Shown: piece after piece, positions 1-32,241 of the stretch
Numbering within the stretch: the stretch's first letter is position 1
How the letters are laid out: every line of letters begins with the position of its first letter
From: a virus
DNA: 32,241 nucleotides
Virus record (IMG/VR): IMGVR_UViG_3300034418_003905
Coordinates: 1-32,241 of that record
Strand: one strand, 5' to 3'
The notes under the pieces: model-generated
Seen by the model: only the letters and a program-made list of their open reading frames with translations
What the model was told of the DNA's origin: nothing
The model's database searches: none
Program-made: the position numbers and the translations under genes

Positions 1-3000
1 ACGGTCAAGTTGAGCCGAGAAAATTGAGCCGATGCCTCGAATGACATTACCCGCTTTAAAAGCTGCTCCGAGATTGTCTTTGACTCTGATTCGAATTTGG
101 TCACCCGCCTCAAGTGCGATTGGACCATCGAAGTGAGCGACCCCAGGTTGATCAATCGCGCCATAGTGTTGAGTGTCTAAGCGCCCGAACTGGTAAAGCG
201 ATGATCCATTCTTATCGAGATGAACCTGAAAATCGGTCGCTGAGCCGGTCGAGTAAAAGTAAATTGTCGTCTTAATCTCATAGATGCCTGACACCGGAGC
301 CGTGGCGATGCCGGTTGAATTGTCGTACCAGCTCCCAATGTCTACGAACTCTGTATCAAAGATCACGACATACTCAGAGATTGCCGTCGAGAGTGTAACG
401 TTTGCGCTCTGATACGCATTGAACTTTGGTGAGCCCATCTCCATCTTTACGTCATCCACAAAAGTCGTCGTTGACGCACCCGTGCGAGCAATAAAGACAC
501 GAGCAAAGCGAGCATTGGTTGGCGCTGCGATTGCTCCGCCGATGCGCAGCCAACTCGTTGTGAGTGCCTTGGTCTGCAACGTGTTATTGGAGACGGTGCC
601 TTTTGAATAAGTGTAGAAACTAATCGAGATCTCACCGCTCGGGCTGCCGCTCGTTTTCTTCATTGCGGCACTCACCAAGTAGATCTCACCCTCAGCGATT
701 GGGATGTAATCGCTCACGATGGCCGTTGATGCTCGCGTTGACGAACTCGGAAAGCGCAACGCGTAAAGCCCCTCAAGCACCAAGCTCTCACTCACGCGCT
801 CAAGATCGGTGTTCCAAGTCCCTGAACTCATCGCCCAGTTATCTGGTGGGTAGGCGTTAGCATGACTCCAAGCCTCAAAGCCACCATTTCGCAATCTATC
901 AAAGCCGGTCGTGACGGTCTCGCTCAACTGCTTCGGACCCACTGAGCCAAGTCGAGCAATATCAAGCGTGCCAGCGACGCCACTGCCATCGGTCTCAATG
1001 CTTGAGAGTGCAGCATTGCGCGGGCTTTGAATCCCGCCATCAGCAGTCGTCACAATTGCGCCGGTGACTGAATCGTAACCGATGCTAGTGATGGTGTCGG
1101 AAGGCAGCTCAATCTCTTCAACCGTTGAGACTGGCATCGATGAGCCGTCACCGCGCATCATGACACCACGACCAATCTCAATCTCAAAAGAGCTTGATTG
1201 GCTGCTGATGGTCGGTGGCAATGTAAAAGATGGTATGCCGCCACCCATGAAGGTCAGCGTTGGCCGCACCGGTATCAAAGCAACGTCAGGGATATCGACG
1301 ACATCGGCAAGCGATACTGCTGGTGCTGTTGAGAGCGAAACCTGACACGCGGTGAACTTCACTGAAGGCACGTCGCTCGTGATGTCGAATTCTTTCTCAA
1401 CGATCTCGAACTTCGCGGTGATGCTTATTGAGTCGTCATCGAAGTCAGCACTAGAGAGCAAGAGCTTGTCAGTGTCGAAGTCAACAAAGTCGCCAAGCTG
1501 AAGGTCAGCGTGACGCAGTGAAGTTCTAAACTCGACAGTGATGGCGCCGTTGGCGAAACGGGTCAAAGTCTCATCACAAAAGCGCTTGAGAATCGTGCAA
1601 TCAATAATCTCCATGCCATCGGCACGATCGGGATCATCAGCCTCATCGGTAGCAATTGTTGCGCCGCCAACATAACCGACAGTGTACCGAACATTTTGAA
1701 CTGCTTTAATCGAAGAGCCGCCAGCGCTGCCATCGTCATCAGTGTCAGCAAAGTGAGACACTCTCTCCATGACACCAGCATCATGATAGTTAATGCTAGC
1801 CGCTGCGGTGCTCTGGAAGATTGCGCCGGAGGTTGCACCAAGTTCAGCAATCGCAAACGTGGCAAGCCTAGAGCCGCTCAGCGCCGCGTTTGTCGCGGGA
1901 GTATGCAAATACCCATTGGTGGGAGATGCGGTCACTGCAATCGAACCTCGAAGTCCTGAGAAGCCCGTAATCATAGCGCCATCAGTCTCAAGCGTGAAGT
2001 TTGAGACGTTTGAGAATGCAACCGTTTTTGAGATCAAACTAACCGGCGCAAGATGCCCAGCGGTGACTTTGAGCGTTTTCTCTCCAAAGGTCGCCAGTGA
2101 TGTCGAATCTTTCCGCCGATATGTTGCCGATTGCTGAGAATTCTCGATGCCAACGATGATTTGATTGACTACACCACCAAAAGCGTTGGTTTGCTCAAGC
2201 TCATCATAATCATCAGCGGTCAATGTGCGAACACTGGCAGTCGTTGAATCGTAGAGCTTAGCCCTAATTGCACCAAGCTCATCGACGTAGAACGTAACAC
2301 CGCAAAATTGAGCGATCTCATCGATGATCGGACGTACTGAGACAAACTTCTCATCAGCCGTCGGTGCGTGTCCGATTGACTCGGTGGTGCCATAGTAGCG
2401 CCCGCTGCGACCAAGACCCACCGGTGACAATACGGTGTCGCTTCCATTTGCCTCGGCTTGTCTAGCCATGTCGGCCATGTGCTCATAGTAAGGCTTGATG
2501 CTCACCGACGTCATATTGAAGTGAGAAATTGAAGTTGAGTAATTAGTGGGGTCGAAGTCTGCCGCCGTCGTTGCAGTCGTCTCAGCACCGTACTCAATAA
2601 GCTGCTTGGCTACCTCAAGTGGATGCTTGCTGATGAATTTGCCTCCGAACTTGCGACGTTCGAGGTTGAAGATCTCATCAGCGAGTTTGATCACGATGAC
2701 ACCATTGCCAGGCAACACTTCAGTGATAACACCGACAAAGACCGTCAGGTAGTCACCGATAGCAACGCCATCAAAGCCGAGCTTGATGTAGACTTTGGCA
2801 TTGAAGAGCGTTTTGCGTCCTGCCCAGTTTCTAATCGTTCCATCATCAACGATCTCAAGTGTCATCGTGCCACTTGATGTCTTGCGAGTGATTGGATCAA
2901 CTTTGCGCGAGATGTTGGTGACGCTGCTCAAGATTGCGTTGTTCGACTCACTCAATCCGCTCAACATGCCGCCAAAGTTGTGAATGCGATATGTGCCCAA

Positions 3001-3096
3001 CGGATTTGCATCAAGATCAAAATCAGCTACCACGACAGGCGTTTGACCGCCTTGCGTTGCTGCGTCTTTGAATGATGCTGAGAGTGATAAAACCAT
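1..3096 (-). CDS. Tail-tip hub/fibre protein with C1q-like C-terminus (3' end off window)
   Basis: An open frame of 1032 codons runs from an ATG at 3096 to the left edge with no stop, so the protein is only just incomplete. It probably forms the tail tip and contacts the host. The first ~330 residues (starting MVLSLSASFKDAA) look like a tail-hub type module, including a segment LEVAKQLIEYGAE near residue 165. The middle is unrecognised. Residues ~737-888 (NGGFEAW at the start) resemble a carbohydrate-binding jelly-roll module. Residues ~895-1032 resemble a C1q/TNF-like domain, with the hallmark APVSGIYEI and a final F-S-A-Q-L. The start lies one base after the stop of the preceding gene (TAG-C-ATG), as in other junctions of this operon. 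The tail-tip role follows from position after the tape measure and from the domain order. Domain names come from recognising the sequence and have not been searched. Confidence 0.8.
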   Translation of the reverse strand, partial: MVLSLSASFKDAATQGGQTPVVVADFDLDANPLGTYRIHNFGGMLSGLSESNNAILSSVTNISRKVDPITRKTSSGTMTLEIVDDGTIRNWAGRKTLFNAKVYIKLGFDGVAIGDYLTVFVGVITEVLPGNGVIVIKLADEIFNLERRKFGGKFISKHPLEVAKQLIEYGAETTATTAADFDPTNYSTSISHFNMTSVSIKPYYEHMADMARQAEANGSDTVLSPVGLGRSGRYYGTTESIGHAPTADEKFVSVRPIIDEIAQFCGVTFYVDELGAIRAKLYDSTTASVRTLTADDYDELEQTNAFGGVVNQIIVGIENSQQSATYRRKDSTSLATFGEKTLKVTAGHLAPVSLISKTVAFSNVSNFTLETDGAMITGFSGLRGSIAVTASPTNGYLHTPATNAALSGSRLATFAIAELGATSGAIFQSTAAASINYHDAGVMERVSHFADTDDDGSAGGSSIKAVQNVRYTVGYVGGATIATDEADDPDRADGMEIIDCTILKRFCDETLTRFANGAITVEFRTSLRHADLQLGDFVDFDTDKLLLSSADFDDDSISITAKFEIVEKEFDITSDVPSVKFTACQVSLSTAPAVSLADVVDIPDVALIPVRPTLTFMGGGIPSFTLPPTISSQSSSFEIEIGRGVMMRGDGSSMPVSTVEEIELPSDTITSIGYDSVTGAIVTTADGGIQSPRNAALSSIETDGSGVAGTLDIARLGSVGPKQLSETVTTGFDRLRNGGFEAWSHANAYPPDNWAMSSGTWNTDLERVSESLVLEGLYALRFPSSSTRASTAIVSDYIPIAEGEIYLVSAAMKKTSGSPSGEISISFYTYSKGTVSNNTLQTKALTTSWLRIGGAIAAPTNARFARVFIARTGASTTTFVDDVKMEMGSPKFNAYQSANVTLSTAISEYVVIFDTEFVDIGSWYDNSTGIATAPVSGIYEIKTTIYFYSTGSATDFQVHLDKNGSSLYQFGRLDTQHYGAIDQPGVAHFDGPIALEAGDQIRIRVKDNLGAAFKAGNVIRGIGSIFSAQLDR

Positions 3097-3097
3097 G

Positions 3098-4051
3098 CTA
3101 CGATCCTGAGCTCTTGAATGGAGGCTGCTCAATCAATGACGTGCCAAAGACGCGCTCAATCGGTCCCTGTAGTGGCAACGATAATGTTGGCGACTCTGCA
3201 AGCATCAAATAAGCATCTGGCGATGATTGTGATGGATTCTCAATCCAGACAATTGGCTTGGTAAAGTCGTCAGAGTCATCAAAAGCCGCCTCAATCGCTG
3301 TCAGTTCGTTGGAGTCGGTGACGCTCTTGTTGATAGTTCTGAGTGCTTTGCCTCGGTGGTAGGTGTAGCGCTGCGTCAATCCGCTCTTGCTTGCAAAGTC
3401 ACTAACAAGCCCGGTCTCACTCTTGTCATCAAACGGCAAGTTGGGATTGTGCATCAACTGACGACGCTGGCCAACCCATACCTCACCGATGGCGGGCTTG
3501 ATTGTGGTGGTACCGTCTACATTTTGAAGCCTGACATTGAGCTTGCGATTGCTGGTGCCAAGTGTCACGCGCTGCGGATAACTCGGTTTTGCGCCGCTAG
3601 TGTCATAGAGGAAGGTGAAGACAAGCCGCGAGTTGTCACCCGATGCAACGGTGATGGTGTCCGAGATTGTTGTGGTGGTCGCTGCACCGGTAGCGACTAG
3701 ATCAACGGTGATATCTGGGCCGCTGGTGTCAACATCACCGAAGTTGTGGCCCATGATAACTACCGTGTCAAAAGTGACATCAGAGCCAAAGGCAAGACGG
3801 AATGCTGGCGATGATGGTGTTGACGTCATCTTTGACGCAACCGTAAGAGCTCCAATCCGGTCATAGGCTCTCACTCTTGCATTACTGATGGTGTCCTCAT
3901 CTGTCTCATCAGACCCGCCATTGTACGCATCAAACCAACCGCTTGATGCTTTGGTGATCTTGTCCGAGTTGTTAGTTGCCACCATCATCGGCTTGTCAGC
4001 GTCGTATGCGGTTTGCTCCCAGGTCGCCATGTCTGCCAGTGATACGCTCAT
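3098..4051 (-). CDS. Putative minor tail protein (tail-tip complex)
   Basis: A protein of 317 residues lying between the tape measure and the tail-tip hub gene. In siphophages this slot holds distal tail or minor tail proteins, and that is the main basis for the call. The sequence is rich in Ser, Thr and Asp, has no membrane segment, and contains a recognisable segment GEVWVGQRRQLMHNPNLPF around residue 205, of the kind seen in phage tail-tip proteins. No catalytic motif is visible. The ATG at 4051 overlaps the stop of the tape measure gene by one base (TGATG), which suggests translational coupling. The exact role (distal tail protein or another tip component) is not settled by the sequence. 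Confidence 0.7.
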   Translation of the reverse strand: MSVSLADMATWEQTAYDADKPMMVATNNSDKITKASSGWFDAYNGGSDETDEDTISNARVRAYDRIGALTVASKMTSTPSSPAFRLAFGSDVTFDTVVIMGHNFGDVDTSGPDITVDLVATGAATTTTISDTITVASGDNSRLVFTFLYDTSGAKPSYPQRVTLGTSNRKLNVRLQNVDGTTTIKPAIGEVWVGQRRQLMHNPNLPFDDKSETGLVSDFASKSGLTQRYTYHRGKALRTINKSVTDSNELTAIEAAFDDSDDFTKPIVWIENPSQSSPDAYLMLAESPTLSLPLQGPIERVFGTSLIEQPPFKSSGS

Positions 4052-5607
4052 CAGATCGCCCCTTGTGCTTGAAGGTCACGCATCGCGGGCATGATGGTTG
4101 AGCGCACGTATTTGGCGACCTCAGTTTTATTCGGTAGTGCCTCGCTCTTGATCGTGATGTTCACCCCGCCAAGTGATGACGTCCCGCCAACCGTTCCGCC
4201 ATTTGCAAAATGTCCCGTTGAATTAACGCCGTCCATGTTGCTAAACATTTGACGCATTGCTTCAACTTGATTGGTATTCATCACGTATTCGCCAGGCATC
4301 AACATCGCAGGCACTGAATCCTGCCCTGCTGTGCCACCTCGAACCATTCCCCCTTCTGCCATCCCTGGCAACTTTGCCAAGAATCCTTCGAAGATTCCAG
4401 CAACGACTGCCGTGGCTGCAATGATAGCAAGAGGTCCGCCAAATGATGCACCTGCCGCTGCGTTCGCCATTGCTGCGAGTTGCATGTTGATGATTGTGTC
4501 TCGCGCAAATTGGACGGTGGCAGTCAAAGCATTTCCAAGAAAAGCGGAAAAGAGTTCACCCGTTTTCTCCGTGCCGGTGACAATTGCCGAGAAAGTTTGA
4601 CCAAATGAATTGCCGAGAGTCTGGTATAAACCGCCAAGACTTTGCGCAAAACTCAGATTTTGTTGATGCGCTTTCTCAAGTTCAGTTGATAGCTTTTTCG
4701 TTTCCTTCGTTGTTTCTTTCGTTTCTTCTTTCGTGTCTTTGAGCTTTTCATTTGCGCCAGCCGTTGCTTCGCTCAAACCATTCATGGCGGCAACTGCAAC
4801 TTTTCCAATGCCGTTCTTGATTGATTTCTCAACGTCGCCAATTTGTTGTTCAAGTAATGCTTGATCGTTGAGTAACGTTTCGATCTCTTTTTTTGCCTTG
4901 TCGCCTGAATTCTCAAATTCATCACCGAGCGCTCTGGTGTTCTTTGCTGCGTTGTCAAAACTTTTCGCGATGTCATCGCCAACGCCTGGAATATAATCCG
5001 CAGCATCTGCCGCAGTCTCAAGAATGCCAGCAAGACCGTCAAGCATAGCGGCCACCGCAGTGTTGACTCCTGCTTTGAGCGCCTCCCATGCAAGCGCAAA
5101 AAAGGTCACGATGCGAGTGACACCGACGATTGACTTGGCGACACCGCCAACCATTAGAAGCGCAAAATCTCGGAAGTATTCGACGAGTTTGAGACCGATG
5201 ATTTTTTGATTCTCAACGAAAAAATCACGAGCACTCTTGATCAATGGCTTCAACGCAGTGACCGCAGCATTGAAAGCATTGATCAAAACATCGCCAATCC
5301 TAGCAGCAAGAGATCCAATCAATTCGTTGTTCTTGTCAAAACTTGCTATGAGTTTGTCGTTCTCATCACGATACTCTCTGGACTTTTCAGTAAAGGCTCT
5401 GAAGACTTCGACGCCTTTTTTGAATAACTCAAGTCCTTGATTCAACCCCGTGGCTGCCACGGCGAACTTGTTGAGAGCAGCGCCTCCTACGGAGCCAAAC
5501 TTTGCGACAATTTTTTGGGCTTTTTTAGCAGACGCGCCAACCTTGCCCATCGCATCGCTGGCCAAGTCTTTGAGGAACACGGTGATTGGGATATCATACT
5601 GCGCCAT
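4051..5607 (-). CDS. Tail tape measure protein
   Basis: A protein of 518 residues that would span the tail tube and fix its length. Residues ~145-190 form a hydrophobic stretch. A Lys/Glu/Thr-rich segment at ~290-325 is likely coiled coil. The C-terminal region (~425-455) carries the glycine-rich motif GGMVRGGTAGQDSVPAMLMP followed by GEYVM, which is very common at the end of tape measure proteins. At the usual ~0.15 nm per residue this predicts a tail of roughly 75-80 nm, which is short. It follows the frameshifted chaperone pair directly (TAA-A-ATG spacing), the universal order in siphophages. No lysozyme or peptidase domain is seen. Confidence 0.92.
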   Translation of the reverse strand: MAQYDIPITVFLKDLASDAMGKVGASAKKAQKIVAKFGSVGGAALNKFAVAATGLNQGLELFKKGVEVFRAFTEKSREYRDENDKLIASFDKNNELIGSLAARIGDVLINAFNAAVTALKPLIKSARDFFVENQKIIGLKLVEYFRDFALLMVGGVAKSIVGVTRIVTFFALAWEALKAGVNTAVAAMLDGLAGILETAADAADYIPGVGDDIAKSFDNAAKNTRALGDEFENSGDKAKKEIETLLNDQALLEQQIGDVEKSIKNGIGKVAVAAMNGLSEATAGANEKLKDTKEETKETTKETKKLSTELEKAHQQNLSFAQSLGGLYQTLGNSFGQTFSAIVTGTEKTGELFSAFLGNALTATVQFARDTIINMQLAAMANAAAGASFGGPLAIIAATAVVAGIFEGFLAKLPGMAEGGMVRGGTAGQDSVPAMLMPGEYVMNTNQVEAMRQMFSNMDGVNSTGHFANGGTVGGTSSLGGVNITIKSEALPNKTEVAKYVRSTIMPAMRDLQAQGAI

Positions 5608-5608
5608 T

Positions 5609-6010
5609 TTATCTTCGCCTCGCTTTCTTCATTGCCGCCTCATGCTCTGCTTGAGCTTTCTTTTGCCGTTCGATTTTCATGCTCTCGATCTCGTTGTTGA
5701 TGATGTCGATGACTTCAAACACAAACGCGGGCTCATCAAGCAAATTTGATGTTCCGAAGGGTAGGACTCCGTAGGTCTTCCACTCACGGAACCACCCGAG
5801 CAAGAGATCGATCTCGGCATCAAGCTGAGACCAAGGACAACGCCGAAGGCTAGGAGCAAAGTCAAAACCAAGCGACTCGTTTGGCTCTTCGCATCCGCGG
5901 ACCGTTCGGTGTTCATCGCCTTCGGCATAATCTTTGCCTTTGCATTTTGAACACCCCCAATCCAAGGCTTGGTGCCCGCTCGCTAAGAAACGAGCGCCAA
6001 GCCTTAATCT
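5609..6010 (-). CDS. Tail assembly chaperone, -1 frameshift extension (gpT-like part)
   Basis: This is the downstream part of a gpG-T type fusion. Reading from the upstream chaperone and slipping one base back on the A7 run (6016-6010), the frame continues AGA TTA AGG CTT ... without a stop into a 133-codon extension ending at 5609. The fusion would be about 251 residues if the upstream gene starts at 6363. The extension contains CSKCKGKDYAEGD (a Cys pair) and ends in a very basic stretch, KKARRR. In lambda-like phages the fusion made by frameshifting recruits the tape measure protein to the tail initiator. There is no good independent ATG; only a TTG at 5965 could start it. The case for frameshifting is the slippery site, the stem-loop after it, the open frame and the position directly before the tape measure. 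Confidence 0.85.
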   Translation of the reverse strand, partial: RLRLGARFLASGHQALDWGCSKCKGKDYAEGDEHRTVRGCEEPNESLGFDFAPSLRRCPWSQLDAEIDLLLGWFREWKTYGVLPFGTSNLLDEPAFVFEVIDIINNEIESMKIERQKKAQAEHEAAMKKARRR

Positions 6011-6016
6011 TTTTTT
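5964..6016 (-). promoter_or_regulatory. Programmed -1 ribosomal frameshift signal (slippery A7 plus stem-loop)
   Basis: On the minus strand the upstream frame reads CTA AAA AAA GAT TAA, giving a slippery A-AAA-AAA-G at 6016-6009. After a four-base spacer a strong stem-loop follows. Nine bases at 6005-5997 pair perfectly with 5972-5964. Six inner bases at 5996-5991 pair with 5982-5977, with an 8-base loop and a 4-base bulge. The zero-frame stop codon (6006-6004) sits at the foot of the stem. On the plus strand the same DNA looks like an intrinsic terminator (stem-loop, AATC, seven Ts), but no gene here is read rightward. Confidence 0.88.
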
Positions 6017-6363
6017 AGTCCAGACCTCAAGGTGGAGATCTCAGTGATTGCGGCATAAGCCTCATCGATTAGTGCTTGCTCGGCACGTTCCCAAAGTTGT
6101 TCGCCGTCATCGATGCCTCGATCAAGAATGTCCAGACAACGTTCAGCGCGCACCACGCGAGTTTTGATAATGCGTTCAATCGATGCTTGTGCTTTGTTGA
6201 TGTCAACTTGACCGTCGCTTTTGATTGCGGATCGATGCACAGCGCGAAGTTCTCCGCCAGTCATTGGTGCAAGATGGAGAATCATTTGATCGTTTTGATC
6301 TCGATCACGATTTCCATTCCATTCCGGCACGTAACGTCGCACGTCCTCTTGCTTGATTTCCAT
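6004..6363 (-). CDS. Tail assembly chaperone (gpG-like)
   Basis: A protein of 119 residues starting MEIKQEDVRRYV. The ATG at 6363 is chosen because AGGGGA lies about eight bases upstream; an in-frame start at 6399 would overlap the tail tube gene and lacks such a site. The product is small, helical and charged, and lies between the tail tube and tape measure genes, the standard place for the chaperone that coats the tape measure during tail assembly. Its last codons carry the A7 slippery run, so a fraction of ribosomes should shift to -1 and add the 133-residue extension. Sequence identity alone would not prove the function; the slot and the frameshift signal do most of the work. Confidence 0.85.
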   Translation of the reverse strand: MEIKQEDVRRYVPEWNGNRDRDQNDQMILHLAPMTGGELRAVHRSAIKSDGQVDINKAQASIERIIKTRVVRAERCLDILDRGIDDGEQLWERAEQALIDEAYAAITEISTLRSGLKKD

Positions 6364-6383
6364 GATGTGATCCCCTTGTTTGA

Positions 6384-7559
6384 TTAGGCTTGATTCCAAG
6401 CCAGTGTGATTTCATCGTCGCCACTGCTGCCGAGAGCAGTAAACGGAATATTGAGAATTGCTTCATCAGATTCTGGCACATCAATGCTGCCAAAGTCTAG
6501 CTCACAAGTGGACATGGTGACGACCACTTTGAAGCCAGTGGTTGCGCCGATAGTCACGACAATCGGAACAGTCGTAAAACTTGGATCCGCTGTTGCTGAG
6601 GTTTGAACATAACGCTGTGCTAATGACTTGATGAAATCTTTGCGTGCTCTGACGGATACGCTTCCACTAACCGATCGAAAGCCGGAAACGAAATCGCTAG
6701 TGCCTTTTTCAAAAGCCTCATCGGACAATGCTTTGATGTTATTGGTGATCGTGACATCAAGAGCCGTGATTGGAAGGCTCACGCTGTTAAGCGTTAAACT
6801 TCCAGTGATGCCATTCAACGGACTGCCTGCTGTCGTCTCGGTGTATGTTGACGGAATGACGGGATCATTGTTGGCATATGTGCCACTCTTGACAGTCAAA
6901 GTGTCAGCAGCGCTCTTTGACTTTACAATGGTTTCATCGCCATCAACATCAATCACGGAGCCAACCATAAAGTTGACGCCCTCACCACTTAGAAGCGGCA
7001 ACTCTGTTGCGCTTACGCCGGAAGATGCACAAGTGCCAGTGCCTGTCAGCGCATAATTAAAAGCGCCACCACTGAAAGTCATCGTGGGCGGCTCTCCGCC
7101 GCTTAACGAAAGTCCGAATTCTTCGACGTATGCACCAAAGAGATCTTCACGAAAGACGCCGTTGGCAGTGCGTGCGATGCGACAAGTCGGCAGAGCGTTG
7201 CTGCTGCTGAGATTGTAAGTCTTGGCAACTGAACCACCAAACGAGCCTCCAAAGGCTGCCTCAATTAGCGGATCAATATCTGGAGCGGTGGTGCTTCCTG
7301 CTGGCAACAAGTAACTCTCACAACTCCAACTGATCTCTTGTTTGCCAGTGATACGTTCAAGAACCGATCGACTTGTTCGAGAATCCATCCGATCGTTACG
7401 CGTAACAGTGAACTCCATGGAGGAGTTGAGAACTTTTGCCGCATCAGCTCCAGCCAAACTCTCTTGTGAATCGGTGCCATAAGAGCCACCCGCGGCGGTT
7501 TCTTTCTTGGTGAAGTATTTTAAATTCCTGCCAAGTGCGTGATCTGTTGTTGCTCCCAT
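6384..7559 (-). CDS. Major tail (tube) protein
   Basis: A protein of 391 residues that probably forms the tail tube. It is rich in Ser, Thr and Gly with alternating hydrophobic strands and opens MGATTDHALGRNLKYF. A repeated-strand segment around residues 230-260 (SLTLNSVSLPITALDVTITN) is typical of the beta-sandwich tube fold, and the internal stretch VGSVIDVDGDETIVKSK could be an inserted Ig-like or loop domain, since the protein is longer than minimal tube proteins. The start has a strong site, GGAGG, located inside the end of the preceding small gene. It lies immediately before the chaperone pair, which is the standard slot for this protein. Confidence 0.85.
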   Translation of the reverse strand: MGATTDHALGRNLKYFTKKETAAGGSYGTDSQESLAGADAAKVLNSSMEFTVTRNDRMDSRTSRSVLERITGKQEISWSCESYLLPAGSTTAPDIDPLIEAAFGGSFGGSVAKTYNLSSSNALPTCRIARTANGVFREDLFGAYVEEFGLSLSGGEPPTMTFSGGAFNYALTGTGTCASSGVSATELPLLSGEGVNFMVGSVIDVDGDETIVKSKSAADTLTVKSGTYANNDPVIPSTYTETTAGSPLNGITGSLTLNSVSLPITALDVTITNNIKALSDEAFEKGTSDFVSGFRSVSGSVSVRARKDFIKSLAQRYVQTSATADPSFTTVPIVVTIGATTGFKVVVTMSTCELDFGSIDVPESDEAILNIPFTALGSSGDDEITLAWNQA

Positions 7560-7561
7560 AA

Positions 7562-7732
7562 TTAGGCCTCCTCAATTTCGTCTTTTTTCTTTTTGTTGTT
7601 AGTCTTTGCAGACTTGAATCGTCCGCTCTCAATCAACGCATCAGCAAGCGCTTTTTCCACTTCTATCGTTTCACCGGCTTCGATTCGTTTATCGTCTAGT
7701 CTAACCGGTATCTGGGCAATCACTTTGGTCAT
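7562..7732 (-). CDS. Small charged protein of the tail operon, unknown function
   Basis: A 56-residue protein starting MTKVIAQIPVRLDDKRI and ending with a Lys/Glu-rich tail (KKKKDEIEEA). The ATG at 7732 is preceded by AGGAG with six bases between, so translation is well supported. It lies between the tail terminator and the tail tube genes. Its last codons contain the GGAGG that serves the next gene. The acidic/basic tail and small size suggest an accessory or assembly protein, but I do not recognise a family. Confidence 0.75.
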   Translation of the reverse strand: MTKVIAQIPVRLDDKRIEAGETIEVEKALADALIESGRFKSAKTNNKKKKDEIEEA

Positions 7733-7741
7733 TTTGATCTC

Positions 7742-8197
7742 CTAGCTGGAACTTGTGGTCCGAACATATTTGACCTGGACTTGAGCAAGCACTGAACCGT
7801 CACCACGCGCATCAGGATCGCCCTCATCGGTTTCTAATTGCGTGAGAGTCGTGCTAATCGCGTTTGCGCCTCTCGTCGTGTCAACGTTGAGTGCTGCTAT
7901 CAAATCATCGATGAGATTGTTGAGTTTAGTGCTTCGATCGCTTTGACTGTTGCCATTGACGTGACCGATCACGCTGACGTTAAGCGTGCATAGCATTTGA
8001 TTGAATGGTTGGTGTTGAACTTGTTCGGCTTGCGGCACGTATCCAATGAAGGGGCGCTCACCAGTTTTAACGTCAGCATAGCCACGCGCTAACGCTTGAA
8101 CCTTGGTCACCGTCGTCTTGTAACCATTGCCAGTCGTGATGCTCTCAAACGTTGTTTGCAGATTGTTCAAGATTAGTTTTCGGGCAGGCGTTGGCAT
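7742..8197 (-). CDS. Tail terminator / tail completion protein
   Basis: A protein of 151 residues opening MPTPARKLILNNLQTTFE. The pattern of an N-terminal helix, a central strand pair around PFIGYVPQAEQVQHQPF, a strand CTLNVSVIGHVNG and a following helix with NNLIDDLIAALN fits the lambda gpU-like tail terminator fold, which caps the tube and joins it to the head. It sits between the gp10-like gene and the tail tube gene, the usual order. Its ATG overlaps the preceding stop (TAATG). The family assignment rests on fold pattern and position. Confidence 0.75.
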   Translation of the reverse strand: MPTPARKLILNNLQTTFESITTGNGYKTTVTKVQALARGYADVKTGERPFIGYVPQAEQVQHQPFNQMLCTLNVSVIGHVNGNSQSDRSTKLNNLIDDLIAALNVDTTRGANAISTTLTQLETDEGDPDARGDGSVLAQVQVKYVRTTSSS

Positions 8198-8823
8198 TAC
8201 TTCGCGTCCTCTTCGATCGCGTTTTCAACCAACTCATCAAAGACTTGATGAATCTCCGGCAATGCTTGCTTGACTGCTTCTCTGATGTACCAACGAGCGG
8301 GCATTTTGACGCTACGCCTCAGAAAATAAGCAACTTGGCCTTTGTCATCTTTGAGAGTTCCGGTTTTTTTATCAAGCCAAAGCAGCTCACTCTTCATTGG
8401 CGCAAAGGCGCGAAGATCACTTGGACTCGGCAAATTCTTATTGAACCCGGAAAAAAACGTTGTGTTGCCTTCATTTGGAATCGCCAAGGCTTTTGCTCTC
8501 GTGGGTCTAATTACACCGCCACGATCATGGATCAACGCATAAGGCAACTGGGTTCCTGTTTGAGGATCCGTGCTAACTACATCGATTGATGCTTCATCGG
8601 ATCCAGTGAAGTAAACACCGCTCGGCTTCCATGAGTCTCTCAATCTGCCAGTGTGCCGTCCCTTTTCAAGAATTCGAGACGTGCTATCTTGGAGTTGCCT
8701 TTGCATAATTTGAGCGGACTCAATTAGTGCATTGGTGACACCCGCGCCGTATTTCTTGACGAAATCACGAGCAAACGCTTCAACGCTGCTTGTGTCCATC
8801 TTTGCCTCGAAGTCAGCCGCCAT
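8197..8823 (-). CDS. HK97 gp10-like / virion morphogenesis head-tail protein
   Basis: A protein of 208 residues starting MAADFEAKMDTSSVEAF. The ATG at 8823 follows the previous stop by one base (TGA-G-ATG); a longer in-frame start at 9018 would overlap the previous gene and is rejected. A long N-terminal helix (FARDFVKKYGAGVTNALIE) is followed by GRLRDSWKPSGV and later IHDRGGVIRPTRAKALAIP, the pattern of gp10-like or gpG-type connector proteins that bind at the neck. A C-terminal helix follows. No enzyme motif is seen. Confidence 0.75.
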   Translation of the reverse strand: MAADFEAKMDTSSVEAFARDFVKKYGAGVTNALIESAQIMQRQLQDSTSRILEKGRHTGRLRDSWKPSGVYFTGSDEASIDVVSTDPQTGTQLPYALIHDRGGVIRPTRAKALAIPNEGNTTFFSGFNKNLPSPSDLRAFAPMKSELLWLDKKTGTLKDDKGQVAYFLRRSVKMPARWYIREAVKQALPEIHQVFDELVENAIEEDAK

Positions 8824-8824
8824 C

Positions 8825-9229
8825 TCAGTCCTCGTTGTTCTTGAACTGGTCGAGTCTAAACGGTGCCAGCGGTGCATCTGAATCGTTGCGGATTGATTCT
8901 TTCTCGGCAATAGACCCGCCACCAAAGAACACACCGGTTGAGCCTCGCGCCGCCTCTGCGCGTAACTCTTTGAGTAGGGCTTGGTAGTGGGTCGTTTTTT
9001 GAGATCGTGGACCACCAAGCCCTAGAGCTTGCCGGTCTATCTCGCGTGCGAACTTGCCAAGGATTGCTTCGATGCAATCGATGGAGGTTAGCACGACATC
9101 GTTTCGAATTGTCAGGAGGGCGGTGATCGTCTCATTGGAAAGCAAGACTTCCTCGCTGTCGGTGTCACCGATGCGAAGTCGCACTTTGTCGAGGTCGGTG
9201 CTCAGATTTTCATCGAAAGAAAAACTCAC
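8825..9229 (-). CDS. Head-tail connector (gp6-like adaptor)
   Basis: A protein of 134 residues that starts at a GTG (9229) and overlaps the previous stop by four bases (GTGA). The N-terminal part reads STDLDKVRLRIGDTD followed by LLSNETITALLTI, the classic opening of gp6-like head-tail adaptors, which form the ring under the portal. Helical segments follow (IDCIEAILGKFAREID). A glycine-rich segment GVFFGGGSIAEKE lies near residue 100. Its position between capsid and the gp10-like gene supports the role. Confidence 0.85.
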   Translation of the reverse strand: MSFSFDENLSTDLDKVRLRIGDTDSEEVLLSNETITALLTIRNDVVLTSIDCIEAILGKFAREIDRQALGLGGPRSQKTTHYQALLKELRAEAARGSTGVFFGGGSIAEKESIRNDSDAPLAPFRLDQFKNNED

Positions 9230-9414
9230 CGTTTGCCACCCTTCGCTTTAGCTCGTCGCTTAATACTCTGCGACAAGATTTCATCTGGTACATCAATGAG
9301 GGCCCCGTTTTCCAGCATACGCCGGAAAGCGGGCCACTCACGCGCATGAGGGAGGGGGGTCCACGCTGAGACCTCCCCACCTTCAAGCTTGAGCCGTTTG
9401 GCTGCAAAGATCAT
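9226..9414 (-). CDS. Small basic protein between capsid and connector genes
   Basis: A 62-residue protein, MIFAAKRLKLEGGEVSAW at the start and KRRAKAKGGKR at the end. The ATG at 9414 overlaps the capsid stop by one base (TAATG) and the stop overlaps the next gene by four bases, so it is clearly part of the operon. Short basic proteins often occur in this slot in tailed phages, but their function is unknown. No motif is recognised beyond the basic tail. Confidence 0.75.
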   Translation of the reverse strand: MIFAAKRLKLEGGEVSAWTPLPHAREWPAFRRMLENGALIDVPDEILSQSIKRRAKAKGGKR

Positions 9415-10376
9415 TAGGTCAAGCAGCTAGTGAAGAAAGCGCCTAGCTCGGTGCTCACAACTTTGAAGTCGAAAGCGCTGAGCGCTTCGATGCGCTGCGA
9501 GTGCTTGTGATCAATGCGATAGTTCAAAACGCGGAGTCCTGAAGCATTGCCACCAGCGACGCCGGTGAAATTAAACATGTAGCCAGCACTTGGAGTCATC
9601 AGACCCGGTGCATCTGGCACGTAGTAAAGAGCCGCCTTAGCGTCTCCAAATACGAAATCCAATGAGTCAGTTGCGCCTTGAACTGCGCTGTTGACGATTG
9701 CGCCAGGGACATGAACACGAGCAACACCAAACAGGCTCGCCATCAAGTCAGTCGTCAGCATACCGGTCTGGGTATATTTGACGCGCTGCAAGAGGTCGTC
9801 ATTGTTTGCAAGTGCTGTGTAGGTATCCTTAGAAAGCACGAGAACGTTAGGACGTCGCCCAGTCTTGCTCTCTACGGAGTCAATCTGCTCACGGATGTCG
9901 TTGATTGGAGTTGAGTTTGCTGCATCCCACTTAGTGCTTGGTGTGATGTCGCCGCCAGTTGTTGAACCGGTCCACAAACTAGTTGTAAACGCAGCACCAG
10001 CAAAGACTTGCTCACGCTTCAAAAGCAACTGTTCAGTGATGTACTGAGTTGTGGATACTTCGATGTTGAGCGCTGCATCAGCATTGCCAACAACGTAATC
10101 GTCAAGGTCCATATGGACGCCATACTGGTCACAACTGAACGTGTCAGTTGATAGCGTGTAGTTGGCACCAACAGTCTCAGAACCGGTCGCACGCAAGTCG
10201 GCGATTGATCTGAGGTAATTCCCTTTATCAAACACGAAATATTTGTCCGTGAGTTTAGGGCTTGGGATTGATGGAAATACTTTGTCAGCGATGAAGCGTG
10301 TTTGCTCCTGTGCATAAGCAACTGAGATATTGCTCAACGCTTCATCAACGTGAACCTGTGAAGTGAGTAAAGGCAT
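9414..10376 (-). CDS. Major capsid protein (HK97 fold)
   Basis: A protein of 320 residues that would form the icosahedral shell. The N-terminal part MPLLTSQVHVDEALSNIS, then FIADKVFPSIPSPKLTDKY, matches the usual opening of gpE-like major capsid proteins. The central segment includes GRRPNVLVLSKDTYTAL, and the C-terminal half has ARVHVPGAIVNSA and a beta-rich end, the pattern of the A-domain. Its length matches the small HK97-fold capsid class. It lies after the decoration protein gene and before the connector genes. A good ribosome site (AAGGAG) is 9-10 bases before the ATG. Confidence 0.9.
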   Translation of the reverse strand: MPLLTSQVHVDEALSNISVAYAQEQTRFIADKVFPSIPSPKLTDKYFVFDKGNYLRSIADLRATGSETVGANYTLSTDTFSCDQYGVHMDLDDYVVGNADAALNIEVSTTQYITEQLLLKREQVFAGAAFTTSLWTGSTTGGDITPSTKWDAANSTPINDIREQIDSVESKTGRRPNVLVLSKDTYTALANNDDLLQRVKYTQTGMLTTDLMASLFGVARVHVPGAIVNSAVQGATDSLDFVFGDAKAALYYVPDAPGLMTPSAGYMFNFTGVAGGNASGLRVLNYRIDHKHSQRIEALSAFDFKVVSTELGAFFTSCLT

Positions 10377-10404
10377 CGTTTTTTCTCCTTTTAGTAATCA
10401 GTGA

Positions 10405-10794
10405 TTAAGCTGCACGTGCACCGTTGATGCAGTTGATAGCGCAAGAGATGATCTCGCCTGCTGCGCTTGCTGCTTCTAGGGCTTGCCCAACAAGTCGGAC
10501 AGTGGTGTCAGTACCAGCCGCAACAACGTCAGCTTGACCATCATCGCCGGTGCCGATGTTGTTACCAACTGCAATCGCCTCATTGGCTGAGACCTTGCTG
10601 ATGCCGTAGAGCATAACGCTTGCGGCTTCACCTGAAGCTGGTGCATTTTGCAAAACACCGATTGGAACGTCAGTCACCGCCGCGCAAACGTTGACGGTAT
10701 TGTCAGCGGTAATTTTAACAAAGTAGTACTGCTTAGCACTTAGGTCTGCCGCTGCGGTGAACGTTGCGACCTGTCCTGGTAATTCGTAAGCCAT
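10405..10794 (-). CDS. Capsid decoration-like protein (DUF2190 type)
   Basis: A protein of 129 residues, all beta-prone and small-residue rich. It begins MAYELPGQVATFTAAADLSA and has PIGVLQNAPASGEAASVMLY near the middle, the signature pattern of DUF2190-type proteins encoded next to capsid genes and thought to decorate the head. It stands alone between the scaffold-like and capsid genes, with its own AAGGAG site. A perfect 13-base palindrome (TAATCAGTGATTA, 10395-10407) covers its stop codon. Confidence 0.75.
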   Translation of the reverse strand: MAYELPGQVATFTAAADLSAKQYYFVKITADNTVNVCAAVTDVPIGVLQNAPASGEAASVMLYGISKVSANEAIAVGNNIGTGDDGQADVVAAGTDTTVRLVGQALEAASAAGEIISCAINCINGARAA

Positions 10795-10806
10795 CGCTTT
10801 TTCTCC

Positions 10807-11763
10807 TTATGCTTTCTTAACTCTCTCTGCCTGGTATTCAGCATAGAGTTTTGGGTTGGTTTGAATTGCTTTCGCAATCGCTACAGGCATCTCCAGTTTG
10901 CCTTCTGACTTCTGGATCTCTTCCTGAGCGAGTTGCTGGATTTGCCCCCAAGCGTCACTTGCTGCTTCAACCGGTGCATTGCTGCCAGCCTCAACCAGTG
11001 TCGCGCCGCCCTTCATCCCGTTGGATGCAGCGGTGAGAGCTTTCTCAATGCGTGCGCCGAAGTTCTCATCACGCGCTTTAGCTTCAAGCACGAGATCACA
11101 AACTTCCTCCAATGAATGGCCTGGAACATTGCAAAGTGATTTCTCGCTTTTTGCGATGAATTCGCTTCGCTCACGTTTTGCCAATTCTTGCCCAAGCTCG
11201 TTTTCGAGCTTTTGACTTTTTTCGACGAGTTCACGATTGGACTTCCAAAGAGCTTCGACTGCTGCACGAGCAGCATCTGGAAGTTCGCCAAGAGATTTCT
11301 TGAGATCTTCCTCATCTTTCTTTTCCATATCGTCCTCAGCTTTCTCAGCCTCGTCTTTTTCTTTCTCGGTTTCGTCTTCCTCTTTCTTTGCCTCGTCGTC
11401 TTCCTTCTCATAATGACGAGGTTTTTCGATTTCCTCACCATTAGCAGTTCGAAGAGCTTTGAGAGCATCCTTGACTGACATCATATCCGAGAAGGACTCT
11501 AGGAGTTTCATTGCTGCGGAAATTGCCGCCTTGGCATCTTCCGGCAGTTCCATTTTCTCCATGTTCTCTTCCAACTTCGCGATTGCTTCCGACCGTCCTT
11601 CGGCTTTCAGCACTTCGACCAAGATTTCTTCCATCCTCATCGTTTCACCTCTTGCCGATTTCATGATTGGAAACCGGCGTTTCATGTTTGCACCGCTTTC
11701 AACGAGCGAGACCTCATGAGTTCGCACGTCCTTGAGCGATGTGACGCGGCGCTTTTTTGCCAT
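10807..11763 (-). CDS. Scaffold-like head assembly protein with K/E-rich coiled coil
   Basis: A protein of 318 residues starting MAKKRRVTSLKDVRTHEVSL. The ATG at 11763 is chosen because AGGTGAG lies five bases upstream; a longer start at 11814 is less likely. The central third (about residues 110-165) is almost entirely Lys, Glu and Asp, and the following region is helical (KSNRELVEKSQKLENELG), so most of the protein should be coiled coil. The position between the protease and the decoration/capsid genes matches a scaffold. The N-terminal motif with VSLVESGANMKRRFPIMKSA is also common in XkdF-associated phage proteins. Whether it is cleaved by the upstream protease cannot be told. Confidence 0.65.
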   Translation of the reverse strand: MAKKRRVTSLKDVRTHEVSLVESGANMKRRFPIMKSARGETMRMEEILVEVLKAEGRSEAIAKLEENMEKMELPEDAKAAISAAMKLLESFSDMMSVKDALKALRTANGEEIEKPRHYEKEDDEAKKEEDETEKEKDEAEKAEDDMEKKDEEDLKKSLGELPDAARAAVEALWKSNRELVEKSQKLENELGQELAKRERSEFIAKSEKSLCNVPGHSLEEVCDLVLEAKARDENFGARIEKALTAASNGMKGGATLVEAGSNAPVEAASDAWGQIQQLAQEEIQKSEGKLEMPVAIAKAIQTNPKLYAEYQAERVKKA

Positions 11764-11858
11764 CGTCTCACCTCGACTTGTTGTTTGATTGTTGCCTACT
11801 CGGCTGGGAAGCAATCTACTCGATCGCTATTGATATCGTAGCAGAGCGATTTTCTCGG

Positions 11859-13652
11859 TCAAGCCCGTTCGATGAATTCAACTTCAGGCATCTCGCTCTC
11901 TGCCATCTCTTCGCGTTGCCCATATCCGCCAATTGAGAATCCGTTGAGCTCTCCAGATTGAACGCGACTCCAGAGCTCGGGCGTGAGTTTGACGCCAAGA
12001 ATCCATGAACCAGAACGCACAACGTCATCACCGAAGTTTTGCGCATACGCTTTATGGGGTCTGCCTTCGATTGCGGCTTTGTAATCTTCGGTGGATGGAT
12101 AGGGTTGAATCCATGACTCAACGATTTTTGCGCCGTCTGCTTCGCCGTTATGATCAAGACCTACCACTCGGGATTCGCTCAAGAAATTGTGCGCGGTTTC
12201 TTCGATAACTGCTGGACTCAAGTAATCATCATGAGCATCGATGATGTAAGGGTCGAGAACTACCCCATACACGATGCGTTTTGCTTCGTCTGCTTTATAG
12301 ATGCCGACGCGTTTCTTTGCTTTCTCGCGTTCTCTCTCTCTCTCATATCGTTCAAGAGTGGAACTGGCCCACGTAAAACCTGGGTCGCCTCCCCAAAGTA
12401 AATGCGCGATGTAACCAGCCCCAGGCCAACCTGGATCGCTTCGATCTCGATTCTTGGGTGCCTTCAAATCAACTTTGTGGCGACTAAAGAAACTGAACAT
12501 TCGCTTGATCGTGTCGATGCTTACGCGTCGACCATTTGCAAGATCACGCGCACGCGCAACACCGACAGCAGTGCCGCCTCTGCGATGTTCTCGCCTTAAT
12601 TCAAGACCACGACGTGCTGCCTCGCGCACGCCCTTGGGTGGCAGAAAGCTCGTCTCAACTTTCTCGATCAACTCGTTGAGTTCTTTGACGCGACGTTCCA
12701 AAGAATCGACGTGCTGCGTTTTACGTATTGCTGCCGGATGCGGCAATGATAGATCTGCCGCCTTGCCTAATACTTCGCGTGCTGCGGTTCCTAATGCGAT
12801 GACTGCCAATGGCTCGTCGTCTTGGTGATCGCTAAGTTCACCGAGATCGATCACATCAACTTCCGTTCGCAATAGACCGATTGGATTCAAATAATTTTTG
12901 GCAAATCGTTCACCACTGATGCCGCATAAGTGTTGACCACGAGCGACATCGAGACCCGAAGGCGTACTCACAACGAAAAGCAAACGCTTCTCGGTTTTCG
13001 TTGACTTTGGGTGTTCAGACGGAAGCAGATCATAATCGGTGGTGTATTTCGGATTGGATGGTCGTCCCGATCGAAGTAACTTGAGATAAGCGTTGACTCT
13101 AGCCATTGCCCATTGATCTCGACTGCTAACGCTCGGTCGATGACTCGTTGAGAACGCGCCAGCGCCGCGTCTGAATACCGCTTTTAGAGCGCCAAGATTG
13201 GCGCGTTTACTTTTCGCGTCGCCGACTTTCTCGTTGTGTTCGTCGCGTTTTCTTTCGAGTGCCTTGATGTTTGCATCGCTGAGTTTAATGCCGCCACGTT
13301 GACCACCGGCAGAGCCTTCGGGGTTGCGCGTGCTGCCTCGTCGTCGTTCGCTTGGCTTGGCTGGCGTCTTTGGATCGTCTTTTTGTTTATCGAATCGAGA
13401 TCCGACACGAGCGGTTGCTATCGCGGCAGCTTGTTCTTTGTCGCCAGTGCGTTCAAGGATCGCCTCATAAATTTGGTCCCACTTGGCTGGTTTCTCGATG
13501 AGTTCAAGATCATCGTGTGACTCAACGACCTCAAACTCAAACTCATTTGATGCGCCCTCGTGTGGTTCATAATCGCCCTCCATCAGAGTCGGACCATTTT
13601 CGGTATTCATCCAGTGATAACCGTCCGGTGCCGGGATCTTAATCGTTGCCAT
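11859..13652 (-). CDS. Multidomain prohead protease polyprotein (XkdF-like, with UDG-like domain)
   Basis: A protein of 597 residues. The ATG at 13652 has AAGGGGG six bases upstream and overlaps the portal gene by 14 bases. Domains in order: a variable N-terminus (1-60); a segment with KEQAAAIATARVGSRF (72-87); a basic module RRGAGAFSTSHRPSVSSRDQ (161-180) followed by WAMARVNAYLKLLR; a domain at ~222-330 resembling family 4-type uracil-DNA glycosylase (GLDVARGQHLCGISG, VIALGTAAREVLG, LPHPAA); a module GGTAVGVARARDLANGRRVS (359-378); and an XkdF-like protease at ~445-585 (LDH at 499-501, GSWILGVKL, GELNGFSIGGYG). Such proteases mature the head. The glycosylase-like part lacks the usual Fe-S cysteines (only C243), so activity is doubtful. 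Confidence 0.75.
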   Translation of the reverse strand: MATIKIPAPDGYHWMNTENGPTLMEGDYEPHEGASNEFEFEVVESHDDLELIEKPAKWDQIYEAILERTGDKEQAAAIATARVGSRFDKQKDDPKTPAKPSERRRGSTRNPEGSAGGQRGGIKLSDANIKALERKRDEHNEKVGDAKSKRANLGALKAVFRRGAGAFSTSHRPSVSSRDQWAMARVNAYLKLLRSGRPSNPKYTTDYDLLPSEHPKSTKTEKRLLFVVSTPSGLDVARGQHLCGISGERFAKNYLNPIGLLRTEVDVIDLGELSDHQDDEPLAVIALGTAAREVLGKAADLSLPHPAAIRKTQHVDSLERRVKELNELIEKVETSFLPPKGVREAARRGLELRREHRRGGTAVGVARARDLANGRRVSIDTIKRMFSFFSRHKVDLKAPKNRDRSDPGWPGAGYIAHLLWGGDPGFTWASSTLERYEREREREKAKKRVGIYKADEAKRIVYGVVLDPYIIDAHDDYLSPAVIEETAHNFLSESRVVGLDHNGEADGAKIVESWIQPYPSTEDYKAAIEGRPHKAYAQNFGDDVVRSGSWILGVKLTPELWSRVQSGELNGFSIGGYGQREEMAESEMPEVEFIERA

Positions 13653-15036
13653 CGTCGCCCCCTTGCTCATAAAGTCCCTGTAAGTCTTTGAGATCTTCGC
13701 CCTCTGGCGCTTGTTCGCCTTGTTCTCTTGATGTCTCTCTCTCGACTTGTGGCAAGCCTGCAAACTCTCGTGCATGATCCTCAAGCGCATCGTCTGGCGT
13801 GATGACACCAGCACCAACGAGTGAGGCGATGCCACTTGCAAACTCGGAAAGCTCTGGCAATTCAACGTCCTCATATTTGAGAGTTGGGGCGAACTCGTAA
13901 GAAATACCATTCAATTCTAGGAGTTGCGGTATCGCGTGCGCGTTGAATTGCGATGCGATTGAGTCGAGGTAGGTTCCGAGTGATTGAGCAAAGAGCGAGG
14001 TCTTGTTGCTCACCAGTGAATACGAGCCATGACCATCAAGCCCGGTGATTAGAAACTCAGCCATCACTGAGATTAGAATCCGCGATTCGTATCGTTTGAT
14101 GATTTCGTTGACATCGATGGGACGTCGCCCGCCAGCACTCAAGAGCTTGAGTCTGAAGCCTGACGGCGTGCCATCGCTGAGAGTTTCTGATGGTATCACC
14201 AGACCCTCGTACTCATCGCGACCGACGCGCTGAATCATGTCCTTCATCGATGCAAGCACGCTTTTCTCTGCGGCGCTTGCGTTACTCGATAACATTTGAA
14301 GCGGGACTTCCATGCACGGCAGACCAGCAAGATCACGACTCACGCCAATCGCTTCGTATGTTGAGATCTTCTTTTTGTAATAATACGAGATGTAAGCATT
14401 TCTCAGAACCGAACGCCCTTCTGGGTTGTTCTTGTGTGCTTCAGTTCTAAACAGCAGAATCTTGTCGGCTGGGATGTATCGTCGATTGTAATAGGGCGGC
14501 GCTACTTGAATCACCCCACGGACTGCGCCATCGTCTTGGTCGAGGTCCCACTTTTCGATCGACTCTTGTGATCGAATCGGAAAACCACGGAACCCGATTC
14601 GATTGTCATCGAACTTTGAACGATACAGTTTGGACTCATGTCTTGGCCCTTTGCGTAGCTTGTACGTGATTTCATGCACTGAGAAGCCAAAGATCAGAAA
14701 GCTCAAGATCTCGCTGATTGTATCAGTCCAAGTTCGATCGAGATCTTCAAAGAGCGCACCCTCAACGAACTCAGCCACCGCACGCGCCTCATCGTTGTCA
14801 TCGGCTGGCTCAATCGTCCAATCAACTTGTCGCACAAGTGTCTTGATAGCGTACAAGAACGCGCCAACGATGGCATCATTCTCTGCCATCTCGCGGAACA
14901 TCCGCCGACCTTTAGGGTTCTTGAGATCATTGAGAAACTCCTCGGTGATCTCACCGCCCATCGATTTGAGACCGGTCTGACCGTACAGCTCAAAGATATC
15001 GATCGGGTTTTCGTTTTCGTTGTTATCGTCGCTCAT
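13639..15036 (-). CDS. Portal protein (Mu gp29/DUF935-like)
   Basis: A protein of 465 residues forming the ring through which DNA is packaged. It reads YGQTGLKSMGGEITEEFLND early, then MAENDAIVGAFLYAIKTLVR and DWTIEPADDNDEARAVAEFV, which is the typical opening of Mu-like portal proteins. Further motifs include FLIFGFSVHEITYKLR and the clip/stem region with YKKKISTYEAIGVSRDLAGL. The C-terminal tail is acidic and disordered (EQGEQAPEGEDLKDLQGL). The order MuF, portal, protease is the reverse of Mu-type order in some phages but is common among XkdF-bearing phages. Its start overlaps the MuF gene stop by four bases (ATGA). Confidence 0.88.
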   Translation of the reverse strand: MSDDNNENENPIDIFELYGQTGLKSMGGEITEEFLNDLKNPKGRRMFREMAENDAIVGAFLYAIKTLVRQVDWTIEPADDNDEARAVAEFVEGALFEDLDRTWTDTISEILSFLIFGFSVHEITYKLRKGPRHESKLYRSKFDDNRIGFRGFPIRSQESIEKWDLDQDDGAVRGVIQVAPPYYNRRYIPADKILLFRTEAHKNNPEGRSVLRNAYISYYYKKKISTYEAIGVSRDLAGLPCMEVPLQMLSSNASAAEKSVLASMKDMIQRVGRDEYEGLVIPSETLSDGTPSGFRLKLLSAGGRRPIDVNEIIKRYESRILISVMAEFLITGLDGHGSYSLVSNKTSLFAQSLGTYLDSIASQFNAHAIPQLLELNGISYEFAPTLKYEDVELPELSEFASGIASLVGAGVITPDDALEDHAREFAGLPQVERETSREQGEQAPEGEDLKDLQGLYEQGGDDGND

Positions 15037-15923
15037 ATCAATTTCCCTTCTTCCTTAAGTTGTCGGATCTTTGCTCTGCTTGGTCGTCTAATTGTACAAC
15101 GACAGTTCGCAAAGTGTTTGACGCCTGCGTTTCTGCTATCGTCTCCGGGCCATCGCATTTGTGCCCCGTCTGACAACGTGAAGTAATCTCCCAATCGTCT
15201 CACGTCGCCGTTTAGTTCTTGATGACCGCGACCGCCGTCTGTAAGTGACGACGACCATTCAACGTACTCAACGCCACTTGCCTCAAGTGCTGCAAGATTG
15301 CCTTGATTCTGCGCTTGCATCATTTCAGTTCGTGCGATGAGTGACGAACGACCCCAAACATTGCGCACAATTGCGGGTCCGCGTTCGAGTGGCTGAAGGC
15401 TCACTCGCGTGGGTCGTTGTCCGGGTGCAAGAACTTCGGCATCATCGAGATACGTTGAGAATCGAATACGCCGCGCAAGTTCGCTTGATGTGATGCCAGG
15501 CTCTTCGGTCATCCACTGACCGATTTGATTTGCCATATTCTGTTGGAATTCTTCGCGTATATTCTCCACCAAGTTTGTCGCCAGCACTTTCTTCTCACGC
15601 ATGAAGTTCTCTTGGAAAGTTGGCGGAATTATGAATCGTTGCCCACGGTTCATCGTTCGATTGCCTGCGTCTTGAACTTCTCTCAAACCACCAGTGGTTA
15701 ATATTCCGATCAATGCTTGCACGGCACGCTCTTCGGCGTTTTGAATGCTTTTCTTGACGACGGCACGAATCAATCGAACTTCCTCGTCCACGAGTTCTTT
15801 GAGATATCGATCAAGGACTGCCTTGATTTGTCCAGCCATTGCCTTCGATCGTGTTTGTGCCTGGCGTGCGCCTGGGCCTGATCTTGTGCCTCTGAAGCTC
15901 GGCTCGCCGCGTCTCATAACCAT
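15033..15923 (-). CDS. MuF-type minor head (head morphogenesis) protein
   Basis: A protein of 296 residues. The C-terminal half carries the MuF pattern: ARTEMMQAQNQGNLAALEAS (residues ~196-215), a following EYVEWSSSLTDGGRGHQELN, and a final WPGDD...HFANCRCTIRRP with the conserved Cys pair. The N-terminal half is helical and basic. MuF proteins bind near the portal inside the head and may be injected with DNA. Two starts are possible, 15923 and 15917; the first has GAGG ten bases upstream, while the second gives a four-base ATGA overlap with the terminase gene. No toxin domain is fused at the C-terminus. Confidence 0.85.
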   Translation of the reverse strand: MVMRRGEPSFRGTRSGPGARQAQTRSKAMAGQIKAVLDRYLKELVDEEVRLIRAVVKKSIQNAEERAVQALIGILTTGGLREVQDAGNRTMNRGQRFIIPPTFQENFMREKKVLATNLVENIREEFQQNMANQIGQWMTEEPGITSSELARRIRFSTYLDDAEVLAPGQRPTRVSLQPLERGPAIVRNVWGRSSLIARTEMMQAQNQGNLAALEASGVEYVEWSSSLTDGGRGHQELNGDVRRLGDYFTLSDGAQMRWPGDDSRNAGVKHFANCRCTIRRPSRAKIRQLKEEGKLI

Positions 15924-17269
15924 ATTTGTGCGCCTCTGCTTCCTTCGTTTGGATCAATTGATATCACCGGCATCGTGGATTCATCCAGTTCGGTGATCGC
16001 CCAAACCAGTGCATCGAGTCGATCGGGTGACTCACGAGTCATTGCTGGGACATAGTTACAAAGCTGATCTTCGAGTCGTTCAAAGATTCCAACATGATGG
16101 ACTCGCGCTTGTTCGTATCGTGCGCCGACTGGCTCTGCGCGAGCTTGCTTGCCTCGCGATGCGTGAACGCTTTTAATTGCAACCGTTGAGTTGATGCCTT
16201 CGATGATTGTGCGCCAAGTGTCGCCGCCTTGATTTGATTCAACGACGATTCGATCGGCTCTAAATTCGTCGTAGGCCTCGATCGCTCTGCGACAAACTTT
16301 CTCGGGCGTGCCTTTGAAACTTAGATCAGCAAGAACATAAAAATCTCGATTGGATAGACCAACAACGACGATGCCACTTTCATCGCTGCCCTCTTTGCTC
16401 GTTGTCGCTGGGTCGATTGCAACCACGATGCGCTGCATCGATGGCGTATCTTGGCAACGATTGTCCTCAATATCGCGACGTGCGAAGAGTGCGCCAGGCA
16501 ACTCGCTCAAGAGCTCGCCTTCGAGCTCTTGTCTGCCTAACGTTGTTCCCGCGTAACGTTGATGGATTGCGTTTATAAACGATTCCGCCAAGTTGTGGGT
16601 GTTGTCGCTCGTGCGCCCTCGCGTGACGTGGGTGTCATTTGCATCGGCTAATCTTTTGAGAGCGGTCAATGGTCGCGGTGTTGTGGTGACGATGGTGCGC
16701 GGGTTGTCGCCGAGTCGCATACCGAATTGGAGTTGATCCCACGAGTCCCATCGAGACCACGCCGCAAGTTCGTCCGCCCAAGCAAGATCGTGCTGCGGAC
16801 CTCGAAGTTGATCCGGCTTGTCGGCTGAATACGTCGAAGCAACTGCACCATTGGGCCACGTCAATCGTCGTTTGGATGGTTCGTACTCTGGACGAAAGTT
16901 CGCAGGCGAACACGCCAAGATTCCGCTCTGACCTTCAACCATAACATCTCGACAATCGGCAGCCGTTCGTCCGACAAGTGCGACGCGTTTGGCTCTGCCG
17001 TCTTTGATTTCATTGATAATGAATTCAGCACCACATCGAGTTTTGCCCCAACCTCGCCCAGCGAGCACGAGCCAGTTTCGCCAAGTCGTTTTCGGCGCAA
17101 GTTGTTCCGGCCTGGCGTTAAAACGCCAGTCACTCATCAAGAGTTCGATCTCGTCATCACTGAGATCAGAGAGAAGTTTATTCCTCTCCGTTTCGCTCTG
17201 CGATGCGAGCCAATCTATCCAAGAGCTGCTCACGAACGTCGCCATTCTCATGTTTAATCGGACCGCCAT
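15914..17269 (-). CDS. terL: Terminase large subunit
   Basis: The packaging motor and nuclease, 451 residues from the longest start. Walker A is GRGWGKT at residues 71-77, and Walker B with catalytic Glu is LAWADELAAW at ~162-171. A coupling motif TTTPRPL sits at ~195-201. The nuclease domain has the three acidic residues expected: D286 in AIDPA, E344 in VVESNQGGD and D416/D419 in SPDRLDALVWA. It is complete and seems functional. The start is uncertain: a Met at 17245 (MATFVSS) would shorten the overlap with the small subunit. It lies directly between small terminase and MuF genes. Confidence 0.95.
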   Translation of the reverse strand: MAVRLNMRMATFVSSSWIDWLASQSETERNKLLSDLSDDEIELLMSDWRFNARPEQLAPKTTWRNWLVLAGRGWGKTRCGAEFIINEIKDGRAKRVALVGRTAADCRDVMVEGQSGILACSPANFRPEYEPSKRRLTWPNGAVASTYSADKPDQLRGPQHDLAWADELAAWSRWDSWDQLQFGMRLGDNPRTIVTTTPRPLTALKRLADANDTHVTRGRTSDNTHNLAESFINAIHQRYAGTTLGRQELEGELLSELPGALFARRDIEDNRCQDTPSMQRIVVAIDPATTSKEGSDESGIVVVGLSNRDFYVLADLSFKGTPEKVCRRAIEAYDEFRADRIVVESNQGGDTWRTIIEGINSTVAIKSVHASRGKQARAEPVGARYEQARVHHVGIFERLEDQLCNYVPAMTRESPDRLDALVWAITELDESTMPVISIDPNEGSRGAQIWL

Positions 17270-17627
17270 CGAGTCCTGTTAATTCTTGCCGAGTAGTTTC
17301 TTTCCAACCTGCCTGAGTTTTCAAATAAAAGATAGCCGCCGTGGTATTGCCCGAGTTCGCTTGCACGATGAGATTCTTTGCCACTGAGCCAATCGCTTTG
17401 ACTTTGCCTTTTTGATAGCGTTCGGAAACTTCTGGCTGGCGTTTCATGATGTCGTAAAATGTGGTCCGACCTATGCCAAAGTAGTCCGCAATCTGCTCTG
17501 ACGATAACACTGCTGCCAACGTTTCAACTTCCGCAATTTGCGCATCGGATAACACCGTCAACGGTCGTCCATCTTTCTTGTGTTCGCTCTTTGGTTTCGC
17601 CCTCGACTTGCGCTTCTTTGTTGTCAT
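17178..17627 (-). CDS. terS: Terminase small subunit
   Basis: A protein of 149 residues starting MTTKKRKSRAKPKSEHKK, a basic N-terminus expected of a DNA binder. Residues ~35-75 contain a helix-turn-helix, LSSEQIADYFGIGRTTFYDI. A helical oligomerisation region follows with NTTAAIFYLKTQAGWKET, a segment seen in many small terminases. The ATG at 17627 overlaps the previous stop by four bases (ATGA), and the gene overlaps the large subunit by about 70-90 bases. A longer in-frame start at 17762 inside the upstream gene is rejected. Confidence 0.88.
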   Translation of the reverse strand: MTTKKRKSRAKPKSEHKKDGRPLTVLSDAQIAEVETLAAVLSSEQIADYFGIGRTTFYDIMKRQPEVSERYQKGKVKAIGSVAKNLIVQANSGNTTAAIFYLKTQAGWKETTRQELTGLDGGPIKHENGDVREQLLDRLARIAERNGEE

Positions 17628-18736
17628 GGTGTCGACTCTTTTGGTTGGAATACATAACTGAACCAAAGCACTTTCTGACGAAGCGATCTGGTTCTCAAAT
17701 TCTTGGAAGCAATCTTCCCCATTTGCGGACTTGTGTACCCGTAATTGATGAGCTTCCAGCAATCGCTTTTTTGTCGTGATCGATACATTGGAATGCTGGA
17801 AAACTTTGCCATGATTTTGTATCCGTAACGCTCATTCATAAGTTTTGAAGTTTCTGTCACCATTTTCAAACCGAGACCAAAGCCAACATAATCAGGATGA
17901 ATCACGGTTCTATTGGAATGCCAGATCTTCAAATTGCCCGGCACATAATTGGCAAAACATTGAAATCCAATTTGTTTGTCTCCGTGAAATAATCCAAACG
18001 TATAAAGTTTTCCTCCAGGCAAATTCTCATTTAGATAATGATAGCGGCTAAAGTTTCGCCACGTTTTTTTGTCAACTTCATGGATGTCGAATTTGATTCG
18101 TTCCTCTCGGGGTTGCCTTTGTAACCTCCGATCGTGATATCGTTGATCATTGCAATCGATGACCCAATCGGGTTGCAGCCAATCGATCACATCATGATGG
18201 CATGACACCAACACAAAACGTTTGTCATATCTTCGCGCTGCTTTCTGAATTGCGTGACTCATGATTTTCGCCACAGTTCGATCAACCACCGATGTCCATT
18301 CATCAATGCAAACAACGGACGAGCTATCAGCCATTGCGATTTTGAGAGCCGCTTCAGCCCTGAACTTTTGCCCATTGCTAAGCGTATACATAGGACGCAA
18401 CCAACAAACGACTTGACTCAATCCGACGCTGTTAAGAATGCCCGCTCTTTGGTCATAGGTCAGATCTTCCGGAAACAAATCAATGATTGGTTTTGAATAG
18501 TCAAAATCGAACTCAAAGCAATCATCACCAAAGATCTGTTTGGTCAATGTAGTTTTGCCAGAGCCAGAATTGCCTATGATCAAACCAACATTGAAATCCG
18601 AATCAACGTCCGCTTTGACGTTGAGCTTGTGCGTGAGTTTCTTTTCGATATCGATGTCCATCGATTGTGCGGCTTTCGTCGCCATAAAAGACTTTGACGG
18701 CTTCGACTCCAAATGCACCGAATAATCTTTCAACAT
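17624..18736 (-). CDS. ABC-type ATPase fused to GNAT/Mom-like acetyltransferase domain (COG2401 type)
   Basis: A 370-residue fusion. The first half is a complete ABC ATPase: Walker A GNSGSGKTT (55-63), signature LSNGQ (119-123), Walker B VVCIDEW (141-147), a D-loop SVVDR and an H-loop CHHD (179-182). The second half (~215-360) looks like a GNAT fold: WRNFSRYHYLN, TFGLFHGDKQIGFQCFANYV, VIHPDYVGFGLGL with the acyl-CoA loop at 284-290, and YGYKIMAKFSS. The YHY element and general layout resemble phage Mom proteins, which modify adenine, but this is a resemblance only. The ATPase has no membrane partner, so it is not a transporter. It is encoded between the ParB-like gene and terminase with ATGA and TGA-G-ATG junctions. 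The substrate is unknown. Confidence 0.8.
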   Translation of the reverse strand: MLKDYSVHLESKPSKSFMATKAAQSMDIDIEKKLTHKLNVKADVDSDFNVGLIIGNSGSGKTTLTKQIFGDDCFEFDFDYSKPIIDLFPEDLTYDQRAGILNSVGLSQVVCWLRPMYTLSNGQKFRAEAALKIAMADSSSVVCIDEWTSVVDRTVAKIMSHAIQKAARRYDKRFVLVSCHHDVIDWLQPDWVIDCNDQRYHDRRLQRQPREERIKFDIHEVDKKTWRNFSRYHYLNENLPGGKLYTFGLFHGDKQIGFQCFANYVPGNLKIWHSNRTVIHPDYVGFGLGLKMVTETSKLMNERYGYKIMAKFSSIPMYRSRQKSDCWKLINYGYTSPQMGKIASKNLRTRSLRQKVLWFSYVFQPKESTP

Positions 18737-18737
18737 C

Positions 18738-19277
18738 TCACACCAACTTCACTTCGAGCCCACGCTCTTCGAGTTCATTGAATAGGCTTTGGAGTTGCCC
18801 TTCATTCTCGCACGTCACAAAGAGGCAGTTTTCTTTGACCTCATCGATTGAGATTTCTTTGATATCCTTTTCACCGAGTAAGTCATCCACCATGCCTTCG
18901 AGTTCAGTCGCAGAGAATCCGGCTGCCTCGACTAGCGCAGAATCTTCAAGATCGAGCGCCGAGAGTTGTTGCATCAATGCATCATCATCCCAGTTCGCGA
19001 GCTCTGCGGTGCGATTGTCAGCGATAGCATAAGCAGTTGCTTCAGAACCTTCGAGCTGAGTTCTCACGATGCGGATTCGATCCCACCCGAGTGATCGCGC
19101 TGCTGTCAGCGTGCCATTGCCAGCGATGACGACGCCTTTGCTATCCACCACGATCGGCTTTTGTTGTCCGAATCGACGCAAACTTGATTTGATTGCTGCC
19201 AAGTTCTTGTCATCGTGCTGACGAACATTTGCTGGATCTAGATCCAACTCCTCTATCTTAATCTCTTCCACATTCAT
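18738..19277 (-). CDS. ParB/Srx-like nuclease-domain protein
   Basis: A protein of 179 residues. The N-terminal half has the ParB/sulfiredoxin pattern: IEELDLDPANVRQHDDKNLA, then RRFGQQKPIVVDSKGVVIAG with the nucleotide-binding GNGTLTAAR at 53-61, and AYAIADNRTAELANWDD at ~82-98. The C-terminal half is acidic and helical. Phage proteins of this type are usually not partition proteins; they sit next to DNA methyltransferases or DNA-modifying genes and may be nucleotide-dependent nucleases. No helix-turn-helix of true ParB is seen. The next gene follows after one base (TGA-G-ATG). Confidence 0.85.
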   Translation of the reverse strand: MNVEEIKIEELDLDPANVRQHDDKNLAAIKSSLRRFGQQKPIVVDSKGVVIAGNGTLTAARSLGWDRIRIVRTQLEGSEATAYAIADNRTAELANWDDDALMQQLSALDLEDSALVEAAGFSATELEGMVDDLLGEKDIKEISIDEVKENCLFVTCENEGQLQSLFNELEERGLEVKLV

Positions 19278-19297
19278 GTTTTGATCCCTCTTGTGTC

Positions 19298-19618
19298 TTA
19301 TGCTTTTTTTACCGGCCCAACCGGCCCAATAATCTCAATGATTGGCTCTCGTGGTTTTCCATCTTTGTAAACCCAAACTTCCTTGGTGACGCGTTCGCCA
19401 CATTTGAATTGTTTGAGTCGTGTCATTTCCGCGGATCCTGGTCGTCGATTGCATTTCACTTGAATCAATCTCGTGTCATTAGACCCGATCGCAATAATAT
19501 CCCACTCACCTAGCGACGCTGCGGCTCTTGTGCACCGATATCCGAGTTCCTCTAGTTGTTTCATACAACGATGTTCCGCTCGCGTTCCCTTGGCTTTCCT
19601 ATTCTTGACCGTCATCAA
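19298..19618 (-). CDS. PD-(D/E)XK nuclease, Holliday-junction-resolvase-like
   Basis: A protein of 106 residues with the resolvase-like core: GTRAEHRCMKQLEELGYRCT (acidic E15 in the first helix), then SLGEWDIIAIG with D40, and RLIQVKCN with Q53 and K55, forming a D...QxK active site. This matches Hjc/VRR-type small nucleases, which cut branched DNA. In a phage it could resolve recombination intermediates before packaging, which fits its place just upstream of terminase. The N-terminus is basic. The ATG at 19618 overlaps the previous stop by four bases. Confidence 0.8.
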   Translation of the reverse strand: MMTVKNRKAKGTRAEHRCMKQLEELGYRCTRAAASLGEWDIIAIGSNDTRLIQVKCNRRPGSAEMTRLKQFKCGERVTKEVWVYKDGKPREPIIEIIGPVGPVKKA

Positions 19619-19827
19619 TCACTCTCCACGTCCAACGCATCGTAAAGAGTCGCGACCTCTTGCGGAATATACATCTGCACCTCAGTCAACGGACCCCAGA
19701 GTTGCCGCAATGCGTCATAGGCCTCCTCCAGACTACCGTGCGAAGCCGAGACCGTTTGCCAAGGGTAGTCTGGCGCCGGTCTATACTCGATCACGATCCA
19801 AGGCTTTCGTCTGACCTCTCCGAACAT
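19615..19827 (-). CDS. Small protein of unknown function
   Basis: A 70-residue protein starting MFGEVRRKPWIVIEYRPAPD. The ATG at 19827 is chosen because GGGGGAAC precedes it; an alternative TTG at 19845 is weaker. The sequence reads like a small alpha/beta protein (strand WIVIEYR, helix EEAYDALRQLWG). The stop overlaps the nuclease start. I do not recognise the family. It is the second gene of the late operon. Confidence 0.65.
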   Translation of the reverse strand: MFGEVRRKPWIVIEYRPAPDYPWQTVSASHGSLEEAYDALRQLWGPLTEVQMYIPQEVATLYDALDVESD

Positions 19828-19845
19828 CGTTCCCCCTGAAGACAA

Positions 19846-19981
19846 TCCTGCCCTTGAGATCCGCCGTGGTCAACGCCATCAATCAAGTGATGCGAACACA
19901 GGAACGAAAGTGGCGTTGACCAGTCGGCGAATTCCGACACCGCCAGTGTCGCACACTTCGCACCATCAACGCCAGCGGCGC
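19846..19981 (-). other. Non-coding gap with inverted repeats
   Basis: No convincing gene lies here. An 11-base perfect inverted repeat (GGTCAACGCCA at 19868-19878 and TGGCGTTGACC at 19911-19921) has a 32-base spacer, and a third TCAACGCCA is at 19966-19974. Two short hairpins lie between: GTCGG/CCGAC at 19923-19938 and GACAC/GTGTC at about 19935-19949. This could be an operator or RNA structure inside the late operon. Confidence 0.5.
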
Positions 19982-20203
19982 TCACAATTCTTTCAGCGGC
20001 TCGAATCGATAGAGCGCCCAAAGCTCGGTGCCGTCCTTGGCTTCACCGGCGAGCTCAAAGCTGATTGAATCGTGATCGTTCACAACCTGGGCAAACTCCC
20101 ACCGACGATAGAGCCCTGGTATTCTCCGCCACTGGCTCAAGTCCATTGGACCAGCATTGCGGAAGGGGTCATCTTTGCTCTTGAGTAAATCTTTGATTGG
20201 CAT
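19982..20203 (-). CDS. Small protein of unknown function, first gene of late operon
   Basis: A 73-residue protein starting MPIKDLLKSKDDPFRNAG. The ribosome binding site is the strongest in the window (AGGAGGTGA, a few bases before the ATG), which suggests high expression. It contains WRRIPGLYRRWEFAQVVND and SISFELAGEAKDGTELWALY, a beta-rich layout. No family is recognised. It is the first gene after the control region and terminator at 20.26 kb. Confidence 0.7.
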   Translation of the reverse strand: MPIKDLLKSKDDPFRNAGPMDLSQWRRIPGLYRRWEFAQVVNDHDSISFELAGEAKDGTELWALYRFEPLKEL

Positions 20204-20261
20204 CTCTTCACCTCCTACTAACTAAACGCGGATTTGATCTCTCAAGTGGGACACCGCACGG

Positions 20262-20285
20262 ATAAAAAGCACCCCGAAACGGGGT
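20262..20285 (-). terminator. Intrinsic terminator, leftward
   Basis: On the minus strand a 6-base-pair stem (ACCCCG/CGGGGT) with a TTT loop at 20285-20271 is followed by GC and five Ts (20268-20264). It would stop leftward transcripts before the late operon. Confidence 0.7.
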
Positions 20286-20307
20286 CTATTAAACCCATGA
20301 AACTTTG

Positions 20308-20383
20308 CTCACTCGCGTTGGTACATGCTCTCCCCCCTCTTAAGAGGGGGGGAGAGTTATGTACCAAACGAATCGAGAGTGAG
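20308..20383. repeat. Nested inverted repeat (cruciform candidate)
   Basis: The core at 20320-20365 is a near-palindrome: GGTACAT, a pyrimidine run CTCTCCCCCC, TCTT, then the complementary purine run and ATGTACC. Differences are one G against AA and one extra C. Outer arms CTCACTC (20308-20314) and GAGTGAG (20377-20383) extend it. It starts and ends with the same GGTACA motif found in the array. Confidence 0.8.
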
Positions 20384-20550
20384 TGATTGGTACATTTAAC
20401 GGTACATAACGGTACATAACGAAGCATAACATTGCGGAATCAGTCATGATTTCAATTTGTACCCGCTTTGTACCGTTTTCCGATTGTCTGACAAAATCGG
20501 TACATTTTGACCCCAAAATCAGGGCCCCTGGTACATGGCAAAATTGTACC
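20320..20550. repeat. GGTACA/TGTACC motif array
   Basis: Ten copies of GGTACA in either orientation lie within 231 bases. Forward copies start at 20320, 20389, 20401, 20411, 20499 and 20530; reverse copies start at 20360, 20458, 20469 and 20545. Two are exact 10-base tandem units (GGTACATAAC at 20401 and 20411). The copies near 20499 and 20545 share a longer context, AAAATCGGTACA followed by TTTTG. Chance expectation is about 0.1 copies. The array looks like iterons or operators. Confidence 0.8.
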
Positions 20551-20555
20551 GATTT

Positions 20556-21044
20556 TCACCGTTTTCTGATGTTTGCCGGCATCGTCGTGAACCGACAATC
20601 GCCGAGCTTGCCAGCTTCAAAGATCACCAACATCGACGGAGCCGGGGCGGTCAATCCCGGCTCTCGTGTCTTTGGATCTATAAACTTGAGACGACCTTTC
20701 AGGAATACAATCTCCGACGCATTAAGCGCCCACTGATGAAAGGCCCGAGTGTCCGTGCGTGCGAACATCAGAATCACCGAACTATTGCCTAGCGTCGCCT
20801 CATAATGTGCCTTTTGTAGCCAGTCGGCCACTCGTGAATATGGTGGGTTGCACCACGTCCACGACTGCCACGGCAACGCCAATCCATCGTCTTGTTCGTC
20901 GTACCACTCCGAACACTTCGCGGACCATTCTTGTGCGCACGCATCAAGTTTGAAGTCATAACAACGAGAGAGACGATCAAAGAACTCTGGCGGGGTCGCC
21001 CAACAATCTTGACCACTGCTATGATGTAGTCCGCCCAATGTCAT
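20556..21044 (-). CDS. Phage DNA N6-adenine methyltransferase (Dam-like)
   Basis: A protein of 162 residues starting MTLGGLHHSSGQDCWATPPE. It has the compact layout of phage adenine methyltransferases: CWATPPEFFDRLSRCYDFKL, DACAQEWSAKCSEWYD and PWQSWTWCNPPYSRVADWL, where NPPYS is the catalytic DPPY-type motif. RLKFIDPKTREPGLTAPAPS follows near the end, also typical. No target domain is visible, so its site is unknown. The ATG at 21044 overlaps the primase-helicase stop by four bases; an in-frame start at 21080 is less likely. It is last in the replication transcript. Confidence 0.88.
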   Translation of the reverse strand: MTLGGLHHSSGQDCWATPPEFFDRLSRCYDFKLDACAQEWSAKCSEWYDEQDDGLALPWQSWTWCNPPYSRVADWLQKAHYEATLGNSSVILMFARTDTRAFHQWALNASEIVFLKGRLKFIDPKTREPGLTAPAPSMLVIFEAGKLGDCRFTTMPANIRKR

Positions 21045-23029
21045 CGTGCTAGCCTCATGAGATTCAACATTGACGCCCATGCTTCATCGACCACCGACCA
21101 ACCGTTGGTATTTGACTCGATGAGTTCTGCCGATTGCAAAACGTTGATCAATCGTCCCTTTGAGCTTGCCTTGATCTCTTGTTTCGCACTGCGTTCGGTC
21201 AAGTTTTCGACATCGATGAGCCATTGACGCAATTGATTGTTTGAGATCCACGGCAATCGATCCCCATCGAGTGGACATGAGTTGTCGTGCCAGGCTCTAG
21301 CAAATCGATCTTTCCGCGTTGCTAGTTTCTCATCGACTTTCTCCGCAGGCGTCACCTCCTCGACTATCGCCGATTTGACTGGCTCACCCTCGTCATCGAC
21401 CCACCCAGGGATTTCAATCGTGCGCAACTCCGCTTGATGACTCATCGCCAACTCCGCGTCTTTGCTTTTACGTTGTATGATCTCGATCGGTTTGTCGCCT
21501 TTCTTCGGCACCACCGACACTTCGATGTCCAACGCACCGCGCCACGCGCTAGAACCTCGCGCACGATGTTGAGCCTCATCACTTACGCCAGTGTGATGCA
21601 CTAACAACACTGAACAACCGAACGCATTCATCAAGTTTGCGCACGCATCCAACATCGTCTTTGCGTCTTGTGCCGAGTTCTCGTCACCCAATAGGAAACG
21701 ATGCAACGTGTCCACGATGATGAGCTTTGGCGGCTCTGCAAGACTTCGCAAAGATTCCGCCACTCGTTGATAACCCGCATCCGTGTTGAGATCGCATCCA
21801 CTTCGCGAGACCCAGATCTTGGTTGATTTCACTTTGTGATGATGTTTCCACGCTGCGACTCGTCCACGCAAACCATGATGACCCTCGCCAGCGAGATAGA
21901 CGACCGTGCCGGGCGTCACTTTGTGACCTCGCCAGTTCGTGACACCACCCGCGATGCGAAGTGCCCAGTCCAAGACGATGAATGTTTTTCCGCCACCCGA
22001 CGGGCCATGAACCATCATCAATGCGTTGTCTTGCAACCATCGTTTGACAAGCCACGAAATAGGCGCCGGCTGAGAACAAAACTCGTCACCCGGCACGAGC
22101 CAATCACTGATATCCGGAGTCAATAGAGTCATCAAGTCATGACCAGCATTATGATAATCGTTAGCATCACCCGATTCTGGAGGCATGACGACTTGCGCGC
22201 CATGACGCGCTGCGGCTTCGTGAGCTTTTGCGAAGCCAACGCCACCCGCGTCATTATCTGCAACGATGACAATTCGCTGATTTTGACCGTATGACTCACG
22301 AATTTGACCCGTCACGCTCGGCAAGTTGCTCGCAGAGAATGCCACGATCACCATCTCCTCGGTCACTTCGCGCACGGTTGCACCCGTTGCGAAGCCTTCG
22401 ACGATGTAAATCGTATCCGTCGGCATACCCAGTGCGAGATAACAACCGCCAACGCGTCCACCCTGATGATAAAGTTTGCCGCCGTTGCCATCGATGTACT
22501 GAAGAGAGCTGAGTTGATATTTCTCATCATAGAGCGGGACCATCAATCGCCCGTCTTGTGAGATGCGCACGCCGTGCGCTCTGACTCGCTTGCGCGTGAG
22601 ATATTGGTGATCATCACTTGCTGTTTGTGCATTGTCCCAAATGCGTTTGACCTCTTGCCTCGTGTTCTCTCGTTGACGCTCAAGCTCTTGACGTCGAATC
22701 GTCTTGGCTCTCTCGATGTTTGATTTGCTGCGGGCTATCTCTTGCGGCGTCAATTCTCTGCCGAGACTTGCTCGCCAGTCTTGTTTGATGTCTCGCCGCC
22801 AACAACCAAAGGCACCGCCCGGGATATCGTCGCCATGCGCGATGTACCACCCAGTCTTGCCGCCTTTCTCGTCGGCATCGAAACGATAAAGAGTTCCGTC
22901 AAGAACGATAACATCCGGTGCCTTGAGTCCCGCTTTCTCGATTGCTTGTCTCAGTTGCTTGTCGGGCGGCTCAACTGGACGCGCATCCGCGTTGAATTTG
23001 CCGCCAAAAATATCTATCAGATCAGTCAT
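21041..23029 (-). CDS. Primase-helicase (TOPRIM plus RecA-like ATPase)
   Basis: A 662-residue replication protein starting MTDLIDIFGGKFNADARPVE. The ATG at 23029 follows a run of Gs (GGGGGGAATCC); an upstream start at 23068 is not needed. Residues ~60-200 form the primase N-terminal part. TOPRIM motifs are IVEGFATG (E211) and ADNDAGG (D258, D260). The helicase domain has Walker A GPSGGGKT (342-349), Walker B LIIVDT (436-441), and LLVHHTG (475-481) after it, of the AAA_25/RepA type. The C-terminal ~100 residues (SNNQLRQWLIDVENLTERSA) look like a winged-helix domain. No zinc-binding primase motif is visible. The gene probably primes and unwinds phage DNA for host polymerase. Confidence 0.9.
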   Translation of the reverse strand: MTDLIDIFGGKFNADARPVEPPDKQLRQAIEKAGLKAPDVIVLDGTLYRFDADEKGGKTGWYIAHGDDIPGGAFGCWRRDIKQDWRASLGRELTPQEIARSKSNIERAKTIRRQELERQRENTRQEVKRIWDNAQTASDDHQYLTRKRVRAHGVRISQDGRLMVPLYDEKYQLSSLQYIDGNGGKLYHQGGRVGGCYLALGMPTDTIYIVEGFATGATVREVTEEMVIVAFSASNLPSVTGQIRESYGQNQRIVIVADNDAGGVGFAKAHEAAARHGAQVVMPPESGDANDYHNAGHDLMTLLTPDISDWLVPGDEFCSQPAPISWLVKRWLQDNALMMVHGPSGGGKTFIVLDWALRIAGGVTNWRGHKVTPGTVVYLAGEGHHGLRGRVAAWKHHHKVKSTKIWVSRSGCDLNTDAGYQRVAESLRSLAEPPKLIIVDTLHRFLLGDENSAQDAKTMLDACANLMNAFGCSVLLVHHTGVSDEAQHRARGSSAWRGALDIEVSVVPKKGDKPIEIIQRKSKDAELAMSHQAELRTIEIPGWVDDEGEPVKSAIVEEVTPAEKVDEKLATRKDRFARAWHDNSCPLDGDRLPWISNNQLRQWLIDVENLTERSAKQEIKASSKGRLINVLQSAELIESNTNGWSVVDEAWASMLNLMRLAR

Positions 23030-23072
23030 GGATTCCCCCCGATGACGTGCTGGAGTCGCTGCCGGCACGTTA

Positions 23073-23261
23073 TCAATCCAAATTTTTCGTTTCTACTTCC
23101 TGCTCTAATTCTTTTAACCCAAGAACAAGTGCCTCTCGAATCACATCTGAACGCGATGCGCTCACGAGTGACTGCCGAACACTGCCCAGAACAAGAACCA
23201 GCGCATCGATTCTTGTGAGCATATCACCCGAACACTTGAACCCAACCAATTGATTTTTCAC
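23073..23261 (-). CDS. Ribbon-helix-helix type small regulator
   Basis: A 62-residue protein that starts at GTG (23261) with GGAGG eight bases upstream. The sequence contains KCSGDMLTRIDALVLVLG then ASRSDVIREALVLGLKELEQ, the strand-helix-helix pattern of CopG/Arc-like repressors. Longer in-frame starts up to 23420 would cross the divergent promoter and are rejected. It sits at the head of the leftward replication transcript and faces the early operon across a shared promoter region, so it probably controls both. Confidence 0.75.
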   Translation of the reverse strand: MKNQLVGFKCSGDMLTRIDALVLVLGSVRQSLVSASRSDVIREALVLGLKELEQEVETKNLD

Positions 23262-23401
23262 GTCTTTTCCTCCGAAGTACGTTTCCAATAAAAAAAATGT
23301 CTCCCTGGTTAAAACATACGTTAAAAGTCTTTGCAACCAACGTTGAGTTTTGAATAAATGGCTCATGTCGCAGTTACGCGACGCGAAACAAAGGAAACAA
23401 A
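23262..23401. promoter_or_regulatory. Divergent promoter region
   Basis: The palindromic hexamer TTGCAA (23331-23336) can be the -35 for both directions. Rightward, AATAAA at 23353-23358 is 16 bases away. Leftward, TTTAAC at 23313-23308 is 17 bases away. The perfect palindrome CAACGTTG (23338-23345) and a direct repeat GTTAAAA-CATAC-GTTAAAA (about 23308-23326) are candidate operator sites. The promoters are weak matches to the consensus, so this is a proposal. Confidence 0.5.
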
Positions 23402-23962
23402 ATGAGCCAGTCAAAACCAAACCCAGTACATACTTTCCATCCTACTCGCGACGAGCTTCTGGTGCTTGCGCGAGACTATAACGACAACGAAGGCATTTTG
23501 ATCATCGAACGTCTCGCACGATTGATGGACAAGCATTTCAGCGAATTTGAAACAATCAACAGCGCACGCACTGTCAAAAGCGTTTTGCGAAAATTCACTG
23601 ATGAGTTGGAGCATCAACTAAAGTGCCACTCATCGTTTGAAGACTCGCGAAATTATCTCAGTCCAGTCATGGAAGAGCTTCGCATCATGAAAGATTCGGC
23701 GATGGAGATTCGTTCCGCGTGGTGCAAACTCGAAGATTTTTGCTACTTCGAATTTGACGAACTCGCCAAGTTGGTTCTCGGCGAAATGCGAGTGCGCAAA
23801 TTCTTCCTCGCTCGTAGTCATGCTGACGATGATGGCAGCAATTTAAACGACTCTTGGACAATCGACACGCCGCACAGCGTGATCTTGCGTGATCTAAATC
23901 GCCAAGGTCATTGCATTGCTTCATTGGTTGAACACGGCGAAATCGTTTTGGATTCATACTGA
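23402..23962 (+). CDS. Early protein of unknown function
   Basis: A protein of 186 residues, the first of the rightward early operon, with AAAGGA eight bases before its ATG. It is helical and acidic in the middle (LARLMDKHFSEFETINSART, then RSAWCKLEDFCYFEFDELAK) and ends in SLVEHGEIVLDSY. It has no membrane segment and no recognisable enzyme motif. As the first early gene it could be a host takeover or counter-defence protein, but this is only position-based. The overlapping minus-strand frames here look like shadows. Confidence 0.7.
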   Translation: MSQSKPNPVHTFHPTRDELLVLARDYNDNEGILIIERLARLMDKHFSEFETINSARTVKSVLRKFTDELEHQLKCHSSFEDSRNYLSPVMEELRIMKDSAMEIRSAWCKLEDFCYFEFDELAKLVLGEMRVRKFFLARSHADDDGSNLNDSWTIDTPHSVILRDLNRQGHCIASLVEHGEIVLDSY

Positions 23963-23974
23963 AAGGAAAACATC

Positions 23975-24217
23975 ATGGCACAATATCAAGGACACAAGAA
24001 TTGGAATCACTGGAACGTCTCACTCTGGATCATGAATGAATACAATGTTTACAAGTGGGCCGCGTATCTCGTCACGCGATACAATCGCGACGTGGCCGCT
24101 CGCAAACTCTTGGCATATTGCAAAGTGTATTGGCGCGAGTTTCACGGATGCACTCCGGACGATGCGCCGTTGACGTTCTCAAGTGTTCGCGCAGCTCTCA
24201 CAAATTGGGGGAAGTAA
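23975..24217 (+). CDS. Small conserved phage protein (GHKNWNHWNVSLWI family)
   Basis: An 80-residue protein with a distinctive N-terminal motif, YQGHKNWNHWNVSLWI. I recall this motif from small proteins scattered across many unrelated phages (I believe the DUF7249 family), all without a known function. The rest reads LVTRYNRDVAARKLLAYCK and SVRAALTNWGK. The ribosome site is AAAGGAA, eight bases before the ATG. The stop overlaps the next start (TAATG). Confidence 0.8.
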   Translation: MAQYQGHKNWNHWNVSLWIMNEYNVYKWAAYLVTRYNRDVAARKLLAYCKVYWREFHGCTPDDAPLTFSSVRAALTNWGK

Positions 24218-24447
24218 TGAAAGCAAATATTGAGATCGTGCATCGTGATCACACTATCAAGATTGAAGCCGCAGCCGTTGGCAATGATGGCGGCGGCATT
24301 TGGGATGTCGCAATTGAGGAACCAGGCGGTCGTTGCATTTGGAAGGACGTCGAAATCATTACAGGCATTCAGGGAATGGCAGAAATTTTGTCGGGGTTGC
24401 GTTGTATGGTCAACGAAATCGACGACGAGAACATCAAGCGTCAATGA
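24217..24447 (+). CDS. Small early protein of unknown function
   Basis: A 76-residue protein, MKANIEIVHRDHTIKIEAAA at the start. The ATG at 24217 shares a base with the previous stop (TAATG), so it is likely coupled; the frame is open further upstream but those starts lie inside the previous gene. The pattern IKIEAAAVGNDGGGIWDVAI suggests a small beta-sheet protein. No family is recognised. Confidence 0.7.
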   Translation: MKANIEIVHRDHTIKIEAAAVGNDGGGIWDVAIEEPGGRCIWKDVEIITGIQGMAEILSGLRCMVNEIDDENIKRQ

Positions 24448-24471
24448 CGCAAAACATAGAAAGGGATTCAA

Positions 24472-25134
24472 ATGGTAACAATCACAAGAACATCGGACAC
24501 AACGCATCAACATCTGAAGGTGTTGACGTATGGTCCAGCCGGGTCTGGAAAGACGCGTCTTTGCGCAACTGCGCAAGATTGCATCATCATCAGTGCCGAG
24601 AGTGGACTCTTGAGTCTCCGCGGCTTCGACTTGCCAGTCATCGAAGTCTCCACGTTGGCACAAGTCCAAGAGGCTTACCAGTTTCTAACCGACAGCGACG
24701 AAGCGCGGAACTTTCGTTGGGTGTGCATCGACTCACTCAGCGAGATCGCGGAAGTCGTCTTAGCTGCTGAGAAAAAAGCAAGCAAAGACCCGCGCAAGGC
24801 ATATGGCGAACTCCAAGATCGGATGTCTCAACTCATCAGAGCTTTTCGCGATTTGCCAAAAAACGTTTACATGAGCGCAAAAGTGGAACCTTTGCGTGAC
24901 ATGGATGGCGTTTCGGGGTGGACTCCATCTATGCCCGGCAACAAACTTGGCCAGAGTTTGCCGTATTTCTTCGACGAGGTTTTTGCCTTACGCGTCAAAG
25001 AGGTCGACGGCGAAACTCGGCGAGCACTGCAAACTGCCACCGACGGCGTTTGGACTGCAAAAGATAGAAGCGGCGCACTCGCGCAATTTGAAGAACCAAA
25101 TTTGGAAACAATTTACAACAAAATCATCAAGTAA
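24472..25134 (+). CDS. Sak4-like single-strand annealing recombinase (RecA-fold ATPase)
   Basis: A 220-residue P-loop protein. Walker A is GPAGSGKT (21-28), Walker B is FRWVCIDSLSE (81-91), and MSAKVEPLRD near residue 135 includes the expected polar segment after a hydrophobic strand. This matches the AAA_24 phage nucleotide-binding family that includes Sak4. Such proteins work with a single-strand-binding protein, and the next gene is a DUF669 protein, exactly the usual partner. The ribosome site AAAGGG is 7-8 bases before the ATG. The role in recombination is inferred from the family and the neighbours. Confidence 0.88.
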   Translation: MVTITRTSDTTHQHLKVLTYGPAGSGKTRLCATAQDCIIISAESGLLSLRGFDLPVIEVSTLAQVQEAYQFLTDSDEARNFRWVCIDSLSEIAEVVLAAEKKASKDPRKAYGELQDRMSQLIRAFRDLPKNVYMSAKVEPLRDMDGVSGWTPSMPGNKLGQSLPYFFDEVFALRVKEVDGETRRALQTATDGVWTAKDRSGALAQFEEPNLETIYNKIIK

Positions 25135-25150
25135 TTAGGAGAACAAAACA

Positions 25151-25597
25151 ATGCCAAGCATCACATTCAACGCAGGAAACTATGACTTTAGCACCGAGGA
25201 CCGCCCAGCATACGAGGCACTGCCTGAAGGGTATTACAACGTGATTGCGATAGATTCTGAGATCAGAGAGACAAAGGCAGGCACCGGCAATTATCTGCAA
25301 TTCAAGTTCGAGATCTTGGACGGTCAACATAAAGGACGATACATCTGGGATCGATTCAACATCAGGAACCCTAACCCGCGAGCCGTTGAGATTGCGCAAG
25401 AGAACTTGGCGCGCTTCTGTCAATCGGCGGGTCTTAAAAGTATCAGTGATTCCTTCGAGTTGCATCATCGACCCGTCAAAGTCAAAGTAACTCAACGCGA
25501 GTGGAACGGGCAGACGCAAAACGAGATCAAGGGCTACCGCAAAGCTGATCTTGGCAACGCTACACCAGCCCCAAGCACTGGCAATGTTCCTTTCTGA
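25151..25597 (+). CDS. DUF669 single-strand DNA-binding-like protein
   Basis: A 148-residue protein. The N-terminal domain reads YEALPEGYYNVIAIDSEIRE then TKAGTGNYLQFKFEILDGQH and GRYIWDRFNI, the DUF669 pattern (an OB-like fold). The end, STGNVPF, resembles the C-terminal peptide of bacterial SSB proteins, which recruits partners, although it lacks the acidic residues. It follows the Sak4-like gene by 16 bases with an AGGAG site. A terminator-like stem follows the gene. Confidence 0.88.
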   Translation: MPSITFNAGNYDFSTEDRPAYEALPEGYYNVIAIDSEIRETKAGTGNYLQFKFEILDGQHKGRYIWDRFNIRNPNPRAVEIAQENLARFCQSAGLKSISDSFELHHRPVKVKVTQREWNGQTQNEIKGYRKADLGNATPAPSTGNVPF

Positions 25598-25610
25598 TCA
25601 AGCAATCATC

Positions 25611-25657
25611 GCGCTCGCTCGCACGGCTCCTAGAGTCTCGGGCGGGCGCTTTCTTTT
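25611..25657 (+). terminator. Terminator-like stem-loop after DUF669 gene
   Basis: An 11-base stem, GCGCTCGCTCG (25611-25621) with CGGGCGGGCGC (25639-25649), contains two G-U pairs. It is followed by TTTCTTTT. It may reduce transcription into the next genes. Confidence 0.6.
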
Positions 25658-25691
25658 AGATTTTCTTCAACTCATTTTTAGGAAAAACAAA

Positions 25692-26045
25692 ATGCAAAAC
25701 GCAAAATGGATTTTAGCTCGTCAAGTATTCATCACCGCCAATTCAACTAACATGAAAGACCCTACGCCAATTTGTAAGCCATGCTTTTCAAGCATGGTCG
25801 GCAAGCATGGCAAAACTGGCGAGTGCCGAGATTATTTAATCAATCTCGATACCGTGATTCACATTGCCGACTTTGATCCACATCGACTCGTGATTGATGG
25901 AGAGGATAAGGGCATTGTGCCGGTTGTGCGCCTGACATTTGCGGCAACTGATGAGGGTGGAATCATTGAACAAAAATTCATCATCGCAAGTTTCGACGAA
26001 ATTATGCGTTTGACTGATGCTGTCGGCGTGGAGCCAGAACAATGA
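25692..26045 (+). CDS. Early protein of unknown function
   Basis: A 117-residue protein, MQNAKWILARQVFITANSTN at the start, with AGGA before the ATG at 25692. It contains a Cys pair in ICKPCFSSMVGKHGKTGECR, so it might bind a metal with three cysteines, and then a strand-rich half (DTVIHIADFDPHRLVIDGED). The stop overlaps the next start by four bases (ATGA). A longer frame begins at 25551 inside the previous gene and is rejected. No family is recognised. Confidence 0.7.
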   Translation: MQNAKWILARQVFITANSTNMKDPTPICKPCFSSMVGKHGKTGECRDYLINLDTVIHIADFDPHRLVIDGEDKGIVPVVRLTFAATDEGGIIEQKFIIASFDEIMRLTDAVGVEPEQ

Positions 26046-26890
26046 AAACCACGCTGCAAATTCTTGATGATAGAATGGAACGCGAGCAGGACACGAGCCA
26101 CCGATCACATCTCGGCGCATCGAGTATTGGCGGCGAATGCGAACGCAAAACGTGGTACTCTTTTCGCTGGGCATTGGAACCCGACTTCACTGCTGACGTG
26201 CTGCGCAAGTTTCGCGACGGTCACGAGAGCGAGGAGTTGATCGCTCGTGAGCTTGAACAAGTCGTGGAACTGATGGGTCGGCAGGCACGTTTTCAGGATG
26301 GGCACTTCGGCGGTTCAGTCGATGGAATCATTCGCAGCGGACTCGTTGAAGCACCGGACACGCCTCACATTTGGGAGCATAAAGCCGTGAGTGATAAACG
26401 TTTCGACGAGTTGCATCGATTGCGCGAACGTTTATCGCTTCTCAACGACGAGGGATCGGTGCTGCTCAAGTGGATGCCAACGTATTATGCACAAGCTCAA
26501 ATTTACATGCACAAACTGAAGATCGATTGGCATTATATGACCGTAGCAAGCGCGGGATCTCGTCGCCTGCTGAGTCTTCGCACGCCACTCGATGAATATT
26601 ATGCCCAAGAGATTGAAGACAAAGCACATCGCATCATCAAATCATTAGATGCACCGCGCAAAGTCTCGCCTGACTTTGATTTTTGGCTGTGCCGTTTCTG
26701 CGATTTCGCAGGACTTTGCCACGGTAACAATCAACCCGACAAGTCGTGTCGTTCTTGTCGTTATGCTCAGGCAACGAAAGACGGTCGATGGCGTTGCATG
26801 TTCTTTGAAACTGAACTGGATGACGACAAACAAAAGCGTGGGTGTGAAGAATGGCGCCGCTTTTTAGACGGTGGGCGAGTTCTCGATTAG
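26042..26890 (+). CDS. Cas4/RecB-like PD-(D/E)XK exonuclease with Fe-S cysteines
   Basis: A 282-residue nuclease. The core residues are H61 (GHESEELIARE), D94 (GSVDGII), E112 and K114 (WEHK), which form the RecB-family site. C33 (GECERKTWY) and the C-terminal C217, C220, C226 (CRFCDFAGLC) match the four-cysteine Fe-S cluster of Cas4/AddB. A second set, C236, C239, C252 and C268, follows and is unusual. Together with Sak4 and the DUF669 protein this forms a recombination module, probably supplying resected 3' ends. The ATG overlaps the previous stop by four bases. Confidence 0.85.
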   Translation: MKTTLQILDDRMEREQDTSHRSHLGASSIGGECERKTWYSFRWALEPDFTADVLRKFRDGHESEELIARELEQVVELMGRQARFQDGHFGGSVDGIIRSGLVEAPDTPHIWEHKAVSDKRFDELHRLRERLSLLNDEGSVLLKWMPTYYAQAQIYMHKLKIDWHYMTVASAGSRRLLSLRTPLDEYYAQEIEDKAHRIIKSLDAPRKVSPDFDFWLCRFCDFAGLCHGNNQPDKSCRSCRYAQATKDGRWRCMFFETELDDDKQKRGCEEWRRFLDGGRVLD

Positions 26891-26922
26891 ACTGAAGGAA
26901 ACCACCACAAAGGGGGAAAATC

Positions 26923-27117
26923 ATGGATGGATTGGATTTGTTACTCATTGCGATGCTGTTGGCTTTTGGCTTGTTTGTCGCTGTTTCGGGCATGATCTTT
27001 GAGTACATACTTGAGAAACGCGAGCAGCGTGCGTTGCATCGTCACGTTTGGGGGAACGTCGTTGATCTTAAGTCGTGGCGAGACTCGCGCAAACGCGCAT
27101 CCGGCATTCGACGGTGA
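26923..27117 (+). CDS. Small membrane protein
   Basis: A 64-residue protein with one strong membrane segment at residues ~5-30 (LLLIAMLLAFGLFVAVSGMI), followed by a charged cytoplasmic tail (EKREQRALHRHVW, KSWRDSRKRASG). It has a strong ribosome site (AAGGGGGA). Its stop shares a base with the start of the methyltransferase gene (TGATG). The function is unknown; it is in the early operon, so it is not an obvious lysis protein. Confidence 0.7.
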   Translation: MDGLDLLLIAMLLAFGLFVAVSGMIFEYILEKREQRALHRHVWGNVVDLKSWRDSRKRASGIRR

Positions 27118-27950
27118 TGCATGAGTTGGCTCTTTTCGCAGGCGCTGGCGGTGGAATACTCGGGGGAAGATTGCTTGGATGGCGCACAGTGTGCGCTGTT
27201 GAGTGCGATCCCTACGCCGCCAGCGTCTTGGTTTCCCGACAAAACGACGGAACACTTGATGCTTTCCCGATCTGGGATGACGTGCGCACGTTTGACGGAA
27301 GACCGTGGCGAGGCATTGTTGACGTCATATCTGGAGGATTCCCGTGCCAGGACATCAGCGTCGCCGGAAGACGCGAAGGCATCGACGGAGAAAAATCTGG
27401 ACTCTGGAGCGAGATGGCTCGAATCATCAGTGAAGTTCGACCCCGATTCGTATTCGTGGAGAACTCACCAGCAATTATTCGACGAGGTCTTGCAAGAGTC
27501 CTCGGTGATCTTGCCGTTCTCGGGTATGATGCGCGGTGGCGTCGTCTATCAGCCTTGGAACTTGGAGCGCCACACCGACGAGATCGATTCTGGCTCGTTG
27601 CTACCGACGCCAACCGCGATGCAATACGGCACGACGAACAACGGCACGAGATCCGACGGCACAACGTTTGCCACTGCGGGAATGCCGAGTCTCCAGACGA
27701 TGGCCGCGCAGAATCTATGGCCAACGCCGACGGTCGAAGGCAATCGGAATCGCAAAGGATTGAGCGAAAAATCAGGCGACGGCCTGGAGACGGCAGTGAA
27801 ACGATTGGAAGACCAGAATGGTGGACCGTTGAACCCAACGTGGGTAGAGTGGCTCATGGGGTGGCCAATCGGGTGGACAAGTTGCGATGTCTTGGCAACG
27901 GACAAGTTCCATCGGTGGCAGCAAAAGCATGGGAATTACTAACGCGATAG
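27117..27950 (+). CDS. DNA C5-cytosine methyltransferase
   Basis: A 277-residue methyltransferase starting MHELALFAGAGGGILGG (motif I). The catalytic Cys is in GGFPCQDIS (C77), motif VI is FVENSP (ENS instead of ENV) and motif VIII is HRRDRFWLVA. The C-terminal motifs are RVDKLRCLGNGQVP (252-265). The expected target recognition domain is replaced by ~70 residues of charged, low-complexity sequence (165-235), and it coincides with the overprinted frame. The ATG at 27117 is preferred over 27075 because it matches the family's start and overlaps the previous stop. It probably protects phage DNA from host restriction; the target site is unknown. Confidence 0.9.
   Translation: MHELALFAGAGGGILGGRLLGWRTVCAVECDPYAASVLVSRQNDGTLDAFPIWDDVRTFDGRPWRGIVDVISGGFPCQDISVAGRREGIDGEKSGLWSEMARIISEVRPRFVFVENSPAIIRRGLARVLGDLAVLGYDARWRRLSALELGAPHRRDRFWLVATDANRDAIRHDEQRHEIRRHNVCHCGNAESPDDGRAESMANADGRRQSESQRIERKIRRRPGDGSETIGRPEWWTVEPNVGRVAHGVANRVDKLRCLGNGQVPSVAAKAWELLTR
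27121..27942 (+). CDS. Overprinted reading frame inside the cytosine methyltransferase gene
   Basis: A 273-codon frame lies fully inside the methyltransferase gene in another frame. Its ATG (27121) is four bases after the methyltransferase ATG. The product starts MSWLFSQALAVEYSGE and has an LLPTPTA and two WPTPT-like repeats, then LNPTWVEWLMGWPIGWTS and HRWQQKHGNY at the end. I recognise this as a family of phage and prophage hypothetical proteins usually found overlapping such methyltransferases. It is not certain that it is translated: conservation in this frame may partly follow from conservation of the methyltransferase. The same ribosome site would serve both. Confidence 0.6.
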   Translation: MSWLFSQALAVEYSGEDCLDGAQCALLSAIPTPPASWFPDKTTEHLMLSRSGMTCARLTEDRGEALLTSYLEDSRARTSASPEDAKASTEKNLDSGARWLESSVKFDPDSYSWRTHQQLFDEVLQESSVILPFSGMMRGGVVYQPWNLERHTDEIDSGSLLPTPTAMQYGTTNNGTRSDGTTFATAGMPSLQTMAAQNLWPTPTVEGNRNRKGLSEKSGDGLETAVKRLEDQNGGPLNPTWVEWLMGWPIGWTSCDVLATDKFHRWQQKHGNY

Positions 27951-27964
27951 ACTACTCCCCCGAC

Positions 27965-28033
27965 CAGCGTGGTTAATGAGTGCCACGTTGTAAATGGGTG
28001 GTCTATCGGCTCGGAGAGGCGCGCACCTCTCCG
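27965..28033 (+). other. Two stem-loops in a short non-coding gap
   Basis: Between the methyltransferase and the next gene lies a near-palindrome CAGCGTGG...CCACGTTG (about 27965-27990) and a perfect 8-base stem, CGGAGAGG (28012-28019) with CCTCTCCG (28026-28033). No T-run follows, so these may be RNA processing or translation control elements. Confidence 0.45.
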
Positions 28034-28049
28034 GGCACTGGGGGGAACG

Positions 28050-28256
28050 ATGCGCAAGGAAGATCTAAAGGCCCGAGCGGCTTTTCAATATCGTGAAAAA
28101 AAGAAAGAACTGGCGATGTCGATGCGACGCGTCAAAGCGTGGATTATCAAACATTCAGACGATGCCGATCGAGTTGCTGATCTTCGCGACTATCTGCGAA
28201 GATTAGAGTTGGAAGATCTCTTTTGGACTAAACATCGAAAGAATCGGCAATCTTAG
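28050..28256 (+). CDS. Small charged early protein of unknown function
   Basis: A 68-residue basic helical protein, MRKEDLKARAAFQYREKKKE at the start, rich in Lys, Arg, Asp. The ATG at 28050 is preceded by GGGGGAAC. It is the last gene of the rightward early operon and its stop codon overlaps the stop of the convergent amidase gene. It may bind nucleic acid, but no family is recognised. A longer in-frame start at 27969 lies across the stem-loops and is less likely. Confidence 0.7.
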   Translation: MRKEDLKARAAFQYREKKKELAMSMRRVKAWIIKHSDDADRVADLRDYLRRLELEDLFWTKHRKNRQS

Positions 28257-28795
28257 AGTCTTACGCCAGAGTCGAGGAGACTCACCAGACGTCGCTCCTC
28301 GACTCTGAAGCCGACTTCCGCACGTAGTGCATCCAAGTCAAGTAACGGCCCGGGACACTGCTTAGCGGGGTCTGATGAGCTTCCTGGCAACTCGGTGTGA
28401 CCGTGTATCGTGAGTCCATAACCGGCGAGCTCTATACAGAGCTCGATTAAACTGAGCCATTGAGATTCGGTTGGCTCGTGCTTTGTAAAGTCGCCAATCA
28501 ACGCGACGCTCACGCTCTCGCTGTTCCATCGTCTCGCGTGCGGACCCGTATCTTTAAGGCCCAAACATTGATCAATGCTGCCATCGACTCGAATGATGAA
28601 AGTGTATGGCATTTGTCCGCCAGTCCATGCGCCCGCGGCATTCTTTGATGTATCACGAAAGGCTCTAGCGATTTCTGGACCCGTAGCACCGAGTGATGCG
28701 CCTATCTTATGCACCACGACTTTCTTGAGTTTCACAAGCTCCCGCTCTCGCGGTTTGCCATCGTCGCACTCATTGATGCGGTCAAAGATCACCAT
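28253..28795 (-). CDS. Endolysin: N-acetylmuramoyl-L-alanine amidase (amidase_2 type)
   Basis: A 180-residue enzyme that cleaves the amide bond between muramic acid and the peptide stem in the cell wall. Zinc ligands of the T7-lysozyme type are H29 (VVVHKIG), H133 (GHTELPG) and C147 (KQCPG). Core strands are TFIIRVDGSIDQ and ESVSVALIGDF. There is no signal peptide, so a holin is needed. The ATG at 28795 has GAGTGAGAG upstream; a longer frame up to 29110 overlaps the membrane-protein genes and is rejected. It is the last gene of the lysis block, and shares its stop region with the convergent early operon. Confidence 0.92.
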   Translation of the reverse strand: MVIFDRINECDDGKPRERELVKLKKVVVHKIGASLGATGPEIARAFRDTSKNAAGAWTGGQMPYTFIIRVDGSIDQCLGLKDTGPHARRWNSESVSVALIGDFTKHEPTESQWLSLIELCIELAGYGLTIHGHTELPGSSSDPAKQCPGPLLDLDALRAEVGFRVEERRLVSLLDSGVRL

Positions 28796-28802
28796 TGAAC
28801 TC

Positions 28803-28979
28803 TCACTCCGGCCAGAGCGGTCCAGTCGCTTGGGCTCGCGATGGAGCCTTGCGCGATGAGCGAGACCGCATCGTTGATTCGTGCAGAAGCATCCAGAGCA
28901 CCCCGAAGCCCAGTAGGGCCCCCAGCGAGCCCAAGCCTGACGTGACCGCCAGGAGCTTTCGGAACTGCTGCCAGTGCAT
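28803..28979 (-). CDS. Small single-pass membrane protein in lysis cassette
   Basis: A 58-residue protein, MHWQQFRKLLAVTSGLGSLG at the start. One membrane segment (~10-33, ending GVLWMLL) is followed by a basic tail (RSRSSRKAPSRAQ). It lies between the amidase and the other membrane-protein genes, with 7 bases before the amidase start. It could be a holin, a pinholin or an antiholin. Its reading frame is clearly open, but the family is not recognised. Confidence 0.6.
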   Translation of the reverse strand: MHWQQFRKLLAVTSGLGSLGALLGFGVLWMLLHESTMRSRSSRKAPSRAQATGPLWPE

Positions 28980-28982
28980 CGT

Positions 28983-29246
28983 TTAGCTTTCCGACGAACT
29001 GGCCTGCTGCTTTCCCGCTTCAGTGACCGCCTGAGCGCCCATGAGCGAGGCTTTAATCTTGGCGCGACTATTGGCATAGGAAGCACCGCAAACGGCGCTG
29101 AGGACGCCACCAGCGAGCGTCAGCCACTGGTTATCACCCTGCGACTGCTCAAGAGTTGCGATGATAATCCCGGCAATCATGCCGACTAGATTGAGCCAGA
29201 ACTCTGATGACTTAAAGCCATTAGTCTTGTTTGTTACGCTTGGCAT
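28983..29246 (-). CDS. Putative holin (two membrane segments)
   Basis: An 87-residue protein, MPSVTNKTNGFKSSEFWLNL at the start. Two hydrophobic segments, LVGMIAGIIIATL (~20-33) and WLTLAGGVLSAVCGASYA (~42-59), are joined by a polar loop (EQSQGDNQ). The ATG at 29246 follows an AGGGATGGA site and overlaps the preceding gene by 26 bases. Position in front of the amidase and a two-segment layout fit a class II holin, but a holin has not been proven by motif. The C-terminal tail is Ser/Ala-rich (GKQQASSSES). Confidence 0.65.
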   Translation of the reverse strand: MPSVTNKTNGFKSSEFWLNLVGMIAGIIIATLEQSQGDNQWLTLAGGVLSAVCGASYANSRAKIKASLMGAQAVTEAGKQQASSSES

Positions 29247-29529
29247 GTTCCATCCCTTTCTGAAATGCAATGTACCCTCGAAAGTCTTCTCGAAATGAGC
29301 ATAGGTCTCGATGCGTCCTAGCCATTTTGTCTCGCATTTCGCTAATGTCCGACTCCATGCGATTAATCTTCTCTTCCACGACAGCGATGCGGTTGCCCGC
29401 ACTCTTCACGTTGTCGTACACGGTACCGCCGTTGGCTTTGGCTTTGCGAGTCTCATAAACGCGCATCGCCCAAAGCAAGCTCATCGTGAGAACGCCGGTG
29501 ATACCACCGCTAGCAAGCGACTCTTCCAT
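29221..29529 (-). CDS. Small membrane protein with coiled coil, lysis cassette
   Basis: A protein of about 102 residues (MEESLASGGITGVLTMSLLW at the start if 29529 is used; 29544 is also possible). One membrane segment (~10-25) is followed by a predicted coiled coil (AVVEEKINRMESDISEMRDK) and a basic end (EHAKRNKQD). The layout resembles XhlA-type haemolysin or holin-accessory proteins. It overlaps the next gene. The chosen start follows the previous stop by one base (TAA-G-ATG), the same pattern as elsewhere in this genome. Confidence 0.65.
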   Translation of the reverse strand: MEESLASGGITGVLTMSLLWAMRVYETRKAKANGGTVYDNVKSAGNRIAVVEEKINRMESDISEMRDKMARTHRDLCSFREDFRGYIAFQKGMEHAKRNKQD

Positions 29530-29530
29530 C

Positions 29531-29869
29531 TTACGGCTCATCATCCGGCGGTTCGATATTACCCGCCCATTCAGCCGCTTCCGGCTGCGTGTAGATAGTC
29601 CAGCCAGTTGCCCGGAATGCGTCTAGGTCACCACCGGCCATGAGCGTCGGGCTGTTGCACTTCCAAATAGTATGGACCCCATCGCTAGCACCCAAGGCAC
29701 AATTGGTTCGGTTGAACTCTGCCGACGTGCGGTAGGTTGGATGCACCGTCACCGGTGGTTGGTCCGGGTCTGGATAGGTTTCGTAGTCGTACCGAGTGAC
29801 CGCCGATGGCAAGTCATCGTCGAGGTTGCCGACTGGCACCAAAAGATATACCCAAGTTCCGCTACTCAT
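29531..29869 (-). CDS. Small protein of unknown function downstream of the tail fibre
   Basis: A 112-residue protein, MSSGTWVYLLVPVGNLDDDL at the start. It overlaps the tail fibre stop by eight bases (ATGAGTAG). The sequence reads as a soluble beta-rich protein with two cysteines (NCALGASDGVHTIWKCNS). It may be a fibre assembly or accessory protein because of its place, but no family is recognised. Confidence 0.7.
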   Translation of the reverse strand: MSSGTWVYLLVPVGNLDDDLPSAVTRYDYETYPDPDQPPVTVHPTYRTSAEFNRTNCALGASDGVHTIWKCNSPTLMAGGDLDAFRATGWTIYTQPEAAEWAGNIEPPDDEP

Positions 29870-32241
29870 TTGCTAATCCTTTTATGAGACGAAGGTCTGA
29901 TCGATAGATTTGTTCTATTTCGTTGTCGCTCAAGGTCACTTGATAGAATTTAGGACAAGCGATCGGACCATTCATTTCATTGGCCCCTGACGTCACGTAG
30001 TCCCCGAAACGCAATGCCGTTGCGTTAGGTACGCCCGCCAAGGTTGTCGCTGTGCTGGTAGAGTCTAGAACGCCATCAAGAAACAGCTTGATTGTAGTGG
30101 TCGCGCCGCCACCATAGTCAACGGTAAACGCGAAATGATGCCAGTCCGAGTCCGAGATTGTGCCAGTTGTATTGGGGTTGGCTCTAGCCGATACGCCATC
30201 GCCTAACTCAAAATACACTTTATTTGCTGAGTTTAAGTAAACCGCGAATCGATGTTGAGTCCCTGAGCCATAATCGTCATTGATGAAAATCGAAGAGAAC
30301 TCTCCAAGCTTTTGCAGTCTGAAGAAACAAGAGAACGCGCCGCCATTTGCGAAACTTGGAAGGAATGCCGAATCTTTAGCGGAGAGCGCATACTCGTTAG
30401 CAGCATTAGAGACCGCACCAAGATTCAAAACGCTCACACCCTTCCGCTTCATCGAGAAGTCGCCAACGATAGTCGAGCCGCTGGCGTTTTCGGGGAAGGA
30501 TGCGAGCCCCGGCGCAATGGTGCCAACCGTCACGGCACCAGAGACACCGTTTCCGCTGTAATCCTTGAAGCTAGTTAGGTCGTCACACTTCCACCAAGCC
30601 TGAAGATTAGCCGATGCAATTCCGGACACGTCGCCAGGAATGCCAGAGTTGTATACTTGTGTCACTTCAGAATCACTAAGGACCGTGTTCCAGGCCGCTG
30701 TATCCACCGGTATAAAATGACAAACTCCACCATAAGGGCCATCACCCCAACGACCGCCGGAAAGTTTATTATCTCCGAAGCTCCAAGTTGTCCTTGACCC
30801 ACTAAAGGATCTTGCGCTCACTGTTTTCTTTTCGCCATTGATCCAAAGCTGCCAATAAGGAGAAGTCGCCAAGGTTGTGATAACAACGTGTTGCAATTTG
30901 CCTAGCTCAAAGGTGTGATTATAACGGACGCTGACCGACCCACCCCCATTTGATAACCAGATATTTGGCGTACCGTGTCCAGAGTCGTTATCGTAAACAA
31001 TTTCCAACATATCCCCGCCTGGATACTTACCAAGGATAAAGATCGGGTTGTAATCACCAGAAGTAGTACCGGGTAGTTCTTGCATGATAAACCACCCGGA
31101 AAGCGTCCCTTGGTTTGTAAAGGGCGTGCCAGACATAACGTCGCTTCTGTAGTAAGTATTATTGGTCGTGTCTTGCATACTGATACGACTCGCACTCTGC
31201 TGCAATCCAAGTTGCGGACACGGTACGGGTTGAGCGAACTCCATGGAGCATGAACCAATATCTTCCACCGGTTCGCCATCTGCGCCCATATCTTGGAAGT
31301 ATCGGCCGCCGGTGCCGCCGGTATCGTTGTAATCGCTTAGTGGGTAGTACCGTCGCAGATTGCTAGCACTAACGCCGGTAGGTAGGACTTGCTCGGGGTT
31401 GTGGTATAGCTCGCGAGCTTGAGCGTCGGTGAATTTCATATTGAAAACTTTGACGCCTGCTATTAACTGGTTCTGATAGCCGTGAGACGTCCCGCCAATG
31501 TCGAAAGTGGTGGTATCCCAAATGACACCTACAGCGCCAGGGCTGTCGTATTTTTCACCGTTGAGATACAAGATCGTAGTGTTTAGGGACGTTGTACCAT
31601 TTCCATCTAAGACGAAAACAACATGGTGCCATTGATTCAAAGGAAGGCTCGATAAAGTGAATCCCAGCCTATTTCCAGAAGTAATTTCCCCGGCGATGTA
31701 AAAACTGCTTGAAGACATAAACGCAATGAATCGATCAACGGCAGTAGCACCACCACCGAAGTTGTGAATAATCCGCCCGGGTCCGCCATCTCGCTGATAC
31801 ATCCAAAATGAGACGGTGCAAGCTGTGGCGGTTGCGTCTGTAAAGTTGGCTCCCTGTAATCGATCAACCGAACCGTCTTGGTCAAGGGCTCTCCCCGTAT
31901 ACACTCGCGCCATTGCCACGCCGCGTGCCAAATCGAGACCGCGTGGGAGTTGGGGGCGGTTGACGGTGAAGGATGGGGAGCCAAAGGCAGTTAAGTCATC
32001 GCCGCTTGCGCCAGTGTCAACATAGTCAGTTTCGAGTTTGTAACGGTGTCGCAGGTTGGATGCACTAAGACCCGTCGGGATAGTCAAGCCTGGGTTGTTG
32101 TAAATCTCCCGGACTTGATCTTGCGTTAAAACTTGATCGTAGATCCTAACATCCGAGACAAGGCCATCATGGTAATGAGTATTTCCTAGACTATAGCGAC
32201 CAAGCTCGAAATCACCATTGGTGATATTTGGCGACGCTGTA
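29862..32241 (-). CDS. Multi-LamG tail fibre / receptor-binding protein (5' end off window)
   Basis: An open frame runs from a TAG at 29864-29862 to the right edge; the real start lies outside. The visible part (792 residues) has three complete LamG/concanavalin-like modules and the last part of another. Each ends in a similar helix, e.g. LTQDQVREIYNNPG, FTDAQARELYHNP, LSDSEVTQVYNSG and LSDNEIEQIYRS, and the next starts with a repeated linker such as PTGLSASNLRHRY or PTGVSASNLRRYY, then GIASANLQAWW. Module starts are near 32080, 31380 and 30629, about 230-257 residues apart. LamG modules bind sugars or proteins, so a receptor-binding fibre is likely. A TTG at 32087 is only an internal codon of the longer frame. 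Confidence 0.85.
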   Translation of the reverse strand, partial: TASPNITNGDFELGRYSLGNTHYHDGLVSDVRIYDQVLTQDQVREIYNNPGLTIPTGLSASNLRHRYKLETDYVDTGASGDDLTAFGSPSFTVNRPQLPRGLDLARGVAMARVYTGRALDQDGSVDRLQGANFTDATATACTVSFWMYQRDGGPGRIIHNFGGGATAVDRFIAFMSSSSFYIAGEITSGNRLGFTLSSLPLNQWHHVVFVLDGNGTTSLNTTILYLNGEKYDSPGAVGVIWDTTTFDIGGTSHGYQNQLIAGVKVFNMKFTDAQARELYHNPEQVLPTGVSASNLRRYYPLSDYNDTGGTGGRYFQDMGADGEPVEDIGSCSMEFAQPVPCPQLGLQQSASRISMQDTTNNTYYRSDVMSGTPFTNQGTLSGWFIMQELPGTTSGDYNPIFILGKYPGGDMLEIVYDNDSGHGTPNIWLSNGGGSVSVRYNHTFELGKLQHVVITTLATSPYWQLWINGEKKTVSARSFSGSRTTWSFGDNKLSGGRWGDGPYGGVCHFIPVDTAAWNTVLSDSEVTQVYNSGIPGDVSGIASANLQAWWKCDDLTSFKDYSGNGVSGAVTVGTIAPGLASFPENASGSTIVGDFSMKRKGVSVLNLGAVSNAANEYALSAKDSAFLPSFANGGAFSCFFRLQKLGEFSSIFINDDYGSGTQHRFAVYLNSANKVYFELGDGVSARANPNTTGTISDSDWHHFAFTVDYGGGATTTIKLFLDGVLDSTSTATTLAGVPNATALRFGDYVTSGANEMNGPIACPKFYQVTLSDNEIEQIYRSDLRLIKGLANE

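Follow-up and report, generated by a model that had tools for sequence, protein, structure and literature searches.

Initiator-iteron modules that follow the logic considered here are already known. In lambdoid O/ori and SaPI Rep/ori, the DNA-binding domain of the initiator and the iterons pair type-specifically, and the lambda iterons sit inside the O gene. Known initiator-origin pairing is spread over few systems with few specificities each. In the RepA/ori of PLE satellites of Vibrio cholerae, the iterons vary in step with the DNA-binding domain and both are swapped as a unit, the remainder of the protein staying conserved; experiments showed cognate pairing of the RepA domain with the iterons, and a phage nuclease targeting the origin is thought to drive the exchange (PMC8263062). 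RSF1010 oriV, served by RepC, RepA and RepB', contains iterons and the short stem-loops ssiA and ssiB, its RepA being a hexameric helicase, while P4 alpha combines a Toprim-type primase, a helicase and a C-terminal winged helix that binds the origin repeats in one protein; the pRN1 origin has a stem-loop directly 3' of a primase-helicase gene, which is conserved in structure and not in sequence, and the protein carries a C-terminal winged helix (PMC4234260).

Here, we analysed an array of GGTACA hexamers in a phage DNA stretch of 32,241 bp (the window, i.e. the whole stretch analysed), in which a cluster of short repeats lies in non-coding DNA beside a presumed initiator gene, one of the features by which iteron origins are recognised. 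Sequence comparison with relatives leads us to propose that the array is very probably a phage iteron origin bound by the C-terminal domain of the phage's own primase-helicase. Among open-licence papers, we found no description of origins of this primase-helicase family.

GGTACA occurs 17 times in the window, compared to 4.7 copies expected from dinucleotide shuffles (shuffle maximum 11). An earlier sequence-only reading had described ten copies in both orientations within 231 bp, and this clustering is real: the densest cluster of any hexamer per 231 bp in 60 second-order Markov windows comprised 4-5 copies, simulations reached at most five, and the second-densest unrelated hexamer cluster of the real window has five as well. 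The same reading had mentioned at least one stray copy elsewhere; there are seven. The finer features that it had described, namely exact tandem units, a near-palindrome with GGTACA at both ends and a longer palindromic context shared by two of the copies, were all found again (Table 1). Within the array region, A+T content peaks in the iteron-free spacer (68% over 40 bp), which might serve as a candidate melting region; across the family, the richest 40 bp reach 66% A+T in arrays and 62% in flanks, the array lying only slightly above the flank. The ATTGTCAGACAAT palindrome is present in two copies each in the close relatives L003 and L004 and in one imperfect copy in the window. Since it stays constant while the iterons change, another protein may bind it.

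Table 1 Features of the array region and the primase-helicase gene in the window.
Feature	Position	Strand	Basis or remark
Terminator-like hairpin and T-run, past the array	20271..20285	-	Conserved in L003, L004, L008-L010
Iteron array, ten GGTACA	20320..20550	both	Motif count, simulation, position and layout in relatives
GGTACA, n = 6	20320, 20389, 20401, 20411, 20499, 20530	+	
GGTACA, n = 4	20360, 20458, 20469, 20545	-	
46-bp near-palindrome, GGTACAT at ends	20320..20365		Pyrimidine/purine arms 20328-20337/20347-20356
CTTAAG apex of the near-palindrome	20339-20344		
Two exact tandem 10-bp units TAACGGTACA	20397..20416	+	20397-20406, 20407-20416
Iteron-free spacer separating two iteron groups	20417..20457		
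Imperfect palindrome CGATTGTCTGACAAAATCGG	20481..20500		
Inverted iteron pair (20499, 20545) in extended 16-nt arms	20493..20556		Arms 20493-20508/20541-20556, 94% complementary
GGGGTCAAAA, GGG(G)(T)CAAA copy on the primase strand	20505..20514	-	
Dam-type DNA adenine methylase gene	20556..21080	-	
Primase-helicase gene, 675 aa	21041..23068	-	Early operon
C-terminal domain, residues 574-675, proposed iteron reader	21044..21349	-	AlphaFold2; differs with motif
Recognition-helix segment LTERSAKQ.., residues 623-640	21149..21202	-	
Q630	21179-21181		

On the minus strand, the genes for primase-helicase and Dam are followed by the array, the terminator-like hairpin and the ParB-like, ATPase-like, terminase, portal and head genes. 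The array was thus correctly placed between replication and late genes, with Dam and the primase-helicase on one side and the ParB-like protein, terminase and portal on the other. Dam separates primase and array in the window, L003 and L005, but not in L004, L006 and L008-L010. Recombination genes run in the opposite direction from ~23.4 kb, and the cumulative GC-skew minimum near 23.5 kb coincides with this switch of transcription direction. A skew change at 20.4 kb, which had been suggested as a sign of an origin, was not found; the skew shows no turn there, and we rejected it as support for an origin at this position. As side observations, an RHH protein gene (23073-23420) lies upstream of the primase, where annotated relatives have a Cro/XRE-type regulator instead, and long tail-fibre-like open frames with Laminin_G_3 repeats (minus strand, 1-3132 and 29862-32240) leave the contig at both ends. 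The two terminal frames do not join directly; since both are cut off by the contig ends, the record may represent only part of a genome or a permuted one.

The position of the array bears on what it might otherwise be. The multi-site operator also considered in the sequence-only reading is not favoured, because a search within the array found no promoter-like site and the array is located 3' of the genes and ahead of the terminator. It is likewise unlikely that the C-terminal domain binds the array as a control site limiting its own transcription or activity, with replication starting elsewhere. P4 has a second repeat region, crr, and the terminator-like hairpin does come after the array; against such a control site stand the same 3' location without promoter-like site, the lack of any GGTACA near the divergent promoter region at ~23.4 kb in a count over the window, and the hairpin and the DnaA boxes of relatives described below, which fit an origin better. 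The array could also be an RNA element, located in the 3' untranslated part of the early mRNA, since hairpin and terminator would be transcribed. We consider this exceedingly improbable, given that the iterons are tandem and inverted hexamers of variable number and that Rfam returned only a chance microRNA match of 23.9 bits, far below the gathering score of 82 bits, and hence no known RNA family at the array.

To collect relatives, primase-helicase scans (80 loci) were extended by genome contigs and four further viral scans, which after removal of duplicates gave 172 genes with a stop codon, 164 of them with sufficient downstream DNA. Applying a motif-blind search for at least five copies of one hexamer per 260 bp within 1.5 kb downstream of the primase-helicase gene, we found an array in 157 of these 164 unique relatives, compared to 9 of 164 shuffles; control regions upstream of the gene mostly contained 3-5 copies. 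The arrays share a common layout and the same upstream gene, while the hexamer varies: GGTACA, GGGACA, GGGGCA, GGTAAC, (G/C)GGAAC, CGTAAC, CGTACC, CGGACC, GGGTCA, GGGGGC and GGGTAC, with TGACCC, GCCCCC and others listed as well. Over 150 related phages have so far yielded 11 or more versions. A conserved cluster in related phages had been named as a test, and the cluster is indeed conserved, but the exact motif is not. To take the lack of a cluster of the same motif as a refutation would be misleading, since the cluster is kept while the motif itself changes. The downstream hexamer scan found no clear array in L011, L016, L145 and L241, and some of its top hexamers may be other repeats (e.g. 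in L133). In that locus, CTGGGC occurs 25 times in 260 bp at ~690 bp beyond the primase stop, probably unrelated to iterons. GCCAGA repeats (12-22 copies), distinct from the iterons, were noticed upstream of the primase gene in L030 (~1650-2150) and L042 (~3400-3700). In L008, L009 and L010, the initial ~20 codons of a primase-like gene start give way to ~400 bp interrupted by stops, after which the gene begins again with a full start; this looks like a remnant left by an insertion or a partial replacement.

Arrays were also present in cultured phages, with six copies of GGGACA in CGphi29, 12-13 copies of GGTTCA, a motif missing from the reference set, in XX1924 and PB15, and 11 copies of GGTACA in 1N2-2. 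The metagenomic ct3Oc712 has eight copies of GGGACA, and ct76p945, checked beside the cultured phages, has no hexamer array.

Further elements recur at the arrays. A perfect stem of at least seven pairs was found in 124 of 150 arrays (18.8 in shuffles), the longest stem of some arrays being another inverted repeat and not the apex hairpin. The hairpin apex in most arrays is CTTTAG, CTATAG or CTTAAG (CTWWAG), and in nearly all groups the detected apex hairpin sits between convergent iterons (>HP<), which fixes a common reading frame for the hexamers. In this frame, the GGTACA label of L105-L112 turned out to be an artefact; hairpin orientation gives TGTACC, which is near CGTACC and matches what their helix suggests. 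A third conserved element, GGG(G)(T)CAAA, is strand-biased: 54 of 100 arrays carry it on the gene strand and one on the other (shuffles 5.2). Exact DnaA boxes numbered 108 near 100 arrays compared to 0.65 in shuffles and were distributed by group (GGTAAC 22/24, (G/C)GGAAC 9/12, GGGGGC 9/14 and GGGTCA 5/19 arrays); none was found at the window array or in the CGTACC, CGGACC and GGGACA groups. Another 52 exact boxes were noted in 82 loci of the GGTAAC, (G/C)GGAAC, GGGGGC and GGGTCA groups, 500-900 bp beyond the array.

The primase-helicase comprises a Toprim domain (residues 220-308; match to Toprim_3), a helicase domain of the RSF1010-RepA type (329-496; match to AAA_25) and a predicted C-terminal winged helix, and the full-length protein is similar to T7 gp4 and RSF1010 RepA. 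The helicase domain matches RSF1010 RepA both by sequence (1g8y, E 7.4e-13) and by fold. For the C-terminal domain, the AlphaFold2 model has a mean pLDDT of 91.4 and a helix-strand order that fits a winged helix; S636 and K637 lie in the loop after the recognition helix. Foldseek matches were mostly winged-helix regulators and weak (best E 0.11), and the P4 origin domain was not among the fold matches listed. By sequence, the domain matched no solved structure, and a search for plasmid relatives found none. In ct3Oc712, a Prim-Pol replaces Toprim, and helicase, C-terminal domain and an array with hairpin are retained.

But which protein would read the hexamers? We predicted the motif of each array by leave-one-out nearest neighbour, limiting neighbours by the identity of the enzyme body. 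When only neighbours of less than 90% body identity were used, the 18-residue helix segment predicted the motif in 86%, the C-terminal domain in 75% and the body in 42% of cases; below 75% identity, the values were 76%, 49% and 10%. For cultured phages with new helix sequences, the helix-based prediction was correct in one of five. Mapped onto a tree of the enzyme body, the motif must have changed 37 times or more. Among 27 disjoint pairs that differ in motif and whose bodies are on average 94% identical, 48% of positions in residues 611-635 differ, compared to 5% among 52 pairs sharing a motif. L017 and L080 have the same DNA as far as the C-terminal coding part and are ~99% identical again past the array, whereas C-terminal part and array are both replaced (GGTAAC/GGGGGC). 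L024 and L019 have similar arrays with alignable flanks, T being changed to G in most copies (CGTACC/CGGACC) alongside a change of the loop residues from ST to YP. Residues 636 and 637 differ in all four CGTACC/CGGACC pairs, and residues 630, 636 and 637 in 84 of 84 close GGTAAC/(G/C)GGAAC pairs. Among 7 tree-independent pairs, Q630 went with T at hexamer position 3 in 6-7, and the opposite was never seen (p ~0.016, at most 7 events); arrays showing the combination are those of GGTAAC, those of GGTACA of the window type and a single one of CGTAAC. At residue 630, V, K, N or S accompany G; L and M are also found with T, and other groups have N or R. In these sequence comparisons, the motif tracks the C-terminal domain, above all residues 630, 636 and 637.

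As the domain adjoins the array, both could be exchanged together even without contact. Motif and domain might then co-travel merely as DNA neighbours, jointly transferred by recombination of adjoining DNA, and the array would serve some other phage protein. We regard this as very unlikely, since (i) motif prediction is more accurate from the helix segment than from the complete C-terminal domain, (ii) three residues separate GGTAAC from (G/C)GGAAC arrays, (iii) the match survives ~0.5 kb of Dam in the window and L003 and ~1 kb in L030, and (iv) domains that have diverged elsewhere but retain similar helices are paired with one and the same motif (e.g. L146/L232, L134/L054). The RHH and ParB-like proteins, proposed as binders by the sequence-only reading, would make the array a partition or operator site. 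The window encodes both, but the RHH protein type does not follow the motif: the RHH proteins of L003 and L004 are near-identical although the motifs differ, that of L006 is of another type although its motif equals that of L003. RHH homologues went undetected in 23 family phages, only 4 of which had a ParB-like one, and arrays are present in family members without these proteins. Both were rejected as readers, and we give such a site almost no credence.

We thus return to an iteron origin read by the primase-helicase itself. The suggestion of origin iterons made in the sequence-only reading is well supported by conservation in relatives, co-variation with a replication protein, the conserved hairpin and, in many relatives, DnaA boxes. 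Compared across relatives, the array is conserved, co-varies with the C-terminal domain and is exchanged jointly with it; binding and origin activity would then follow a scheme that we infer from the architecture and from RSF1010, P4 and pRN1 (PMC4234260). Early transcription would provide the primase-helicase, and the C-terminal winged helices of several copies would read the GGTACA hexamers, with the base at hexamer position 3 set by residue 630 of the recognition helix and residues 636-637 of the next loop. Once bound, these proteins may assemble helicase rings of the RSF1010-RepA type there and melt the duplex. This would expose the CTWWAG-apex hairpin between convergent iterons in single-stranded form, and the hairpin would presumably act in replication, either as the place where the Toprim primase lays down the first primers or as an aid to ring loading.

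With 11 or more natural hexamer specificities, many of which separate near-identical proteins, the window family makes it directly testable how DNA recognition changes without loss of function. Motif and reader domain can be used as a pair to work out DNA recognition by such proteins, the array predicts origins in hundreds of unannotated phage genomes, including those of cultured Alteromonas, Idiomarinaceae and Salicola phages, and the family supplies candidate orthogonal origin/initiator pairs. Tentatively, and with somewhat less than even confidence, we suggest that a large, mostly uncultured phage group carries a self-contained origin cassette of reader domain, hexamer iterons and CTWWAG hairpin, which is repeatedly exchanged between genomes and can also drift through changes of a few residues and bases. 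A simple code linking residues to bases may underlie the cassette, and its diversity may stem from escape from origin-recognising rivals. That an origin-targeting rival is the driver here is speculation by analogy with PLE.

How does this locus compare with the known systems? Lambdoid O and SaPI Rep are unrelated to the window primase-helicase. The pRN1 origin shares a stem-loop 3' of a primase-helicase gene and a C-terminal winged helix, but differs in its archaeo-eukaryotic primase, SF3 helicase and lack of iterons. Like P4 alpha, the window protein joins primase, helicase and a predicted C-terminal winged helix (with weak fold matches); the helicase of P4 alpha is of the SF3 type, whereas that of the window is not, having a RepA-type RecA fold (AAA_25/RepA). 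RSF1010 resembles the window in its iterons with a stem-loop and its RepA-type hexameric helicase, the conserved CTWWAG hairpin at the arrays being a candidate counterpart of its single-strand initiation hairpins. It employs three proteins, while in the window separate RepC iteron-binding and RepB' primase proteins are lacking and primase, helicase and presumed iteron reader form one 675-aa protein, with a Toprim primase, hexamer motifs and many specificities. Among experimental precedents, PLE comes closest as regards the joint exchange of iterons and reader domain, an exchange seen by sequence comparison in the family analysed here. PLE involves a separate protein family with ~30-bp iterons and two reported specificities, compared to 6-bp motifs, at least 11 specificities and closely related point-level changes in the window family.
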